58,802 bases of DNA, taken from positions 1 to 58,802 of the forward strand of contig CALWUW010000013.1 of the NCBI GenBank assembly GCA_944384815.1. The letters are read 5' to 3'. The DNA comes from an uncultured Clostridia bacterium (lineage in GTDB: Bacteria > Bacillota > Clostridia > Oscillospirales > Acutalibacteraceae). This document shows positions 1 through 58,802 of this stretch, in pieces (position 1 is the stretch's first letter; the number at the start of each line of letters is the position of its first letter). The notes under the pieces were generated by a model. It saw nothing but the letters and a program-made list of their open reading frames with translations, was not told the origin of the DNA and made no database searches. The position numbers were made by a program, and so were the translations under genes.

Positions 1-40
1 CGAATACAGCTCAAGACAGGACAAACCCCGATGGAAGTCC

Positions 41-125
41 GTTATGCTTATGCTGCATAACAGGTGTCCACAAAAAATGTCTACTTGACAGGGGGCGTGT
101 CAAGGAAAAGTCCTGTTTATGGGAC
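41..125. repeat. Cluster of three short inverted repeats near the left edge
   Basis: Three hairpin-forming palindromes lie in tandem: GTTATGC/GCATAAC (41-47 and 55-61), CTTGACA/TGTCAAG (84-90 and 98-104, 7-nt spacer) and GTCC/GGAC (110-113 and 122-125). The left half of the middle one contains a TTGACA. No gene is recognised in bases 1-572, so the function (operator, leader, or tail of an upstream gene outside the window) is unknown. Confidence 0.4.
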
Positions 126-260
126 AGCAGATCCGCTATACTGAAACCAGAAACCGGATCTTTTGCAAAAGCTGTTTGGGTTGTTTGGCTCTTCGGCCGT
201 TTTGGCTGTGTTTGGTGAAAAACAAAATCCAATGTTTTTTGGATTTTCCGGAAGAAGCCC

Positions 261-289
261 TTGCAAAAATAGAACATTTGTGCTAGACT
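261..289 (+). promoter_or_regulatory. Sigma-A-type promoter for the 573-959 gene
   Basis: TTGCAA (261-266), a 17-bp spacer and TAGACT (284-289). It would start a leader of about 280 nt that is mostly imperfect repeats before the ribosome site. Confidence 0.5.
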
Positions 290-341
290 AAAGATACGGA
301 TAGAACAAATGAGCGATTCTAAAACGGGAAACCGTTATAAG

Positions 342-570
342 GCAGAAACCGGAAACAGAAAAAGCAAAAAGCAAAAGGCAAAAAGGAAGCCAAAAAACCG
401 GATAGCTGGATAGCCGAACAGCCCAACAGCGGAAAGGCCGGGAACGGGGCGCGGTGCGGACAAGGCAAGAAAGCAACAAGCCAACAAGGCGCAAGGAAAA
501 AGCAGAGGCCCCAAATGAAAAAGGAAAAGAAGAACGGAAGAACAGACGAACAGACGAACGGAGGAACGGA
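342..570. repeat. Degenerate short tandem repeats in a 5' leader
   Basis: Runs of drifting units such as aaaagca/aaaaggca, then gatagctg/gatagccg, then aacaagcc/aacaaggc, and finally gaacggaa/gaacagac/gaacggag. The last units supply the ribosome site (GGAGGAACGGAGC) of the gene at 573. No coding potential was convincing here. Confidence 0.6.
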
Positions 571-572
571 GC

Positions 573-959
573 ATGAACACAGCCATATTCAGCATTTTAA
601 TGGGAGGAGCCATGCTGGTGTATACAGCGGCTTGCGGCCTGCGGTATCGGCAGGAGATCGCCGCCTGGAAGGACGGAGGCAAGATCTGGGGGCTCTGCGG
701 CATCATGGGCCTGGCTATGACCCTGGCCGGGGAAGGCAACGGGTTGTTTTTAAGCCTGCAGGCTTTGCTGGGCCTGGTAACGGCCCTTTGCTGCCTGCTG
801 CAGCTGCACCGGGAGCGTTTGGTTCGCCGGCGGATCCGGGCCCGGAGAAAAAGCTCCGCCGCCGAAAAGCCGCTGCAGAAGGCCCGGTCGCTGCCGGTGG
901 CTGGCTGCGGCTGCAGCTGGACGGTACGGCAGGGGGAAAGCGGATTTTTTGCCGCGTGA
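573..959 (+). CDS. Small hypothetical membrane protein
   Basis: A 128-residue protein of unrecognised family. Two hydrophobic segments (about residues 3-22 and 40-76, the latter possibly two helices) are followed by an arginine-rich stretch (about 80-96) that should be cytoplasmic, then a Cys/Gly-containing tail. The start is the ATG preceded at 5-12 nt by GGAGGAACGGAGC, which lies inside the repeat array. A long-stem terminator follows. The tail after residue 95 has no clear character, so the true end of the conserved part is uncertain. No function is assigned. Confidence 0.55.
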   Translation: MNTAIFSILMGGAMLVYTAACGLRYRQEIAAWKDGGKIWGLCGIMGLAMTLAGEGNGLFLSLQALLGLVTALCCLLQLHRERLVRRRIRARRKSSAAEKPLQKARSLPVAGCGCSWTVRQGESGFFAA

Positions 960-1004
960 TCCTTCTCCTCGGGAGGGTAGATTTCAGGAAGCTTTCAAAA
1001 GCAA

Positions 1005-1070
1005 AGGCGCCGTTTACTGTGTACTGCTTATTGTGTACTGTGGGCTGTACATAGTGAACGGCGCTTTTTT
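1005..1070 (+). terminator. Intrinsic terminator with repeat-like loop
   Basis: GCGCCGTT (1007-1014) pairs with AACGGCGC (1057-1064), extended inward by ACTGTGTAC/GTACATAGT with wobble pairs, followed by TTTTTT. The apical part is itself built of the motif TGTGTACTG repeated with drift. Confidence 0.8.
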
Positions 1071-1193
1071 GTTTGGTTTTGCTCTCCTCCCAAAGGCGAA
1101 GGGGCGTTTGATGAAGCTATGGAAGCTACGTAAGCTATGAAAAAAGAAAAACTCCGGAGCTGCGGCAGTTCTTTGGGCTTTCCAGGCTTTTCT

Positions 1194-1222
1194 TGACTTT
1201 CCTCCTGCCCTGCCGTATACTG
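1194..1222 (+). promoter_or_regulatory. Sigma-A-type promoter for the 1246-1800 gene
   Basis: TTGACT (1194-1199), 17-bp spacer, TATACT (1217-1222); the ATG is about 17 nt beyond the expected start site, with GGAGG-type sequence between. Confidence 0.75.
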
Positions 1223-1245
1223 GACAAAACGGAGGAGTGTGAACC

Positions 1246-1800
1246 ATGGATTGGACAGAATACGCTTACGCGGCGCTGTGGCTTCTCAGCGGACTTTTGC
1301 TGATTTTCCGCTTTGGCCGGGAGAATAAAGTCTTTTATGCCCTGGGGGCCTTTTTTCTGCTTTTGGGGGCTTGGTGGCTGGCGGATATTTTTGTTCCGGA
1401 GGATCTGTTTGCCGGAGTATGGGTCTGGGTGCTGCGGGTTTTAGGCGCCGGAGCGCTTTTGCTGGCGGTGTATGCCTATTACCGTGAAAAGAAAAAAGCA
1501 GACCAAGGAAACGCTTTGGAGGAAGAAGCCCTTTCCTTGGGAGAAGGAAAGATTTCGGAGGAGCTTTCTTCCCATCTCTCTCAGGTCTCCCCGGATGAAT
1601 CAGAGCCGGAATCAGAACCGGAAGACGATTATTTTTCCCGGCAGGATCCTTTGGAAGGCCATTGGGAAGAGGAAGACCTGGAAAACCAGGAAGGCCAGGA
1701 AGGCCAGGAGAGCCCGGAAGCCGCTGAAGATATGGAGACAGAAATGGAGACGGAGGCAGAAACGGGAGCGGAAACAGAAACGGATCCCCGGCAGGAGTAA
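1246..1800 (+). CDS. Membrane protein with acidic repetitive C-terminal tail
   Basis: A 184-residue protein with three predicted membrane helices (about residues 8-22, 31-48 and 59-76), then a basic hinge (REKKK) and a roughly 100-residue, strongly acidic cytoplasmic tail. The tail ends in near-tandem Glu/Thr-rich units (repeats of the type EGQEGQE and ETEMETEAET). The DNA of the tail is made of the same kind of drifting short repeats seen between genes. The start is fixed by a GGAGGAGTGTGAACC ribosome site. The membrane part resembles small uncharacterised Clostridia membrane proteins; no function can be given. Its own promoter and following terminator suggest a single-gene transcript. Confidence 0.7.
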   Translation: MDWTEYAYAALWLLSGLLLIFRFGRENKVFYALGAFFLLLGAWWLADIFVPEDLFAGVWVWVLRVLGAGALLLAVYAYYREKKKADQGNALEEEALSLGEGKISEELSSHLSQVSPDESEPESEPEDDYFSRQDPLEGHWEEEDLENQEGQEGQESPEAAEDMETEMETEAETGAETETDPRQE

Positions 1801-1802
1801 AT

Positions 1803-1855
1803 TTGTGGGCTGTGGGCTGTGAGCTGTGGCCTGTGGCCGGAGTCCGGAGTTCGGG
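1803..1855. repeat. Degenerate tandem repeat (ctgtggg-type units)
   Basis: About six drifting copies of a ctgtggg/ctgtgag/ctgtggcc unit immediately after the stop codon. Bases 1856-2031 hold only a terminator and the next promoter. Confidence 0.6.
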
Positions 1856-1949
1856 AAAACGGGATGGGTTTTCCGGTAATTTCCCAAATGCAGTAGCCTT
1901 TGGGGGATCCCGGCATAGTATGGAGCATGGGGATCCCCTTTTTGATAGA

Positions 1950-2012
1950 TTGCCCGACGGGAAAGCCGATGGTTTTTTCGCCGGGCACTGTCTTTTTCCC
2001 GGTGCTTTTTTC
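1950..2012 (+). terminator. Probable intrinsic terminator region
   Basis: TGCCCG-A-CG pairs with CG-C-CGGGCA around a GATGGTTTTTT loop; an overlapping second hairpin uses CGGG/CCCG and ends in TTTTTT at 2006-2011. Which fold is used is not clear. Confidence 0.5.
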
Positions 2013-2031
2013 CTTTAGGATACGAAAGCGG

Positions 2032-2060
2032 TTGAAAAGCCCGGCATTTTCATGTACAAT
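2032..2060 (+). promoter_or_regulatory. Sigma-A-type promoter for rpe and probably the Rnf-like cluster
   Basis: TTGAAA (2032-2037), 17-bp spacer, TACAAT (2055-2060), followed by AAAGGGGGTG before the ATG at 2087. No other promoter was seen before the Rnf-like genes, so all five genes may share this one. Confidence 0.7.
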
Positions 2061-2086
2061 AAAACAAAGATAAAGGGGGTGTCCCT

Positions 2087-2803
2087 ATGCAGGAAAGGAA
2101 CTGTGAAAATCCCGAAGGAGCGGAAAACAGCCCGAAGGTTATGAAAATCGGACCTTCCATGCTGGCGTCGGACTTTGCCCGTTTGGGGGAAGAGATCCAG
2201 AAAGTGGAAAAAGCAGGAGGGGACTGCATTCATCTGGACGTAATGGACGGCGTGTTTGTGCCCAATATCACCATGGGTCCCCCGGTGATCCGGGCTATGC
2301 GGCCGTACACCCAGCTGCCTTTTGACGTGCATCTGATGATAGAGGATCCGGAAGTATATGTGGAGCGGTTTGCCAAAGCGGGAGCGGACTGGCTCTCCTT
2401 TCATCTGGAAGCCAAGGGAGACCCGGCCCAGGTGATCCGGAAGATCCGGGAAGCCGGAATGCAGCCCGGTATCGCCCTGAAGCCGGCCACCCCAGTGGAA
2501 TCGGTATACCCCTATTTGAAAGATTTGTTTTTGGTTTTGGTGATGACAGTGGAGCCCGGGTTCGGCGGGCAGAAAATGATGGTGTCCATGCTGGAAAAGG
2601 TCCGCCTGTTGAAGGAAAAGGCCCGCAAGGAAAACCCGGCGCTTCTGGTGGAGATCGACGGCGGCGTAAACCGGGAAACTGTTTCCCTGGCCGCGGCGGC
2701 AGGGGTGGACATCTGCGTGGCCGGAACCGGGGTGTTCAAAGCGGAGGATCCGGCTTTGGAAGTGCGGATCCTGAAGCAGGGAGGCCTTGCCCCCCAGGCG
2801 TGA
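2087..2803 (+). CDS. rpe: Ribulose-phosphate 3-epimerase
   Basis: Interconverts D-ribulose 5-phosphate and D-xylulose 5-phosphate in the pentose phosphate pathway (cytoplasm, metal-dependent TIM barrel). Family signatures are intact: the SMLASDF strand near the N-terminus, HLDVMDG at 49-55 with metal His49 and catalytic Asp51, HLMIEDP (about 86), MTVEPGFGGQ at 153-162 and EIDGG with the second catalytic Asp at 191. The 238-residue length is slightly above the usual 215-220, because this start adds 18 residues before the conserved MKIGPSML; the strong GGGGGTG site favours the upstream ATG, but an internal start at 2141 is possible. It lies 44 nt upstream of the Rnf-like cluster. Confidence 0.95.
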   Translation: MQERNCENPEGAENSPKVMKIGPSMLASDFARLGEEIQKVEKAGGDCIHLDVMDGVFVPNITMGPPVIRAMRPYTQLPFDVHLMIEDPEVYVERFAKAGADWLSFHLEAKGDPAQVIRKIREAGMQPGIALKPATPVESVYPYLKDLFLVLVMTVEPGFGGQKMMVSMLEKVRLLKEKARKENPALLVEIDGGVNRETVSLAAAAGVDICVAGTGVFKAEDPALEVRILKQGGLAPQA

Positions 2804-2847
2804 CCCCGCTGAAACCCCATATCCCATAAGAGAAAGGACGTGGATCC

Positions 2848-4143
2848 GTGGTTTGGTCGCTGCGAAGAGGGATCCGTCAGGAAAAGCACAGACCCCGATC
2901 CCTGAAACAAGGAATTATTCCCCTGAAAGCGGAAAAGACCCTGCTGGTGCCTTTGTACGGCGGGGAAGAGAGCCGGGTTCGCCGGGTGCAGCCCGGGGAG
3001 CATGTGCGCCGGGGAGAAGCGCTGACCCAGCCGTCCCCGGAAGTGCCGGTTTCCTTTGCTCCGGTTTCCGGAAGAATCGTGGAGTTCCGGGCGGTGGAGC
3101 TTCCTTTGGACGGCACGGCCATGTGCGCCGTGCTGGAGCCGGATCCGGAAGAACAGGGGGATTCGAAAAAGAAGAAGGATAAACGAAAAGAGCTTTTCTC
3201 GGGAGAAAAACGGAGAAAGCCTCAAAGTCCTCCGGAGGAATCCCGGAAGGAGACGGTGGAAAAAGCCGCGGAGCAGATGGGCATTGTGGATGAGTTTGAC
3301 GGTATGCCCCTGCAGACCCTTCTGGAGAATTTTCGCCGGGGAGGGGGAAAGGTGCTGGTTTGCTGCGGGCTGGACGATGACCCCTATGGAGACAGCTCCG
3401 GCGCCGTGCTTCGGGAAATGCCCCGGGAGGCAGCCCGGGGGCTTCAGCTGGCGGCTTTGGCCTGCGGCGCGGAGAAAACCCTTTTGGCCGCTACCTCTTT
3501 TTATGGATGGAGAAAGGTGCGTATGGCCCAGACGGGCGTTCCGGTGACCTCCGCAGGAGGACGGACCCCGGCCAAGGGTCTTATGGCCCGGCGCCTGCGG
3601 CAGAAAAAGAAAAAAGCCGGATTCATCGGCGCCCAGGCCTGTGTGGCGTTGTGCCGGGCTGTGGAAGAAGGCGTTCCCGCGTTGGATACGGTGATCACCG
3701 TATCCGGAGACGGAGTGTGGCGGGCCGGGAATTTCCGGGTGCCTTTGGGGATGTCCCTGGAAGAGGTGCTGAGCCGCTGCGCTTTGTATCCGGATGTAAG
3801 CCTTGTATATGTAGGGGACGCTCTTTCCGGCAAAGCGGTAACGGATCTTTCCCTGCCTGTTACGGCCCGGACCCGGTGTGTTACGGTTTTGCGGAATCCC
3901 CCGGTCCACCGGGAGTTTTCCTGTATCGGCTGCGGCCGGTGCACCAGCGTGTGCGTTCGGGGGATCTATCCCTGGCTGGTGCACGACGCTTTGAATCGGG
4001 ACACGGTGGATCCCATGGTGCTTTGGAATGTGAATCGCTGTACCGGCTGCAAAGCCTGCACGGCGGCGTGCCCCGCCGGCATCGACCTGGCGGAGGAAGT
4101 AGCCCGGGCGGCTGCGATTCGGAAGAGCGGTGATTTTGATTGA
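2848..4143 (+). CDS. RnfC-like Fe-S subunit with altered flavin/NADH site
   Basis: In canonical Rnf complexes RnfC is the peripheral subunit that takes electrons from NADH through FMN and two [4Fe-4S] clusters. Seen here (431 aa, GTG start after AGAAAGGA): the N-terminal lipoyl-like half-domain, an SLBB-like region (about 280-325), and two intact clusters, Cys359/362/365/369 and Cys398/401/404/408. The first set lacks the usual Pro after its last Cys. Not seen: the GGAGFPT glycine loop and the GAECEPY motif of the FMN/NADH domain. At those places the protein has GMPLQTLLENF and CGLDDDPYGD (about residues 151-178). A Lys-rich linker (about 100-130) interrupts the N-terminal part. The gene is the first of four overlapping genes and ends inside the start of the rnfD-like gene. 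Membership of the family is sure; NADH oxidation by this protein is doubtful. Confidence 0.85.
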   Translation: MVWSLRRGIRQEKHRPRSLKQGIIPLKAEKTLLVPLYGGEESRVRRVQPGEHVRRGEALTQPSPEVPVSFAPVSGRIVEFRAVELPLDGTAMCAVLEPDPEEQGDSKKKKDKRKELFSGEKRRKPQSPPEESRKETVEKAAEQMGIVDEFDGMPLQTLLENFRRGGGKVLVCCGLDDDPYGDSSGAVLREMPREAARGLQLAALACGAEKTLLAATSFYGWRKVRMAQTGVPVTSAGGRTPAKGLMARRLRQKKKKAGFIGAQACVALCRAVEEGVPALDTVITVSGDGVWRAGNFRVPLGMSLEEVLSRCALYPDVSLVYVGDALSGKAVTDLSLPVTARTRCVTVLRNPPVHREFSCIGCGRCTSVCVRGIYPWLVHDALNRDTVDPMVLWNVNRCTGCKACTAACPAGIDLAEEVARAAAIRKSGDFD

Positions 4144-5126
4144 AGCTGATACAAGGAAAAGCTCCCTTTTATCGCAGGGAGCAGACCGTGATCACCATGA
4201 TGGACGACGTGGCGGCCTGTTTAGCGGCGCTTCTGGTGCTGCCGGTGTTGTATTACGGGCCCCGGCCGCTTTTTTCCGCGGCGGCGGGCTGTTTGGGAGG
4301 CTTTTTTGCTCAGGTGCTGTTCTGCCTGCTGCAAAGGCAGCGAATCAGCGTTTCCCAGCGTTCCGTTTTGGTAACCGGGCTTACAGCGGCTTTGCTGCTT
4401 CCCGGGGATGTGGATTTGTATATTCCCGCTTTAGCGGCGGCTTTCGGAATTTTTGTGGTTCGGGAGCCCTTCGGTTCTTTGGGAAGAAACACCTTTAACC
4501 CGGCGGCGGCAGGGGTGGCGTTTGTGACGGTGCTTTGGCCGGAAAAAGTGTTCCGGTTCCCCGGGGTGGATTTTCTTCCCCTTTGGGGAGAGGGAGTGGC
4601 AGCTTCCCGGGTAGAGGACCCCATGTCCATGCTGCAGCAGGGGCTGATCCCTCTTTTGCGGCCGGTGGACATGCTTTTGGGGCGCTATGCCGGCCCTCTG
4701 GGCAGTACGGCGGCGCTGGTGATCTGCGGCTGCGGCCTGTTTTTGTTTTTCCGGCGGACGGCTCGCTGGGAAATTACCGCCGGATTCTTGCTTTCGGCGG
4801 CGGCAGTGGCCTTTTTCTTTCCCCGGGCGCCCTATGCCCCGGAAATTTCCGTGGCCTATGAATTGCTGACAGGCTCCCTTTTGTTCGCAGGGGTATTTAT
4901 GATGACGGACCCGGTCACCTCTCCTCGTATGGCCGGCCCCCGGTTTGTGTACGGCCTTTTGGGAGGAGGGCTGGCCATGCTGCTCCGGCATGTGGGAGCC
5001 TATGAGGAAGGAGTCTGCTTTGCGGTGCTCCTTTCCAACGCGGCGGCGCCTTTGCTGGACCGGGCAGGGCTTTGGATTCGGACGAAAGGAGTGGTGTTCC
5101 GTGGAAAGACCTTCCGCGCCCGTTAA
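4140..5126 (+). CDS. RnfD-like membrane subunit lacking the flavin-accepting Thr
   Basis: RnfD/NqrB is a polytopic membrane subunit that carries FMN covalently bound to a Thr in an SGAT motif. This 328-residue homologue has about eight to nine hydrophobic segments, the conserved GRNTFNPAAAGVAF segment (about 118-131) and the late FMMTDPVTSPR motif (about 260), so the fold is kept. Where SGATPL is expected, just before the LLLGRYAGPLGSTAAL segment, it reads RVEDPMSML (residues 157-165): the acceptor Thr corresponds to Asp160. The start is a TTG that overlaps the stop of the upstream gene (TTGA); a later start is possible but would cut the conserved N-terminus. It overlaps the next gene by 26 nt, so the four genes are translationally linked. 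Confidence 0.85.
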   Translation: MKLIQGKAPFYRREQTVITMMDDVAACLAALLVLPVLYYGPRPLFSAAAGCLGGFFAQVLFCLLQRQRISVSQRSVLVTGLTAALLLPGDVDLYIPALAAAFGIFVVREPFGSLGRNTFNPAAAGVAFVTVLWPEKVFRFPGVDFLPLWGEGVAASRVEDPMSMLQQGLIPLLRPVDMLLGRYAGPLGSTAALVICGCGLFLFFRRTARWEITAGFLLSAAAVAFFFPRAPYAPEISVAYELLTGSLLFAGVFMMTDPVTSPRMAGPRFVYGLLGGGLAMLLRHVGAYEEGVCFAVLLSNAAAPLLDRAGLWIRTKGVVFRGKTFRAR

Positions 5127-5811
5127 AAACAATGGCACTAAAGCTGCCAAAACTGCCAAAGCCACCAAAATCCCCTACCGGGAGCGGCAGAAAAAGCGGC
5201 GGGAGCTGCGCCGGATCTTTTTAAACGGCGTGCTGTTTAAAAACCCCATGCTGGTAGGCGCCTTGGGAATGTTCCCTCTGGTGACCTGCACTACCCTGAA
5301 AAACGCTCTGGAGCTTTCCTTTTTGCTTTTGGTGATTTCTATTCCGGTGAATGTGGTGCTTTGCTATACGGGAAACTTGGTGCCCGGCTGGGTGCGTCCG
5401 GCCTGGGCGACGGCGATTTCTCTGGCGGTGTATGCCCCGGCTTCCATTTGGATGGATAGTCTTTTCCCCGGATCGGTACAGTCCCTGGGAATGGCAGCGG
5501 CGCTGATGGCCGTGAATTCCATGGTGCTGTCCCGGGCCAATGAATATGCCCCGGCTCACATTTTTTCCGCTGTGATAGCGGATACCTTGGGCTGTACGTT
5601 AGGGGGAGCAATGGTGCTTTGCCTGACGGCGGTCCTCCGGGAATGGATCACCTACGGGGATGTGGGTATGCGCACCATGACGCTGTTCCGGGGCAAGGGG
5701 ATTTCTCTTCCCTTCTTTGGATTTTTGATTCTGGGTTTTCTGGCGGCAGGCGTGCAGCACATCAACCGCCGGCGTTCCCAGCCTAAGGGAAAGAAGGTGA
5801 ACCGGCTGTGA
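5101..5811 (+). CDS. RnfE-like membrane subunit lacking cluster cysteines
   Basis: RnfE/NqrD pairs with RnfA/NqrE in the membrane; together they hold a [2Fe-2S] cluster with two Cys from each. This 236-residue protein keeps the family frame (NPMLVGALGMFPLVTCTT in the first helix; AVNSMVLSRANEYA in a later helix), with six hydrophobic segments. The first ligand Cys of LGLCP is Phe58, and the Cys of VNC is Ser140. A Cys does occur at 62, four residues past the usual place. The N-terminus is a basic extension whose codons form drifting 9-bp repeats (units like aaagctgcc, aaaactgcc, aaagccacc). The GTG start at 5101 is chosen because AAAGGAG lies 10 nt upstream; there is no better in-frame start before the first helix. 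Confidence 0.85.
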   Translation: MERPSAPVKNNGTKAAKTAKATKIPYRERQKKRRELRRIFLNGVLFKNPMLVGALGMFPLVTCTTLKNALELSFLLLVISIPVNVVLCYTGNLVPGWVRPAWATAISLAVYAPASIWMDSLFPGSVQSLGMAAALMAVNSMVLSRANEYAPAHIFSAVIADTLGCTLGGAMVLCLTAVLREWITYGDVGMRTMTLFRGKGISLPFFGFLILGFLAAGVQHINRRRSQPKGKKVNRL

Positions 5812-6410
5812 GTGATTTCGGAACTTGGTTCCCCCAAATTATCACCTATGTGCTGCTGGCTCTTTCCGGGGAAAGCATTTTGTTTTCCGGAGCGGGAGGA
5901 TTCAGCCGGGCGCTGCGGGCGGCCCGCCGGCCGGCGCTGCTGCGGCGGTATTCGGTTTTGGTGGGATGTTTCTCCCTGTTTACCATTTCCCTTTCTTGCT
6001 GGCTGGATCCGTGGCTTTCCGGCCTGCCCCGGCCTACGGAAAGCCGGGTGGCGGTGATTTTAGGGGCGGATCTTCTGCTGTATCTGCTGGCAGCGTGGCT
6101 GCTAAGGCGGTTCTGCCCGGGCTTTTGGGAGAAAACGGAGAAGGTGTTTTCTCCGGCGGCCATCAACACCATAGTGCTGGCCATGCCCTTTCTGCAAAGA
6201 TACCTGAAGCTGACTTGGCCCCAGGCCATAGGATACGCTGTGGGAACGGGGCTGGCATTCTGGCTGGGAGCGCAGCTTTTAAACACGGCTTTGCGCCGGG
6301 CCAGCCATAAGGAAACTCCGGCGGCTTATAAGGGTCTGCCGGCGGCGCTTTTATACATAGGCATCCTGTGCCTGGCGTTTTACGGGTTTACAGGAGGCAG
6401 ATTTATTTGA
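5808..6410 (+). CDS. RnfA-like membrane subunit lacking cluster cysteines
   Basis: A 200-residue polytopic protein, the expected length for RnfA, with six hydrophobic segments. It starts at a GTG overlapping the previous stop by 4 nt (GTGA). The first helix, which in RnfA reads NNFVLVxFLGLCPF, is here ALSGESILFSGAGGFSRAL (18-36) with no Cys. The VNCAVLG helix is INTIVLAMP, with Thr121 in place of Cys. Overall similarity is weaker than for the other three subunits, and the assignment rests on gene order, length, topology and the NT/NC helix. A terminator follows, closing the cluster without rnfG or rnfB. A structural role, or an ion-conducting role without redox chemistry, is possible but unproven. 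Confidence 0.75.
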   Translation: MSDFGTWFPQIITYVLLALSGESILFSGAGGFSRALRAARRPALLRRYSVLVGCFSLFTISLSCWLDPWLSGLPRPTESRVAVILGADLLLYLLAAWLLRRFCPGFWEKTEKVFSPAAINTIVLAMPFLQRYLKLTWPQAIGYAVGTGLAFWLGAQLLNTALRRASHKETPAAYKGLPAALLYIGILCLAFYGFTGGRFI

Positions 6411-6417
6411 GAGGAAT

Positions 6418-6452
6418 GGGCCTCTTCCGAAAGGAAGGGGCTTTTTCTTTTG
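6418..6452 (+). terminator. Intrinsic terminator after the Rnf-like cluster
   Basis: GGGCCTCTTCC, GAAA loop, GGAAGGGGCTT, then TTTCTTTT. The stem is 11 bp with wobble pairs. Confidence 0.8.
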
Positions 6453-6543
6453 TTTTCGGCTCCTTTCCGTTGCTTGAAAAAAGGGGAGGAAAACGAAAAT
6501 TACCATACAGCGGGCGTTTTGCCCCAAGAAAGGATGAAATACC

Positions 6544-7662
6544 ATGAAAGAATTCAAGATCGTACCCACCATCCGGATGTACCCCACAGTGAAAGAATTT
6601 TTGGAGGATACCCATCCGGGAAAAGGGGATCTTCTGCTCACCAACCGCTTCCTGTGGGAAAACTATTTTCAGGGAAGTACGGAGGAAGTTCGGGTGCTGT
6701 TTTACGAAGATTACGCTTCCGGGGAGCCTTCCGATGAAATGGTGGACGCCATGTATGAAAGCCTGAAGGGGGAGCAATTTTCCCGGGTATGGGGCGTGGG
6801 AGGAGGTTCCGTGCTGGATACCGCCAAGATCCTTTCCCTGAAAGGGGAAGAAAGCACGGCGCAGCTTTTCGCCACTCCGGCGCCCCTGCCCAAAAGCCGG
6901 GAGCTGCTTTTGGTGCCCACCACCTGCGGCACCGGCAGCGAAATGACCAATATCGCCATTTTGGAGATCCGCTCCCTGCGGACGAAAAAAGGTCTGGCCT
7001 GGGACAGCTTATACGGGGATCAGGCGGTTTTGATCCCGGAGCTGGTGAAGGGCTTGCCTTTCCCCGTATTCGGAACCAGCTCCATCGACGCGTTGGTGCA
7101 TGGGGTGGAATCCTATCTTTCTCCCAAGGCAAGTCCCCTTTCCCGGATGTACTCCCGGGAGACCATTGAAAAGATCCTGAAGGGCTACCGGCGGATCCGC
7201 GAAGAAGGAAAGCAGGTGCTGGCAGAAACAGCCGGGGAATTCCTTCTGGCGGCGGCTTACGGCGGTATTGCCTTCGGAAACGCCGGATGCGGACCGGTGC
7301 ACGCTTTAAGCTACCCCCTGGGGGCTGTGCACCATGTGCCCCATGGAGAAGCCAATTACGCCATGTTTACGGAAGTGCTGCGGGTCTATGAGGAAAAAGA
7401 TCCCCAGGGGGAAACCCTGAAGGAGCTGAAAACCCTTCTTTCGGAGCTTCTGGAAACGAAGGAGGATGTGTACACGGCTTTGGAAGAGCTGCTAAACGGC
7501 ATCGTGGAGAAAAAGCCCCTTGCCGCGTATGGCGTCACCGGCGGGGAACTGGAAGACTTCACCCAGGCGGTGATGACCCAGCAGGGGCGGCTGATGGCCA
7601 ACGCCTATGTGCCTCTGGATGAAAAGGACGTGGCGGGTATTTACCGGCGGCTCTGGAAATAA
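6544..7662 (+). CDS. 4hbD: 4-Hydroxybutyrate dehydrogenase (iron-dependent ADH family)
   Basis: Expected to interconvert succinate semialdehyde and 4-hydroxybutyrate with NAD(P)H, a step in clostridial succinate or GABA conversion to butyrate. The 372-residue length and sequence follow the C. kluyveri 4HbD pattern along the whole chain: N-terminal GKGDLLLTNRFLW, GGGS dinucleotide loop at 86-89, PTTCGTGSEMTN (125-136), SSIDALVHGVE, and the HALSYPLG / HHVPHGEANY helices that supply metal-binding His residues. The ATG at 6544 is preceded by AAGGATG. The gene sits alone between two terminators; its place beside an Rnf-like cluster suggests shared redox context, but the terminator at 6418-6452 separates them. 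Substrate choice is inferred from family likeness. Confidence 0.88.
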   Translation: MKEFKIVPTIRMYPTVKEFLEDTHPGKGDLLLTNRFLWENYFQGSTEEVRVLFYEDYASGEPSDEMVDAMYESLKGEQFSRVWGVGGGSVLDTAKILSLKGEESTAQLFATPAPLPKSRELLLVPTTCGTGSEMTNIAILEIRSLRTKKGLAWDSLYGDQAVLIPELVKGLPFPVFGTSSIDALVHGVESYLSPKASPLSRMYSRETIEKILKGYRRIREEGKQVLAETAGEFLLAAAYGGIAFGNAGCGPVHALSYPLGAVHHVPHGEANYAMFTEVLRVYEEKDPQGETLKELKTLLSELLETKEDVYTALEELLNGIVEKKPLAAYGVTGGELEDFTQAVMTQQGRLMANAYVPLDEKDVAGIYRRLWK

Positions 7663-7679
7663 CCTGCGAAATCAAAAAA

Positions 7680-7718
7680 GAAGCCTGCTCCGGCAGAACC
7701 GGAACAGGCTTCTTTTTA
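7680..7718. terminator. Bidirectional terminator between convergent genes
   Basis: GAAGCCTG-C-TCCGG (7680-7693) pairs with CCGGA-A-CAGGCTTC (7699-7712), flanked by A-run and T-run, so it can stop transcription from both sides. Confidence 0.9.
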
Positions 7719-7741
7719 TAGCCCGCCAGAGGGCGTAAAAA

Positions 7742-8239
7742 TCAATATCCCAGGGCTTTCAGCAAAGCGTCCGCAGGGGCTCGTTTGTCCGAAGACCCGG
7801 AAGCGTAGATGGTGATATTTTCCATACGCACCAAGACGCCGAAAGCGCCGCCGCCTTCCATGCTGGTTTTATTGAAGGTGGAGGAATCCACGGAAGTATG
7901 GGAGCCGCCACTCAGATCCCATTTGGAAAGGGTGGTGTGATAAAACGCCAGGGAATCCTGGGAGTTTTCAAACTCCACAAAATAAACCGTGCAGCCGCCT
8001 TCTTCCGTAGCGGTGAGATAGGTTTGCAGGGAGGAATAGGTGGAATAGCCGGAAGTGGTATCCGTTACGGTGAAGCCGTTATCCTCCGCGGCTTTGGTGA
8101 AGGTATCCACCGTGGCGGTGCGCTTGGCGGAACAGCCGGGGAGAAGGAAGCTCAAAAGCAAAACCCCCACCAGGAAAAGAGAGTGCAGCTTGCGGTGGGA
8201 AGAATGGGAACAGCCGGCAAAAGTGGAAAAGCCTATCAT
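7742..8239 (-). CDS. Small hypothetical lipoprotein
   Basis: A 165-residue secreted lipoprotein. The hydrophobic stretch HSLFLVGVLLLSFLLPGC (about 19-36) ends in the lipobox LPGC, after which a Ser/Thr-rich globular domain follows. The start ATG at 8239 is preferred to one 19 codons upstream because AAAGGA lies 9 nt before it. The mature part contains two Phe/Tyr-rich strands and a helix at the end, but no family is recognised. It is convergent with the 4-hydroxybutyrate dehydrogenase gene, divergent from the aminopeptidase gene, and monocistronic. It may be a surface sensor or binding lipoprotein; nothing in the sequence says which. Confidence 0.75.
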   Translation of the reverse strand: MIGFSTFAGCSHSSHRKLHSLFLVGVLLLSFLLPGCSAKRTATVDTFTKAAEDNGFTVTDTTSGYSTYSSLQTYLTATEEGGCTVYFVEFENSQDSLAFYHTTLSKWDLSGGSHTSVDSSTFNKTSMEGGGAFGVLVRMENITIYASGSSDKRAPADALLKALGY

Positions 8240-8509
8240 AAAAAACATCCTTTCTTTGATTGGAGAATAAAGGCCAGGCGGTAAACAAAAAAACAAATCG
8301 ACAAATAAAAGCGCAACAGGTAAAAAGGTAAAAAGGCTAAAAGGTTGACAAAAACGCAGCCCTTATGGTTCGACCCAAAGTCTCCTCTTAATGGTACTTT
8401 TTTTTGGAGGGAAAGTCAATCCCCGTTTGGAGGCTTTTGTGAAAGAGGAAAAGGCAGGAGAAGAAGCTTCCTGCAAGGGAGAAATTTTAAAAAAACCCGG
8501 ATTCTCCGC

Positions 8510-8538
8510 TTGTAGAATTCTCAAGGAAGGACTATAAT
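8510..8538 (+). promoter_or_regulatory. Sigma-A-type promoter for the first M24 peptidase
   Basis: TTGTAG (8510-8515), 17-bp spacer, TATAAT (8533-8538). The stretch 8240-8509 holds the upstream region of the lipoprotein gene and a short drifting repeat (aggtaaaa/aggtaaaa/aggctaaa at 8318-8345); nothing else is seen. Confidence 0.75.
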
Positions 8539-8641
8539 AGAGCGGAAGGCAAAGAAGAATGGATGGCTTTGCCGGCAGCCGGAGGGGAAGGGAACCGCCC
8601 TTAAGCCGCTCCGGGAAGAAAGAACGAGTGGAGGTAATACA

Positions 8642-9892
8642 ATGACAAGAGAATTCCATTTGGGAAACCGGAACCGGCTGTATGACCGGCTGAAGAAAAA
8701 TTCCGTAGTGGTGCTGTTTTCCGGAAAGCTCACCAGAAAAACCGCGGATGAATATTATCCGTTCTGGGTGGACAGAAACTTTTTGTATCTCACAGGCCTG
8801 CGGAAGGAAGGGCTGGTGCTGGTAGCGGAGATCTCCGAGACCGATGTGAAAGAGACCTTGTATCTCCTGCCCCCCAACGACCGTCTGGAAAAATGGACTG
8901 GCGCCCGGGTAAAGCCCTGGGAAGTGGACGAGATTTCCGGCATCGCCAATTCCAAATACATTGAGACTCTGGAGAACGATCTGCACAGAATTTTTCTCTC
9001 GGGACATTATGAGAACCTCTATCTGGATATGAATCGCCTGACCCCGGACGAGCCGGACAGCGAGGCGTACGCCCTGTGCAAGAAAGTGCAGAACATCTAT
9101 CCCTTTATGACGGTGAAAAGCGTCACCAACGATATCCGCGCTCTGCGTGTGATCAAGCAGCCCTGCGAGATCGAGGCCATGAAGAAAGCCGAGGAGATCA
9201 CTACTGCCGGCATCAAGGCCATGATGCACGCTTCCAAGCCCGGTATGTTTGAATACCAGTATAAGGCTGTTTGGGATTATACTTTGGAGCAGTACGGTCC
9301 GGAAGGCCCGGCGTTCCCCTCTATCATCAGCGCCGGCAAAAACAATTTCTGCATCCACTATTATGCCTATACCGGCCAGGCCATGGACGGCGATATGATC
9401 CTTAACGACGTAGGCGCTATGTGGGACGACCATATGACGGACGTTTCCAGAGGCTGGCCCTGCAACGGAAAATTCTCCGACCGGCAGAAGCAGATCTATG
9501 AGTGCGTATACGCCACTTCCAACCATATGTTTGATATTATCAAACCCGGTATGCCCATGATGGATGTGGACGCCACCATCCGCCGCTACAACTACGAGCG
9601 GATGAAGGATGCCGGCATTGTGGACAAGTGGGAAGACATCGGCAAGTATATGTGGCACGGCGGCGCCCACCATGTGGGATATGACGTGCACGACGAGGTG
9701 CTGGTTCCCGAAAAGATTCAGCCCGGCATGGTATTCTGCGTGGATATCGGCGTGTACCACGAAGAGTGGGGCATCGGCTTCCGTCTGGAAGATAACTGCC
9801 TGGTTACCGAGGACGGCTGCGTGAACCTTTCCGCTGCTACGCCTCGCAGCATCCAGGAGATCGAGGACGAGATGAAGAAGAAGGTATTCTAA
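8642..9892 (+). CDS. M24B aminopeptidase P-like protein with one altered metal ligand
   Basis: Aminopeptidase P/Xaa-Pro enzymes remove the N-terminal residue before proline using two metal ions bound by Asp-Asp-His-Glu-Glu. This 416-residue protein has the N-terminal creatinase-like domain (to about 165) and a pita-bread domain. Ligands seen are the two Asp of NDVGAMW...MTDVSR, spaced 11 residues as usual, the His of HHVGYDVHD, and the last Glu of RLEDN. The fourth ligand, normally Glu in VEPGxY, is Asp368 in CVDIGVY, and the Pro after it is Ile. The substrate-side HYTEN loop is HYYAYTG. Catalysis with an Asp ligand is plausible but altered. A second, canonical M24 gene lies at 13710. ATG is preceded by GGAGGTAAT. 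Confidence 0.85.
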   Translation: MTREFHLGNRNRLYDRLKKNSVVVLFSGKLTRKTADEYYPFWVDRNFLYLTGLRKEGLVLVAEISETDVKETLYLLPPNDRLEKWTGARVKPWEVDEISGIANSKYIETLENDLHRIFLSGHYENLYLDMNRLTPDEPDSEAYALCKKVQNIYPFMTVKSVTNDIRALRVIKQPCEIEAMKKAEEITTAGIKAMMHASKPGMFEYQYKAVWDYTLEQYGPEGPAFPSIISAGKNNFCIHYYAYTGQAMDGDMILNDVGAMWDDHMTDVSRGWPCNGKFSDRQKQIYECVYATSNHMFDIIKPGMPMMDVDATIRRYNYERMKDAGIVDKWEDIGKYMWHGGAHHVGYDVHDEVLVPEKIQPGMVFCVDIGVYHEEWGIGFRLEDNCLVTEDGCVNLSAATPRSIQEIEDEMKKKVF

Positions 9893-9931
9893 GAGAGATC
9901 CGGAATACCTGGGTGTTTGGATACCGCAATC

Positions 9932-9972
9932 AAAACCGGCGCCGGAGGGAAAACCTCCGACGCCGGTTTTTT
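9932..9972 (+). terminator. Intrinsic terminator after the M24 peptidase gene
   Basis: AAAACCGGCG and GGAGG pair with CCTCC and CGCCGGTTTT around a GAAAA loop, followed by TTTTTTC. Confidence 0.9.
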
Positions 9973-10018
9973 CGGCTTTTCGTTTTTTATCTCATAAAAT
10001 TATAAGCAGACAAAAGAA

Positions 10019-10050
10019 AGAAGGCGGGCTAAAAGCCCGCCTTCTGTTTT
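10019..10050. terminator. Second, bidirectional terminator
   Basis: AGAAGGCGGGCT, AAA loop, AGCCCGCCTTCT, then GTTTTT on + and CTTTCTTTTG on -. It can also serve the GH127 gene read from the other strand. Confidence 0.8.
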
Positions 10051-10130
10051 TGAATCCATTTTTTGAATCCGTTGTTTAAATCCGCTGCTTGAAAGGGAAA
10101 ATATCCGCTGAAACAAGGGCTCCCGCAGCT

Positions 10131-10172
10131 TATGCCGTGTTACGTGTTACGTATTACGTATTACGCCATACG
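10131..10172. repeat. Drifting tandem repeat at a gene end (ttacgtg/ttacgta units)
   Basis: Four to five copies of a 9-bp ttacgtgtt/ttacgtatt unit run into the last codons of the GH127 gene. Confidence 0.5.
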
Positions 10173-13100
10173 GATCTTGAAGTATACGTGATACCCCACT
10201 TCGTGAGCCGCATACATGGGAACGAAGGTGAGACCCTGGCTTTCCAGAACCGGCATATCGCCCTTGTGGGAAACCGTAAAGGAAGCGGAAAGATCCGGCT
10301 TCAAAACCAGCGTCTTGGTTTCCGTATCCTCGGAAAGCGCCACCATAACCAGCGGCCCGTACAGCACACTGGCCACCGGCAGCCCCTCGGGGGAAGCGTC
10401 CTGGGTAGGAGCCAGATGCAGGCTGTAAGGCGTATGCACGGTGATCACGTCGCCGTCGGCGAAGTCCCCTTCCAGGGAAACATAGCCGGAACCGTCGGGC
10501 AGGGCCTGGCCGGCGGAGGTTTCTACACGGAAGGTATCTTTGCACCACTGGGGCACACGCAGGTGCAGACGGAAATGCCCGCCGCCCTGTACCTTCAGGG
10601 TGTACGTCTCACCGGGGAATGCGCCGGAAAGCTCCAGAGTGGTGTTCTTTTCCTTCCAGTGGAAATGGGAAGGAATATACAGGTTCACATACAGATCCTC
10701 TCCGGAATCGGAGGTGAAGTAAATGGCCTGCTGGTATTTTACGTGGTTTTCCATGCCCGTGCCGTGGCAGCAGGTGAAATCATGATAGTCGTTGCTGTAT
10801 CCTCTGTGAGCGCCGGGGCCAATGGGCAGCATATAAGTAACGCCGTGGTGGGCGTCCTCTGTCTCATGGGGATTGATGGAAGCCACGATCTGGTTCAAAA
10901 GGGTGCGCTCGTAATAATCCATATAGTAGGAAGCGTCGGGATCATAGGCGTAAAGGCCCAGCGTCAGCTTCAGCATATTATAGGCCGCGCAGGTTTCGCA
11001 GTTCCGATCGGAATCGATGTTTCCGGCCAGAATATCCGGCTCCTTGAACACTTCGCCCCGGCCTACGCCGCCGATGGAATAGGCGTAGTGGCCGGTGACC
11101 AGATGCCAGAAGTTCCGGGCCATGCGGAAATATTTTTTATCTCCGGTGGCGGCGTAGGTTTCCAGCGCGCCGATGATCTGGGGAATGTGCTGGTTGGCGT
11201 GCAGGCCGGAAATGGTATCATGGTTCTCAATGAGGCCGTCAAACAGCTTGGGATTGTAGAACATATCCGCCGTCTCCAGATATTCCTTCTTGCCTGTCAG
11301 GCGATAGAGGGAAGCCATGGACTCGTTGAATCCGCCGTATTCACCGGCAATATACATGCTCCACATCTGGGAACGCTGCTCCTGGGTGCAGGCGGAAAGC
11401 CGGCGATAGACCCAGGTGCCGATGCCTTCGGCAATGGCCAGAGCCTTCTCGCTTCCGGCCAGACGGTAGCAGTCCAGCAGGCCGGCCAGGATCTTATGCA
11501 GGGTGTAGTAAGGCGCCCAGATGGTGGCGTAGGGGGTGAACTGCTCCAGAAGGGCAAACTGATCCGGAGAATACGCGCTCAGGAAGCCCCGGCCCCAGGT
11601 CTTGGGATCCTTGCTCCAGAAGGACTGCGCCGCGCTGGAAGGCGTGCAGGCGGTGACAAAGGCTTCCGGATCGCCTTCCGCCATGGACTGCAGATCCGCC
11701 AGCTCTTCCACCATGTAATCCAGCTTTTCTTTCAGGAAGCTGTCATGGGAAGAGGAATAGGCCAAAGCCAGAGCGGAAAGGAAGTGGCCGGTGGAATGGC
11801 CGCGGAGCAGGCCCATGGGCTCATCCCAGCCTCCGGGAGGAACAGCGCCCTTGGTGTCCCGGCCAAAGGTGGCCCGGAAATTATAGAGCATACGGTCCGC
11901 GTCCAGCATACGCAGGTAGCGCAGACCCTGATGATACCGGTCAGTAAGAACGTTTTCCGATTCCAGGGAAGCTTCTTCCAAAGAAGCAAAGGAGCCCTGG
12001 GTCTCCGGAGCGCCGTCCTGGGCTACGGTGACTTCCCCGCGGAAGGAAACCGTGGGATATTCCGGGCAGGAAGCGGAAACGGAGAAGCTGCCGGGCGCCT
12101 GCAGTTTTTCTTCCGGGATGGATTCCCAGCGCAGGAAAGCCAGAACAGGGTCCCCTCCCTGGACATGGAGCGCCGCAAAGGGAGGAAGAATGGGCTGGCA
12201 GCCCGGAGCGGTCACCGCCTGAACGGAAATCTCGCTTTCTTCAATAATTACAGGATAGTGCCGCAGCACACAGGCGGGGAATTCCCGGCTCTGGGAAGCG
12301 CCGCCGAAGGAAGCGGTAAGCTTTAAGGTAAAGGAAACATCCTGCTCCGCCGGGCGGGTGACCTTTCCTTCTGCGGAAAATACAGAGGGATCGGAGCTTT
12401 CCCAGGTGAAGACGGTTCCGTTTTCGCCCTTGGTGGGAAGAGAAAGGTCTTCCACCAAAGCGGAAAGATCCGGCAGCACCAGCGCCTGAAGATCCATTTC
12501 CACCACCTGCTGATCCGTAGGCATGGCGGGAACAACCACCGGGAAGGCCCGGTCCAGAGAAGCGTCTTCATAAGAGAGGGTGGCGGTGAGAGTCACGGCC
12601 TCGTCGGGAGAAAGGGGAGCCGGGCGGCAAACGGTGCCTTCCGGAGAAAGGACCTGGGGCTTGTCCGAGCTCCAGGTGATCCGGGAGCCGTAAGCACCCC
12701 GAGCCGGCAGCGCAATGGACTTTTCCGCCGCAGCGGGCATACCCTCGGCCAGAGCCTGAGCGTCCGCTTCTACACGACCGGAAGCGGGGATCCGGAACAG
12801 ATCCTGCACTTCTTCCTGAGAAAAAGCCGTGGGATAAATGGCAATATCCGCAAAACGTACGTTGGAGGGCATCTGGGCAAACAGACCGTAGCCGAAAACG
12901 CAGTCCTTAGCGTCTGCCAGATGGGAAGGAAGGATCTTCAGCTTTTCCAGGGACGTCTGCAGAGAGCCGTCCACATAGCAGGCCAGAACGCCGTCTTCCG
13001 AATGGGTAACCGTGACCATATACCAGCGATTCAGGAAAATGGAGCAGCCTTCTTCCGGGCAGCGCTCCTGAGAACGGCCGCCGGTGGTCACACAGGGGAC

Positions 13101-13460
13101 CAAACGGGCTTTTTCTCCGTTTCCTTCCTCGGGGAACAGCCGCAGATACAAAGCCGGCTCGCTGCCGAAGGAGAAAAGGAAGTCGTGGAAATGCACGGAA
13201 TTTACCCGCACCCAGAAGTTGACCGTCAGGCCCTGGTTGCCCTGCAGCACGCCGTCCGGCGCCTGCAGATAGCCGCCGCCTTCCCCGCCGGGAAGCTCAA
13301 TGCAGGAGACCTCGCGGCCAAACAGGGAGTCCGCCGCGATCACGGCGCCGCCCCGGTCATAATTTCGGATTACGCCGGCCTGCCCCAGCCCGGAAATATC
13401 CGGAACGATGGTGCTGCTGACGTTGAGAAAATCGTAATTAAGAATCGGTTTTGTGGTCAT
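10161..13460 (-). CDS. Multidomain GH127-family glycoside hydrolase (beta-L-arabinofuranosidase-like)
   Basis: A 1099-residue enzyme. Order of domains: LamG/concanavalin-like fold (about 10-220), two atrophied bacterial Ig-like domains, each with the ITWSSD/FTWESSD motif (about 230-312 and 318-400), one more Ig-like module (about 408-490), then a GH127 (alpha/alpha)6 barrel and C-terminal beta domains (about 530-1090). The zinc site of HypBA1-type enzymes is visible: Glu822-Thr-Cys824 and Cys897-Cys898 in TCCHGTG, with the first of the last pair expected to be the nucleophile. GH127 enzymes release beta-L-arabinofuranose from plant glycans. There is no signal peptide, so it should act in the cytoplasm, which is odd for a protein with carbohydrate-type accessory domains. 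The start is fixed by TGGAGGATGCGAT. Confidence 0.85.
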   Translation of the reverse strand: MTTKPILNYDFLNVSSTIVPDISGLGQAGVIRNYDRGGAVIAADSLFGREVSCIELPGGEGGGYLQAPDGVLQGNQGLTVNFWVRVNSVHFHDFLFSFGSEPALYLRLFPEEGNGEKARLVPCVTTGGRSQERCPEEGCSIFLNRWYMVTVTHSEDGVLACYVDGSLQTSLEKLKILPSHLADAKDCVFGYGLFAQMPSNVRFADIAIYPTAFSQEEVQDLFRIPASGRVEADAQALAEGMPAAAEKSIALPARGAYGSRITWSSDKPQVLSPEGTVCRPAPLSPDEAVTLTATLSYEDASLDRAFPVVVPAMPTDQQVVEMDLQALVLPDLSALVEDLSLPTKGENGTVFTWESSDPSVFSAEGKVTRPAEQDVSFTLKLTASFGGASQSREFPACVLRHYPVIIEESEISVQAVTAPGCQPILPPFAALHVQGGDPVLAFLRWESIPEEKLQAPGSFSVSASCPEYPTVSFRGEVTVAQDGAPETQGSFASLEEASLESENVLTDRYHQGLRYLRMLDADRMLYNFRATFGRDTKGAVPPGGWDEPMGLLRGHSTGHFLSALALAYSSSHDSFLKEKLDYMVEELADLQSMAEGDPEAFVTACTPSSAAQSFWSKDPKTWGRGFLSAYSPDQFALLEQFTPYATIWAPYYTLHKILAGLLDCYRLAGSEKALAIAEGIGTWVYRRLSACTQEQRSQMWSMYIAGEYGGFNESMASLYRLTGKKEYLETADMFYNPKLFDGLIENHDTISGLHANQHIPQIIGALETYAATGDKKYFRMARNFWHLVTGHYAYSIGGVGRGEVFKEPDILAGNIDSDRNCETCAAYNMLKLTLGLYAYDPDASYYMDYYERTLLNQIVASINPHETEDAHHGVTYMLPIGPGAHRGYSNDYHDFTCCHGTGMENHVKYQQAIYFTSDSGEDLYVNLYIPSHFHWKEKNTTLELSGAFPGETYTLKVQGGGHFRLHLRVPQWCKDTFRVETSAGQALPDGSGYVSLEGDFADGDVITVHTPYSLHLAPTQDASPEGLPVASVLYGPLVMVALSEDTETKTLVLKPDLSASFTVSHKGDMPVLESQGLTFVPMYAAHEVGYHVYFKIRMA

Positions 13461-13473
13461 ATCGCATCCTCCA

Positions 13474-13518
13474 GAAAGTACTTTCCTAAATTATAAAACC
13501 TGGGCCTGAAAATAGCAA
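13474..13518 (-). promoter_or_regulatory. Promoter and palindromic operator candidate of the GH127 gene
   Basis: On the minus strand TTGCTA (13518-13513), 17-bp spacer, TATAAT (13495-13490). Immediately downstream lies the perfect 12-bp palindrome GAAAGTACTTTC (13474-13485), placed where a repressor would block transcription start. Confidence 0.6.
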
Positions 13519-13593
13519 GGAGGAAAATAAGAATCTTGTGTCAAAAGGGAAGATGTTTTTGGCGCAGGAAGGTTTTGCAAAGGGTGGGGTTTG

Positions 13594-13622
13594 TTGACTT
13601 TCCTCCCGGCCCCGGATATAAT
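13594..13622 (+). promoter_or_regulatory. Sigma-A-type promoter for the second M24 peptidase
   Basis: TTGACT (13594-13599), 17-bp spacer, TATAAT (13617-13622). Confidence 0.8.
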
Positions 13623-13709
13623 GAAGCCATGGGAAACCTCCCGTGGGGAGGAATTTTGCTTTGCCCGGGAGCTAAGCCGGGAAATTTGAAAAGCAGGTGG
13701 GATGTAAAA

Positions 13710-14966
13710 ATGCTGTCCAAAGAATTTTACAAAAGCCGCCGGGAAGCCTACGGCGCCCTTTTGGAGAACTATTCCCTTTCCGCCGTATTCTGCGGGGAGG
13801 AGATCATCCGGGTCAACGACGAGGCGTATCCCTTTGAGCCGTACCGGAACTTTTTGTATCTGACGGGCTACGCTAAGCCCAAGGCGGTTTATATGGGCTA
13901 TAAAACCAACGGCGCTTACCGGGACATTCTCTTTATCGAGCGTCCGGACGAACGCCGGGAGCTTTATGAGGGAAAAATGGCCAGCACGGATAGCCTGAAG
14001 GAAGAGCTGGGCATGGAAGACATTCGGTATCTGGATAAAATGCCGGAGTTTGTTTCCCGGCTGATGTTCCGGGGAGATATGAAGAACCTTTATGTGGACC
14101 TGTGCAAATGGGATGGGTTTGAAGGCCCCCAGGATACGGCGGAGCGGTTTGTTGCCCAGATGCGGGAAAAATTCCCCTATCTCACCGTGCACAACACCTA
14201 TAACGATCTGGGGCTGCTGCGTTCCCGGAAAAGCAAGGAAGAGATCGAGGCCCACAGAAAGGCCTGCAAGGTAACGGAGTACGGTGTGAAAAATATGCTG
14301 CGGCATATGAAGCCCGGCATGCGGGAATACGCTCTGGAAGCCTATTTTGATTTTGAGCTGAAGACCCACGGCTGCGACCATGCCTTTACCACCATTGCCG
14401 CCGCCGGAAAGAACGCCTGCACGCTGCATTACAGCGAAAATAACAGCGTGATGGGAGAAGGGGATATGATTCTGTTTGACCTGGGGGCAGCGGAAGAATA
14501 TTACTGCGCGGACGTTTCCCGGACCTACCCGGTAAGCGGCGTGTTCACCCCCCGGCAGAAGGAATTGTATCAGGTAGTTTTGAAAGGCCTGGAAGCCGGA
14601 TTGGCCATTTCCAAACCCGGCCAGCGGAAGGACCTGATCCAGGAAGAAAGCAAGCGGGTCATGGCGGAGGAACTGATGAAGCTGGGAATGATCCAGAAGC
14701 CGGAAGAGATCGCCCGGTATTATAAGCATGGTTCCGGCCATTTTATCGGCCTTTATACCCATGACGTAGGAGACGACGCCGCCATTCTGGAAGAGGACAT
14801 GGTATTCACTCTGGAACCCGGCCTTTACTTTGAGGAAGAGGGCATCGGCATCCGCATTGAGGACACGCTGCTGGTGACCAAGGACGGCTGCGAGGTGCTT
14901 TCCGCCGGGATCCCCAAAACCGTGGAGGAGATCGAGGCTTATATCCGGGAAAACCGGGAGGCGTGA
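13710..14966 (+). CDS. pepP: M24B Xaa-Pro aminopeptidase
   Basis: A 418-residue cytoplasmic metallopeptidase predicted to cleave Xaa-Pro N-terminal bonds. The complete two-metal site is present: the two Asp of DLGAAEEYYCADVSRTYP, the His of HGSGHFIGLYTHD, Glu in TLEPGLYF and Glu in RIEDTLLV. The upstream creatinase-like domain spans about residues 1-165. It is roughly 420 residues like the gene at 8642 but is canonical at every ligand, which makes the change at that gene stand out. Start: the frame is open further upstream, but the ATG at 13710 has AGGTGGGATG just before it and aligns with the start of the other copy. A long perfect palindrome terminator follows. Confidence 0.9.
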   Translation: MLSKEFYKSRREAYGALLENYSLSAVFCGEEIIRVNDEAYPFEPYRNFLYLTGYAKPKAVYMGYKTNGAYRDILFIERPDERRELYEGKMASTDSLKEELGMEDIRYLDKMPEFVSRLMFRGDMKNLYVDLCKWDGFEGPQDTAERFVAQMREKFPYLTVHNTYNDLGLLRSRKSKEEIEAHRKACKVTEYGVKNMLRHMKPGMREYALEAYFDFELKTHGCDHAFTTIAAAGKNACTLHYSENNSVMGEGDMILFDLGAAEEYYCADVSRTYPVSGVFTPRQKELYQVVLKGLEAGLAISKPGQRKDLIQEESKRVMAEELMKLGMIQKPEEIARYYKHGSGHFIGLYTHDVGDDAAILEEDMVFTLEPGLYFEEEGIGIRIEDTLLVTKDGCEVLSAGIPKTVEEIEAYIRENREA

Positions 14967-15055
14967 TCCTGTTTTTTGATCGCCTGCTAGGCTGCTGGGC
15001 TGCCTTACTGTTTGGCTGCTTTGCTGTTTTTCTTGTCCTTTACTTTTTGGGAAAA

Positions 15056-15092
15056 CAAAAGGAAGAAAGGGAATTTCCCTTTCTTCCTTTTG
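15056..15092. terminator. Bidirectional terminator: 18-bp perfect inverted repeat
   Basis: CAAAAGGAAGAAAGGGAA (15056-15073), one central base, and its exact complement (15075-15092). A purine-rich arm faces a pyrimidine-rich arm, giving U-rich tails on both strands between two convergent genes. Confidence 0.85.
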
Positions 15093-15193
15093 TTGCCTTT
15101 TCCTTTATTTCTTCCCCAGAAGCCGGGCTGTCCCCGGCTCCCAAACGTTCGTGATTTTTCCCGGAGCCGGACAAGCCGGCAGGAGAAACCCCG

Positions 15194-16699
15194 TTATTTG
15201 TTTTTGGATTTATCCGCTTCCGCAGCGTTTTTGGTGGCGGCTTCACGGTCCTGCTTCATTTCCTCTACGGTTTTGGTATGCACTCTGGCGGCGCCTTGAT
15301 AGCCTTCCTTGGTGGGGAGGAGCGTGCCGTTCTTCCGGCCTTCTTCCATGCGCACCTTGGCTTTGGCGATCTCTTCCGCGTACTGAGGCAGCCATTCTTC
15401 CTGGGCAATGAGCATTTCGTCCACCATCTGCCAGATTTGGGGCGGGTTGCACACCGCGCCGGTGAGAGGATCCAGCATCATGGCCTGTTTCAGCAGGGTG
15501 GCGTCTCCTCTGTAAGCCGCTTCCACAGCCAGGCGCTGCACGTTGATGTTGCTCATGCAGCAGGCGGCGGGGCCCAGAGGCAGGGGGCCTACCTTGGTGA
15601 TGTTGATGCCGTTGCCGTCCACATAGCCGGGAACTTCCACAACGCAGTCATCCGGCAGGTTGGAAATGGCGCCGTTATTGATCACGTTGAAGTGACCACG
15701 ATAGATGCGCCCGGTTTCCAGAGATTCAATGATATAGGAGCCGTGCTCCCGGCTGCGCTCTTCCGGAACAAAGCGCATGGGGGGCTCTTTCATCCAGTTG
15801 GGGAAATCCGTCTCAAACCAGCTTCTGCCTTCCCGGCAGACCCGCAGGTAGCCGCCGGTTTCTCCCAGATCCCAGCCGTCCATGTCGATCCAGTTCTTCA
15901 GGTCGTCTTCGTGCTTCCGATACCAGGGCACATACTCGGAGAGATGGCCGTTGGACTCGGTGGAATAATAGCCGAACCGGCGGAGCATATCGATCCGCAC
16001 TTTTTCGTGGCGGCTGAGCTCCGGATTGTTTTCATAGGCTTCCAGGATCTTGCCGGTAAGATCTTCGCCGTTGTGCTTCACGGAGATGTACCAGGTCATG
16101 TGGTTGATGCCGGCGCAGATAATGTCCACTTCTTCCCGCTTGTAGCCCAGGGCCCGGGCAATCTGGCCGTGGCCGCTCTGCACGCCGTGGCACAGGCCGA
16201 TGGTGGGCACCTTGCTGTATGTATTGCACATCCAGGTGACCATGGCGTTGGGGTTGGAATAGTTCAGGAAGATGCAGCCCGGAGCGGCTACTTCCTCAAT
16301 ATCCTTACAGAATTCCAAAGCCGCGTAAGCGCTGCGCTGGCCGTACATAATGCCGCCGGCGCAAAGGGTATCGCCTACGCACTGATCCACGCCGTATTTG
16401 AGGGGAATGTCCACATCCGTCTCAAAGGCTTCCAGCATGCCGATACGCACGGAGTTGATCACGTACTTGGCGTCCTTGAAAGCTTCCCGGCGATCCAGAG
16501 TGGTGGTGATCTTAATGGGAAGGCCGTTGGCCTCGATGTCTCTTTGGCAAAGCTCATACACCATCCGCAGATTCTCGGGGTTGATGTCCGTAAACGCTAC
16601 CTCAATATCCCGGAACTCCGGAACCGTAAGAAGATCCGCCAGCAGCCGCCGGGTGAAGCCGATGCTTCCGGCGCCGATAAAAGCAACTTTAAAGCTCAT
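15194..16699 (-). CDS. GH4 family glycosidase (alpha-glucosidase/alpha-galactosidase type)
   Basis: GH4 enzymes hydrolyse glycosides by an NAD+ and Mn2+ dependent redox mechanism. The 501-residue protein begins with a Rossmann motif (VAFIGAGSIGFTR, 5-17), has NYSNPN (146-151), the metal-binding Cys170-His171 in LCHGVQ, and GINHMTWY with His200. The pattern CHGVQ places it with alpha-glucosidase/MelA-type members rather than phospho-glycosidases, as far as sequence reading allows; the exact sugar is not determinable. The C-terminal 30 residues are Lys/Ala/Glu-rich and probably disordered. The gene is divergent from an AraC-type regulator 201 bp away, its likely controller. GGAGGAGTTTGT precedes the ATG. 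Confidence 0.88.
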   Translation of the reverse strand: MSFKVAFIGAGSIGFTRRLLADLLTVPEFRDIEVAFTDINPENLRMVYELCQRDIEANGLPIKITTTLDRREAFKDAKYVINSVRIGMLEAFETDVDIPLKYGVDQCVGDTLCAGGIMYGQRSAYAALEFCKDIEEVAAPGCIFLNYSNPNAMVTWMCNTYSKVPTIGLCHGVQSGHGQIARALGYKREEVDIICAGINHMTWYISVKHNGEDLTGKILEAYENNPELSRHEKVRIDMLRRFGYYSTESNGHLSEYVPWYRKHEDDLKNWIDMDGWDLGETGGYLRVCREGRSWFETDFPNWMKEPPMRFVPEERSREHGSYIIESLETGRIYRGHFNVINNGAISNLPDDCVVEVPGYVDGNGINITKVGPLPLGPAACCMSNINVQRLAVEAAYRGDATLLKQAMMLDPLTGAVCNPPQIWQMVDEMLIAQEEWLPQYAEEIAKAKVRMEEGRKNGTLLPTKEGYQGAARVHTKTVEEMKQDREAATKNAAEADKSKNK

Positions 16700-16811
16700 A
16701 CAAACTCCTCCTGAAGGCCCGGAAAAGGGCCTTGATTTTCCTTCAGTATACGGCGGCGGAAAAAGAAAAGTGGAATAAAAAGAAAGGGAACGGAAGAAAT
16801 GGAAGAAATCC

Positions 16812-16840
16812 TTGCATTTTTAAAATAAAAGAGGTACACT
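16812..16840 (+). promoter_or_regulatory. Promoter of the AraC-family regulator
   Basis: TTGCAT (16812-16817), 17-bp spacer, TACACT (16835-16840). On the opposite strand a TATACT (16750-16745) with a weak -35 serves the GH4 gene; the poor -35 fits activation by the regulator. Confidence 0.6.
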
Positions 16841-16900
16841 TTCCCCGGATGGAATTTTCCTGAAAACAGGCAGCGGAAGAGCCAAAAGGAGGAAGGGAAC

Positions 16901-17782
16901 ATGAGCTTTTACGGAAAAACCCCGAAAAATGCCCGGATTTCCGCCTATTACAGTTTACAGTGGAAGGATTTTTCCATGGAACCTCATGCCCACCAAAGCT
17001 GCGAGATCATGTATGTCCTTTCCGGAAAATGCAAGATTTTCGCAAATGAGCAGGAATTCCTTCTCCGCCGGAACCAGCTGATGTTCCTGGACGAAAGGGT
17101 CCCTCACGGGCTTTTGGTGGAAAGCCCCTGCTATATGATGAACCTGGAGTTTTCCTGCCGCTCCCCGGGGCTGGATCTGGAGCCCCTTTGGGCGGGAACC
17201 CCCGAGCCCCGGAGCTTTTGGGAGGACGCCCGGCCGGTGAAGAAAATGGACGACAGCTCCTTTGTAGGCCCGGCGCTGCGGGATTTGATCTCCGAGCTGG
17301 AAAAAGGCGGAGAGCCGTATCTTACGGGGCTTTTGTTCCAGCGGCTTTTGGTGGAGCTTTCCCGGTGCCGGGAGACGGGCAACCGGGGGATCCGGTATCT
17401 GCGGAAAGCCCGGGCGTATATCGGGCAGCATTTTGACGAGGAGATCCGGGTGGCGGATGTGGCCAGGGAGGCGGGGGTCAGCCCGGCGTACCTGCAGACG
17501 CTGTTTGCCAAATACGAGAACACCAGCGTTATGGAGATCGTCCGGGATCTGCGGCTGGAAAAGGCCTGCATCCTTCTGCGAAACACCCGCCAGAGCGTTA
17601 CGGATATTGCCGTTGCCTGCGGGTATAACAGCCGCCAGCAGTTTGGCTACAGCTTCCAGAGCCTCTATGGGAAAAGCCCCCGGGAATACCGGAATCTTCA
17701 GGGCCGGGAGGAGCCTTTGTCCACCCGCATTCGGCTTTTGGAGGACTGCGCCTGCCCGGCGGATCCTCGGGGGAAGCGTTGA
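16901..17782 (+). CDS. AraC-family transcriptional regulator
   Basis: A 293-residue DNA-binding regulator with an N-terminal cupin sensor (about 25-95, with the HAHQSCEI and VPHG motifs that line a sugar pocket) and a C-terminal double helix-turn-helix (about 175-275, with VADVAREAGVSPAYLQTLF and ITDIAVACGYNSRQQFGYSF-like segments) typical of AraC. Residues ending in SPREYR close the domain. It is divergent from the GH4 glycosidase gene and probably controls it in response to a sugar. The last 25 residues after SPREYR are extra. Its end overlaps the promoter of the next gene. Confidence 0.88.
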   Translation: MSFYGKTPKNARISAYYSLQWKDFSMEPHAHQSCEIMYVLSGKCKIFANEQEFLLRRNQLMFLDERVPHGLLVESPCYMMNLEFSCRSPGLDLEPLWAGTPEPRSFWEDARPVKKMDDSSFVGPALRDLISELEKGGEPYLTGLLFQRLLVELSRCRETGNRGIRYLRKARAYIGQHFDEEIRVADVAREAGVSPAYLQTLFAKYENTSVMEIVRDLRLEKACILLRNTRQSVTDIAVACGYNSRQQFGYSFQSLYGKSPREYRNLQGREEPLSTRIRLLEDCACPADPRGKR

Positions 17783-17807
17783 GAAACCGGGAAAAATCTG
17801 CTATACT
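17779..17807 (+). promoter_or_regulatory. Promoter of the amidohydrolase gene, overlapping the araC-type stop codon
   Basis: TTGAGA (17779-17784), 17-bp spacer, TATACT (17802-17807). Confidence 0.65.
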
Positions 17808-17812
17808 GACAA

Positions 17813-17915
17813 AAGGAACCCAGGAACCCAGGAAAGAGGGGAAAGCTGAGGGGCCAGGAAGCCCACAGGCCACAGGCCACCGACCATCGGCTATCGGTCC
17901 AAAGACCGGGAAACA
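17813..17915. repeat. Drifting tandem repeats in a 5' leader
   Basis: ggaaccca/ggaaccca/ggaaagag, then cacaggc/cacaggc/caccgacc, then catcggctatcgg. The array lies between promoter and ribosome site. Confidence 0.6.
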
Positions 17916-17973
17916 CAAAACACAAGGACGGACAAAATTTAAAATTTAATTTATAAGGAAAAGAGGAAACGCC

Positions 17974-19212
17974 ATGATTCTTTGCGCGGAATATTGCATC
18001 ACAGGGGACGGAAAAACAGTTTTAAAGGGACAGGCGGCTTTGCTGGACGAAGAAGGGAAGATCCGGGAGCTGGGCCCCAGGGAAGAGATCCTTTCCCGGT
18101 TTCCGGAGGAGCCGGTGAAGGATATGGGGGAGGCCACCATGCTTCCCGGCCTGTGCGATATGCATGTACACCTGGGCTATTGGTTCTCCCAGCCGGACGG
18201 ATTCAATTACAATGAATACCTGAAGGCCGCCTTTGCCATTCAGCACGCCCAGGCGGCGTTTGAGAGAGGGATTACCAGCGTTCGGGATATGACATCCGAG
18301 CGGAAGCTTTGCGCCACCTTGAAGCTGGCGGAGGAAAAGGGCTTTCTGGTGCTGCCCCGGATCACCCATGTGGATAACGGCATCTGCATGACCGGCGGCC
18401 ACGGCCACGGAGAAGTGGCGGAAGTGGACGGCCCCTGGGAGATCCGCAAGGAGATCCGCCGGCAGATCCGGGACGGAGCGGAGTGGGTCAAAGTGCTGAC
18501 GACCCACCGCACCCATACCCCGGAATTCACCCAGGAAGAGCTGAACACCGCCGTGGAAGAATGCCACCGCCGGGGCGTAAAGTGCGGCGTTCACGCGGGA
18601 ACCCAACCCGGCATCCAAATGAGCATTGACGCCGGGTTTGATACCATCGAGCACGGCACCTTCATGACAGTGGAGCAGGCCCGGCAAATGGCGGAAAACG
18701 GCCAGGCCTGGACGCCCACCATTCTGGCCTACACCTATCTTTATGAGGTGTGCAAAAAAGCCCTGGAGGAAAGCGCCGGAAAGCCCGCCGGGGATCCCAC
18801 CATGCAAACGGAGCTGAAAAACTACGAGTATTTCGAGCCGGCCTACAAAGCCTATCGGGATCACTTCAAGGAGCTGTATGATACAGGGGTGACGGTGCTG
18901 GCCGGCACGGACATGGTGGTCTGCGGTTCGCCGCTGCTTCCCCTGGATCAGGAGCTGGGCTACATGGTGAAATACGGCCTGACCCCGGTGCAGGCTATCC
19001 AGACGGCTACGGAAAACCCCGCCAAGGTTTTAGGCGTGGAGCAGCAGAGAGGTCTTCTGAAGGAAGGCCTGGACGCGGACATTCTGGTGGTAGGAGGCGA
19101 TTTGAGCCAGGATATTACCCGGCTTCAGGATGTGCGCCTGGTGCTGCTGGGGGGCAAAACCGTGTATGAGGACGGCGTCCGCTATGTGGGCACTTCCCGG
19201 ATGGTGATGTAA
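17974..19212 (+). CDS. Metal-dependent amidohydrolase (imidazolonepropionase/prolidase-like)
   Basis: A 412-residue TIM-barrel hydrolase with the binuclear metal set of the superfamily: His64 and His66 (MHVH), carboxylated Lys173 (WVKVLTT), His207 (GVHAG), His227 (IEHGT) and Asp313 (AGTDMV). The loop GGHGHGE (141-147) lines the pocket. This pattern matches the group of imidazolonepropionase-like and Xaa-Pro/Xaa-Arg dipeptidase amidohydrolases (COG1228). The C-terminal beta strip (GLDADILVVGGD) completes the composite sandwich. With two M24 peptidases in the same region, a dipeptidase role is possible, but the substrate is unknown. ATG at 17974 follows AAGGAAAAGAGG. Confidence 0.85.
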   Translation: MILCAEYCITGDGKTVLKGQAALLDEEGKIRELGPREEILSRFPEEPVKDMGEATMLPGLCDMHVHLGYWFSQPDGFNYNEYLKAAFAIQHAQAAFERGITSVRDMTSERKLCATLKLAEEKGFLVLPRITHVDNGICMTGGHGHGEVAEVDGPWEIRKEIRRQIRDGAEWVKVLTTHRTHTPEFTQEELNTAVEECHRRGVKCGVHAGTQPGIQMSIDAGFDTIEHGTFMTVEQARQMAENGQAWTPTILAYTYLYEVCKKALEESAGKPAGDPTMQTELKNYEYFEPAYKAYRDHFKELYDTGVTVLAGTDMVVCGSPLLPLDQELGYMVKYGLTPVQAIQTATENPAKVLGVEQQRGLLKEGLDADILVVGGDLSQDITRLQDVRLVLLGGKTVYEDGVRYVGTSRMVM

Positions 19213-19306
19213 GAATCCGTTTCGGCGCCTTTTTATCCCTTGCCCCTTGTTAAGGGCTCTATCATTTGCGGAACCTGCAGAACTTGTAAATTCCGCAAAT
19301 CCTGCA

Positions 19307-19354
19307 AATCCGCCGGAGGAAAGAGAGAATCTCTTCCCTCCGGCGGATTTTTTT
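19307..19354 (+). terminator. Intrinsic terminator after the amidohydrolase gene
   Basis: AAATCCGCCGGAGG pairs with CCTCCGGCGGATTT, with an inner GAGAG/CTCTT-type helix, followed by TTTTT. Confidence 0.9.
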
Positions 19355-19407
19355 GGGCCGAACCCTTTTTTGCTTTTTAATAAGAACGGTTCAGACAGGC
19401 AAAGGGT

Positions 19408-20817
19408 TTAAGGCTCCAGAGAGTAGAATAAAAGCCCCGTTGCCGGCTTGGGGTAAAAATAGGTGGACTTTTGGGGCATTTTCTCCCCGGCCTGGGCCAC
19501 CTGACGGATCTGGGAAAGCTTCGTGGGGCGGAGAAAGAAAGCGCATTGGCTTTCTCCCGCTTTTACGGAGGCCACAGCTTCCTTCAGGGAGCGGGTGTAA
19601 GCCAGATGCCCCCGGGGACGGGAATGCCCGGAGGATGGGGAAAGGCCGGAAGCATCAGCCGCCCCGGCACGGCGGGAAGGCTCTAAAAAGCCGGGATCGT
19701 TTTCGGGAGAATGCGCAGGAGATTCCGGCGAAGAATCCGGCAGGGGATGCGGCAGGGGATCCAACAAGGGATCCAGCACCAGGGTTTGCAGCCGGGAAAC
19801 GTCCAGTTCCTGCAGCACCGGGCTTTTCCCCGGGAAAGCTTTTGGGAAAGCTTCCGGAGAACCTGTAAGCAGCTCCCAGGAATCCCCTCCCAGGTAACAG
19901 CCCAGCACGGTGGTCCCCGGCGGATTCCCGGCGGCGGCCTGTTCCAGCGCCTCTTCCGGATCCCGTGAAAGGGACAGGGACAGGTTTTCCCGGGAAAAAT
20001 AAGGGCGGAGAATTTCCCAAAGCCGTTTTTGGGAAAATCCCGGAACATCCTGCACCAAACGGTGGGTGGGCAGGACGGTGAGGGCCGGGTCCTCCATGTC
20101 CGCCAGCAGCATCAGGCAGAAATCCCAGGGATCCCCTGGCTGGGAAAGCCCCCGGGCTCTTTGCCGGTCCCGAAGCTTCAGGGCGGTTTGGTAGCGGTGA
20201 TGCCCGTCGGCAATATAAAGAGAAAGAGGAGCAAAGGCCTGGGAAATTTTACGGATAGCGGACAGGTCCTCCACACGCCAGAGCCGGTGGGTAAAACCTT
20301 CCTGGGAGAAATCGTATACAGGCGCTTTTTGGCAAAGGGTTTCCAAAAGGGGACTGAGGGTCCGGGAAGGATCGGAGTACAGGGAGACAATGGGGCTGAA
20401 CTGGCAGCGGGTGTGTTCCAGAAGAAGCTGCCGGTCCTCCAGAGGTTTGGGCAGGATCTCTTCATGGGGAAGCACCACACCCCGGGAAAAAGGCTGCAGC
20501 TCCACCAGCCCCAGCAGGCCTCGGAGGGCACAGGGTTTTCCCCGGAAAAATCCCCGCTTTTCATAAAACCAGAAACCGGGGGAAGCCTCCCGGGAAAGGA
20601 TCCCCTGCCGGCGCCACCGGGCAAGGGTCCCGGCGGCTTCCTCATAGGGATGCGCTCCCTGGGGAAGTTCCAGCCGGATGGCGTTAAAGGGGCTTTGCTT
20701 TAAAAACGCTTCTCTTTGGCCGGGGGAGATGCAGTCGTAAGGGGGACAGATCTGTTCCCGAAGGTCTCCGGCGGCCGGGGTATACCGTAAAGGGGAAAAG
20801 GGTTTGATTTGTGCCAT
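19408..20817 (-). CDS. DUF1015 family protein
   Basis: A 469-residue cytoplasmic protein of the DUF1015 (COG4198) family, whose members often lie beside serine/hydroxyacid metabolism genes in Clostridia but have no proven role. Family signatures seen: the N-terminal IKPFSPLRYTP and PPYDCISPGQR segments, FNAIRLELP, the central IADGHHRYQTAL (HHR motif, about residue 200) and the C-terminal YTRSLKEAVASVKAGESQ. A Pro/Ser-rich linker (about 355-395), coded by drifting repeats of a gatcc-type unit, is inserted before the last segment. The start is fixed by CAGGAGGGTAATT. It is divergent from the Gld-type operon. Confidence 0.8.
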   Translation of the reverse strand: MAQIKPFSPLRYTPAAGDLREQICPPYDCISPGQREAFLKQSPFNAIRLELPQGAHPYEEAAGTLARWRRQGILSREASPGFWFYEKRGFFRGKPCALRGLLGLVELQPFSRGVVLPHEEILPKPLEDRQLLLEHTRCQFSPIVSLYSDPSRTLSPLLETLCQKAPVYDFSQEGFTHRLWRVEDLSAIRKISQAFAPLSLYIADGHHRYQTALKLRDRQRARGLSQPGDPWDFCLMLLADMEDPALTVLPTHRLVQDVPGFSQKRLWEILRPYFSRENLSLSLSRDPEEALEQAAAGNPPGTTVLGCYLGGDSWELLTGSPEAFPKAFPGKSPVLQELDVSRLQTLVLDPLLDPLPHPLPDSSPESPAHSPENDPGFLEPSRRAGAADASGLSPSSGHSRPRGHLAYTRSLKEAVASVKAGESQCAFFLRPTKLSQIRQVAQAGEKMPQKSTYFYPKPATGLLFYSLEP

Positions 20818-20977
20818 AATTACCCTCCTGTATAAAAAAGTAAAAAAATAACAATTTGCAGAGAGTTGGCTGAGAATTTATAAAAAAAACAGGAAAAATG
20901 ACGGAAAATCCCGGGATTTTAACAATTTGTTCATATTTCTATCACCTTCCTATCACCTAACGCACATAAACTTATAC

Positions 20978-21006
20978 TTGCAACTGCCAAGGAAATTGGT
21001 TAAAAT
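20978..21006 (+). promoter_or_regulatory. Promoter of the Gld-type ABC operon
   Basis: TTGCAA (20978-20983), 17-bp spacer, TAAAAT (21001-21006). The 527-bp gap 20818-21343 otherwise holds an AT-rich upstream region of the DUF1015 gene and the repeat array below. Confidence 0.65.
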
Positions 21007-21054
21007 GATACAGGTCTGCGGAGAGATTTGAGGGGCTTTTGGCTTTTTTAACAA

Positions 21055-21305
21055 TGCTTACAAGCGTACAAGCGTAACAAGCCAACAAGCATAACAAGTG
21101 CACCAGAGGATCTTTCCAAAACAGCCGTCTGCCGTCTACAGGTTGCCGATTGCCGGTCATCGGTTACCGGTTACCGGTTGCCGGAAGTCTTAGCCGGAGC
21201 GGCCGGGCAGGCAGGCGGACAAAGCCGAAGCAAAGCGCTTTGGCGTTGGAATGCTTAAGGGCTGGAATGCTTGAAAGCTTGAAGGCTTGAAGGTTTACCC
21301 CGCAG
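21055..21305. repeat. Long drifting tandem-repeat leader
   Basis: Successive blocks: acaagcgt/acaagcgt/aacaagcc/aacaagca; gccgtct/gccgtct; gttgccgattgccgg; ggttaccggttaccggttgccgg; gctggaatgctt/gaaagctt/gaaggctt/gaaggttt. Each block has its own unit and drifts internally. It separates the promoter from the first gene. Confidence 0.65.
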
Positions 21306-21343
21306 GCAGGAGCAAGCCAAAAAACAATTTGGGAGGAATCAGG

Positions 21344-22333
21344 ATGATCGAGGTTAAAAACCTCACAAAGCGATACGGCACCAACGTGGCGCTGGATCAT
21401 GTGAGTTTTTCCGTAGAGGAAGGAAGCATCGTGGGATTCCTGGGGCCTAACGGCGCCGGTAAATCCACCACCATGAACATTATCACAGGCTACCTTTCCG
21501 CCGGAGAAGGAGAAGTGACAGTGGCCGGGCATTCCATTTTGGAAGAGCCGGCGGAAGTAAAGAAACTGATCGGCTATCTGCCGGAGATCCCGCCCCTTTA
21601 TATGGATATGACGGTTCGGGAATATCTGGACTTTATGTATCAGCTGAAAAAAGTGACCCTGCCCAAGGAAAAACATATCCGGGAGATCTGCGCGCTGGTA
21701 AAGATCACGGAAGTGTATGACCGCCTGGTAGGCAACCTTTCCAAGGGATATAAACAGCGTGTAGGCATTGCCCAGGCGCTTTTGGGGAATCCCCCTGTGC
21801 TGATCCTGGACGAACCCACCGTAGGCCTGGATCCCAAGCAGATCATTGAGATCCGGAACCTGATTAAGAACCTGGGAAAAAACCATACGGTGATCCTCAG
21901 CTCCCACATTTTGTCGGAAGTGCAGGCCGTGTGCCAGCGGGTGCTGGTAATCAACAGAGGCCGGATCGTGGCCGACGGAACGCCGGATAAGCTGGGGCAT
22001 GATCTCAGCACGGACCATCGCCTGATCATCCGGGTGGAAGGGCCGGAGCGGGAGATCCTGGCCGGGCTGAAGAATGTAAACAATGTAACGGAAGTTCACA
22101 GCCTGGGCGAAAAGGAGCCCGGCGTTTACGAATATGCCGTGGAAGGACCGGACGGAAAGGACATCCGCCGGGATCTGTTTGCTTTCTGTTCCAGAAACGG
22201 CGCTCCGCTTCTGGCTATGCGCAGCACGGAGCTGACGCTGGAAGAAGTGTTCCTGCGGCTGACCAACGAGGAATATGCCCATCCTTTGCGGAAGAAAAAG
22301 CGGCATGAGGCGAAAGGAGGAGAAACCGCATGA
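21344..22333 (+). CDS. ABC exporter ATPase (GldA-like)
   Basis: A 329-residue ATP-binding subunit. Walker A GPNGAGKS (34-41), signature LSKGY (132-136), Walker B VLILDEP (152-158) and a switch His in SSHILSEV are intact. A C-terminal domain of about 90 residues (after 220) is typical of GldA/DrrA-type exporters. ATG at 21344 is chosen over an in-frame upstream start because GGGAGGAAT lies 6 nt before it. The gene overlaps the permease gene by 4 nt and heads a four-gene operon (ATPase, permease, GldG-like, DUF4340), an arrangement common in Firmicutes; the cargo is unknown. Confidence 0.9.
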   Translation: MIEVKNLTKRYGTNVALDHVSFSVEEGSIVGFLGPNGAGKSTTMNIITGYLSAGEGEVTVAGHSILEEPAEVKKLIGYLPEIPPLYMDMTVREYLDFMYQLKKVTLPKEKHIREICALVKITEVYDRLVGNLSKGYKQRVGIAQALLGNPPVLILDEPTVGLDPKQIIEIRNLIKNLGKNHTVILSSHILSEVQAVCQRVLVINRGRIVADGTPDKLGHDLSTDHRLIIRVEGPEREILAGLKNVNNVTEVHSLGEKEPGVYEYAVEGPDGKDIRRDLFAFCSRNGAPLLAMRSTELTLEEVFLRLTNEEYAHPLRKKKRHEAKGGETA

Positions 22334-23031
22334 GAGCCATTCTCAAGCGTGAATTGCGTTCCTATTTTCTATCCCCCATCGGGTATGTGTGCGTAGGCGC
22401 GATTCTGTTTTTATTCGGACTGTTTTATTTCACGGTGATGCAGACGGGAAGCTCCTACTACATTGCTTCCGTTTTTGCCACCATGTTTAACTGGAACATG
22501 ATCATCATTCCTATCATTACCATGAGAACCTTCAGTGAAGACCGGAAAAACAAAACCGATCAGGCGCTGATCACCGCTCCCGTCAGCGTGACGGGGATCG
22601 TTTGGGGAAAATTCCTGGCGGCGCTGGGCGTTTTCTTCATCGCTATGACCATCGGTCTGCTGCCGGCCATTGTGGTAGGATCCTTCGGTGATCCCAGCTG
22701 GGGGCTGGTGTTCGGAAACTATCTGGGCAGCCTTCTGTACGGCGCGGCTATGGTTTCCATCGGCGTATTCCTTTCTTCTCTCACAGAAAGCCAGGTGGTG
22801 GCGGCTATTGCCACCTTCGGCGTCAGCGTATTCCTGATGGTGATCAATTCCGTCACCGCCGGAGCCGGAGAATTTGTGGTGCAGCTGGTTTCCTGGATCT
22901 CCTTCTCCTCCCGCTATATGCCCTTCACCCAGGGCATATTCAGCGTGTCCAGCGTGATTTTCTATGTAAGCGTTGTGGTGATCTTTAATTTCATTACCGC
23001 CCGGCGCCTGGAAAGCAGAAGATGGAGCTAA
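22330..23031 (+). CDS. ABC-2 permease (GldF-like)
   Basis: A 233-residue membrane subunit with six predicted helices (about 15-40, 54-75, 95-125, 135-160, 168-185, 205-228). The opening AILKRELRSYFLSPIGYV is typical of GldF-type permeases, and the FSEDRKNKTDQALITAPVS loop is the expected coupling region. It starts by a 4-nt overlap (ATGA) with the ATPase gene, so the pair is translated together. It should form the membrane channel with the upstream ATPase; the next gene supplies the extracytoplasmic partner. Confidence 0.9.
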   Translation: MRAILKRELRSYFLSPIGYVCVGAILFLFGLFYFTVMQTGSSYYIASVFATMFNWNMIIIPIITMRTFSEDRKNKTDQALITAPVSVTGIVWGKFLAALGVFFIAMTIGLLPAIVVGSFGDPSWGLVFGNYLGSLLYGAAMVSIGVFLSSLTESQVVAAIATFGVSVFLMVINSVTAGAGEFVVQLVSWISFSSRYMPFTQGIFSVSSVIFYVSVVVIFNFITARRLESRRWS

Positions 23032-23049
23032 GAAAGGGAGGGTATGAAA

Positions 23050-24726
23050 ATGAACAACGAAAAAGATAAGAACCTGAACGCTCTGGAGCCCCAGGAAGAA
23101 ACAGCGGCTCCTCAGCAGCAGGAAGAAGCCCGGGAGGAAACGGCAGCTCCTCAGCAGGAAGCGACTGAGGAAAAGGCCACCAAAAAGCAGGACTCCGGGA
23201 AGAAAAAAAGCGGAAAGAAACTGTCTTTCAAAAAATACCTGCAAAGCCCCCGGTTCAAGCACGGTTCCATGGCTACGGTGATGACCGCCGGTGTGGTGGT
23301 GATCGCGGTGCTGGTCAATATGCTGGTGGGCATTCTGGCGGATCGTTTCCCCTCCATGAACTGGGATATGACCAAGTCCAACAGCAATTCCTTGTCTGAC
23401 AAGGCTTTGGAAATTGTGGACGGCGTCACCCAGCCTACGGAAATTTCCCTGATCCTGACGGAATCCGAAGCCAAGAGCAATCAGTATTATTCGCAGGTTG
23501 CCACATTGGCGGAAAAAATGGCGGAGCGCAATGGAAACATTACCGTGCAGTATATTGACGCGGACGCTAACCCCGGCTTTATCGCTCCCTATACGGAGGA
23601 TGGGCTGGCCGCCGGCGGCGTGCTGGTGAAAACGGAAAAGCGCAGCCGGGTGGTAACTCAGGGTGAGCTGTTCCCCTCCCAGATCGATTACAGCACCTAC
23701 CAGACCATTCGCTATAACGATGTGGATGCGGCTCTGGCCAACGCGGTCAGCGCGGTAAACGTGGCGGAAATGCCTGTTGTGGCTTTTGATACCGGCCATA
23801 ATGAGGGAATGGATACCACCTATCTCCAGAGCTTCCTGAAAAGCAGCAATTTCGATACCGTCACCTTTAATCTTCTTACGGACGAGATCCCCGAAGAGGC
23901 CCAGGTGATTGTTCTGGCCGTTCCCCAGACGGATCTTTCTTCCGCTGAGGCCACAAAAGTGATGGACTTCCTGAAGGATGAGACCGCTACAGTGGATCGC
24001 AGCCTGATGGTGTTCTACTACCCCTCCCAGACGGAATTCCCGGTGCTGAACACCCTGATGAACGAATGGGGCCTGAACGTGAAGCCCTCCGTGGCTTTGG
24101 AAAATGACAGCACCAAGATGCTGGGAACCAGCGTGGACTTTATTGCTTCCGTGGCTGTAAAGACGGAAAGCAACGGCAGCACCACCAACCTGATCAATGA
24201 AAACAAAACCGGAAGTTCCTACGGCTATTTGCGGGCCTATATGGCTAACCCTGTAGAGGTCCTTTGGGAGACCCGAAACGAAGTTTCCACGGATATTCTG
24301 CTGACCACTTCCGAGCAGGGGCAGACGGCGGTGTTTAACGAAGAAAGCGGCCAAATGGAACCGGCCAGCGAGGAAAAGAGCGCCCAGACTTTGGCGGCTG
24401 TAGGCTCCAAGCTGGTGAAATACGGCGCCGCGGATTACCGGGAAGCCAAGGTCTTCGCCTTTGGCTGCGTGGCGTTCTTTAATGAAAGCGTTCTGAAGGC
24501 CAACACCTTCGGCAACGACGACTACACCACGGATCTGTTCAGCTATGCTTCCGGAACGGAGGCTACTTCCGCCATCACCAGCAACCCCACCGCTCTGGTG
24601 ACCAATGACCTGGTGATCGACGCTACCACCATGAAGGTTCTGGGGCTTTGGGTGTTCACCATCATTATTCCGGCTTCCTTCCTGGTAGCGGCGCTGGTGG
24701 TATTCCTCAAGAGGAGGCACCTGTAA
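23050..24726 (+). CDS. GldG-like ABC-associated membrane protein
   Basis: A protein of about 558 residues. A cytoplasmic Gln/Glu/Lys-rich N-terminus (to about 70, coded by drifting cag/gaa repeats) precedes one helix (about 75-98), a large extracytoplasmic region with the GldG pattern (TKSNSNSLSDKALEIVDG; ISLILTESE; VDAALANAVSAV; TGHNEG), and one C-terminal helix (about 530-552) ending in KRRH. In Bacteroidetes GldG works with GldA/GldF in gliding; in Clostridia the same trio is an exporter of unknown cargo. The ATG at 23050 is preferred to 23044 because GGGAGG is 7 nt upstream of the former and only about 1 nt from the latter. Confidence 0.85.
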   Translation: MNNEKDKNLNALEPQEETAAPQQQEEAREETAAPQQEATEEKATKKQDSGKKKSGKKLSFKKYLQSPRFKHGSMATVMTAGVVVIAVLVNMLVGILADRFPSMNWDMTKSNSNSLSDKALEIVDGVTQPTEISLILTESEAKSNQYYSQVATLAEKMAERNGNITVQYIDADANPGFIAPYTEDGLAAGGVLVKTEKRSRVVTQGELFPSQIDYSTYQTIRYNDVDAALANAVSAVNVAEMPVVAFDTGHNEGMDTTYLQSFLKSSNFDTVTFNLLTDEIPEEAQVIVLAVPQTDLSSAEATKVMDFLKDETATVDRSLMVFYYPSQTEFPVLNTLMNEWGLNVKPSVALENDSTKMLGTSVDFIASVAVKTESNGSTTNLINENKTGSSYGYLRAYMANPVEVLWETRNEVSTDILLTTSEQGQTAVFNEESGQMEPASEEKSAQTLAAVGSKLVKYGAADYREAKVFAFGCVAFFNESVLKANTFGNDDYTTDLFSYASGTEATSAITSNPTALVTNDLVIDATTMKVLGLWVFTIIIPASFLVAALVVFLKRRHL

Positions 24727-26232
24727 ATGAAAAAAAACACCCGTAATCTGATTATCGGTTTAGTGGTGATCCTGATTTTGGCTGCGGCGGCCATTGTGCT
24801 GGCCCTTACCGGGGGGCAGGAGGAAGGCGAGTCTTCCTCCGCCGCTTCCACGGAAAGATATTCCCTGATCGATAAGACCAAGCAGGATCTGGCTACTATG
24901 GAAATTACCAACGAAGGCGGAACCTATACCATTCGCCTGGAGGAAAAAATCGTAGAGGCGTCTTCGGGGGATTCTTCCGCGGAAAGCGGCACTTCTTCCG
25001 ATACGGCTTCCTCCGGAACCACTACCCAGTGGGTGTATTCCATTGACGGCGTGGCGGATTATCTGGCAGATACCACCAAGATCGAAAACGCCGCCCGGTA
25101 TGGCTACAGCCTCTCCGCCAGCAAAAACCTGGGGAAGGTAGAGGATCTGGAAGAGTTCGGCCTGGCAGAGCCGGCGGCTACCGTATCCGTCACCTATCGG
25201 GACGGAACCACCGCCAAGTATAAAGTGGGCAATACTTCCGGAACGGATTCCGCCAAGTATTATGTGCAGATGGAAGGGGACGAAAACGTCTACATTGCCA
25301 TGCTGAATACCGGCCTTCTGGAGCCCAAAACCTACTACACCAAGACGGACATCCTTTCCATTTCTCCGGAAGATGAGGCCAGCCAGGTATTTGCGGACTC
25401 CCTGAAGCTCTACGGCACGGAGATGCCGGAAGAGATCGTTCTGGAAGGACGGGATGACGGCAACTACTACATTACCTCTCCCAAGCAGGCCAAAGCCAAC
25501 GTGACCAAGGTAACGGAGATCGTGCAGAGCTTTACGTATCTCAGCGCTGAGTCCGTGGCGGCTACATCCACCGACGAGGAGACCCTGAAGGAGTTCGGGC
25601 TGCTGGAGCCGGCGGCTGTAGCAGAGCTTACCGTTTCCGGAAAGACCTACATCATTTCCGTTTCCGCCCTGAATAAGGAAGGCAACCGGTATCTGACGCT
25701 GGACGGCGTGGAAGCCGTGTATGAGATTGCCGGCGACGACGTTTCTTTGTGGGCCGGAGTAAGTGTATTCAGCCTGCAGGACGCTTTGAGCCTGATGCCT
25801 ATGATCACGGATATTGAGACCATGACCCTGGAAGTAGACGGAAAGACCTATCAGTTCCGGCAGGAGCGGGAAGAAGATACCGCCAGCAGCACGGAAGAGA
25901 AAACCGTCTATACGTATACGGTGTTCAATGAAGACGGCGAAGAGCGGACTTACGAGAACTTCCAGCGTTTCTACATGAGCCTGATCACTTCTTACCTGAT
26001 CGAGGATTATCGTGAAATGCCGGAAGGGGAGCCGTACCTGAAATGTACGTATACCTACTATGAATCCGACGAAACCAATACCATTGAATACTATCAGATG
26101 TCCGACCGCCGTTTCTGCGTGGTAGAGGACGGAACCAACGTAAAGGGCTTGGTTTCCAATGAAAACCTGGAACGGGCCGTTGAGTATCTGGAGCTTTTGA
26201 ATAACGGCGAAACGGTTCCCGAAGTGTACTAA
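24727..26232 (+). CDS. DUF4340 membrane-anchored extracytoplasmic protein
   Basis: A 501-residue protein with an N-terminal membrane anchor (about 7-28) followed by a low-complexity Ser/Glu linker and two copies of a DUF4340-type beta-rich unit. The repeated motif is LEEFGLAEPAATVSVTYRDG (about 138-157) and LKEFGLLEPAAVAELTVSG (about 289-307), each followed by a TYxISVS or KYKVGN strand. DUF4340 proteins are the usual fourth member of GldFG-type operons in Firmicutes and Bacteroidetes; the role is unknown, perhaps substrate delivery outside the membrane. The ATG follows the previous stop directly (TAAATG), so the genes are coupled. Confidence 0.85.
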   Translation: MKKNTRNLIIGLVVILILAAAAIVLALTGGQEEGESSSAASTERYSLIDKTKQDLATMEITNEGGTYTIRLEEKIVEASSGDSSAESGTSSDTASSGTTTQWVYSIDGVADYLADTTKIENAARYGYSLSASKNLGKVEDLEEFGLAEPAATVSVTYRDGTTAKYKVGNTSGTDSAKYYVQMEGDENVYIAMLNTGLLEPKTYYTKTDILSISPEDEASQVFADSLKLYGTEMPEEIVLEGRDDGNYYITSPKQAKANVTKVTEIVQSFTYLSAESVAATSTDEETLKEFGLLEPAAVAELTVSGKTYIISVSALNKEGNRYLTLDGVEAVYEIAGDDVSLWAGVSVFSLQDALSLMPMITDIETMTLEVDGKTYQFRQEREEDTASSTEEKTVYTYTVFNEDGEERTYENFQRFYMSLITSYLIEDYREMPEGEPYLKCTYTYYESDETNTIEYYQMSDRRFCVVEDGTNVKGLVSNENLERAVEYLELLNNGETVPEVY

Positions 26233-26298
26233 TGCAAGGGCCCAGCTGTTAAAAGAACCGGAAAAGAGCGAAAAAGGCCCTGATCAGCAAAATTGAGA

Positions 26299-26332
26299 GG
26301 AAGGCAGGCAAGATCGCCTGCCTTCCTTTTTT
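26299..26332 (+). terminator. Terminator abutting the next gene's ribosome site
   Basis: GGAAGGCAGGC, AAGATC loop, GCCTGCCTTCC, then TTTTTT; the ribosome site AAGGAGGAG of the GNAT gene begins at the next base. CCTTCC can also pair with GGAGG, so the hairpin may switch both termination and translation. Confidence 0.85.
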
Positions 26333-26346
26333 AAGGAGGAGAAAAA

Positions 26347-26880
26347 ATGGTGTATGTGCAGGATTCCCGGCTGCGGATCCGGGATATGCTGCCGGAAGAC
26401 GGCGTCCGCCTGACAGAGGAAGAAATTCGTCAGGGATGGATCCACGCCAGCCAGGAAAAGCATCGAATGCGGCTAAAACACCGGCAGGAAGGAAAAGCAG
26501 TGGTTCTTACGGCAGAGTATGAGGGGGAGCCGGCTGGCTATGTGAGCGTATACTTTCACCCGGAGCAGGGTCCCTTTGCCGGAGAAGGCATCCCGGAGAT
26601 CGTGGATCTGGCGGTGTTGGAGAAATACCGCAGGCGGGGCATCGGTAACCAGCTGCTGGAAACGGCAGAGCAAATCGCCGCCGCTTACGGAAAAAAGGTG
26701 TACCTGGGAGTAGGGCTTCACAGCGGTTACGGCAGCGCCCAGAGACTGTACATTCACCGGGGGTATTTCCCTGACGGCAGCGGGGTGTGGTATAAGGACC
26801 GTGTCTGCCCGCCGTATTCTCCCTGCTGCAACGACGATGACTTGGTGCTGTATCTTTTCAAATCTCTGGAAACACTGTGA
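26347..26880 (+). CDS. GNAT-family N-acetyltransferase
   Basis: A 177-residue acetyltransferase that should move an acetyl group from acetyl-CoA to an amine. The CoA-binding motif A is clear: VDLAVLEKYRRRGIGNQLLETAEQIA-type strand and helix with RRRGIG (about 96-101), and the later NAASxxxYxxxGF-type element is here GSAQRLYIHRGYFPDG. The substrate is unknown. AAGGAGGAG lies 5-13 nt before the ATG, right after the terminator T-run, so there is no room for a separate promoter between them; expression should depend on read-through from the Gld-type operon or a promoter in 26233-26298. Confidence 0.88.
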   Translation: MVYVQDSRLRIRDMLPEDGVRLTEEEIRQGWIHASQEKHRMRLKHRQEGKAVVLTAEYEGEPAGYVSVYFHPEQGPFAGEGIPEIVDLAVLEKYRRRGIGNQLLETAEQIAAAYGKKVYLGVGLHSGYGSAQRLYIHRGYFPDGSGVWYKDRVCPPYSPCCNDDDLVLYLFKSLETL

Positions 26881-26897
26881 CGAGAGGGGTTCTTAGG

Positions 26898-26926
26898 GAA
26901 AAAGCGCTTGAAGAAGCGCTTTTTCT
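26898..26926 (+). terminator. Intrinsic terminator after the GNAT gene
   Basis: AAAAAGCGCTT pairs with AAGCGCTTTTT around GAAG, then CTTT. Confidence 0.85.
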
Positions 26927-26937
26927 TTGGGAATCCC

Positions 26938-26966
26938 TTCATTTTAAAAGGACAATATGCTATAAT
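26938..26966 (+). promoter_or_regulatory. Promoter of the 27258-28442 gene
   Basis: TTCATT (26938-26943), 17-bp spacer, TATAAT (26961-26966). A second possible -10 (TATACT) lies at 27075-27080. The leader of about 285 nt is otherwise featureless apart from the repeat below. Confidence 0.55.
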
Positions 26967-27144
26967 CACCATGTATCCTTATTTGGCGACGGGATGCTTT
27001 TTCCGGGAAGCGCCGCTTTTCGGAAAGCCCTTCCCGCCGACGGATTTCGGCAGAAGCCCCGGGAGTAGGGGCGGTATACTGAAAGGGATAGGACAGGATG
27101 AACGGGAAGGGTTTTCCGGAGAAAAATTTGGAGAAGTCCCTTCG

Positions 27145-27205
27145 CCGGAGCACGGAGAACCAAGAACGGAGAAAAGAGAACAGAGAACAGGCGTCCTAAA
27201 GAAAC
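27145..27205. repeat. Drifting tandem repeat (gagaac/gagaaa units) in a leader
   Basis: About seven copies of a 7-9-bp unit: ggagaacc, aagaacgg, agaaaaga, gaacagag, aacaggc. Confidence 0.5.
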
Positions 27206-27257
27206 GGGCGCCGGAAAATCAGAAAACGGGCGGGAAAACCGTCCGGGAGGTGCAGCC

Positions 27258-28442
27258 ATGAAACAGCGTTTGGAAAAAGGAATCGGGGAGCCTTCCTCTA
27301 AGGGGCCCGATCCTCAGAATACCACGTTTTCCGCGGATTACCGCAGCGCCGGCAAAGCGGAAGATCCGGTGGAGCGGACGCCGGAAGAAATAGAAGAAAC
27401 ACGGGAAGCGATGGCAATAAAAGAAACAGCGGAGACAGCGGAAACAGTGGAAACAGAAGCACAAGAAGGAAAAGAACCTGGGCAACCTGGGCAGTCTGGG
27501 AAGCCTGGGGGGTCAGGGAAGAAAAGCCGCCGCGGTTCCAGAGAAAAACGGGAAAAAGCCGGGGATCCCCTGGATCGCCTGATGCGGGAAGCCCGGGAGC
27601 TGGATAAAGAGCTGGACGATTTCCTTCCGGAGGGAGAAACTCTGCCGGAAGAGGAATATCTTACCAAATGGGGAGACGATCTGGAAGAGGAAGACAGCGC
27701 TTCGGAAGAAGATGCCTCTTTGGAGGAATCCCCGGAGGAGGAAGCTCCTTCTTCCGGCACATCCAGAGAACGCCGCCTCTGGGGGAAGCATTGGTATGGC
27801 ATGGTGGTGGGATCCCTGGTGCTGCTTCTGGCGCTGACCGGGGTGGTTTCCATTGCCTGGACTGCCGGCTCTGCTCTCCATGCCCGGCTGACGGACGATT
27901 CCCACCTTCGGGCGTACGATACCTTTTTAAGACCGGTGGTTATGCTGGACCCCCAGCCCTTTGAAAGCCCGGAAAAAGCGGATATGGATTTTGTGCAGAA
28001 CGCTTCCCTTTGGCATCTGATTCTTTCCGACGGCGGACGCTCTTACAGTCTATACGACGACGCCGGACGGGCCATGATCCCTCTGGGAGATGTAACGGCG
28101 GCCTGCGAAGAACTGTTCGGGCCGGGGATCACTTTTTCTCCCCGGAATCCTCAGGAAGAAACCTTCTATACATACGACAGCACGGATAACCACTACCATG
28201 TGGCTCTTTACAGTGCGGATAGTGTAATGACCCCCTATACGGAAAGCTCCTATACGGAAAACGGGAGAACTGTGCTTCGGGTGGGGTATGTTTCCCCTGC
28301 GGATCAGGGAAAAACCGGTTCCGCCAGTGTTTCCGGGGCTTCGGAAACGCCTGTGCCGGTGAAATATATGGAATATGTGATGGAACTCAACGAAGACACC
28401 GGCAAAGAATATATCTACGCCATTCGCACCATCCTGGAATAA
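27258..28442 (+). CDS. Single-pass membrane protein with repetitive cytoplasmic linker
   Basis: A 394-residue protein of unrecognised family. The first 175 residues are charged and low-complexity: ETAETAETVETE then GQPGQSGKPGGSGK, then acidic. One membrane helix follows (about 180-202), then a 190-residue extracytoplasmic domain of mixed beta strands with several Tyr-rich stretches (TYDSTDNHYHVALYSAD) and a final strand YMEYVMELNEDTGKEYIYAIR. The layout suggests an anchored surface or sensor protein. The repeat part is coded by drifting short DNA repeats like those between genes. The start is set by GGGAGGTGCAGCC. Convergent with the next gene, with only 7 bp between the two stop codons. Confidence 0.7.
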   Translation: MKQRLEKGIGEPSSKGPDPQNTTFSADYRSAGKAEDPVERTPEEIEETREAMAIKETAETAETVETEAQEGKEPGQPGQSGKPGGSGKKSRRGSREKREKAGDPLDRLMREARELDKELDDFLPEGETLPEEEYLTKWGDDLEEEDSASEEDASLEESPEEEAPSSGTSRERRLWGKHWYGMVVGSLVLLLALTGVVSIAWTAGSALHARLTDDSHLRAYDTFLRPVVMLDPQPFESPEKADMDFVQNASLWHLILSDGGRSYSLYDDAGRAMIPLGDVTAACEELFGPGITFSPRNPQEETFYTYDSTDNHYHVALYSADSVMTPYTESSYTENGRTVLRVGYVSPADQGKTGSASVSGASETPVPVKYMEYVMELNEDTGKEYIYAIRTILE

Positions 28443-28449
28443 ACCGGGA

Positions 28450-28953
28450 TCAAAGCAAAAGATACAATAACGCCAGCATCAGGCTGGAATCCCCTTTTTC
28501 CCCGGAAAGCAGCAAAAGAAGAATCAGGATCAGGGTACGGTCGCTGTCTTTGAACAGGGAGGAAAGAAGATCGGGATCGCCGGAAGGCTCTTCTTCCGGC
28601 AGAGTGCTTTCCCCGTCCGCCTCCCGAGGGGATCCTTCCCGGGGTTCTCCGGGGGATGATCCCGATGGCTCCTGCCGGGAAGCGCTGTAAGGACGGACAA
28701 AGGGAGGAAAAACCGGCCCGTTTCCCCCGGGAGCGTTCCCTGACCGGGAGCGGCCGGAGGAAGACTGGGGATGGGAACCCTGGGACCCCTGGGAACCGTG
28801 GGTGCTCTGGGCATTCTGGGTATTCTGGGAATTTTGGAAGCCCTGGGAATTTCGGGAAGAGGAGCCGTCCCTGGCGGCTTTGGCCTTGGCCTGCATTTCC
28901 TGCACACGGCGCAGGGCTTCCTGCTGCATACGCTGCATATCCGGATCCGGCAT
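28450..28953 (-). CDS. Hypothetical protein with Gln/Asn/Ser repeats and hydrophobic end
   Basis: 167 residues. An N-terminal amphipathic helix (MQRMQQEALRRVQEMQAKAK, about 6-25), a repeated Gln/Asn/Ser/Thr tract (NSQ, NTQ, NAQ, STHGSQGSQ) coded by a drifting 9-bp repeat, a Pro/Ser/Glu linker, and two Leu-rich segments at the end (LILILLLLLSGEKGD, LMLALLYLLL). The end resembles short Leu-rich hypothetical proteins of Clostridia whose genes lie in similar sets. AAAGGGGG lies 8 nt before the ATG. It is the last of three genes read on this strand. No function is known to me. Confidence 0.65.
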   Translation of the reverse strand: MPDPDMQRMQQEALRRVQEMQAKAKAARDGSSSRNSQGFQNSQNTQNAQSTHGSQGSQGSHPQSSSGRSRSGNAPGGNGPVFPPFVRPYSASRQEPSGSSPGEPREGSPREADGESTLPEEEPSGDPDLLSSLFKDSDRTLILILLLLLSGEKGDSSLMLALLYLLL

Positions 28954-29042
28954 AGAGATCCCCCTTTTCTGAGAGTAAAATGACCCCTGCAGGGGAAATG
29001 CCGGGAGGCAGCGGCCCTATGTTTTCTGTGCCGCTTTTGCCG

Positions 29043-29651
29043 CTAAAAGACGGTTCCCTTCAGCAGGGGGAGAAATCGAAGCAGCTGCATAAGCCGGAGA
29101 GCTTCATCCAGCCGCTTTTGTTTGGGCGCGCTGAGCATGGGGCGCAGGGCCCGGAGCAGGCGGGTGCTGTCCGTTTCCTGCTGTACGGTGGAAAGCAGGG
29201 GCAGAAGCTTCATCATGGAAGAAAGAAGCTCCCCTTGCTGGGGCAGAAGGCCGGAAGCGTTTTCCGACCCGGAAAAAAGTCCGGCCGGTGAGGGAGAAGA
29301 AAAATTTTTCCCTCCTAGATTTCCCAGAAGCCCCAAAAGTTCCGGAGGAAGGCCGCCGGAGGAAGAAGCGGAAGCGGCCGGAACGGCAGGAGGGGAAGGA
29401 GCAGCAGGAGCAGCCGAACCGGAGCCCGAAGAGGCTCCCGTCAAAGCTCCGGAAAGCCGGGAAAGCAGCCCGGAAAGGTCCAGGGAAGATGCCCCTTCCC
29501 CTGGTTGTGAATGCTGTGAAGGCTGTGGAGGCTGGGGCGGGGGAGAGGGATCCTGGCCCCCCAACCCCAGGCTGCCGGCCAGGGACCGGATCTGTTCCAT
29601 GGCTCCGGGGTCGGATAAAATTTTCTGAATGCTTCCGGAAAGATCCTCCAT
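29043..29651 (-). CDS. Hypothetical protein with Pro/Ser/Ala-rich middle
   Basis: 202 residues. The start MEDLSGSIQKILSDPGAMEQIRSLAGSLG forms a helix pair seen in short hypothetical proteins of Clostridia; the middle (about 33-110) is a Pro/Gln/Ser/Ala linker with drifting repeats; the end (about 125-200) is a helical unit (SSMMKLLPLLSTVQQ; RLLRALRPMLSAPKQKRLDEAL). The AAAGGAGGAACCTGC site makes the start secure. It has the middle place in a three-gene set with the small protein at 29924 upstream. The set shares DP/helix signatures, hinting at one complex. Confidence 0.65.
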   Translation of the reverse strand: MEDLSGSIQKILSDPGAMEQIRSLAGSLGLGGQDPSPPPQPPQPSQHSQPGEGASSLDLSGLLSRLSGALTGASSGSGSAAPAAPSPPAVPAASASSSGGLPPELLGLLGNLGGKNFSSPSPAGLFSGSENASGLLPQQGELLSSMMKLLPLLSTVQQETDSTRLLRALRPMLSAPKQKRLDEALRLMQLLRFLPLLKGTVF

Positions 29652-29805
29652 GCAGGTTCCTCCTTTGAAAAATGCGAGCTGCGGTTTTCTGTTGAGCTTT
29701 TGCCCAGTTTCTGTCCAGTTTCTGTCGGCTCTCTATTGTTTCACTGTACTTTTAAGCCGGACGGAAACAGATTTGCGGCCTTTGGTTTGCCTTTGGCCGG
29801 CGACA

Positions 29806-29935
29806 GAGCATCTGTTTGTTACCGGTTGCCTGTTACCGGTTGCCTGTTGCTTGTTGACGGTTGCACGCCAAGGGCTGGTGGTTAACGGCTGGCGGCCGGC
29901 GGCTGGCGGGTAATGGGGGACGGTCAACGGCCGAA
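29806..29935. repeat. Drifting tandem repeats between two minus-strand genes
   Basis: taccggttgcctg twice, gttgcttgttgacggttg, then ggctggtgg/ggctggcgg/ccggcggctggcggg. On the minus strand this is the leader of the 202-residue gene and touches the end of the 57-residue gene. Confidence 0.6.
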
Positions 29936-30097
29936 AAGCTTTTTCATCAATTCCTGGGCCTGGGGTGTGCTGAGCATTTTTTTCTGTGCGTCCTTATCCT
30001 GTAAAATGGCTTGAAGCTGTTTTTCGTCTTCGGGGCTCAGGCTGTTCATCAGTTTCTGCAGAAGGGCCTGGCGATCCTTGTCGTTATGGATTTCCAT
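29924..30097 (-). CDS. Small helical hypothetical protein
   Basis: 57 residues, almost all helical and charged: MEIHNDKDRQALLQKLMNSLS, then PEDEKQLQAILQDKDAQKKML and an STPQAQELMKKLFG end. The start is the ATG at 30097, five nt after GGAGGTGA; a GTG three codons earlier overlaps the ribosome site and is rejected. First of the three-gene minus-strand set. The last segment (PQAQELMKKL) resembles the SDPxxMEQIxxL helix that opens the next gene's product, so the two may be related by a shared helix motif. Function unknown. Confidence 0.65.
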   Translation of the reverse strand: MEIHNDKDRQALLQKLMNSLSPEDEKQLQAILQDKDAQKKMLSTPQAQELMKKLFGR

Positions 30098-30258
30098 GGA
30101 AATCACCTCCGGAAAATTAGGCGGAACGCAAAATTTCCGCTCTCTTTACACTATATTCAGAAAGGTTCCGGAAATGCTCCTCTTTTTGGGAAAGAGGGGG
30201 AAAACTTTCCGGCTTTGCTTTTTAAACGTCCAAACGGAAAGAAAGAAGGGAAAAAACG

Positions 30259-30726
30259 GTGCGGATTTTAGTGGTTTCCGACACCCATGGGGATGCTTCC
30301 ACTTTGCGGCAGGCGCTGCTACAGCAAAGGAAAGCGGAAGTAGTGATTCATTTAGGGGACGGGGCGGAAGAGATGGAAGCCCTGGCCTGCAGCTTTCCTG
30401 CAAAAGCGATTTTGCAGGTTCGGGGAAACTGCGATTGGAACGCTCCCTTTCCCCAGGCAGAGGAAATCGTTTTGGAAGGGAAACGAATTTATTATACCCA
30501 TGGACATATACATAGAGTAAAATACGGATTGTATGAACTTGACTGCGCCGCCCGGGAACGGAAGGCGGATATTGTCCTGTTTGGACATACCCATGAGCCT
30601 TTTCAGGATTACCATGACGGGCTGTATTTTCTGAATCCCGGCTCTTTGCACGGTCAGCAGGGGACATATGGGATTTTGGATATTACCCCCGCGGGAATCG
30701 TGACCAACATTGTAAAGATTCGATAA
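30259..30726 (+). CDS. YfcE/MJ0936-type metallophosphoesterase
   Basis: A 155-residue calcineurin-like phosphoesterase of the small YfcE type, hydrolysing phosphodiester or phosphomonoester bonds with two metals. The metal motifs are Asp8 and His10 (SDTHGD), Asp34 (HLGD), Asn57 (GNCD, where many family members have GNHD), His81 (THGH) and the late GHTH (about 109-112). Starts at GTG with GAAAGAAGGG upstream; no ATG gives a full motif set. It lies between divergent small genes and the phosphoglucomutase promoter. The true substrate is unknown. Confidence 0.9.
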   Translation: MRILVVSDTHGDASTLRQALLQQRKAEVVIHLGDGAEEMEALACSFPAKAILQVRGNCDWNAPFPQAEEIVLEGKRIYYTHGHIHRVKYGLYELDCAARERKADIVLFGHTHEPFQDYHDGLYFLNPGSLHGQQGTYGILDITPAGIVTNIVKIR

Positions 30727-30760
30727 AATATAAATGAATTTATTGGTCCCCTTTTGCTGA

Positions 30761-30789
30761 TTGACACAAAGTTTCAGGAATGGTATTCT
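30761..30789 (+). promoter_or_regulatory. Promoter of the phosphoglucomutase gene
   Basis: TTGACA (30761-30766), 17-bp spacer, TATTCT (30784-30789). Confidence 0.75.
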
Positions 30790-30854
30790 TATAGCAGATG
30801 AAAAAGGCAAAAGTCCCTCCCCGGGGCGCAAAACAATGCCGGGATCCGGAAAAC

Positions 30855-30945
30855 TGTCAGGCTGTCAGGCTGTCAGGATGCCAGGCCGAAAGGCCGCGAA
30901 GCCACAAGGCTGCGAAGCTGTGAGGCAGTGGAACAGTGGAACAGT
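30855..30945. repeat. Drifting tandem repeats in the phosphoglucomutase leader
   Basis: caggctgt/caggctgt/caggatgc/caggccga, then gccgcgaagccacaaggctgcgaagc, then gtggaaca/gtggaaca/gtg. It lies between promoter and ribosome site. Confidence 0.65.
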
Positions 30946-31015
30946 GTTTCCCGGCAGCAAACGACCTGGGGGCGGGTGTATGGTAAAAGATTTCAAACGG
31001 AAAGGCGTGCTGTGT

Positions 31016-32713
31016 ATGACGGAATATGAAAAATGGTTGTCCGTTCCCATGGAGGATGCGGATCTGGCGGAAGAGCTTCGCTCCATCCAGGGGAAGGAAG
31101 AGGAGATCAACGACCGGTTTTATCAGGATCTGGAATTCGGCACCGCAGGGCTGCGGGGCGTTTTGGGAGCCGGCACCAACCGGATGAACATTTATACGGT
31201 GCGGAAGGCCACCCAGGGCCTGGCCAATTACCTGAACCGTCAGGGCGCGAAAACCGGTGTGGCCATTGCCTATGACAGCCGGATCAAATCCGATGTGTTT
31301 GCCCGGGAATCCGCGGCGGTGCTGGCGGCCAACGGCCTTACGGCATACCTCTATCCCTGGCTTTCTCCTACGCCCACCTTGTCCTTTGCCGTGCGGTATC
31401 TGCACTGCGACGCCGGTATCTGCATCACCGCCAGCCATAACCCGGCCAAATATAACGGCTATAAGGCCTATGGAAGCGACGGATGCCAGATCACGGCGGA
31501 AATGGCCAGCGGCGTGCAGGAAGAAATGAACGCCCTGGATATTTTCAAAGACGTGAAAACTATGGACTTTGAAGAAGGCGTAAAACAGGGCCGCATTCAG
31601 TATATCCCCGAAAGCGTGCAGGATGCGTTCCTGGACCGGGTGTATGACGAGCGGATCCTGGAAGAGCCTTGCACCGGGCTGAAAGTGGTGTATACGCCTT
31701 TGAACGGCACCGGCCTTGTGGGCGTGACCAAGATCCTGCAGCGCATTGGCGTGGAGGATGTGACCGTGGTTCCGGAGCAGGAAAAGCCCGACGGCAATTT
31801 CACTACCTGCCCCTATCCCAACCCGGAGATCCGCCAGGCGTTGAAAAAAGGCCTGGAGCTTTGCCGGAAAGTTTCTCCGGATCTGCTTCTGGCTACGGAT
31901 CCGGACTGCGACCGCTGCGGCATCGCCGTAAAGCAGGGGGATGCCTATGAGCTGATGACCGGCAACGAAGTGGGCGTATTGCTGCTGGACTTTATCGCCA
32001 GAAGCCGTGTGGAGCAGGGCAAAATGCCCAAGGACCCCATTGCGGTGACCACCATTGTCAGCACGGACATGGCGGATCCGGTGGCGGAGCATTACGGCAT
32101 CCGGTGCGTAAGAGTGCTTACGGGCTTTAAGTATATCGGCGATCAGATTGCCCTTTTGGAAGCCAAAGGAGAAGAGGACCGCTTCCTTTTGGGCTTTGAG
32201 GAAAGCTACGGCTATCTTTCCGGCGGCTATGTCCGGGATAAGGACGCGGTGGACGCCAGCATGCTGATTTGCCAGATGGCCTGGTACTATAAGCAGAAGG
32301 GCATGACCCTGGTGGACGCCATGGAAGCGCTGTACCGCCAGTTTGGCTATTACACCAACGCCGTGGAGAATTTCGCTTTCGAGGGAGAAGACGGCATGCT
32401 GGCCATGGGTAAGATCATGGATACCCTGCGGCAGAACGCTCCCGCAGAGATCGCCGGCCGGAAGGTTACCGGCTGGAGCGATTATAAGCTGTCTATCCGG
32501 AAGGATGGAGAGACGGAAACGGTGATCTCCCTGCCCAAATCCAACGTGCTGGAATACCGGCTGGAGGGTGGCAGCAAAGTGATCGTTCGTCCTTCCGGCA
32601 CGGAGCCTAAGATCAAGGTTTACCTTTCCGCCAAGGGCGAGACCCGTGAGGAAAGCCTCCAGGTGGTTCAGGTTTTGGGAGAAAGTGCCCGAAAGCTTTT
32701 GGGCATGGAATAA
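31016..32713 (+). CDS. pgcA: Phosphoglucomutase/phosphomannomutase
   Basis: A 565-residue alpha-D-phosphohexomutase that moves phosphate between C1 and C6 of glucose (or mannose). Seen: GTAGLRGVLGAGTNRMN substrate loop (42-58), catalytic phosphoserine Ser140 in TASHNP, metal loop DPDCDR (295-300), sugar-binding GFEESYGYL (about 397-405) and the phosphate-binding RPSGTEPKIK near the C-terminus. Length fits the bacterial PgcA-type enzymes. Start: MTEYEKWL matches the usual family beginning, but its ribosome site is weak; a start at 30980 preceded by GGGGGCGGG is the alternative and adds 12 residues. Confidence 0.9.
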   Translation: MTEYEKWLSVPMEDADLAEELRSIQGKEEEINDRFYQDLEFGTAGLRGVLGAGTNRMNIYTVRKATQGLANYLNRQGAKTGVAIAYDSRIKSDVFARESAAVLAANGLTAYLYPWLSPTPTLSFAVRYLHCDAGICITASHNPAKYNGYKAYGSDGCQITAEMASGVQEEMNALDIFKDVKTMDFEEGVKQGRIQYIPESVQDAFLDRVYDERILEEPCTGLKVVYTPLNGTGLVGVTKILQRIGVEDVTVVPEQEKPDGNFTTCPYPNPEIRQALKKGLELCRKVSPDLLLATDPDCDRCGIAVKQGDAYELMTGNEVGVLLLDFIARSRVEQGKMPKDPIAVTTIVSTDMADPVAEHYGIRCVRVLTGFKYIGDQIALLEAKGEEDRFLLGFEESYGYLSGGYVRDKDAVDASMLICQMAWYYKQKGMTLVDAMEALYRQFGYYTNAVENFAFEGEDGMLAMGKIMDTLRQNAPAEIAGRKVTGWSDYKLSIRKDGETETVISLPKSNVLEYRLEGGSKVIVRPSGTEPKIKVYLSAKGETREESLQVVQVLGESARKLLGME

Positions 32714-32781
32714 AAGGTGATTCAAGGCAATAGAGCACGAAAATGCCCGGGAACGTCCTGGGGATTTTATTGAAATTTGCC

Positions 32782-32850
32782 TTGACATCGTTCTTTAAAA
32801 GGGCTATAGTTAAAAAAGAAAATTTCAGTCAGCTTAGGGATTTTGACTGA
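32782..32850 (+). promoter_or_regulatory. Promoter with downstream palindrome
   Basis: TTGACA (32782-32787), 17-bp spacer, TATAGT (32805-32810), then the inverted repeat TCAGTCA (32825-32831) / TGACTGA (32844-32850) with a 12-nt spacer, placed just after the start site. It may be an operator or a leader hairpin for the 32876 gene. Confidence 0.65.
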
Positions 32851-32875
32851 CTAAAGAAAAAGGAGTGTTCCGAAT

Positions 32876-33400
32876 ATGCAAAAGGGAAAATTTGGGTTTA
32901 AGCTTTGGGTTTATCCTGTAGCGGCCATTTTGCTGTTGATTCTGGGCCAGTTCCTGGCGGCGGCTTTGGTAGTGGCTTTCGGGATCGCTGCGGAAAAACA
33001 TCAGTGGCTGTCTCATCAGCTTCTGCAGGTGTTCTTCTTCGGCGTGTTTTCTGAGATCGCGGATGGATTTATCGGCCTTCTCCGCTGGTTCTTCAACGGG
33101 CTGTTCTATCTCCCCAGCAGCGTGTGGAATATCTTCCGCATCATCTTCTCCATCTTTGATCTGGCCTTTGATGTAGCTTTCCTGGTATTTTTCATCATCG
33201 CCATCATCAACATTGTCAGAGGAAAAGATGCCCGGCTTCCCGGTGCGGCTTCCGTTGCCAACTGCGCTTTCGGCATTCTGCCGGTTGTTCCCCAGATGCC
33301 TCAGATGCCCCAGGCTCCTCAGGCTCCCCAGCAGCCGCAGTATCAGCCCTATCAGCCCACCCAGCCCACTCAGCCCACCCAGCAGCCTCCTCAGCAGTAA
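32876..33400 (+). CDS. Membrane protein with Pro/Gln repeat tail
   Basis: 174 residues. Three or four hydrophobic segments (about 10-36, 47-66, 72-88, 93-119) form a compact membrane domain, followed by a short conserved-looking loop (GKDARLPGAASVANCAFGIL) and a C-terminal tail of QMPQAPQ/QPTQPT repeats coded by drifting 9-bp DNA repeats. The membrane part resembles small DUF4870-like proteins, but I cannot confirm this. AAAGGAGTG lies 9 nt before the ATG. Monocistronic: own promoter and a strong terminator. The tail is likely cytoplasmic and disordered. Confidence 0.7.
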   Translation: MQKGKFGFKLWVYPVAAILLLILGQFLAAALVVAFGIAAEKHQWLSHQLLQVFFFGVFSEIADGFIGLLRWFFNGLFYLPSSVWNIFRIIFSIFDLAFDVAFLVFFIIAIINIVRGKDARLPGAASVANCAFGILPVVPQMPQMPQAPQAPQQPQYQPYQPTQPTQPTQQPPQQ

Positions 33401-33459
33401 GGCGCCTTTCGTCACAGCTGCAAAGGAAAATTTGTGAGAGCTGGAAAAATCTACATACC

Positions 33460-33488
33460 AAAAGGCCGCGGGATCCGCGGCCTTTTTT
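33460..33488 (+). terminator. Intrinsic terminator
   Basis: AAAAGGCCGCGG, a GAT centre, CCGCGGCC, then TTTTTT. Confidence 0.9.
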
Positions 33489-33527
33489 GGAGCTTACAGA
33501 AACAAAAAAGGAAGGAGAGGCAGAAGC

Positions 33528-33896
33528 GTGAAACTGGCTGTTGTAGGATCCAGAGGCATCGAATCCTTTGACCTTTCGCCGCTGATCCCTCCGGAAACCA
33601 CGGAGATCATCAGCGGGGGCGCCCGGGGGATCGACACCGCCGCCGCCCGGTATGCCCGGGAAAACGGGCTCCCTTTGCGGGAATTCCTGCCGGAGTATGA
33701 AAAATACGGCCGAAGGGCGCCGCTGGTGCGCAATGCTCAGATCGTGGAAGCCTGCGACCAGGTCCTGGCGATTTGGGACGGCCGGTCCGGGGGCACGATG
33801 TATACGGTGCGGTTGGCTCAGTCCATGGGAAAGCCGGTGCGACTGGAAAAAATCCCGGCGGCCTCTCTGGAAGGGCAGCAGAAATTTTGGAAATAA
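33528..33896 (+). CDS. SLOG-domain protein
   Basis: A 122-residue single-domain protein of the SLOG Rossmann-like superfamily (the group of DprA, LOG and YspA). The nucleotide-loop motif VVGSRGI (5-11) and the ISGGARGIDTAAARYA helix cap (about 28-43) are clear, as is a third strand ending in IWDGRSGGT (about 83-91). Such proteins bind nucleotides or nucleotide-derived ligands; some serve as sensors in stress or defence settings. No defence partner is seen next to it, so a housekeeping ligand-binding role is equally likely. GTG start with GGAAGGAGAGG upstream. Confidence 0.8.
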   Translation: MKLAVVGSRGIESFDLSPLIPPETTEIISGGARGIDTAAARYARENGLPLREFLPEYEKYGRRAPLVRNAQIVEACDQVLAIWDGRSGGTMYTVRLAQSMGKPVRLEKIPAASLEGQQKFWK

Positions 33897-33908
33897 CCCG
33901 ATTATTTT

Positions 33909-33949
33909 CTTTTCCTGTGATTGACAAACCCACAGGAAAAGCCTAAAAT
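33909..33949 (+). promoter_or_regulatory. Promoter inside an 11-bp inverted repeat, upstream of the CLC gene
   Basis: TTGACA (33921-33926), 17-bp spacer, TAAAAT (33944-33949). CTTTTCCTGTG (33909-33919) and CACAGGAAAAG (33931-33941) form a perfect 11-bp inverted repeat that flanks the -35 box, so a protein bound there would block the polymerase. It could instead be a weak hairpin at the end of the SLOG gene, but it has no T-run. Confidence 0.65.
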
Positions 33950-33975
33950 GAATCTCGAATTTTCTTTTGGAAGCA

Positions 33976-34007
33976 CGGGGGCGCGTTTTGCGTCCCCGGG
34001 TTTTTTT
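33976..34007 (+). terminator. Terminator hairpin in the CLC leader (possible attenuator)
   Basis: CGGGGGCGC (33976-33984), GTTTT loop, GCGTCCCCG (33990-33998), then GG and a T7 run. It lies about 25-50 nt after the expected start of the 33921 promoter and 64 nt before the CLC start codon. It may end the SLOG transcript, act as an attenuator, or define a 50-nt RNA. Confidence 0.75.
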
Positions 34008-34029
34008 GAAAAGCACCGGCGGCCTTTGT

Positions 34030-34074
34030 ATGGGGAAAGAATCGCAAGGGCAGGCTACAAAAAGCGCCGGATGA
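34030..34074 (+). CDS. Possible 14-codon leader peptide overlapping the CLC start
   Basis: An ATG at 34030 opens a short frame coding MGKESQGQATKSAG. Its TGA (34072-34074) overlaps the ATG at 34071 as ATGA, the classic arrangement for translational coupling. No strong ribosome site is seen, so this is a candidate only. Confidence 0.3.
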   Translation: MGKESQGQATKSAG

Positions 34075-35381
34075 CGGATCAAAATAGAAAAGAGTGTGGA
34101 TACGATTTGAAACGTTGGGAAGCAACACGAAAACAGCTGAAAATAAAAAGCAGGCGGGAAGGCCTGTATCTGCTGCGGTTTTTGAAATGGATGGTGATCG
34201 CGGCCGTTTCCGGCGGGATTATTGGATTGGCGGGAGCCGGGTTCCATTGGGCTTTGGGAGAAGTGACTTCTCTTCGGCAGCAGCAGCCCTGGCTGCTGTA
34301 TTTGCTGCCGGTGGCGGGCCTTTTGATTGTTTTTCTTTATCAAAAGGCCGGCATGGAAAGCAAGGGAACGGATCTGGTGCTGCAGGCGGTTCGTTCGGAA
34401 GATTCCGTCCCCTTCCGGATGGCGCCGCTGATCGCCGTATCCACTTTGCTGACCCACCTTTGCGGCGGTTCCGCCGGACGGGAAGGGGCGGCTCTGCAGC
34501 TGGGAGGCAGCCTGGGGCAGCAGATCGGCCGTTTTCTTCGTCTGGATGACCGGGATCAGCGGATCATCACCATGTGCGGCATGGGCGCTTGTTTCGCGGC
34601 GCTGTTCGGCACGCCGGTGACGGCGGCGGTGTTTGCCATGGAAGTGGTCAGTGTGGGGATTATGCAGTACAGCGCTTTGGTTCCCTGTGCGCTGGCTTCC
34701 TTCCTGGGAGCGGAGATCTCCCGGCTGTTAGGGCAGGAAGCCACTTCCTTTACGGTGCTTGCCTTTCCGGCGCAAAACTGGGCCAGCTTAGGGCAATGTA
34801 TTGTTCTGGGCGTTGCCTGCGCATTTGTGGCCATGCTGTTTTATGGCGGCATGCATGCCATGGGGAAAGTGTACGGGCGGTTCTTTAAAAACGGATACCT
34901 GCGTGTGCTGGCAGGCAGCGGGCTGATCTGGCTTTTCACCTTCCTTCTGCAGACCCGGGATTATCTGGGCGCCGGAACGGACGTGATCGCCCGGGCTATG
35001 GCCGGGGACGTGCGGCCGGAAGCATTTCTTATGAAAATTTTGTTTACCGCCGTAACCCTGGGAGCCGGGTTCAAAGGGGGAGAAATTGTTCCCGCTTTGT
35101 TTATCGGCGCCACTTTCGGAGGGGCTTTTGGTCACCTTTTGGGCATGGATGTTTCCTTTGCGGCTTCCGTGGGCATGGTGTGCGTATTCTGCGGCGCTAC
35201 CAATTCTCCTCTGGCCTCCCTTTTGCTGGCTATGGAACTGTTTGGCGGCGGCAGTATGCCCCTGTATCTGGTGGCCGTTGCGGTTTCTTATTGCCTTTCC
35301 GGGTATGGCGGACTATACGCCAAACAAAAAATGGTATATTCCAAGTTTCGCATGGGTAAATTTGACAGGCAGGATCTGTAA
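34071..35381 (+). CDS. CLC-family chloride channel/transporter
   Basis: A 436-residue polytopic protein of the CLC family that moves chloride (or a related anion), usually with proton antiport. Signatures: GSAGREGAALQLGGSLGQ (133-150) with gating Glu138, the conserved FGTPVTAAVFAMEV helix (about 178-191) and GGEIVPALFIGATFG (about 342-356), a variant of the GxFxP selectivity motif. The first helix GSGIP motif is changed to GMESKGT (94-100). About ten hydrophobic segments; no CBS domains at the C-terminus. The start at 34071 is chosen because the frame upstream runs through a promoter and a terminator; a TTG at 34107 is an alternative. No fluoride-riboswitch motif is seen in the leader. Confidence 0.85.
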   Translation: MTDQNRKECGYDLKRWEATRKQLKIKSRREGLYLLRFLKWMVIAAVSGGIIGLAGAGFHWALGEVTSLRQQQPWLLYLLPVAGLLIVFLYQKAGMESKGTDLVLQAVRSEDSVPFRMAPLIAVSTLLTHLCGGSAGREGAALQLGGSLGQQIGRFLRLDDRDQRIITMCGMGACFAALFGTPVTAAVFAMEVVSVGIMQYSALVPCALASFLGAEISRLLGQEATSFTVLAFPAQNWASLGQCIVLGVACAFVAMLFYGGMHAMGKVYGRFFKNGYLRVLAGSGLIWLFTFLLQTRDYLGAGTDVIARAMAGDVRPEAFLMKILFTAVTLGAGFKGGEIVPALFIGATFGGAFGHLLGMDVSFAASVGMVCVFCGATNSPLASLLLAMELFGGGSMPLYLVAVAVSYCLSGYGGLYAKQKMVYSKFRMGKFDRQDL

Positions 35382-35399
35382 GGATCCTGCCTGTTTTTT
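35365..35399 (+). terminator. Terminator hairpin overlapping the CLC stop codon
   Basis: ACAGGCAGGATC (35365-35376) and GATCCTGCCTGT (35383-35394), with the TAA stop in the loop, then TTTTT. Confidence 0.9.
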
Positions 35400-35512
35400 G
35401 TAAAATTCCGCTGTTTCCAAAAATCTCCGGGAAAGAGAAAAGAATAGAAAATTTTTCTCCGGGGAAAATAGGGGAGAACTATGAAGAAAAACGCCGAGGT
35501 TTCACCCAAGCT

Positions 35513-35541
35513 TTGACATTTGAAGTCCGGTGTGATAGACT
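35513..35541 (+). promoter_or_regulatory. Promoter of the LiaF-like gene
   Basis: TTGACA (35513-35518), 17-bp spacer, TAGACT (35536-35541). Confidence 0.75.
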
Positions 35542-35577
35542 GAAAAAAAGCGCTTTGCGCTGAAGGAGGCAACAACC

Positions 35578-36306
35578 ATGGGGAAGAAAATATGGGCGGC
35601 GGCTTTGCTGGGCGCTGCGGCAGCCGGAGCGGCCTATGCCGGCCGAAAGATTTCCCGCATTGTGAAGGATGCGGAAGAATCCGTAAACAGCGCAAAAGGA
35701 AGCCATAAGGCCTTTGTGAAAAAAAGAGAGCAGAAAATCGTTTTGCCGGAAGGGGATTCCTTTACGGGAGGCGCCGTAGGCGCCGCGCTGGGCTCTTTGG
35801 AATACGATATGAGCCGGGCGGAGATCCAGGACGGCGCCCAGCTGCAGGTGGAAGCCTGTTTGGGCAGCGTGAAGGTCACAGTGCCCCCTTATGTACAGGT
35901 AGTGGTGGATGACCGGGAATCTTCCATGACGGATACCCGGGTGGAGCTTTCGGAAAGCTCGCCCCAGGCGCCGGTGCTGCGGGTCTGCGCCAAAGGCACC
36001 TTGAGCGGCGTGCGAATCTCCGCTCCCTGCTCCCAGGAAGAAGGCGATTGGGAGGAGGATATTTGCTGGGAAGGCAGCTGCCCGCCGATAGAGGTGCAGG
36101 ATCTGCATATTGAAAACGCGGAAAGCAGCGAAAGCGCTCAGGGAACTACGGCGGTAGGTCTTTTGGAGCATGACGTTCCCTGCTGCGGCGCGGAAGCGGT
36201 AGTGGCCTCCGCCCCTACGGTGGAAGAAAGCGCGCCGGAAGAAGAGGACGAAGCCGCAGAAGAGCCGGAAATGGCTGCGGAAGAAGCGGCGGAGGATCCG
36301 GTATAA
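35578..36306 (+). CDS. Membrane-anchored protein with LiaF-like/toastrack beta domain
   Basis: 242 residues. A short hydrophobic start (IWAAALLGAAAAGAAYAG, 5-22), a charged helix (to about 55), then a beta-rich unit (about 65-110) with SLEYDMSRAEIQDGAQLQVEA and GSVKVTVPPYVQVVVDD. That pattern is the LiaF C-terminal/toastrack type, in which each rung is SxxxDL...I.DG..L.....G.V.I.VP. A variable second half and a very acidic C-terminal tail (about 215-242, EEEDEAAEEPEMAAEEA) follow. LiaF-type proteins act in cell-envelope stress control, but no LiaRS two-component genes are present here. GAAGGAGGC precedes the ATG. Confidence 0.65.
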   Translation: MGKKIWAAALLGAAAAGAAYAGRKISRIVKDAEESVNSAKGSHKAFVKKREQKIVLPEGDSFTGGAVGAALGSLEYDMSRAEIQDGAQLQVEACLGSVKVTVPPYVQVVVDDRESSMTDTRVELSESSPQAPVLRVCAKGTLSGVRISAPCSQEEGDWEEDICWEGSCPPIEVQDLHIENAESSESAQGTTAVGLLEHDVPCCGAEAVVASAPTVEESAPEEEDEAAEEPEMAAEEAAEDPV

Positions 36307-36362
36307 CAGTGTAACATTGTAACAGTGTAACAGTGTAACGGTGTGGCGGTGTGATGGTGTGG
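36304..36362. repeat. Drifting tandem repeat (taacagtg/ggcggtg units)
   Basis: About eight copies of an 8-9-bp unit: taacagtg, taacattg, taacagtg, taacagtg, taacggtg, tggcggtg, tgatggtg, tggcagt. It shows unit drift along the array especially clearly. Confidence 0.7.
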
Positions 36363-36432
36363 CAGTCCCCACCCATAGAAAAGCCGAGAAAGAAAAACAA
36401 GAAAAGCAAGAAAAACACAAAAAACAGAGAAA

Positions 36433-36461
36433 GGAAAGCAGGGAAAAACGCCCTGCTTTCC
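36433..36461. other. Strong hairpin without T-run
   Basis: GGAAAGCAGGG (36433-36443) and CCCTGCTTTCC (36451-36461) with an AAAAACG loop. The tail is TATTGCGTTTT, so it is a weak terminator or a processing site between the LiaF-like gene and the dehydrogenase gene. Confidence 0.55.
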
Positions 36462-36608
36462 TATTGCGTTTTCCTTTGGAAAGGCAATAGGGGCTTTCTG
36501 TCAGATTTCGTTCTAGGGTATATTAGGGCAAATAAGAAAATTCCGTAGCCCACAGCCGGAGGAAACATAGAAAAAAGAAGCGGCAGGCAGTCTGCCGGGG
36601 AGGTACAT

Positions 36609-37550
36609 ATGAAAATCGTATTGCTGGAATCCCTGGAAATTTCCCAGGAAAAGCTGGAACGTTTGGTGGCTCCGCTTTTGGAGCAGGGGCACACCTTTGA
36701 AAGCTACCATCGCACGGAGGATCCTCAGGAGCTGATCCGCCGGGGGCAGGGCGCCCAAGCCATTCTTCTGGCCAATATGCCCCTTTCCGGGGAAGTAATC
36801 CGCCAGTGGAAGGATCTTCGGTTCCTGGACATTGCCTTTACCGGGGTGGACCATGTGGACCTGGAAGCTGCCAAAGAAGCGGGGATCCGTGTCAGCAACG
36901 CCGCAGGGTATTCCACCCGTTCCGTGGCAGAGACGGCGGTGTTTATGATGCTGAGTCTTCTGCGGAATATGAGCGCCATGGAAGAGCGCTGCCGCCAGGG
37001 GGGAACCAAGGCCGGGCTTCTGGGAACGGAGCTGGGCGGAAAAACCGTGGGTATTGTAGGAGCCGGCGCCATCGGCATGGAAACCGCCCGGATCTGCAAG
37101 GCTTTCGGCTGCCGGATCCTGGCTTACCGGCGGCATCCTCAGCCTACAGAAGGGGTGGAGTTTGTCTCTTTGGAGGAGCTTCTCCAGGCTTCCGATATCG
37201 TTTCTCTCCATTGCCCCTCCAACCGGGAGACCTATCATCTGATGAACGAAGAAAGGATCCGCCAAATGAAGCCGGGAGCCCTTTTGATCAATACCGCCCG
37301 GGGCGCTGTGGTGGACACCCAGGCCCTGGCCAACGCTCTTCACAGCGGAGCGCTGGCAGGAGCCGGGGTGGATGTATTTGAAACAGAGCCGCCCCTTCCC
37401 CCGGAGCATCCATTGCTCCATACCCCCAACACCCTGCTGACTCCCCATATGGCTTTTGCCTCCCGGGAGTCCATGGAACGCCGGGCGGAGATCGTGTTTT
37501 CCAATTTGCGGGCTTTCCTGGAAGGCCGCATGGAAAATGTGGTTCTGTAA
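36609..37550 (+). CDS. D-isomer-specific 2-hydroxyacid dehydrogenase
   Basis: A 313-residue NAD-dependent oxidoreductase that reduces a 2-keto acid to the D-2-hydroxy acid, or the reverse. Nucleotide loop GIVGAGAIG (148-156); catalytic Arg230 (NTARGAVVD), Glu259 (FETEPP) and His279 (LTPHMAF). The family length is normal. The substrate could be glycerate, phosphoglycerate, hydroxypyruvate or another short acid; the missing ACT/ASB domains rule out classical SerA of the long type. GGGGAGGTACAT gives the start; a TATATT at 36522-36527 may be its -10 box. Followed by 449 bp with hairpins and repeats before a convergent gene. Confidence 0.9.
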   Translation: MKIVLLESLEISQEKLERLVAPLLEQGHTFESYHRTEDPQELIRRGQGAQAILLANMPLSGEVIRQWKDLRFLDIAFTGVDHVDLEAAKEAGIRVSNAAGYSTRSVAETAVFMMLSLLRNMSAMEERCRQGGTKAGLLGTELGGKTVGIVGAGAIGMETARICKAFGCRILAYRRHPQPTEGVEFVSLEELLQASDIVSLHCPSNRETYHLMNEERIRQMKPGALLINTARGAVVDTQALANALHSGALAGAGVDVFETEPPLPPEHPLLHTPNTLLTPHMAFASRESMERRAEIVFSNLRAFLEGRMENVVL

Positions 37551-37608
37551 ATTTGTAAGCTTGTGGGCTTGCAGGTTTGTGGGCTGATAGACGTAAAGAA
37601 AAAAAGGA

Positions 37609-37664
37609 TTCCCCCGGGGGCTTCGCTCCCCCGATGCAGGGCAGTTTCGGAATCCCCGGCGCGT
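37609..37664 (-). terminator. Nested hairpin, terminator-like on the minus strand
   Basis: GGATTCC pairs with GGAATCC, enclosing GGGGG-CTTCG-CTCCCCC. Read on the minus strand it ends in a T7 run, so it can stop transcripts from uxaC. On the plus strand it would be a structured 3' end of the dehydrogenase mRNA. Confidence 0.55.
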
Positions 37665-37706
37665 TCAGCTTTTTCCCCCACGGGGCTCTGGATTTCTCCC
37701 TAACAG

Positions 37707-37755
37707 AAAACACCGCTTATCCTTGCAAAAGCAAAGGACAAGCGGTGTTTTTTTG
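37707..37755. terminator. Strong intrinsic terminator
   Basis: AAAACACCGCTT-ATCCTT-GC, AAAA loop, GC-AAAGGAC-AAGCGGTGTTTT, then more T on + and TTTT on -. Confidence 0.9.
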
Positions 37756-37794
37756 ATGAAACGGATGCGAATGGTAAAAATAAAGCACAAACCA

Positions 37795-37895
37795 AGGGCT
37801 GCAAGGTTGTGAGAGGCCAATAGCCGGGCAACCGGGCAACCGGGCCAATAGGCTAAAGCCTCAAAACCCCAAACCCCCAAAGCCTCACAAACCAC
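37795..37895. repeat. Drifting tandem repeats between convergent genes
   Basis: gccaatag/ccgggcaa/ccgggcaa/ccgggccaatag, then ctcaaaacccc/aaacccccaaagcctcac. A shorter array of tgtaagcttgtgggcttgc type follows the dehydrogenase stop at 37550-37592. Confidence 0.55.
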
Positions 37896-37999
37896 CGGAA
37901 AGCCCAACAGGGCAGACTTGCCTTGTTAGGGCAACAAGTTCATGGAAATCAGCAGCTGTCTGACGGGATTTTCGGCCACAGCCAGCCTTGCGTTCCGGT

Positions 38000-39412
38000 T
38001 TACTCTTCCAGGCCGAAATAGTGCATAGCGTTGCGGAAGCAAATATCCTGCACCAGTTTTCCCAGCAGGCGGAAATCCGCCGGGTATTCTCCGTTTTCCG
38101 CCAGCGTCCCCAGATACTGGCAGAGGATCCGCCGGAAATATTCGTGGCGGGTATAGGAAAGGAAGCTGCGGGAATCCGTAAGCATACCGATAAAGTTCCC
38201 TAAAAGGGAAAGGTTTGCCAGACTTTGCAGCTGGGCCTGCATACCGGATTTGCTGTCGTTAAACCACCAGGCGGGGCCGTGCTGCAGCTTCCCGGGAAAC
38301 TCCGTTCCCTGGAAGGCGCCCATCAGGCTGGCCAGAAATTCGTTATCCCCGGGATGCAGGGAAAACAGCACCATTTTGGGCAGGTGATTTTCCGCGGCCA
38401 GACGGTCCAGCAGAAGGGGAAGCCGCCGTCCGCTGCCAATGTCCCTGATGCAGTCGAAGCCGGTGTCCGGCCCCAGCTGACGGAAGGCCTGGGCGTTGGT
38501 GTTGCGGATAACCCCGTAATGCAGCTCCATTACCCAGCCCCGGCGGGTATATTCCTCCGCTAAAAACAGAAGCAGGGCGGTTTGGTATTGCTCCGCTTCC
38601 AGAGGGGAAACCGGCTCCCCGTTCCGACGTTTCCGGAAGATAGCTTCCACTGTCTCCGGGGAAGCGGGGGCAAAGGGAACCTGATCCACGCCGTGATCGC
38701 TGGCTTTGCAGCCCAGGGACTGAAACAGGTCCATCCGCTGGGAAAGGCAGGTTTTCAGGTCTTCCACGGTTTCGATGGGCTGCCCCCAGACGTTTTCCAG
38801 GGTTTCCATATATTGGGGGAAGCCGTCTTTCTCGATGTTTACGGCTTTGTCCGGCCGGAACCCGGGAAGGACCCGCACGCCCTTTTCTCCCTGGCAGAAG
38901 GGATCGTCCCGCAGGGCCCGGTGATACTCCAGGGAATCCGCCGGGTCGTCGGTGGTGATAATGACCCGGACGTTGGAAAGCCGGATCATATCCCGAACCC
39001 GCAGAGTGGGGAGCAGAGCGTTGGCGTGATCCCACACGGCCTGGGCCGTTTCCCCGGAAAGAGGAATCTGGCACTGAAAATACCGGCGAAGCTCCAGATG
39101 CACCCAGTGGTACATGGGATTGCCAATGGCCTTGGGCATCAGCTGGGCAAAGGCCTGAAACTTTTCAAAGGGAGAAGCGTCCCCGGTGATCAGCCGTTCC
39201 GGAACGCCGTTGGAGCGCATCAGCCGCCATTTGTAATGATCGGCTTCCAGCCAGGCCTCTGTGAGATTTTGAAAGGAACGGTTCTCCGCGATCTCTTTGG
39301 GAGGGATGTGGCAATGGTAGTCGATAATGGGCATGGGCTCCGCGTAGGCATGGTAAAGAGTGGGGGCGATTTCTCCGGAAAGAAGAAAATCTTTGTCCAA
39401 AAAGGGCTTCAT
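38000..39412 (-). CDS. uxaC: Uronate isomerase
   Basis: Converts D-glucuronate to D-fructuronate and D-galacturonate to D-tagaturonate, the first step of uronic-acid use. The 470-residue protein has the family opening FLLSGEIAPTLYHAYAEPMPIIDYHCHIPP (metal residues His33 and His35), the ITTDDPAD loop (about 175), LPGFRPDK, the MELHYGVIRNTN stretch (about 317-328) and the NPMYHW motif. The start ATG at 39412 follows AGGTGGAAC; the frame extends upstream but into a promoter. No other uronate genes are beside it, so the rest of the pathway is elsewhere. Bases 39413-39650 hold only its promoter. Confidence 0.93.
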   Translation of the reverse strand: MKPFLDKDFLLSGEIAPTLYHAYAEPMPIIDYHCHIPPKEIAENRSFQNLTEAWLEADHYKWRLMRSNGVPERLITGDASPFEKFQAFAQLMPKAIGNPMYHWVHLELRRYFQCQIPLSGETAQAVWDHANALLPTLRVRDMIRLSNVRVIITTDDPADSLEYHRALRDDPFCQGEKGVRVLPGFRPDKAVNIEKDGFPQYMETLENVWGQPIETVEDLKTCLSQRMDLFQSLGCKASDHGVDQVPFAPASPETVEAIFRKRRNGEPVSPLEAEQYQTALLLFLAEEYTRRGWVMELHYGVIRNTNAQAFRQLGPDTGFDCIRDIGSGRRLPLLLDRLAAENHLPKMVLFSLHPGDNEFLASLMGAFQGTEFPGKLQHGPAWWFNDSKSGMQAQLQSLANLSLLGNFIGMLTDSRSFLSYTRHEYFRRILCQYLGTLAENGEYPADFRLLGKLVQDICFRNAMHYFGLEE

Positions 39413-39508
39413 AAGCGTTCCACCTTTCTGTTTCTGTTGCAGTCCGATGCAGACGGGATCGGCACGAAAGTTTTTCTTATATATTTTCAAAGAAGAAAGA
39501 TTGCAAAA

Positions 39509-39537
39509 AGTATACACCGGCCGAAAGCCTTTGTCCA
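39509..39537 (-). promoter_or_regulatory. Promoter of uxaC
   Basis: On the minus strand TGGACA (39537-39532), 17-bp spacer, TATACT (39514-39509). Confidence 0.7.
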
Positions 39538-39650
39538 GAATCATTTTAAGTTTTTTGCATGGCTGTTTTGTGCTATTGGGAAAGTGAAAAAGACGGCAAA
39601 AATAAATGAAAATGCAGCAGCAGTTCCGCAAGCGGCAGCGAGAAAACTAA

Positions 39651-39681
39651 AAGCGCCGGAAAGAAATTCTTTCCGGCGCTG
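39651..39681 (-). terminator. Terminator of the HtrA gene
   Basis: AGCGCCGGAAAGAA and TTCTTTCCGGCGCT are perfect complements with one base between; on the minus strand TTTTAGTTTTC follows. Confidence 0.88.
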
Positions 39682-39748
39682 AATTTAGGAGGAAAGGCAG
39701 AAGGAGAAAAGAGAAAAACTACTTCTGCCTGAGGTGTAAGCAAGGAAA

Positions 39749-41254
39749 TTATTCTCCGGTGCTGGCCATCAGGGTGACCTCCGCAGTAAAGGTTTTGCCG
39801 GTGAGGCCGTTATAGACTTCCAGGGTCACAACATCTCCGGCCTTTTTCTGGCTGCTGATATACGCGGTAATGGAAGTGGAGGAGGAAACCTGGGTGTCGT
39901 CAATTTTCGTGATGATGCATCCCTGGGTGATCCCCGCCTGAGAAACGGAGGGATTGCTGATTTCGCCCACATACATACCGGGTTCCAAGCCGTAGAACTG
40001 AGCTGTCCAGCTGTCGATAAACTGGCCGCTGATCCCCAGCACGGCCCGATCCTTCACGTAGCCGTATTCTTTCAGGCTGTTGACAATGGTTTGAGCGTAG
40101 TTGATGGGGATGGCAAATCCCAGACCTTCGTATTCCGTTTGAGCGATCTTGGAAGAGTTGATGCCGATGACCTGCCCGTAGATGTTGACCAAAGCGCCGC
40201 CGGAGTTGCCGGGGTTAATGGCAGCATCGGTCTGGATACAGTTCATGGTGTAACCGCTTTCCGTGGTAATGGAACGGTCCAGGGCGGAGATATAACCAAC
40301 GGTGGTGGAGGACTGCAGCTCCATGCCGCCGGGATTTCCGATGGCCAGAACCTGATCCGCTACCTGCAGCGCGTCGGAATCACCGAATTCCGCGGCAGTA
40401 AGGCCGGTGGCGTCAATTTTGATTACAGCCAGATCCGTTACCGTATCGCTGCCGATCAGCTCCGCTTCGTATTTGCTTCCGTCATAGAGAACCACCTTCA
40501 GGCTGTCCGCGTCTTCTACCACATGGGCGTTGGTGATGATGTAGCCGTCGGATGTGGCGATGATGCCGGAGCCTTCACTGGCGTCCTGCTCTTCTTCCGT
40601 ATCTCCCGGCGTGGTTCCCGGGAAATATCCGCCCTGGTTCTGCTGCACCCGCTGGTAATTCTGGATGCAGACTACGGAAGGAAGGGCCTTCTTAGCGGCT
40701 TCCTGCAGGGTTAAGGCATCGGAGGTGCCTACAGGATTGGTGGAGCCGGAGGAGGTGAAATTGGTATCGTTGATCAGGTTCTGCACCACACCGGATCCGG
40801 AGGAAGTCTGGGACGAATTCAGGGTAATGTATCCGCCGTTTACCAAGCCGATGAACCCGGCAATGGAACCGCCGGAGACCAGCGCGCAGGCCAGCACACA
40901 GGCGGTGGCTTTCAGCCAGAAGCGGGAACGCTTTTTGGCTTTTTTAGGCTTCCCGTCCGGGGAGGGAGCTCCCTGGCTGAAGGAAGGCTGGGCAGGAGAA
41001 GAATGATAGCTGCTGCCGTTCCAGACGGTCTGAGCCGGCTGGCCGCCCCAGCTTTGCTGGCTGTAGCCCCCTTGCTCCGGGGCGTAATGAGGAAGCTCCG
41101 GGGAAGGAGTGGAAGGGGCGGAAGAAGTGGAAGGGTTGGTGTTTTCCGGCACAGAGGCGGAAGCCTGGGGCTGTTCCGGCTCTCCGGAAAGAGGAGCGGA
41201 AGGCGTTTGGTTTTCCTGGTTTTCAGCGGGTATATGGTTCAAAGGATCATACAT
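39749..41254 (-). CDS. htrA: HtrA/DegP-type serine protease, membrane-anchored
   Basis: A 501-residue S1C protease of the envelope that handles misfolded exported proteins. A cytoplasmic Gln/Pro/Ser-rich N-terminus (to about 100, repeat-like) is followed by a basic patch, one helix (about 114-138), then the trypsin-like domain with His244 (TNAHVV), Asp274 (VTDLAVIKI) and Ser351 (NPGNSGGAL), and one PDZ domain (about 400-495, with YVGEISNPSVSQAGI). Start: the ATG at 41254 is preferred over 41263 because AAAGGA is 9 nt upstream of it and touches the other. It has its own promoter and terminator. Confidence 0.92.
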   Translation of the reverse strand: MYDPLNHIPAENQENQTPSAPLSGEPEQPQASASVPENTNPSTSSAPSTPSPELPHYAPEQGGYSQQSWGGQPAQTVWNGSSYHSSPAQPSFSQGAPSPDGKPKKAKKRSRFWLKATACVLACALVSGGSIAGFIGLVNGGYITLNSSQTSSGSGVVQNLINDTNFTSSGSTNPVGTSDALTLQEAAKKALPSVVCIQNYQRVQQNQGGYFPGTTPGDTEEEQDASEGSGIIATSDGYIITNAHVVEDADSLKVVLYDGSKYEAELIGSDTVTDLAVIKIDATGLTAAEFGDSDALQVADQVLAIGNPGGMELQSSTTVGYISALDRSITTESGYTMNCIQTDAAINPGNSGGALVNIYGQVIGINSSKIAQTEYEGLGFAIPINYAQTIVNSLKEYGYVKDRAVLGISGQFIDSWTAQFYGLEPGMYVGEISNPSVSQAGITQGCIITKIDDTQVSSSTSITAYISSQKKAGDVVTLEVYNGLTGKTFTAEVTLMASTGE

Positions 41255-41324
41255 AACATTCATTCCTTTCTGTAAAACAGCTTCCTGAAAAGTTTCTTTG
41301 AAAGCTCTTTCCAGGGAGAACCGT

Positions 41325-41372
41325 TAGCCCTTAATAGTTAACGGTTAGTGGTTAGCAGTTGACGTTTCTTGT
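41325..41372. repeat. Drifting tandem repeat (gttaacg/gttagtg units) in the htrA leader
   Basis: ttaatagttaacggttagtggttagcagttgacg: about five copies of a 7-bp unit between the htrA promoter and its start. Confidence 0.5.
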
Positions 41373-41379
41373 TTTCATG

Positions 41380-41407
41380 AGTATAGTATGAAGCGGGTAT
41401 GTGAAAA
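41380..41407 (-). promoter_or_regulatory. Promoter of htrA
   Basis: On the minus strand TTTTCA (41407-41402), 16-bp spacer, TATACT (41385-41380). Bases 41408-41608 carry no other recognised element; no cobalamin-riboswitch motif was seen for the next gene. Confidence 0.55.
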
Positions 41408-41608
41408 CTGTGTGAAGGTTGTGCGCATTTTTGCTGATTTATAAATGAAGAATTTTTTAAGGATACAGTGAAAAACAGCGAAAAACAGAGAAAGACGTCT
41501 GGAAACAGCGGAGATGCTTTTTCCTATATATAAGGAAAAGAGAAAGCGATTCCATATAGAAAAGATCCTTTGCTGTTCCGTTTACCCAGCCAAAGGAAGG
41601 AAATTGCC

Positions 41609-42253
41609 ATGGAATGGACCCAGGAAAAGGACCAAAAGAAAACAGAGGATCTCCCAACCGGGGAAGATGTCTCCCGGGAAAAAGGGAAAGAGAAAGAACC
41701 GGCAGCAACAGAAACAGCAGCATCCACCGGGCTTCTGCATATTTATTGGGGAGAAGGCAAAGGGAAAACCACCGCTGCCCTGGGGCTGAGCCTGCGGGCG
41801 GCAGGAGCCGGGAGAAAGGTCTGCTTTTTGCAGTTTTTAAAAGGAGAGGGCTCGGGGGAACGGAAGATCTTAAGAAGCATTCCCCAAGTGGAGCTGCCGG
41901 CGCTGCCGGAATCCGTCAAATTTGTGTTTGCCATGAACCAACAGGAAAAAGAAGAAACCGCCGCTTTCTGCAGGGAGCTGCTGAACTGGGGAGAAAAACG
42001 CCTTTCCCAGGGATGGGGATTGGTGGTGCTGGATGAAGTTTTAGGGGCGGTGGAAACCGGACTTCTTTCGGAACAGGAGCTTCTGGAACTGGTGCACAGG
42101 CAAAGGGAGCAGGGGTATCCGGGGGATCTGGTATTTACCGGCCGGAAACCGCCGGAAGCTTTAAAGGAACTGGCCCAGTATTCCACGGAAATGGTGTGCC
42201 ACCGGCATCCGTATCAGCAGGGGCTGGAAGCCCGAAAGGGAATTGAGTATTGA
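41609..42253 (+). CDS. cobO: Cob(I)alamin adenosyltransferase (CobO/BtuR type)
   Basis: Transfers the adenosyl group of ATP to reduced corrinoid, making the coenzyme form of B12. A 214-residue protein with the P-loop GEGKGKTTA (48-56), VVLDEV (about 147-152) as Walker B and the TGRKPPEAL segment (about 180) of the CobO family. The first 40 residues are an extra Lys/Glu-rich extension, not present in the roughly 175-residue standard enzyme. ATG at 41609 follows GGAAGGAAATTGCC; an in-frame start 13 codons earlier is less likely. It stands alone. Confidence 0.9.
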   Translation: MEWTQEKDQKKTEDLPTGEDVSREKGKEKEPAATETAASTGLLHIYWGEGKGKTTAALGLSLRAAGAGRKVCFLQFLKGEGSGERKILRSIPQVELPALPESVKFVFAMNQQEKEETAAFCRELLNWGEKRLSQGWGLVVLDEVLGAVETGLLSEQELLELVHRQREQGYPGDLVFTGRKPPEALKELAQYSTEMVCHRHPYQQGLEARKGIEY

Positions 42254-42365
42254 ATTGCCTTTCGGGTCGGGAGCAGACGATTTCTCCATGGTTTTCCGCT
42301 TTTCGAAACAAAACCCTCTGCGGATAGGATTCCCGAAAAAAATTAAAAAAATTTTAAAAAAAGAC

Positions 42366-42394
42366 TTGCTTTTTCAAAAAGGATGTGATATTAT
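42366..42394 (+). promoter_or_regulatory. Promoter of the 5S rRNA gene
   Basis: TTGCTT (42366-42371), 17-bp spacer, TATTAT (42389-42394), with an A/T-rich upstream element (aaattaaaaaaattttaaaa) of the kind that strengthens rRNA promoters. Confidence 0.65.
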
Positions 42395-42444
42395 ATCAAA
42401 GTCGCCGGTGAACACGGTAAGTGAGAGCCGGAGAAAATTGAAGA

Positions 42445-42560
42445 GTCGGTGTTGATGACGGTGAGGGTCCACCTGTTCCCATCCCGAACACAGAAGTTAA
42501 GCTCACTGGTGCCGAAGATACTTGGCTGGCAACGGCCTGGGACAATAGGAAGACGCCGAC
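42445..42560 (+). rRNA. rrf: 5S ribosomal RNA
   Basis: The 116-nt gene contains the conserved 5S core GGTCCACCTGTTCCCATCCC followed by GAACACAGAAGTTAAGC, and the terminal helix closes: GTCGGTGT at the 5' end pairs with ACGCCGAC at the 3' end. It has its own promoter and terminator and no 16S, 23S or tRNA gene beside it, so it is a free-standing copy. Confidence 0.95.
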
Positions 42561-42568
42561 ATCAAAAG

Positions 42569-42597
42569 CAGCCACCCAATAGGGTGGTTGTTTTTTT
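42569..42597 (+). terminator. Terminator of the 5S rRNA gene
   Basis: CAGCCACCC, AATA loop, GGGTGGTTG, then TTTTTTT. Confidence 0.93.
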
Positions 42598-42784
42598 GTT
42601 TTCCGGGGTTTTTCTCCTCTTTCTTGGGAAGCAAGCGGGCTTGTTTGCCAAGCCCAGGACTTTTGCCTTTTCGTTTCGGGTTCGGATAGCTTCAAACGGT
42701 TTGGGATTACTCATCCGGCTATCTCGCCCAACCGCTGGCCGATGAGGCAGGTAGACAGTGACCGTTTGTCCAGTTGGCCGGCCG

Positions 42785-42842
42785 GACGCTTGGATGGCTT
42801 AATGGCTTAACGTCTGAACAGCTTAACAGCTTAACGGCTTTG
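42785..42842. repeat. Drifting tandem repeat (atggctta/acggctt units)
   Basis: ttggatggc, ttaatggc, ttaacgtc, tgaacagc, ttaacagc, ttaacggc: six 8-9-bp copies. Between 42600 and 42900 only this array is seen. Confidence 0.6.
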
Positions 42843-42901
42843 GTGTTTTACTTATTTATCCGCTGGCCGCTTGCCGTTAAAGCCTTATTTTTTTAACAGG
42901 A

Positions 42902-42986
42902 TTGTAAACCTTATTGAAAATATAAGTTGACAAACAAAAGGGAAACTCTTATAATGTAAACAATACGATAGATGAAGGTTTACAAT
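42902..42986 (+). promoter_or_regulatory. bioY promoter with two BirA-like operators
   Basis: TTGACA (42927-42932), 17-bp spacer, TATAAT (42950-42955). Operator 1: TTGTAAAC (42902-42909), 16-bp spacer, GTTGACAA (42926-42933), which overlaps the -35 box. Operator 2: TGTAAAC (42955-42961), 16-bp spacer, GTTTACA (42978-42984), just after the -10 box. TTGTAAAC-N16-GTTTACAA is the form expected for the biotin repressor BirA of Gram-positive bacteria. Confidence 0.85.
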
Positions 42987-43051
42987 TAGCCTGTGCTTTC
43001 CAGCAATATCCCACGATTTCATCTCATAATCCATGAAAAGGAGCACCGAAA

Positions 43052-43651
43052 ATGAAACAGAAACAGATTTATAATATGGTCCTCTGCGCTCTTTGCGCCG
43101 CCTTGACCTGCGTTTTGGCGCCTTTGAGCGTTCCTTCTTATAATCCGGATGTGCCCATCAGCCTTTCCACCTTTGCGGTGATGCTCTCCGGAGCGCTGCT
43201 CACGCCCCGATATGCTTTTTTGAGCCAGGTTTTATATGTGCTGCTGGGCCTTGCCGGACTGCCGGTGTTTGCGGGCTTTGTAGGCGGAGCGGCGATTTTT
43301 GCCCGGCCTTCCGCTGGATATGTTTTCGGGTATATTCTGATGGCTTGGGTGGAGAGCCTTTTGTTCTGCGCCTTTGGAAAACAGCGGAAAACCCTTAAAG
43401 GACAGATGGGTGTTCTGGTTCTGGCTATGATTGCCGGCGTTTTGGTCTGCTATGTGGTGGGGACCATTTGGTTTATGGCGGCTATGGGAATGCCCCTTTG
43501 GAGTGCCCTGGTGCTGTGCGTTATCCCCTTCCTTCCCGGGGACGGCATCAAGATTGCCGTCACGGCTTTGGCGGCGCCCCAGCTTCTCCGGGCGTTCCGG
43601 GCTTTGGAGAACAAGGCCTTTTCCCAAAAGGACCTTTCCCGGGAGCCGTAA
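43052..43651 (+). CDS. bioY: Biotin transporter substrate-binding subunit BioY
   Basis: Integral membrane S-component of an ECF-type biotin importer. 199 residues with six helices. Motifs: the N-terminal ALCAALTCVLAPLSVP, GLAGLPVFAGFVGG (about 66-79), ARPSAGYVFGYI (about 84-95) and PFLPGDGIKIA (about 163-173), all typical of BioY. The double BirA-like operator supports the assignment. No EcfA/EcfT genes are adjacent, so it should use a shared energising module or work alone. AAGGAGCACCGAAA precedes the ATG. Confidence 0.93.
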   Translation: MKQKQIYNMVLCALCAALTCVLAPLSVPSYNPDVPISLSTFAVMLSGALLTPRYAFLSQVLYVLLGLAGLPVFAGFVGGAAIFARPSAGYVFGYILMAWVESLLFCAFGKQRKTLKGQMGVLVLAMIAGVLVCYVVGTIWFMAAMGMPLWSALVLCVIPFLPGDGIKIAVTALAAPQLLRAFRALENKAFSQKDLSREP

Positions 43652-43704
43652 ACCCGGCGGAAAAGTCTGTGGAAATCGTTTCGGAAGCCTTCCTGCAAAA
43701 TCAA

Positions 43705-43755
43705 CCGGATCCTTTCTTCTTAAAAGGGGAGAAAGGACCCGGCTTTTTCTTTTTT
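43705..43755 (+). terminator. Terminator of bioY
   Basis: CCGGATCCTTTCT (43705-43717) and AGAAAGGACCCGG (43730-43742), one mismatch, then CTTTTTCTTTTTT. Confidence 0.88.
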
Positions 43756-43764
43756 GCAGGCAGG

Positions 43765-43915
43765 CAATGACAGCGATGCGGTGGTGTGACGATGCGGTGG
43801 TGCAGCGGCGCAGCGATACACCGGGCGGTATGGGATGGCGGGCGGTAGGCGTCAGGTGTCAGGCAAAAAACGGAAAACGGAAGGCAAAGGGTGGAAGGTA
43901 GAAGATGGAAGGTCT
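43765..43915. repeat. Long drifting tandem-repeat region upstream of rplM
   Basis: gatgcggtggtgt/gacgatgcggtggtgc/agcggcgcagcgat, then ggatggcgggcggtaggcgtcagg/tgtcagg, then aacggaaa/acggaagg, then gtggaagg/tagaagat/ggaagg. The rest of 43652-44093 shows nothing else. Confidence 0.6.
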
Positions 43916-44093
43916 TTGCGGCATGGGAGAAGTCTTGATTCCGGGGGATACCTAGCCTGGAAAAACGCCGGAAAAAGAGAAGTCTTTCCCTTAAAAAACA
44001 GAAATGACGACGAAGAACAGGAGAGAAATGGGGCAAAAACAAGAGAAAACGAGAGATAGGCCGGAAGTAAATTAAAATAATACGATTTTTCTC

Positions 44094-44122
44094 TTGACAC
44101 CGGAAACAAGGTGTGGTACTAT
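44094..44122 (+). promoter_or_regulatory. Promoter of rplM-rpsI
   Basis: TTGACA (44094-44099), 17-bp spacer, TACTAT (44117-44122); ACACC...GGTGT forms a small inverted repeat within the spacer. Confidence 0.8.
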
Positions 44123-44176
44123 CTATAAGCAATCAATGCTGAGAATTTGTATAGAAGTATGCAGGAGGTAAACGCT

Positions 44177-44605
44177 ATGTCCACGTATATGCCCAAAAGC
44201 GGCGAAATTGACCGCAAGTGGTATGTGATCGACGCCGCCGGAAAGCCCCTTGGCCGTGTAGCGGCTCAGGCTGCGGTTCTGCTCCGCGGCAAGCACAAGG
44301 TCACTTTTGCTCCCCATGTTGACTGCGGAGATCATGTGATCATCGTAAACTGCGCGCAGGCAGTTCTCACCGGCAAGAAGCTGGAGAAGAAGTATTATTA
44401 TCATCACACCGGCTGGATCGGCCATCTGAAGGCCGTTCGGTATGACACCCTTATGAGCCGGAAGCCCCTGAAGGCTATGGAGCTGGCTGTGAAGGGTATG
44501 ATCCCTGACAACACCATCGGCCGCGCTGCCCTGGGCAGACTCCGCCTGTTTGAAGGTGCGGAGCACAAGCACGCCGCCCAGAAGCCCGAAGCCTGGGAAT
44601 TATAA
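44177..44605 (+). CDS. rplM: Ribosomal protein L13
   Basis: 142-residue protein of the large ribosomal subunit. Start MSTYMPKSGEIDRKWYVIDA, LGRVAAQAAVLLRGKHKVTF, the HTGWIGHLK loop and the ALGRLRLFEGAEHKHAAQKPE end are all those of bacterial L13. AGGAGGTAAACGCT precedes the ATG at 44177; the frame extends ten codons upstream without a ribosome site. Followed 15 nt later by rpsI, the standard operon. Confidence 0.98.
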   Translation: MSTYMPKSGEIDRKWYVIDAAGKPLGRVAAQAAVLLRGKHKVTFAPHVDCGDHVIIVNCAQAVLTGKKLEKKYYYHHTGWIGHLKAVRYDTLMSRKPLKAMELAVKGMIPDNTIGRAALGRLRLFEGAEHKHAAQKPEAWEL

Positions 44606-44620
44606 GGGAGGTATAGAACT

Positions 44621-45022
44621 ATGTACGAGAAAGCACCTTATTTTTACGGAACAGGCAGAAGAAAGTCTTCTGTTGCCCGGGTTCGTGTTTATCAGGGAAC
44701 CGGTAAAATCACCATCAACGATCGTTCCATCGACGATTATTTCGGCCTGGAGACGCTGAAGCTCATCGTTCGTCAGCCCCTGGTGCTGACCCAGACCGAC
44801 GAAAAGTTTGACGTTGTCTGCCGCGTAGCCGGCGGCGGCGTGACCGGCCAGGCCGGTGCTATCCGTCACGGCATTGCCAGAGCGCTTCTCCAGTATGATT
44901 CCGAGAACCTGCGGGCTCCTCTGAAGAAGGCTGGATTCCTGACCCGTGACCCCAGAATGAAGGAACGCAAGAAATACGGCCTGAAGGCTGCTCGTCGCGC
45001 GCCTCAGTTCTCCAAGAGATAA
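44621..45022 (+). CDS. rpsI: Ribosomal protein S9
   Basis: 133-residue small-subunit protein whose basic C-terminal tail reaches the P-site t[17 protein letters not shown] at the start, [19 protein letters not shown] in the middle and the tail [16 protein letters not shown] with the invariant terminal Lys-Arg are intact. AAGGGAGGTATAGAACT precedes the ATG. Second gene of the L13-S9 operon, ended by the terminator that follows. Confidence 0.98.
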
Positions 45023-45061
45023 TTTCCCGAAGACTTGCCCGTTTTGCCCGTTCAGTTGGTT

Positions 45062-45108
45062 TGTCTTCAAAGGCTTCGCTTTCCCCGGAAGGCGGGGCCT
45101 TTTTTTTG
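45062..45108 (+). terminator. Terminator of the rplM-rpsI operon
   Basis: AAAGGC with GCCTTT outside and CCCCG-GAAGG-CGGGG inside, followed by a T8 run. Confidence 0.8.
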
Positions 45109-45174
45109 AAGAAAAGAGAGAATTTCAAAAATTCTTCGGAAAGCGGCAACGTGCCGGGAAAGGAATGAACAAAG

Positions 45175-46344
45175 ATGAATTCATTTGTATTTGAAAATAA
45201 CACCAAGGTTTGTTTCGGAAAAGGCTGCGTGAAAACCCATTTGCCCCAGCTTCTTCAAAACTATGGGCCCAATGTCCTTCTGGGATATGGCGGCGGTTCC
45301 ATTAAGCGCAGCGGCGTTTACCAGGAGATCCGGGAGATTTTGGAGCAGCAGGGAAAAACCGTGACGGAATTTTCCGGCATTATGGCCAACCCAACCTATG
45401 ACAAAGTGCTGGAAGGGGTGCGGCTGGTAAAGGAAAACCATATCCACCTGATCCTGGCTGTGGGCGGCGGTTCGGTTATGGATTGCTGCAAGGCGGTCTC
45501 TATGGGAGCGGTTTACCAGGGAGATCTGTGGAAGGATTTCTGGGCCAATGTGGGAACAGTGGATTTCGAGCCCCTGCCTTTGGGGGTGGTGGTAACGGTT
45601 TCCGGCACCGGAAGCGAGGTCAACGGAGATGCGGTAATCACCAACGTAGAGGAAAAGATCAAAACCGGCAGGGATTATATCGGCTGCAACCCTCGGTTCG
45701 CGCTGCTGAACCCGGTTTATACCTACACAGTGCCCCGGCGGCAGATGATCTCCAGCGGGTTTGACATTCTTTCCCATATTATGGAGATCTATTTCAGCGA
45801 GCCCCAGGGTGAAAATGTTTCCGACGGCATTTCCGAAGCCTTGATGCGCAATGTGATCCGCAGCCTGCGCATCGCCAAAGAGGACCCGGAAAACTATGAC
45901 GCCCGCAGCGACCTGATGTGGGATGCGGCCATGGCGGAAAACCGGATTATCAAGCTGGGCAAACGGCTGGACTTCCAGTGCCACCAAATGGAGCACCAGC
46001 TGGGCGCCTACACTGACTGCAGCCACGGCGAAGGTCTGGCTGTGCTGCACCCGGTGTATTACCGGCATATTTACAAGGAAGGGCTGGAAAAATTCTATGC
46101 CTTTGCGGTAAACGTATGGGGCATTTCTCCCCAGGGGAAAACCAAAGAGGAAACAGCCCTGGCCGGCGTGGAAGCCTTGGGGGCGTTCATCGAAGAAATG
46201 GGGCTGCCCACTACTTTGGGGCAGCTGGTTCCCGGGAAAGAACTGGATTTGGAAGCTATCGCGGCTTCCTGTGTTCTGGCTCCCGGCAGCTTTAAGAAAA
46301 TGACCCATGAAGAAATTTTGGAGATCTTCCGGGAATGTTTGTAA
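45175..46344 (+). CDS. Iron-containing alcohol dehydrogenase (butanol dehydrogenase-like)
   Basis: A 389-residue group III alcohol dehydrogenase that reduces aldehydes with NAD(P)H. Start FENNTKVCFGKG is typical of the BDH/YqhD branch. GGGS at 97-100, VSGTGSEVNG (about 144-153), Asp and His of SSGFDILSHIME (about 191-202), and HQMEHQLGAYTDCSHGEGLA with the remaining His ligands are present. AAAGGAATGAACAA lies before the ATG. The promoter is not clear; the gene follows the S9 terminator by 66 bp. The natural aldehyde is unknown. A second iron alcohol dehydrogenase family member, 4-hydroxybutyrate dehydrogenase, lies at 6544. Confidence 0.88.
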   Translation: MNSFVFENNTKVCFGKGCVKTHLPQLLQNYGPNVLLGYGGGSIKRSGVYQEIREILEQQGKTVTEFSGIMANPTYDKVLEGVRLVKENHIHLILAVGGGSVMDCCKAVSMGAVYQGDLWKDFWANVGTVDFEPLPLGVVVTVSGTGSEVNGDAVITNVEEKIKTGRDYIGCNPRFALLNPVYTYTVPRRQMISSGFDILSHIMEIYFSEPQGENVSDGISEALMRNVIRSLRIAKEDPENYDARSDLMWDAAMAENRIIKLGKRLDFQCHQMEHQLGAYTDCSHGEGLAVLHPVYYRHIYKEGLEKFYAFAVNVWGISPQGKTKEETALAGVEALGAFIEEMGLPTTLGQLVPGKELDLEAIAASCVLAPGSFKKMTHEEILEIFRECL

Positions 46345-46403
46345 AAAAAGAGCCGTAACCGTTTACGGAAGGTTTTGCATATTTGTGTTCTTTTAAAGAC
46401 GGC

Positions 46404-46471
46404 ACAGCGCGTTTCCCTATCCGAGGATTTAAAAACTGGATGGAAGAAAACGCGCTGTTTTTTATTTTTTT
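46404..46471 (+). terminator. Terminator with branched loop after the dehydrogenase gene
   Basis: ACAGCGCGTTT pairs with AAACGCGCTGT; the loop contains TATCC/GGAT. A T6 run, A and T8 run follow. Confidence 0.8.
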
Positions 46472-46500
46472 TGAAACCAAACCCAATACCATACCGAATA
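46472..46500 (+). promoter_or_regulatory. ECF-type promoter of the sigma-factor locus
   Basis: TGAAAC (46472-46477), 17-bp spacer, CGAATA (46495-46500). This is the TGAAAC-N16/17-CG form used by many ECF sigma factors such as SigW, and not the TTGACA/TATAAT form of neighbouring genes. It lies directly before the sigma gene, so autoregulation is likely. Confidence 0.65.
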
Positions 46501-46524
46501 TAGAAACAGAGAAGGGGGGAGAGC

Positions 46525-47076
46525 ATGGAAGAAAAGCGAGAGCAGAAATGGATCCGGCGGGTGCTGCGCTGGGGGGACCGAAAAGCCGCCGGGGAGCTGG
46601 TGGAGCTTTATTACCAGGATATTTTCCGATTGGTGGCCCGCCAAACCGGAGAGGACCGGGAAACTGTGCTGGATCTGACCCAGGAAGTGTTCCTGAGCAT
46701 GCTCACCTCCCTTTCCGGATACGACAACCGGAAGGCGTCCTTCCGCACCTGGCTTTATCGCATTGCCACTCACAAAATCGTGGACCGTTACCGGGGCCGG
46801 GAATATAAAATGCAGCGCAGCAGTGTTCCTTTGGAGGAGGATCTGCCGGATGCGTTTCAGCCGTTTTTCCAGGCTCTGGAAGAAGGGGAGATCACCCGGG
46901 AGATTCTGGAAAAGATCCGAAATTTTCCCGGAGAGACCCAGGAGATCCTGCGTCTGCACATTTTTGCCCGGCAGACCTTTGAAACCATTGGGGAAAGCAT
47001 GGGGCTGCCTTCTTCCACCGTGAAGACACGGTATTACCGGGCAGTGGAAAAAATTCGAAAGGAGATGGAAATATGA
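46525..47076 (+). CDS. ECF-family RNA polymerase sigma factor
   Basis: 183 residues with only sigma regions 2 and 4. Region 2 has AGELVELYYQDIFRLVARQTG, the DLTQEVFLSML helix (polymerase binding) and the FRTWLYRIATHKIVDRYR helix (-10 recognition, about 72-90). Region 4 (about 130-183) is the helix-turn-helix FARQTFETIGESMGLPSSTVKTRYYRAVEKI (-35 recognition). AAGGGGGGAGAGC precedes the ATG. It overlaps the next gene by 4 nt (ATGA). The operon continues with an ABC ATPase and three permease-like proteins, so it likely controls envelope transport in response to an outside signal. Confidence 0.92.
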   Translation: MEEKREQKWIRRVLRWGDRKAAGELVELYYQDIFRLVARQTGEDRETVLDLTQEVFLSMLTSLSGYDNRKASFRTWLYRIATHKIVDRYRGREYKMQRSSVPLEEDLPDAFQPFFQALEEGEITREILEKIRNFPGETQEILRLHIFARQTFETIGESMGLPSSTVKTRYYRAVEKIRKEMEI

Positions 47077-47825
47077 CCAATCTTCAGCCCCCTTCCAACG
47101 GGGAAATGCGCCGGGAGATCCAGAAGATCCTGGATCGGGCCGATCTGCAGGACCGGCGGTTCTTCCATTCTCTGCTGGGAATGGTGCGGCGTATGGGGCT
47201 TATAAACCCATTCCGGGGCGTGCTTTGGGCGCCGGGACTTTGCCTGCTTTTGGGAATCGGCGGATGGCTTTGGTTCTCGGTTCTGGGAGTGAGAACCCCA
47301 CAGGATTTCCGTGGATTTTTAAGCTTTCTGGTATTTTTCCTTCCCTTGGGGCTTACCGGCATCAGCCTTTTGGCCTGCACGGCGGAAAAACGGCAAAACC
47401 TTTGGGAAATGAAGGCGGTTTGCCGGTATAACGACAAGTATCTGCTGGCGTTCCGGATGCTTTCCATGGGCGTTTTTGGGCTTTGCTCCATGGGGATCCC
47501 CGCCTTTTTCGTGCCGGGGCCTCAGGCAGCTCAATTGTTTAAGGCGTTTCTTGTGGGTTCCCTTTCCTTTTTCCTGTGCGGGGCGTTTCTGATGGCGGCG
47601 CTGCGGTTTTTGGATGAAAAATGGTTCTGGGCGGCAGTGGTGGCCTGGAACGGTTTGGGACTGCTGCTGTTTGCCGGGTCGTGGAAGTATCTGACGGAGT
47701 GGATGGAGGGTATGCCCTTGCCTCTGGCTACGGCCGGTGCTGTGGCGGGCGCATTTCTCTATATTTGGCAGACAAGGCAGATGGCCTTGTCCTATGAAAA
47801 AACGGGAGGTTTTTGGAAATGTTAA
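47073..47825 (+). CDS. Polytopic membrane protein coupled to the sigma factor (anti-sigma candidate)
   Basis: 250 residues with a 50-residue cytoplasmic N-terminus (MRREIQKILDRADLQDRRFF helix) and six hydrophobic segments (about 50-70, 82-103, 125-148, 152-178, 184-206, 216-234). It has no zinc-binding HxxxCxxC motif, so it is not a classical ZAS anti-sigma factor. The ATGA overlap with the sigma gene, and its position before an ABC ATPase gene, make it either a membrane anti-sigma factor or a part of the transporter. It overlaps the ATPase gene as well (stop at 47825). No family was recognised. Confidence 0.75.
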   Translation: MTNLQPPSNGEMRREIQKILDRADLQDRRFFHSLLGMVRRMGLINPFRGVLWAPGLCLLLGIGGWLWFSVLGVRTPQDFRGFLSFLVFFLPLGLTGISLLACTAEKRQNLWEMKAVCRYNDKYLLAFRMLSMGVFGLCSMGIPAFFVPGPQAAQLFKAFLVGSLSFFLCGAFLMAALRFLDEKWFWAAVVAWNGLGLLLFAGSWKYLTEWMEGMPLPLATAGAVAGAFLYIWQTRQMALSYEKTGGFWKC

Positions 47826-48712
47826 GTGTTCGGCATGTGACCAAACGGTATGGGAATTTTACGGCTTTGTCCGACATATCCCTGGAATTCGGCAACGGCG
47901 TGTACGCGCTTTTGGCGCCCAACGGCGCCGGCAAAACCACGCTGATGAAAATGATGGCCACCCTGCTTTTCCCCACGGAAGGGGAGATTCTTTGGGAAGG
48001 AACGGAGATCAACCGCCTGGGGGCAAAATACCGGGAAATTCTGGGCTTTTTGCCCCAGCAGTTTGGCTATTATAAGAATTATTCCCCCCAAAGCTACCTT
48101 TTGTATCTGGCGGCTCTGAAGGGAATGGAGAAAAAAGCCGCCAAGAAAAAGATCAATGAAGTTCTGGAGCTGGTAGCTTTGGAAAAGGACGGAAAAAAGA
48201 AAATGCGGAAATTTTCCGGCGGTATGCTCCAGCGGGTGGGCATTGCCCAGGCGCTGCTTAACGACCCCAAGCTTTTGATCCTGGACGAACCCACCGCCGG
48301 CCTGGACCCTAAGGAGCGGGTGCGCTTCCGGAACATGATCTCCGCGTTGGGCCGTGATCGGACGGTGATCCTTTCCACCCACATTGTTTCGGATATTGAG
48401 AGCATTGCGGATCAGGTGATCCTGCTGAAGGATCATCAGGTAATCGGCTGCCGCTCCGTAGAGGAGACCTGCGAAAGGATGCGGGGAATGGTGTATGAGA
48501 CCCGGATCCCCGAAAAGGAATGGGATACGTTCCAAGAGAAACATTTGGTGTTGGGAGAAAAACCGGAGCACGGGGAAGTGCTGGTGCGGTATGCCAAAGA
48601 GCCAGGAGAGGTGGAAAAGCCCGGAGAACAAGGGCAGACCCAGGAACAGGCGGTGGAACCCAACCTGGAGGACGTGTTTTTGTATCTCTACCGGGACGAG
48701 AAGAAAGAGTGA
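47819..48712 (+). CDS. ABC transporter ATPase
   Basis: 297 residues. Walker A APNGAGKT (33-40, Ala in place of the usual Gly), signature FSGGM (132-136), Walker B LLILDEP (152-158), His switch in STHIVSDI. The final conserved block VEPNLEDVFLYLYRDEK is preceded by a short Gln/Gly/Glu insertion (PGEQGQTQEQ) coded by drifting repeats. The ATG at 47819 is 10 nt after GGGAGG; a TTG two codons earlier is less likely. It should energise the permease-like proteins downstream. Confidence 0.9.
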   Translation: MLSVRHVTKRYGNFTALSDISLEFGNGVYALLAPNGAGKTTLMKMMATLLFPTEGEILWEGTEINRLGAKYREILGFLPQQFGYYKNYSPQSYLLYLAALKGMEKKAAKKKINEVLELVALEKDGKKKMRKFSGGMLQRVGIAQALLNDPKLLILDEPTAGLDPKERVRFRNMISALGRDRTVILSTHIVSDIESIADQVILLKDHQVIGCRSVEETCERMRGMVYETRIPEKEWDTFQEKHLVLGEKPEHGEVLVRYAKEPGEVEKPGEQGQTQEQAVEPNLEDVFLYLYRDEKKE

Positions 48713-48803
48713 TTCCCTGAGAAACGGAATTTGCCCGGGCGCCGGTGGGCGCGACGATGGGAAGGATCACGGGTGCATCCGTTTGATCAAAGGAGGGAAT
48801 GGG

Positions 48804-50111
48804 ATGTTTGTTTTTTGGGAGGAATGTAAATATATTCTGCGGGGCCGGTTCTTGTGGATCGCAGCGATTTTGGGCATGGTATTTGCTGTTTATTATGTAA
48901 ACGAAAGTTACAGGAATTTAGGGGAGGAAATCTACCGTTCCTATAGGTTTACAGAGCAAAACGGGGTTTCCTTTGAAGAAAAAGACATAGAAAAATTCCT
49001 GGAGGGTTTTCTGGAAGATCATTGCAGAGCCCAGGATTTAAAGAACGAATTGAAAGCTGCCGGAATCCAGCAGATCACTGCAAAAGACATTTTGGATTAT
49101 GCCATGGAGAGGGAGTCTGCGTTTACGGATCAACTCATGGAGATTCAAAGCCAGGATGATGAAGCTTTTTCTGAAATTGTCAACGACTTGTTTCCTTTTG
49201 TGGACATTGCCTATGGAGCGCTTCGCCGTAATTTGGAAGAGTATGACGTTATGGAGCAGGGAGAAATCCTCCTTGAAAGCAGAAAGCTCCCTGTTTCCGG
49301 CTGGAAACGAGAGCGTCTGCTGGACGGTTTTCGGCAGCTGGAAAAGCGTGCCCGGGAAATTACAGAAAATGGAGAGAATCAGCAGTTTCTTCCCTACAGC
49401 TTGTCCATGGAGAATAACATCTATTGGTTTTCCAATCAATTTTCCAGCAACGGCGCTTTAGGCTTTGTGTGGGCTTTTTCCATGGTGCTGGCGGGGATCA
49501 TCGCGGCTCGGAGTCTGGGAAGCAGCTATATGAACCATATGTCCGGCGTGCTGTATTGCGGAAAGCCGGGAAGAAGGCTTGCGCTGAAGAAGACGGCATC
49601 GGTTCTGGCGATGTCCGGCCTGTGCTATCTGGTGCTTTCTCTGCTGGCAACCGGGTACTGCGTGTTTATGTTCCGGCTGGATCTGTACTGGGATGTACCG
49701 CTGGCCTCTATGATACAGTATGCAGGTCCGCTGATTCCCCGGTTCCCCGTTACCATTGGGGGCTACTGGTGGTTCCAGATGGGCGTGGGGCTGGCTTCTG
49801 TGCTGATCCTGGCACTGCTTTTCTCCGGGGTTATGGTACTGACCAAGAGCTTTTATGCCGGTTCAGCCATTTCGGTGGGGATCCCTCTGCTTCTGTTGGG
49901 AGTGATTCTTAGTGTTCCGGAGGCGCAGAACTGGTTTTTGCTGATGGGCAGCCCTGTTGGTCTGTTTTTGAATGCAGGCAAGTTTTTGCGGCAGGACTTT
50001 TTGTTTTCCATTCTGCCCCATTTTGAGGGGATCATGCTGCTGATCTGGGCCGGACTTGTGGGCGTTCTGGCTGCGCTGGGGTTTGTCCGCTTCCGGAGGA
50101 CGGCGCTGTAA
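48804..50111 (+). CDS. ABC permease-like membrane protein, first paralogue
   Basis: 435 residues. One helix at the start (about 14-32), an extracytoplasmic domain of about 195 residues rich in charged helices (to about 220), then six helices (about 222-250, 270-296, 325-348, 356-378 and two more). The C-terminal half has the motifs AARSLGSSYMNHMSGVLYCGKPGRRLALKK and VLTKSFYAGSAISVGIPLLLLGVIL. It is about half identical by eye to the next gene product. No known transporter family is recognised beyond an ABC-2-like plan. AGGAGGGAATGGG precedes the ATG; the frame upstream of it overlaps the ATPase gene in another frame and is not used. Confidence 0.85.
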   Translation: MFVFWEECKYILRGRFLWIAAILGMVFAVYYVNESYRNLGEEIYRSYRFTEQNGVSFEEKDIEKFLEGFLEDHCRAQDLKNELKAAGIQQITAKDILDYAMERESAFTDQLMEIQSQDDEAFSEIVNDLFPFVDIAYGALRRNLEEYDVMEQGEILLESRKLPVSGWKRERLLDGFRQLEKRAREITENGENQQFLPYSLSMENNIYWFSNQFSSNGALGFVWAFSMVLAGIIAARSLGSSYMNHMSGVLYCGKPGRRLALKKTASVLAMSGLCYLVLSLLATGYCVFMFRLDLYWDVPLASMIQYAGPLIPRFPVTIGGYWWFQMGVGLASVLILALLFSGVMVLTKSFYAGSAISVGIPLLLLGVILSVPEAQNWFLLMGSPVGLFLNAGKFLRQDFLFSILPHFEGIMLLIWAGLVGVLAALGFVRFRRTAL

Positions 50112-50231
50112 GAAGATTCCCCAGACTGTCTCCCTTCTGCAGAGAGGTTTAAAGGGATACCGGGGGAACTCTATGGTTATAAAAACATACGGGCAGCGGA
50201 TGTCGGCCCCATTGGCTAAAGGAGGAACCAT

Positions 50232-51545
50232 ATGTTTATTTTTTGGGAGGAATGCAAATACCTTTTGCGAAGCCGGATTCTATGGGCCGTTGTGCTTCTG
50301 GGAGCGCTGGCGTGCGCTTTTTTCAGCTATACCAATTGGGACTTTAACCGGGAATCCTTTGAGCTTTCCCATGGGTTTGCCCAGGAACACGGCCTTTCCT
50401 TTGGAGAGGAAGACGTGGAAGCGTATGCAAGCTATTATACGGAGCATTCAAAGGAAGGGCAGGCCCTGGGGGCAGCCCTGAAAAAAGCAGGGCTGGAGAA
50501 GCTCACCTTCCAGGAAATCCAGGCTTACCAGAAGGGGGAGGCTCCGGAAATCAGCCAGAAGCTGGAGAAACTGTATGAAAGATCGGAGGAAGATTACTGG
50601 ACGGTGGTCCGCTATATAGACGCTTTACAGCAGCCTTGGTATCTTTTCGAAGACAACAGCATCGAGAAGATCCGGCCTTCCCAGTGGAGTGAAAACCGGA
50701 TAGACGAGCTGGAAAACCGGACGGTGCCCCTGAATCCCGGGACGAAGGAAAAGCTGACGGAGGCTTTTCAGCAGCTGGAAAACCGGCTGGAAGAAATCCG
50801 TGAAAATGGGGAAAACCATCAATTTCTGCCCCTTGGCCGAAATATATCCGGAAACAGCAGCTGGTTTGAATCCCAGTTTTGTTCCATGGGGCTGGGGTTC
50901 CTTTGGCTGGTGGCCTTTGCGGCGGCTGGGGTTGCCGCCGGCCGGAGCCTGGGAGGAAGCTTCCTTTCCCATATGCAGGGGACTATCTACACCGGAAAGC
51001 CCGGCAGACGCCTTGCCATGCGGAAGCTTTTGGCGGTTTTATGTGTTTCCGGAGGGATCTACCTTTTGCTGAATTTGATGCTGACGGTGTTTTATATTTT
51101 CCTGTTCCGGTTAGATCTGTACTGGAGCGTTCCCCTGGCCTCTATGGTCAGCTGGAGCGGCACGGTGGTGACCCGCTTCCCCATTACCGTAGGGGGATTC
51201 TGGTGGTTCCAGTTGGGGGTAGGACTTGCCGCGGTGCTGATTTTGGCGCTGTTTTTCTCGGCTTCCACGGTGCTCACCAAGAGCTTTTACGCCGGGGCGG
51301 GAATTTCCGTAGGATTTTCCCTTCTGCTGCTGGGGATCATTCAAATGATCCCTGCGGCCCAGAATTCTTTGCTGCTGATGGGCAGCCCCATGGGTCTCTA
51401 TCTGAATGCGGGAAAATTTTTGCAGAGAGAGTTTCTTTTCTCCATTCTTCCGCATTTTGAGGGGATTTCCCTTTTGGTGTGGGGCAGTTTGGCGGCGGTG
51501 TTTGCGGCACTGGGATTTGTGCGGTTCCGGAAGGCGACGCTGTAA
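50232..51545 (+). CDS. ABC permease-like membrane protein, second paralogue
   Basis: 437 residues, aligned with the previous protein along its whole length: MFIFWEECKYLLRS against MFVFWEECKYILRG at the start, AGRSLGGSFLSHMQGTIYTGKPGRRLAMRK against AARSLGSSYMNHM in the middle, and VLTKSFYAGAGISVGFSLLLLGII near the end. The extracytoplasmic domain (about 35-215) is the most diverged part, which points to different ligands. GGAGGAACCAT gives the start. It arose by tandem duplication and may form a heterodimer with the first paralogue. Confidence 0.85.
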   Translation: MFIFWEECKYLLRSRILWAVVLLGALACAFFSYTNWDFNRESFELSHGFAQEHGLSFGEEDVEAYASYYTEHSKEGQALGAALKKAGLEKLTFQEIQAYQKGEAPEISQKLEKLYERSEEDYWTVVRYIDALQQPWYLFEDNSIEKIRPSQWSENRIDELENRTVPLNPGTKEKLTEAFQQLENRLEEIRENGENHQFLPLGRNISGNSSWFESQFCSMGLGFLWLVAFAAAGVAAGRSLGGSFLSHMQGTIYTGKPGRRLAMRKLLAVLCVSGGIYLLLNLMLTVFYIFLFRLDLYWSVPLASMVSWSGTVVTRFPITVGGFWWFQLGVGLAAVLILALFFSASTVLTKSFYAGAGISVGFSLLLLGIIQMIPAAQNSLLLMGSPMGLYLNAGKFLQREFLFSILPHFEGISLLVWGSLAAVFAALGFVRFRKATL

Positions 51546-51690
51546 TCCCTTTATAAAGACACTTTCCCGGGGTTTAGGATATTCCGGCCGAAGGGGGAGA
51601 ATTTTTCCTCCACGGAAGGCCGGGAACTTCCCCCAAAGCCATGCTGCAAAACAGCGTTTCCTAGAGAAAAGGGAAGGGGATATGTTACAT

Positions 51691-52329
51691 ATGCTTCGTA
51701 TGTTTCGGTTTCAGCAGGAATGCCGGTATCTTCTGCACGGACCCCTGTTTTGGTGGGCGGCGGCCGCCGCGTTTCTTTTGGCATGGGCAGGGCGGAACTT
51801 TTTCTGGGCGGGAATGCTGGCTGTAACAGCGGTTTCCGCCGGGCGCAGCCTTGGAGGCAGCTTTCAGGAAAATCTGCCCGGAATGCTGTATACAGGGAGC
51901 CTGGGAAGGAAGCTGGCCTTTTGCAAGCTTCTTTCCGTGCTGGTGGTTTCCGCCGGGTCCTACGCAGCCCTGAGCCTGGCTTTTTCCTTTGGGATGGGAG
52001 TTTTTCCGTTTTCAGGAGGCTTTTCCCCGGGAATTTACTGGAACGGAGGGGGTTCCGGTCTATGGCAGTCCGGAGACGCTCTGTTCTGGATGGTGCCCTG
52101 GGGGCAGGGGCTGCTGGCGGTTTTAACAGCGGGAGTTTTGTTCTCCGGATGTTTTCTGCTTCTGGGGAATCCTTTTTTCGGTATGGCGGCAGTTTTGATT
52201 CCGGGGTTTTTCCTGTTTCTGCGAATGATGGATCTCCCCTTGGAGTACCACGGCCTGCTTTGCTGGCTGGCTGGATCCTGCGTTTTTTTAGGGCAGAGGT
52301 TCTGGAGGTTTTTTCGGATGGATCTATAA
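51691..52329 (+). CDS. Short permease paralogue lacking the extracytoplasmic domain
   Basis: 212 residues. It opens with FRFQQECRYLLHGPLFWW, equivalent to the first helix of the two preceding proteins, then goes directly to TAVSAGRSLGGSFQENLPGMLYTGSLGRKLAFCK, the block that follows the extracytoplasmic domain in them. So about 190 residues are missing in frame, and the protein ends with three helices. It is not broken by stops. The start at 51691 is 10 nt after GAAGGGGA; 51682 is too close to it, and 51700 would match the other paralogues best. It may be a core-only subunit. Confidence 0.75.
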   Translation: MLRMFRFQQECRYLLHGPLFWWAAAAAFLLAWAGRNFFWAGMLAVTAVSAGRSLGGSFQENLPGMLYTGSLGRKLAFCKLLSVLVVSAGSYAALSLAFSFGMGVFPFSGGFSPGIYWNGGGSGLWQSGDALFWMVPWGQGLLAVLTAGVLFSGCFLLLGNPFFGMAAVLIPGFFLFLRMMDLPLEYHGLLCWLAGSCVFLGQRFWRFFRMDL

Positions 52330-52509
52330 AAATAAGCTTCCCCGTAGATTTTTGTTTCTGTCTGTAGTAGTATGATACATGGCGGGAAAAACAGGCTTTG
52401 GAGGCTTGCTTCAAACAGAGCGCTTTTTCTGAAGGCACAGTGCCTTTCGGAACAGCCAGGAAGTTTTTCTTCGCCGGAATTTTTGCGTTTGGATCAGGGA
52501 GGAAACAAA

Positions 52510-54351
52510 ATGGAATTTTACGCGGAGATCAAAATTCGGGGGGACGCCTACGGCAGAGGCTTTTCCAACGGCCTTTCCTTAACCGGCAGCGCCACCACAA
52601 ACGGGCTTACCGTTTTGGAAGAACGGGAGGACTGCACGGTGTATACCGATCCCCGGGGATACCGGCTGGAAGCCTTTCACCAAAAACGGGGCGATGTGGT
52701 GGACTGCAAATGCGTGTTCTACAACCATTCCCAGGAGCCGGTGACTTTGGAGATGCTTTCCAGCTTTGCCCTTCGGGGGCTGGAAGGGGAGAATCTGTAT
52801 CGGATTCAGTCCTTCTGGAGCGCGGAGGGGCGGGTTCTGCGTCAGAACCTGCTGGATCTGAATCTGGAAGTTTCCTGGGCCAAGTTCGGATTCCGCAGTG
52901 AGAAATTCGGGCAGGTGGGCTCCATGCCTGTGCGGAAATGGTTCCCCTTTGTGGCTTTGGAGGATCCCAAAACCGGGACCTTTACCGGAGCGCAGCTCTA
53001 CTGCGCTTCCAGCTGGCAGATGGAGCTGTTCCGCAATGGGGATCCTCTGCAGCTTTGCGGCGGCCTGGCGGATCGGGATTTCGGCCATTGGTGTAAAACC
53101 GTGCAGCCCGGAGAATCCTTTGAAACGCCCCGGGCGGTGGTGGCCCAGGGGGATTCTTTGGAGCAGCTTTGCCACCGGCTGGTGCAGGCCCAGACGCCTA
53201 GGATCGCTCCTGTGGACAGGGATATGCCTATTATTTTCAACGAGTACTGCACCACCTGGGGCAATCCTACTTTGGAAAACCTCACCAAAACCGCTAAAAA
53301 GCTGGAAGGAACCGGGGTGCGCTATCTGGTGATCGACGCCGGATGGTATAAGATCCCCACCGCGGATTGGGGCACCACTATCGGAGACTGGAACCCCAGC
53401 CGAGAGCTGTTCCCCAACGGCATCCGGGAAGCTACGGACATGATCCGTTCTTACGGGATGATCCCCGGCCTTTGGTTTGAGATGGAAGTCACCGCCAAGG
53501 ACGCCCAGGCCTATCACCAAACGGAGCACCTTCTCAAGCGGGACGGCGTGCCCCTTACGGTAGGCCCCCGGCGTTTCTGGGATATGGAAGATCCCTGGGT
53601 GCAGGACTATTTGTCCCGGAAAGTCATCGGGCTGCTGCGGGAAAATGATTTCGGCTATGTGAAGATCGATTACAACGACGCCATCGGCGTGGGCTGTGAC
53701 GGCGCGGAAAGCCCCGGAGAAGGGCTGCGCCGGAAGATCTGCGCCAGCCAGGATTTCTTCCGGAAAATGGCCCGGGAGCTGCCGGAGCTGGTGATCGAAA
53801 ACTGCTCCAGCGGCGGCCATCGCCTGGAGCCCTCCATGATGGAGCTGGTTTCCCAGGCCAGCTTCTCCGACGCCCATGAATGCACTAGCATTCCCGTAAT
53901 CGCCGCCAACCTGCACCGGGTGATTCGTCCGGAGCAAAGCCAGATCTGGGCGGTGCTCCCCAAGGACGGGGATATTCACCGGATCCATTATCTCCTGGCG
54001 GCCACCTTCCTGGGAAGAATGTGCCTGAGCGGAGAGATCTACGATATGCCGGAAGAGCAGTGGCAGGATGTGCTCTCCGCCATGGAGCTGTACAGAAAGG
54101 TCTGCGGGATCATTCGGGACGGATACACCCGTTTTGTGGAATGCACGGCTCACAGCTACAACCATCTGGAAGGATGGCAGGGCGTCCTTCGGGAGAAGGG
54201 GGATGAGGCCCTTTTGGTGGTGCATACCTTTGCGGGAGGCGCCCATCCGCCGGTGGAAAAATGGACGGAAGGATACCGGGTGGCGGAGCGCTACGGCGAC
54301 GCATTGGACGGAGACTTCCAGGCGGCAGTGTTCCGGCTGGAAAAAATCTAA
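52510..54351 (+). CDS. GH36-family alpha-galactosidase-like enzyme
   Basis: 613 residues. The N-terminal beta-sandwich (to about 240) is followed by a TIM barrel with the GH36 landmarks: FNEYCTTWGNPT, IDAGWY (about 276-281), PGLWFEMEV (about 319-327), nucleophile Asp387 in YVKIDYN, the CSSGGHR loop (about 433-439) and acid/base Asp454 in SDAHE. It should remove alpha-linked galactose (or a related residue) from oligosaccharides in the cytoplasm; there is no signal peptide. It is shorter than the 730-residue AgaR-type enzymes because the N-terminal domain is reduced. GGGAGGAAACAAA precedes the ATG. The TAGTATGATAC at 52369-52378 may be its -10 region. Confidence 0.88.
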   Translation: MEFYAEIKIRGDAYGRGFSNGLSLTGSATTNGLTVLEEREDCTVYTDPRGYRLEAFHQKRGDVVDCKCVFYNHSQEPVTLEMLSSFALRGLEGENLYRIQSFWSAEGRVLRQNLLDLNLEVSWAKFGFRSEKFGQVGSMPVRKWFPFVALEDPKTGTFTGAQLYCASSWQMELFRNGDPLQLCGGLADRDFGHWCKTVQPGESFETPRAVVAQGDSLEQLCHRLVQAQTPRIAPVDRDMPIIFNEYCTTWGNPTLENLTKTAKKLEGTGVRYLVIDAGWYKIPTADWGTTIGDWNPSRELFPNGIREATDMIRSYGMIPGLWFEMEVTAKDAQAYHQTEHLLKRDGVPLTVGPRRFWDMEDPWVQDYLSRKVIGLLRENDFGYVKIDYNDAIGVGCDGAESPGEGLRRKICASQDFFRKMARELPELVIENCSSGGHRLEPSMMELVSQASFSDAHECTSIPVIAANLHRVIRPEQSQIWAVLPKDGDIHRIHYLLAATFLGRMCLSGEIYDMPEEQWQDVLSAMELYRKVCGIIRDGYTRFVECTAHSYNHLEGWQGVLREKGDEALLVVHTFAGGAHPPVEKWTEGYRVAERYGDALDGDFQAAVFRLEKI

Positions 54352-54357
54352 GGGAAT

Positions 54358-54455
54358 TGTTAAGCCGTCAAGAAGGCAAGTGTTTAAATCTTCAAGCCAC
54401 CAGACTGCTAAGCCATCGGCCATAGGCCATCAGCCATCAGCCGTCAGCCGTCAGA
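54358..54455. repeat. Drifting tandem repeats after the GH36 gene
   Basis: ttaagccgtcaag, aaggcaagtg, cttcaagccaccag, actgctaagccat, then cggccataggccatcagccatcagccgtcagccgtcag. The last block is six copies of a 7-bp unit. Confidence 0.65.
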
Positions 54456-54531
54456 CTGAAAGGAAAGGCCTCTCTCCGGCCGGGGGATAGCCCGAGGCCA
54501 TTTTCAGAAAAATTAAAAATTAAAAAAGCCA

Positions 54532-54560
54532 TGGACTTTCCGACAGGTCTGTGGTATGAT
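54532..54560 (+). promoter_or_regulatory. Promoter of the acetolactate synthase gene
   Basis: TGGACT (54532-54537), 17-bp spacer, TATGAT (54555-54560), preceded by an A/T-rich stretch. Confidence 0.65.
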
Positions 54561-54629
54561 ACAAGGCAAGGATTTCCAAAGGCGAAGGAGCCGGAAGATC
54601 CGATACATATTCGGTTTGCAGAACGGTGT

Positions 54630-54665
54630 GACAGCGCTGTCCGTTTCGGGCAGCGCTGTTTTTGT
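54630..54665 (+). terminator. Terminator hairpin in the acetolactate synthase leader (possible attenuator)
   Basis: ACAGCGCTGTCCG (54631-54643), TTT, CGGGCAGCGCTGT, then TTTTGTTTG. It lies about 65 nt after the expected start site and about 115 nt before the gene. No T-box motif and no branched-chain-codon leader peptide were found. Confidence 0.75.
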
Positions 54666-54709
54666 TTGCCGGGGAAGGAAAGCAGGCGCAGCAGGCAGAT
54701 AAAAACAAA

Positions 54710-54772
54710 AACCGGAAACCAGCAACAGGCAGCAAGCCAACAAGCCAACAAACCAACAAGCAAACCGCGAGG
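54710..54772. repeat. Drifting tandem repeats (aacaagcc units) between leader terminator and gene
   Basis: aaaccggaaacc, agcaacaggcagc, aagccaac, aagccaac, aaaccaac, aagcaaac: 8-bp units directly before the ribosome site GAGGAGTGG. Confidence 0.65.
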
Positions 54773-54781
54773 AGTGGGACT

Positions 54782-56434
54782 ATGGCAGAAACAAAGAAAA
54801 ATCGTACAGTGGCCCAGGTGTTGGTAGAATGCCTGGAAGCGGAAGGGGTGGACATGATCTTCGGAATTCCGGGAGAAGAGACCCTGGATCTGATGTTCGC
54901 TCTGAAAGAAAGCAAAATTCGGTTTATCCCCACCCGCCACGAGCAGGGAGCGGCCTTTATGGCGGACGTATACGGGCGGCTTACCGGAAGAGCCGGTGTC
55001 TGCCTGAGCACCCTGGGCCCCGGCGCTACCAATCTGGTCACCGGCGTGGCAGATGCCTACCTGGACGGAGCGCCTTTGGTGGCCATTACCGGGCAGGTAG
55101 GAACGGACCGGATGCAGCTGACAAGCCATCAGTATCTGGATCTGACGGCTATGTTTGCCCCCATTACCAAACGGAGCAAAATGGTGGTTTGTCCGGACAT
55201 GGTGGCGGAAATCACCCGGCTTTGCTTTAAATACGCCGAGTGGGAAAAACCCGGTGCTACCCATATCGATCTTCCCAACGACGTGGCCAAAATGCCCACA
55301 TCCTGTCGTCCGCTGAAAAAGCAGGAATTTTCCCGGCGATATGCCAGCCCGGAGTCCATCCATAAGGCGGCGGAAGCCATTTCCAAGGCCCAGCGGCCGG
55401 TGATCCTGGCGGGAATCGGGGCGGTTCGCGCCAAAGCTTCCCAGGCGGTAACGGAAATGGCCAACCGGTTGCATATCCCGGTGGTAAATACCATGATGGC
55501 CAAGGGAATCATTTCCATGGACGATCCCTATAGCATGGGCACACTGGGCATTCCCCAAAAAGACTATATAAATCAGCTGTTTGACCAGGCGGATCTGGTG
55601 ATCGGCGTAGGGTATGACATTGTGGAATGCAGCCCCCGGAAATGGAATACCCATCCCATGGAAATCATAGACATCAGCGCCCGGTTTACGGAAGTGAACC
55701 GCGCGTATGAACCAGAAGTAGAAGTGATCGGAGATATTACAGAGAGTATATACCAGATCCTGCGGATCGCCCATCGGGAGAAGGAGCCTGTCGGCGCCTT
55801 TGCCATCGCCCGGCAGATCTGGGAAGATTTCAGCCAGATGGCGGAAGATAACAGCTTCCCCATGAAGCCTGCCCGGATCCTGAAGGACATCCGCGAGGCC
55901 TTAGGGGAGGAGGACATTCTGGTTTCCGACGTAGGCGCCCATAAAATTTGGATCGGCCGGAATTACCCTTGCTATAAGCCCAACACCTGCCTGATCTCCA
56001 ACGGCTTTGCCAGCATGGGCTTTGCCGTACCCGGAGCCATTACCGCCAAGATCCTGAACCCGGAGAAAAAAGTGCTGGCGGTAACAGGGGACGGCGGCTT
56101 TATGATGAACAGCCAGGAGCTGGAAACCGCTGTGCGGGAAAAGGTACCCTTTGTTACGCTGATCTGGGAGGACGCCGGATACGGGCTGATCCGTTGGAAA
56201 GAAGAGGAGCAGTTCGGAGATTCTTACGGCGTGGAGTTTTCCAATCCGGACTTTCAGGCGTACGCCCAGGCTATGCACTGCAAGGGATACCGGGTGAAAA
56301 GCGCGGAAGAATTCCTGCCGGTGCTGCAGGAGGCTTTAGCCCAAACGGTGCCCAGTGTGGTAGTGGTGCCGGTGGATTACAGCGAGAATATGGCCCTAAG
56401 CCACCGGTTGGAAGAATATTTCACGAAGAAATAA
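54782..56434 (+). CDS. Acetolactate synthase-type TPP enzyme, large subunit
   Basis: 550 residues. Condenses two pyruvate to 2-acetolactate, for valine/leucine or acetoin formation. The catalytic Glu54 (RHEQGAAF), GPGATNLVTGVADA (about 79-92), and the TPP/Mg motif GDGGFMMN (Asp437) with the second Mg ligand Asp in WEDAGYG are present. The residue before that Asp is Glu in place of the Asn usual in AlsS. The regulatory subunit gene (ilvH/ilvN) is not adjacent, and no other branched-chain genes are nearby, which favours a stand-alone, catabolic-like enzyme. The ATG follows GCGAGGAGTGGGACT. Related TPP enzymes cannot be fully excluded. Confidence 0.85.
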   Translation: MAETKKNRTVAQVLVECLEAEGVDMIFGIPGEETLDLMFALKESKIRFIPTRHEQGAAFMADVYGRLTGRAGVCLSTLGPGATNLVTGVADAYLDGAPLVAITGQVGTDRMQLTSHQYLDLTAMFAPITKRSKMVVCPDMVAEITRLCFKYAEWEKPGATHIDLPNDVAKMPTSCRPLKKQEFSRRYASPESIHKAAEAISKAQRPVILAGIGAVRAKASQAVTEMANRLHIPVVNTMMAKGIISMDDPYSMGTLGIPQKDYINQLFDQADLVIGVGYDIVECSPRKWNTHPMEIIDISARFTEVNRAYEPEVEVIGDITESIYQILRIAHREKEPVGAFAIARQIWEDFSQMAEDNSFPMKPARILKDIREALGEEDILVSDVGAHKIWIGRNYPCYKPNTCLISNGFASMGFAVPGAITAKILNPEKKVLAVTGDGGFMMNSQELETAVREKVPFVTLIWEDAGYGLIRWKEEEQFGDSYGVEFSNPDFQAYAQAMHCKGYRVKSAEEFLPVLQEALAQTVPSVVVVPVDYSENMALSHRLEEYFTKK

Positions 56435-56593
56435 ACGGCAAAATAGCAAAGGCTTAAAATTGCCCGGGAAATGGCGGGAAAAATACGGCGGATTTCTTTT
56501 CCTTTCCTCTTTTATTTTTCTGCAAAAGCTTGTACAATAGAGGGGAAAACAGAGAAACAGGCTTCGCAAACGGCGAAGCAGAAGGAGGAGACT

Positions 56594-57028
56594 ATGCTGA
56601 AAGGAATCCCACCGATTTTGTCCCCGGAGCTGCTGAAGACCCTGTGTGAAATGGGGCACAGCGACCGTCTGCTGCTGGCAGACGGCAATTTCCCTCTGGG
56701 CAAGCTGAACCCGGATGTGAAGGTGATCCGTATGGACGGCCACGGAATACCGGAACTTCTGGAAGCCATTTTGACCGTTTTCCCCCTGGATCACTATGTG
56801 AAGCATCCGGTGACCATGATGGCAGTCATGGACGGGGACCCGGTGGAAACCCCCATCTGGGATGTGTACGGAGAGATCCTGGGCCGGCTGGCCGGACCTC
56901 AGGGGCAAGATGTGGAGCACATTGACCGTTTCGAATTTTACCGCCAGGTAAAGGACGTATACGCCGTAGTGACCACCGGGGAAAAAGCGCTGTACGGCAA
57001 TATTTTGCTGCAAAAAGGCGTGGTTTGA
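56594..57028 (+). CDS. RbsD/FucU-family sugar mutarotase
   Basis: A 144-residue protein that speeds the exchange of sugar ring anomers (fucose or ribose type). MLKGIPPILSPELLKTLCEMGHSD at the start with the family His (GHSD, 21-24), LADGNFP (27-33), and the ending VTTGEKALYGNILLQKGVV with the TGE and YGN motifs are those of FucU rather than RbsD. The ATG at 56594 follows AAGGAGGAGACT; a TACAAT at 56533-56538 is a possible -10 box. No fucose genes are next to it. Confidence 0.9.
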   Translation: MLKGIPPILSPELLKTLCEMGHSDRLLLADGNFPLGKLNPDVKVIRMDGHGIPELLEAILTVFPLDHYVKHPVTMMAVMDGDPVETPIWDVYGEILGRLAGPQGQDVEHIDRFEFYRQVKDVYAVVTTGEKALYGNILLQKGVV

Positions 57029-57033
57029 GTTTA

Positions 57034-57085
57034 AGGAAAAAGCAAGGGATCCGAACTCGGGAGGGTTTGGGTCCCTTTCCTTTTC
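57034..57085 (+). terminator. Probable terminator after the mutarotase gene
   Basis: AAGGGATCC and GGGTCCCTT pair around a GAACTCGGGAGGGTTT loop; the tail TCCTTTTCC is only moderately T-rich. Confidence 0.6.
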
Positions 57086-57092
57086 CGGCGCC

Positions 57093-57121
57093 TTGTTTTT
57101 TCTTTTTTTCCATGGTACACT
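57093..57121 (+). promoter_or_regulatory. Promoter of the rRNA methyltransferase gene
   Basis: TTGTTT (57093-57098), 17-bp spacer, TACACT (57116-57121). Confidence 0.65.
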
Positions 57122-57217
57122 GAAAAAAACTCCCGGGTAATTCCCCGGAAGGGCCTGGCCCTTTCTGTGGGAAAACGGCAGCGGCCGCACCGGCGCAAAG
57201 GATGGAAGAGAACACAT

Positions 57218-58729
57218 ATGGCAAATAAACGATTTTCCCACGGGCTGACAAAAAACCAGTGCATTCCCCTTACTATAACCGGCTACACCGCGGAAGGAAG
57301 CGGCGTGGGCCGTTGGGTTCCGGACGAGGCGGAAACGGTAGATACAGCGGCAGCGGAAGAAGCATCCCTGCGGCCGTCAAAGGAGCCAAAAGAACCAAAA
57401 GAAGAAGGGCAAGCAAGGCAAACAGGGCAAGCAGGGCAGCGGGGACTGACGGTGTTTGTGCCCCGGGCCGCCAAAGGGGATCGGCTGCTGGTTCGGATCG
57501 TAAAGCCGGAAAAAACTTATGCCTTTGGGATCATCCAGGAGATCCTGGAACCTTCTCCGGACCGGGTAGCGCCGGACTGTCCCTTAACGGGAAAATGCGG
57601 CGGCTGTGTATACCGGCATATTTCCTATCCGGCGGAGCTTCGGGCCAAGGAACAGCGGGTGCGGGACGCCATGGAGCGGATCGGAGGCCTGGAAAACGTG
57701 ACCATCCGGGAGATTATGGGAAGCCCGCATTCTCTTCGTTACCGGAACAAGGCCCAGTTCCCCATGGGTTTGGATGAAAACGGAGAACTGGTCATGGGCT
57801 TTTACGCCCCCCACACCCACAGGATCATTCCCTGTCGGGACTGTCTGCTGCAGCCGGAAAGCTTCCGTTTGGCCATGGAGGCGGTGACCCTTTGGCAAAA
57901 GGAGACGGGGGCCTCTGTTTATAACGAATCCACCGGCCAGGGGCTTTTGCGGCATTTATACCTGCGCTGGGGCCAGGAGACCGGAGAAATTTTGGTTTGT
58001 CTGGTGGTAAACGGGCAGCGGCTTCCAAAGGAAGACCGGCTGGTAGAACTTCTTCGGCAGCAGGTGCCGGGGCTGCGCAGCGTGGTGCTGAACCAAAACC
58101 GGGAGAACACCAATGTGGTGCTGGGGAAGGCGTGCCGTACCCTTTGGGGGGAGGACAGCATTGCCGACCGGCTTTGCGGCCTTACGTTCCGGATCTCACC
58201 TCTTTCCTTTTACCAGGTAAACCGGGAGCAGGCCCAGCGGCTGTATCAGAAGGCGGCGGAATACGCAGGCCTTACCGGCCGGGAGACCCTTCTGGATCTG
58301 TACTGCGGCACGGGAACCATCGGTCTTTCCATGGCAGCTCAGGCAGGAAAGGTGATCGGCGTGGAAATTGTGGAGCCGGCGGTGAAGAACGCCCGGGAAA
58401 ACGCCTTGCGCAACGGGATCACCAACGGGGAATTCTTCTGCGCAGACGCGGGGACGGCGGCTTTGGAACTGGAAAAACGAAGCATTCGCCCGGATGTGGT
58501 GGTTCTGGATCCGCCCCGGAAAGGCTGCGCGCCGGAATTGGTGGACACGGTGGCCCGGATGCAGCCTCAGCGGGTGGTGTATGTTTCCTGTGACCCGGCT
58601 ACCCTGGCCAGGGATCTCCGGCGCTTCCAGGAGCAGGGGTATTTTACCCGGGAAATGACCCCTGTGGATATGTTCCCCAGAACGGCCCATGTGGAGTGCG
58701 TAGTATTGATGTCAAAAGTCAAAGAATAA
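57218..58729 (+). CDS. rlmD: 23S rRNA (uracil-5-)-methyltransferase, RlmD/RlmCD type
   Basis: 503 residues. Makes 5-methyluridine in 23S rRNA with S-adenosylmethionine. Order: TRAM RNA-binding domain (about 14-110), [4Fe-4S] cysteines Cys121, Cys127, Cys130 and Cys206, a central RNA domain, then the methyltransferase with LLDLYCGTGTIGLSMA (SAM), VVLDPPRKGC and catalytic Cys458 in YVSCDPATLARD. The TRAM domain is split by about 40 residues of low-complexity sequence (about 36-76, with KEPKEPKEEGQARQTGQAGQ) coded by drifting short repeats. ATG at 57218 is the start of the conserved part, with GGAAGAGAACACAT before it. Confidence 0.92.
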   Translation: MANKRFSHGLTKNQCIPLTITGYTAEGSGVGRWVPDEAETVDTAAAEEASLRPSKEPKEPKEEGQARQTGQAGQRGLTVFVPRAAKGDRLLVRIVKPEKTYAFGIIQEILEPSPDRVAPDCPLTGKCGGCVYRHISYPAELRAKEQRVRDAMERIGGLENVTIREIMGSPHSLRYRNKAQFPMGLDENGELVMGFYAPHTHRIIPCRDCLLQPESFRLAMEAVTLWQKETGASVYNESTGQGLLRHLYLRWGQETGEILVCLVVNGQRLPKEDRLVELLRQQVPGLRSVVLNQNRENTNVVLGKACRTLWGEDSIADRLCGLTFRISPLSFYQVNREQAQRLYQKAAEYAGLTGRETLLDLYCGTGTIGLSMAAQAGKVIGVEIVEPAVKNARENALRNGITNGEFFCADAGTAALELEKRSIRPDVVVLDPPRKGCAPELVDTVARMQPQRVVYVSCDPATLARDLRRFQEQGYFTREMTPVDMFPRTAHVECVVLMSKVKE

Positions 58730-58802
58730 GATAGCGAAAAAGTGTAGAAAACAAGGAATTTCCGGGAGTCGGGGCTTGTCATAAGACAGGTTCTGGTTCC
58801 CG

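What the first reader, a model, noticed from the sequence alone, without database searches (positions are those of the whole stretch)
5101..6410. Cysteines of the membrane [2Fe-2S] cluster are replaced in both RnfE-like and RnfA-like proteins
In Rnf and Nqr, two Cys from each of the paired subunits hold a [2Fe-2S] cluster in the middle of the membrane. Here the RnfE-like protein has Phe58 for the Cys of LGLCP and Ser140 for the Cys of VNC. The RnfA-like protein has no Cys in its first helix and Thr121 for the second Cys. The neighbouring Asn and Arg are kept. The loss is paired in both subunits, which argues for an evolved loss and not random decay.
Basis: partly seen in the sequence, partly recalled or inferred. 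Interest (0 to 1): 0.85.

Follow-up and report, generated by a model that had tools for sequence, protein, structure and literature searches.

The report
Rnf relative stripped of its cofactors
Some Clostridia carry a second, conserved copy of the membrane core of a bacterial electron-driven ion pump in which most electron-carrying sites have been lost, which suggests that a redox pump was remade into something that works without electron transfer through the membrane.

Summary
At the four positions that hold the membrane [2Fe-2S] cluster of Rnf/Nqr, the window has Ser33 and Thr121 (RnfA-like) and Phe58 and Ser140 (RnfE-like). This is a conserved trait of a paralogous gene set. In the window's family, 69 of 69 RnfA/E-like pairs keep at most 2 of 4 ligand Cys (28 keep none); 9 of 9 canonical pairs keep four. 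Also lost: RnfG, RnfB, the FMN-bearing Thr of RnfD (replaced in 66 of 69) and the FMN/NADH motif of RnfC (37 of 37). RnfC keeps its eight [4Fe-4S] Cys (37 of 37) but is missing from 28 of 63 loci with room for it. The genes are under purifying selection, separate from canonical Rnf in a quick tree, usually lie beside rpe, and occur in 10 of 73 genomes where no canonical-grade RnfA/E was found. RnfA Asn112 (Na+ contact in Rnf simulations) is kept in 73 of 73, RnfE Arg67 in 62 of 69. Best reading: a cofactor-poor RnfD/E/A core acting as an alternating-access ion or solute transporter. The loss is shown; transport is inferred. A possibly similar rnfDEA operon of Faecalibacterium duncaniae is described in print as part of an NADH:ferredoxin oxidoreductase.

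The parts
2087..2803 (+). rpe, ribulose-phosphate 3-epimerase; neighbour of the complex in most relatives and the only rpe found in this genome
   Evidence: TIGR01163 262.8 bits; single PF00834 hit in G000; adjacency counts
2848..4143 (+). RnfC-like subunit: RnfC_N, SLBB and two [4Fe-4S] motifs; canonical FMN/NADH motif GGAGFP replaced (D-EFDG)
3922..4071 (+). eight Cys (C359, C362, C365, C369, C398, C401, C404, C408) for two [4Fe-4S] clusters, invariant in 18 of 18 aligned paralogs
4140..5126 (+). RnfD-like membrane subunit
   Evidence: PF03116 232.7 bits; PDB alignment to 7zc6_D
4617..4619 (+). Asp160 of RnfD-like at the column of the flavinylated Thr (A. woodii T156)
5085..5091 (+). likely ribosome-binding site AAAGGAG for the RnfE-like gene
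   Evidence: read
5101..5811 (+). RnfE-like membrane subunit, GTG start
5272..5274 (+). Phe58 at the first RnfE cluster Cys
5518..5520 (+). Ser140 at the second RnfE cluster Cys
5808..6410 (+). RnfA-like membrane subunit, overlaps the end of the RnfE-like gene
   Evidence: the paralog profile matches RnfA over its full length
5904..5906 (+). Ser33 at the first RnfA cluster Cys
6165..6167 (+). Asn120 (A. woodii RnfA N112), Asn in 73 of 73 paralogs
6168..6170 (+). Thr121 at the second RnfA cluster Cys

Best explanation
The window holds a derived Rnf paralog (rpe-linked rnfCDEA). Shown: it has lost the four Cys of the RnfA/E [2Fe-2S] cluster, the FMN-bearing Thr of RnfD, the RnfG and RnfB subunits and the FMN/NADH motif of RnfC, while D, E and A stay together in relatives under purifying selection. 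Inferred: the RnfA/E dimer, which in Rnf is proposed to move Na+ by alternating access around the cluster, still switches between inward- and outward-open states, but the trigger is no longer the redox state of a cluster. In most relatives small polar residues (Ser, Thr, Asn) now lie at the former cluster site, so the core would act as an ion-gradient-driven ion or solute transporter. Where RnfC is present, its two [4Fe-4S] clusters would be a cytoplasmic gate or sensor; where it is absent, D, E and A work alone.
For: Cluster Cys: 0-2 of 4 in 69 of 69 paralog pairs (28 with none, 39 with one, 2 with two), against 4 of 4 in 9 of 9 canonical pairs of the same family; 0-1 of 4 in 18 of 18 pairs read from other families of the order. 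RnfD Thr156 kept in 3 of 69; GGAGFP of RnfC kept in 0 of 37, its eight [4Fe-4S] Cys in 37 of 37. No RnfG or RnfB match beside the paralog clusters (sought by phmmer with the window genome's own RnfG and RnfB, which found both in 9 of 9 canonical loci); the only FMN_bind match in the window's genome is the canonical rnfG. RnfC absent from 28 of 63 D-E-A loci with room; in 34 genomes of that type the best RnfC match had 218.5 bits or less, against 395-425 in three genomes with a paralog RnfC. G077 and G188 have D, E, A but only short Fe-S matches for RnfC and no canonical-grade RnfA/E. Ion-path residues kept: RnfA N112 73 of 73 (one of two invariant columns among 45 paralogs), RnfE R67 62 of 69, RnfE L103 61 of 69; N112 contacts Na+ in simulations and R67A and L103G leave about a tenth of the activity in A. 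woodii Rnf (PMC11889175, passages). dN/dS 0.04-0.17 in 17 of 18 comparisons of near pairs. Paralogs are one side of a branch, SH-aLRT 100, in a quick tree of 96 rows.
Against: No transport has been shown and no substrate is indicated. Other Na+-path residues are not kept: RnfA T110 is Ala in 64 of 73, T111 is a bulky hydrophobic or aromatic residue in all 73, E88 is Glu in none of 73, RnfE E115 is Glu in 25 of 69 and Asn in the window. The window's RnfA-like protein has Arg next to the former first Cys, which would not favour a cation there. The 37 RnfC-containing sets keep both [4Fe-4S] motifs, so a redox role there is plausible. RnfD of the window's congener G031 has Thr at the flavinylation column. 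Both AlphaFold models had low confidence (pLDDT about 50), so the fold rests on sequence only.
Confidence: 0.5

Rival explanations
1. A membrane-anchored redox or Fe-S sensor and regulator: RnfC's two [4Fe-4S] clusters sense the cytoplasm and D/E/A only anchor or relay the signal, perhaps to the neighbouring metabolic enzyme Rpe.
For: Eight Cys of RnfC kept in 37 of 37; rpe beside the cluster in 59 of 73 loci of the family and 14 of 14 fetched from other families.
Against: RnfC is missing from 28 of 63 loci with room while D, E and A remain; its presence changes 9 times on the quick tree, a count that includes sets cut by contig ends. An anchor would not need three polytopic subunits with conserved ion-path residues. 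rpe occurs in 190 of 200 genomes, so it does not depend on the complex.
Confidence: 0.2
2. Still an electron carrier, but by another route: RnfC [4Fe-4S] to riboflavin (and perhaps a Ser-linked FMN) in RnfD, with electrons leaving to an unknown partner.
For: RnfC keeps both clusters; the Asp that I match to the riboflavin ligand D249 of A. woodii RnfD is kept in 53 of 69 and in the window. One canonical RnfD (L117) has Ser at the flavinylation position, so Ser is not proof of loss, and three paralogs keep Thr. ApbE is present in 8 of 10 paralog-only genomes.
Against: The (S/T)xAT context is lost in most paralogs and the window has Asp there; no RnfG or RnfB beside the clusters; the type without RnfC has no Fe-S subunit in its cluster; G170 and G195 have the paralog but no ApbE match.
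Confidence: 0.15
3. An accessory or assembly factor that borrows subunits from the canonical Rnf of the same cell.
For: 63 of 73 paralog genomes also have a canonical-grade PF02508 match (rows compared), and the window's genome has a full apbE-rnfCDGEAB set.
Against: 10 of 73 have none of that grade, including G103 (99% complete, 2 contigs), G051, G170, G188 and G090 (97-99% complete).
Confidence: 0.06
4. Decaying gene copies without function.
For: The paralogs evolve faster than most canonical genes and RnfC has been lost repeatedly.
Against: D, E and A are found together in 69 of 73 loci; of the other four, one has E and A at a contig edge, one has A at a contig edge and two have A alone with room. 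dN/dS well below 1; invariant Asn; spread over several families of the order.
Confidence: 0.02

Closest known systems
Rnf complex (ferredoxin:NAD+ oxidoreductase, RnfCDGEAB), structures 9eri (A. woodii) and 7zc6 (C. tetanomorphum)
   Same: Homologous C, D, E, A subunits in the same relative order; RnfC [4Fe-4S] motifs; Asn and Arg of the RnfA/E ion path
   Different: No RnfG or RnfB; [2Fe-2S] Cys lost; FMN-bearing Thr of RnfD replaced; FMN/NADH motif of RnfC replaced; beside rpe
Na+-NQR (NqrABCDEF)
   Same: NqrB, NqrD, NqrE are the homologues of D, E, A
   Different: No NqrC or NqrF in the cluster; scores far below the nqr equivalog cut-offs
NQR/RNF-like systems of Meheust et al. 2021 (PMC8238504, passages)
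   Same: Partial Rnf/Nqr gene sets built around an RnfD/NqrB-type protein
   Different: Those join RnfD/NqrB to an NqrF-type domain in a flavinylation cluster; the window's RnfD-like protein has PF03116 only and no FMN_bind protein lies near it
rnfDEA operon CG447_09840-830 of Faecalibacterium duncaniae A2-165 (PMC10781979, passages)
   Same: Gene content D-E-A beside a separate rnfCDGEAB, as in many paralog genomes here
   Different: Named there as one of two putative rnf operons of an NADH:ferredoxin oxidoreductase; its sequence could not be fetched, so identity with this family is not tested

Membership tests
Rnf complex | RnfC, RnfD, RnfE and RnfA homologues | tested here: met
   PF13375, PF03116, PF02508 twice; TIGR01945/01946/01948/01943 matched but below their curated cut-offs
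Rnf complex | Four Cys of RnfA/RnfE for the membrane [2Fe-2S] cluster | tested here: not met
   S, T, F, S in the window
Rnf complex | RnfG with covalent FMN | tested here: not met
   absent from the cluster; the genome's only FMN_bind match is in the canonical operon
Rnf complex | RnfB ferredoxin-type subunit | tested here: not met
   absent from the cluster
Rnf complex | Flavinylated Thr of RnfD | tested here: not met
   Asp160 in the window; Ser in 63, Thr in 3, Asp in 2, Asn in 1 of 69 paralogs; canonical Thr in 7, Ser in 1 of 8
Rnf complex | FMN/NADH motif of RnfC (GGAGFP; its role is recalled) | tested here: not met
   replaced in the window and in 37 of 37 paralogs
Rnf complex | Two [4Fe-4S] motifs of RnfC | tested here: met
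Rnf complex | Ferredoxin:NAD+ oxidoreductase activity coupled to ion pumping | not testable with these tools
   needs biochemistry
Na+-NQR | NqrC and NqrF subunits in the gene set | tested here: not met
   the genes next to the four are rpe and an Fe-alcohol dehydrogenase
NQR/RNF-like (Meheust 2021) | RnfD/NqrB-NqrF (PF00175) fusion in a flavinylation cluster | tested here: not met
   the RnfD-like protein has PF03116 only; no FMN_bind near

The most novel reading that the evidence does not exclude
A redox-driven ion pump has been converted into an alternating-access transporter that needs no membrane cofactors: the RnfD/E/A core, freed of its electron carriers, works as a secondary ion or solute transporter whose gate is set by RnfC-type Fe-S proteins or by other means, in step with the pentose phosphate enzyme Rpe.
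Probability: 0.4. Interest if true: 0.88.

Novelty: new variant of a known kind. Interest (0 to 1): 0.72.

Why it matters
How Rnf and Nqr couple electron flow to Na+ movement is debated: through RnfA/E around the cluster, or through RnfD/NqrB (PMC11889175, passages). A natural, conserved core without the cluster Cys and mostly without the flavin-bearing Thr separates the ion-moving part from the electron-moving part and could be tested directly. It also bears on annotation: the four proteins match rnf family models, and in at least one gut commensal a similar gene set is counted as an energy-conserving NADH:ferredoxin oxidoreductase, which would be unlikely if it belongs to this family.

Tried and rejected
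Structure prediction of the RnfA-like and RnfE-like proteins with three-row alignments gave pLDDT about 50; no fold search was run on them. Rfam search of 30 relatives' loci and the window found no RNA family in the rnf-like clusters; a TPP riboswitch lies about 5 kb downstream in one locus (L057), the other matches being tRNAs, a T-box, a 6S RNA and a 5S rRNA away from them. A conserved upstream neighbour of rpe was looked for and not found: the commonest family occurs in 12 of 73. A link between the complex and the presence of rpe was tested and rejected: rpe is in 190 of 200 genomes. An ApbE test meant to settle RnfD flavinylation was mixed: 8 of 10 paralog-only genomes have ApbE. A try to recognise Faecalibacterium among 27 genomes by a 16S probe matched none, so the link to F. 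duncaniae stays untested. Papers PMC11456536 and PMC10215811 (passages) speak of rnfCDEAB, not of this set.

Limits of the counts: one search drew 200 genomes of the family; I fetched 80 of its matches: the 70 at E up to 3.7e-10 besides the window's own, and 10 weaker ones, of which 2 were paralogs and 8 canonical. The remaining weak matches were not checked one by one, so 73 paralog genomes of 200 is a lower bound. Of the order and phylum searches only the returned loci L123-L178 were read. The tree is a quick one and three rows are flagged as long. ORFs in the scripts run from stop to stop, so starts are not exact.

Full report
What is in the window. Genes on the + strand: rpe 2087-2803, RnfC-like 2848-4143, RnfD-like 4140-5126, RnfE-like 5101-5811, RnfA-like 5808-6410, then an iron-type alcohol dehydrogenase 6544-7662. 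No RnfG and no RnfB gene lies there. The same genome has a second, canonical operon on another contig (C12, about 33.2-40.3 kb): apbE and rnfC, D, G, E, A, B. The window set is therefore a paralog.

The four positions. In Rnf of A. woodii the [2Fe-2S] cluster is held by C25 and C113 of RnfA and C25 and C108 of RnfE (PMC11889175, passages). The window has Ser33, Thr121, Phe58 and Ser140 there. PDB-sequence alignments made by a different program place the same residues for RnfE and Ser/Thr for the RnfA paralog profile.

A family of such sets. The RnfA-like protein was searched in 200 genomes of the same family; 80 of the matches were fetched with flanks. Counting the window, 73 loci in 73 genomes are of the paralog type; the other 8 fetched loci, and the genome's own C12 operon, are canonical. 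Of 69 paralog loci with both RnfA and RnfE aligned, 28 keep none of the four Cys, 39 keep one and 2 keep two; 9 of 9 canonical pairs keep four. The Cys kept is most often the first of RnfE (37 of 69). No paralog has a Cys within three residues of all four columns. A profile of 45 paralogs (A1) was run over 295 genomes of the order and 398 of the phylum. Of the loci returned, 18 from other families of the order (L133-L150) are paralogs with 0-1 Cys. Of the 28 loci L151-L178, from the order and the wider phylum, 26 are CCCC; two canonical-type sets with RnfG and RnfB show partial loss (GCCG in G217, CCCA in G846). Within what was read, the paralog was seen in this order only.

Other cofactor sites. 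Across 69 paralog RnfD proteins the flavinylated Thr is Ser in 63, Thr in 3, Asp in 2 (the window is one) and Asn in 1; among 8 canonical ones it is Thr in 7 and Ser in 1. One of the three paralogs with Thr is the window's congener G031. Because one canonical protein has Ser, Ser alone does not prove loss of FMN; the window's Asp does argue for it. Across 37 paralog RnfC proteins the GGAGFP motif is gone in all, and the eight Cys of two [4Fe-4S] clusters are kept in all. RnfC itself is missing from 28 of 63 D-E-A loci of the family with room for it upstream, and from 11 of 14 loci fetched from other families. A profile of paralog RnfC run over 34 genomes without it gave best matches of 218.5 bits or less, against 395-425 in three genomes that have it. 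Where I compared places the best match lay in the canonical operon; not every genome was compared.

Selection and ancestry. Nelson-Gojobori dN/dS for five near pairs of paralog genomes is 0.04-0.17 in 17 of 18 gene comparisons and 0.33 in one (RnfE with its long tail, G009-G142). Window against G031 gives 0.21, 0.16 and 0.31 for C, D and E, with A saturated. Canonical genes give 0.014-0.048 for G031-G155 (B saturated) and 0.033-0.17 for G000-G031. dS is mostly near or above 1, so these are rough. In a quick tree of D+E+A from 83 paralog and 13 canonical sets, the paralogs are one side of a branch (SH-aLRT 100); the root is not inferred. Presence of RnfC changes 9 times among paralogs, with L048, L056, L062 and L093 lying near contig ends.

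Independence from canonical Rnf. In the same 200 genomes, 10 of the 73 paralog genomes have no PF02508 match of canonical strength (best E weaker than 1e-30): G103, G051, G170, G157, G077, G188, G164, G195, G111, G090. G103 is 99% complete in 2 contigs; G111 and G164 are 80% and 87% complete and weigh less. G077 and G188 have D, E, A, only short Fe-S matches for RnfC, and no canonical-grade RnfA/E. So the set does not need the canonical complex.

What is kept. RnfA N112 (window Asn120) is Asn in 73 of 73, RnfE R67 in 62 of 69, RnfE L103 in 61 of 69, the Arg of the RnfE IRE motif in 67 of 69. In A. woodii the N112 side chain and the L103 and V106 backbones stabilise Na+ in simulations, and R67A and L103G leave about a tenth of the oxidoreductase activity (PMC11889175, passages). 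Against this, T110, T111 and E88 of RnfA are not kept, and E115 of RnfE in only 25 of 69.

Neighbourhood. rpe lies within 1.5 kb upstream on the same strand in 59 of 73 loci of the family; of the other 14, 8 end too near a contig edge to tell and 6 lack it. It does so in 14 of 14 paralog loci fetched from other families. None of 15 canonical loci has it in the stretch fetched. The commonest family upstream of rpe occurs in 12 of 73. rpe is in 190 of 200 genomes and single in the window's genome, so it is a housekeeping gene; the tie may be ancestral gene order as much as function. In 32 loci a gene of one family, MecA in the three members scanned, lies on the other strand between rpe and the rnf-like genes.

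How it most likely works. Shown: loss of the membrane electron path; maintenance of D, E and A. Inferred: RnfA/E still moves an ion or solute by alternating access; polar side chains replace the cluster in most relatives; RnfC, where present, gates. I hold the loss of the cluster at about 0.97 and this mechanism at 0.5.

Literature. Seven searches listed no paper whose title or abstract start told of a redox-less Rnf paralog; the library lacks most subscription journals and all bioRxiv preprints. One paper names an rnfDEA operon beside rnfCDGEAB in Faecalibacterium duncaniae and assigns both to the NADH:ferredoxin oxidoreductase (PMC10781979, passages). Its sequence could not be obtained here. 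The C. [quoted passage not shown] The evolution paper PMC4014512 and the review PMC12174285 were seen in passages only and those passages tell of no such paralog.

Taxonomy. The two named relatives found are titled uncultured Clostridia bacterium. The order is not named by the tools; Oscillospirales would be a guess from memory.

Noticed in passing
L195 (G217:C9) 6170-11642: A full rnfCDGEAB-type set in another family of the order in which RnfA and RnfE each seem to lack one cluster Cys (GCCG); the RnfA site reads FGCGSFFG, so a one-residue alignment shift is possible.
   Followed up: partly
L197 (G846:C1) 3358-8434: A full rnfCDGEAB-type set in a genome of the same phylum whose RnfE has Ala for the second cluster Cys.
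   Followed up: partly
L069 4884-6974: RnfE-like protein of 697 aa with a long repetitive KKTTRKRTTKKA-type C-terminal tail; other sets without RnfC also have charged tails on RnfE.
   Followed up: no
L085 8457-9068, L107 3155-3793, L059 6279-6881: MecA-family (Clp adaptor) gene on the opposite strand between rpe and the rnf-like genes; this gene family is there in 32 loci.
   Followed up: partly
L092 4950-5738: A CAP-domain protein gene lies between the RnfD-like and RnfE-like genes in two genomes of one genus (L092, L095).
   Followed up: no
L097 6998-7651, L103 6968-7561: RnfA-like paralog found with no D or E match within the 7 kb fetched on each side, in two genomes of one genus, though each genome has four PF02508 matches.
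   Followed up: no
L108 7574-8824: DUF4015 (putative glycosyl hydrolase domain) protein downstream of the RnfA-like gene; its family occurs in 22 of 73 loci, one member scanned.
   Followed up: no
window 42445-42561 +: A 5S rRNA gene, the only Rfam match in the window at the gathering threshold.
   Followed up: no
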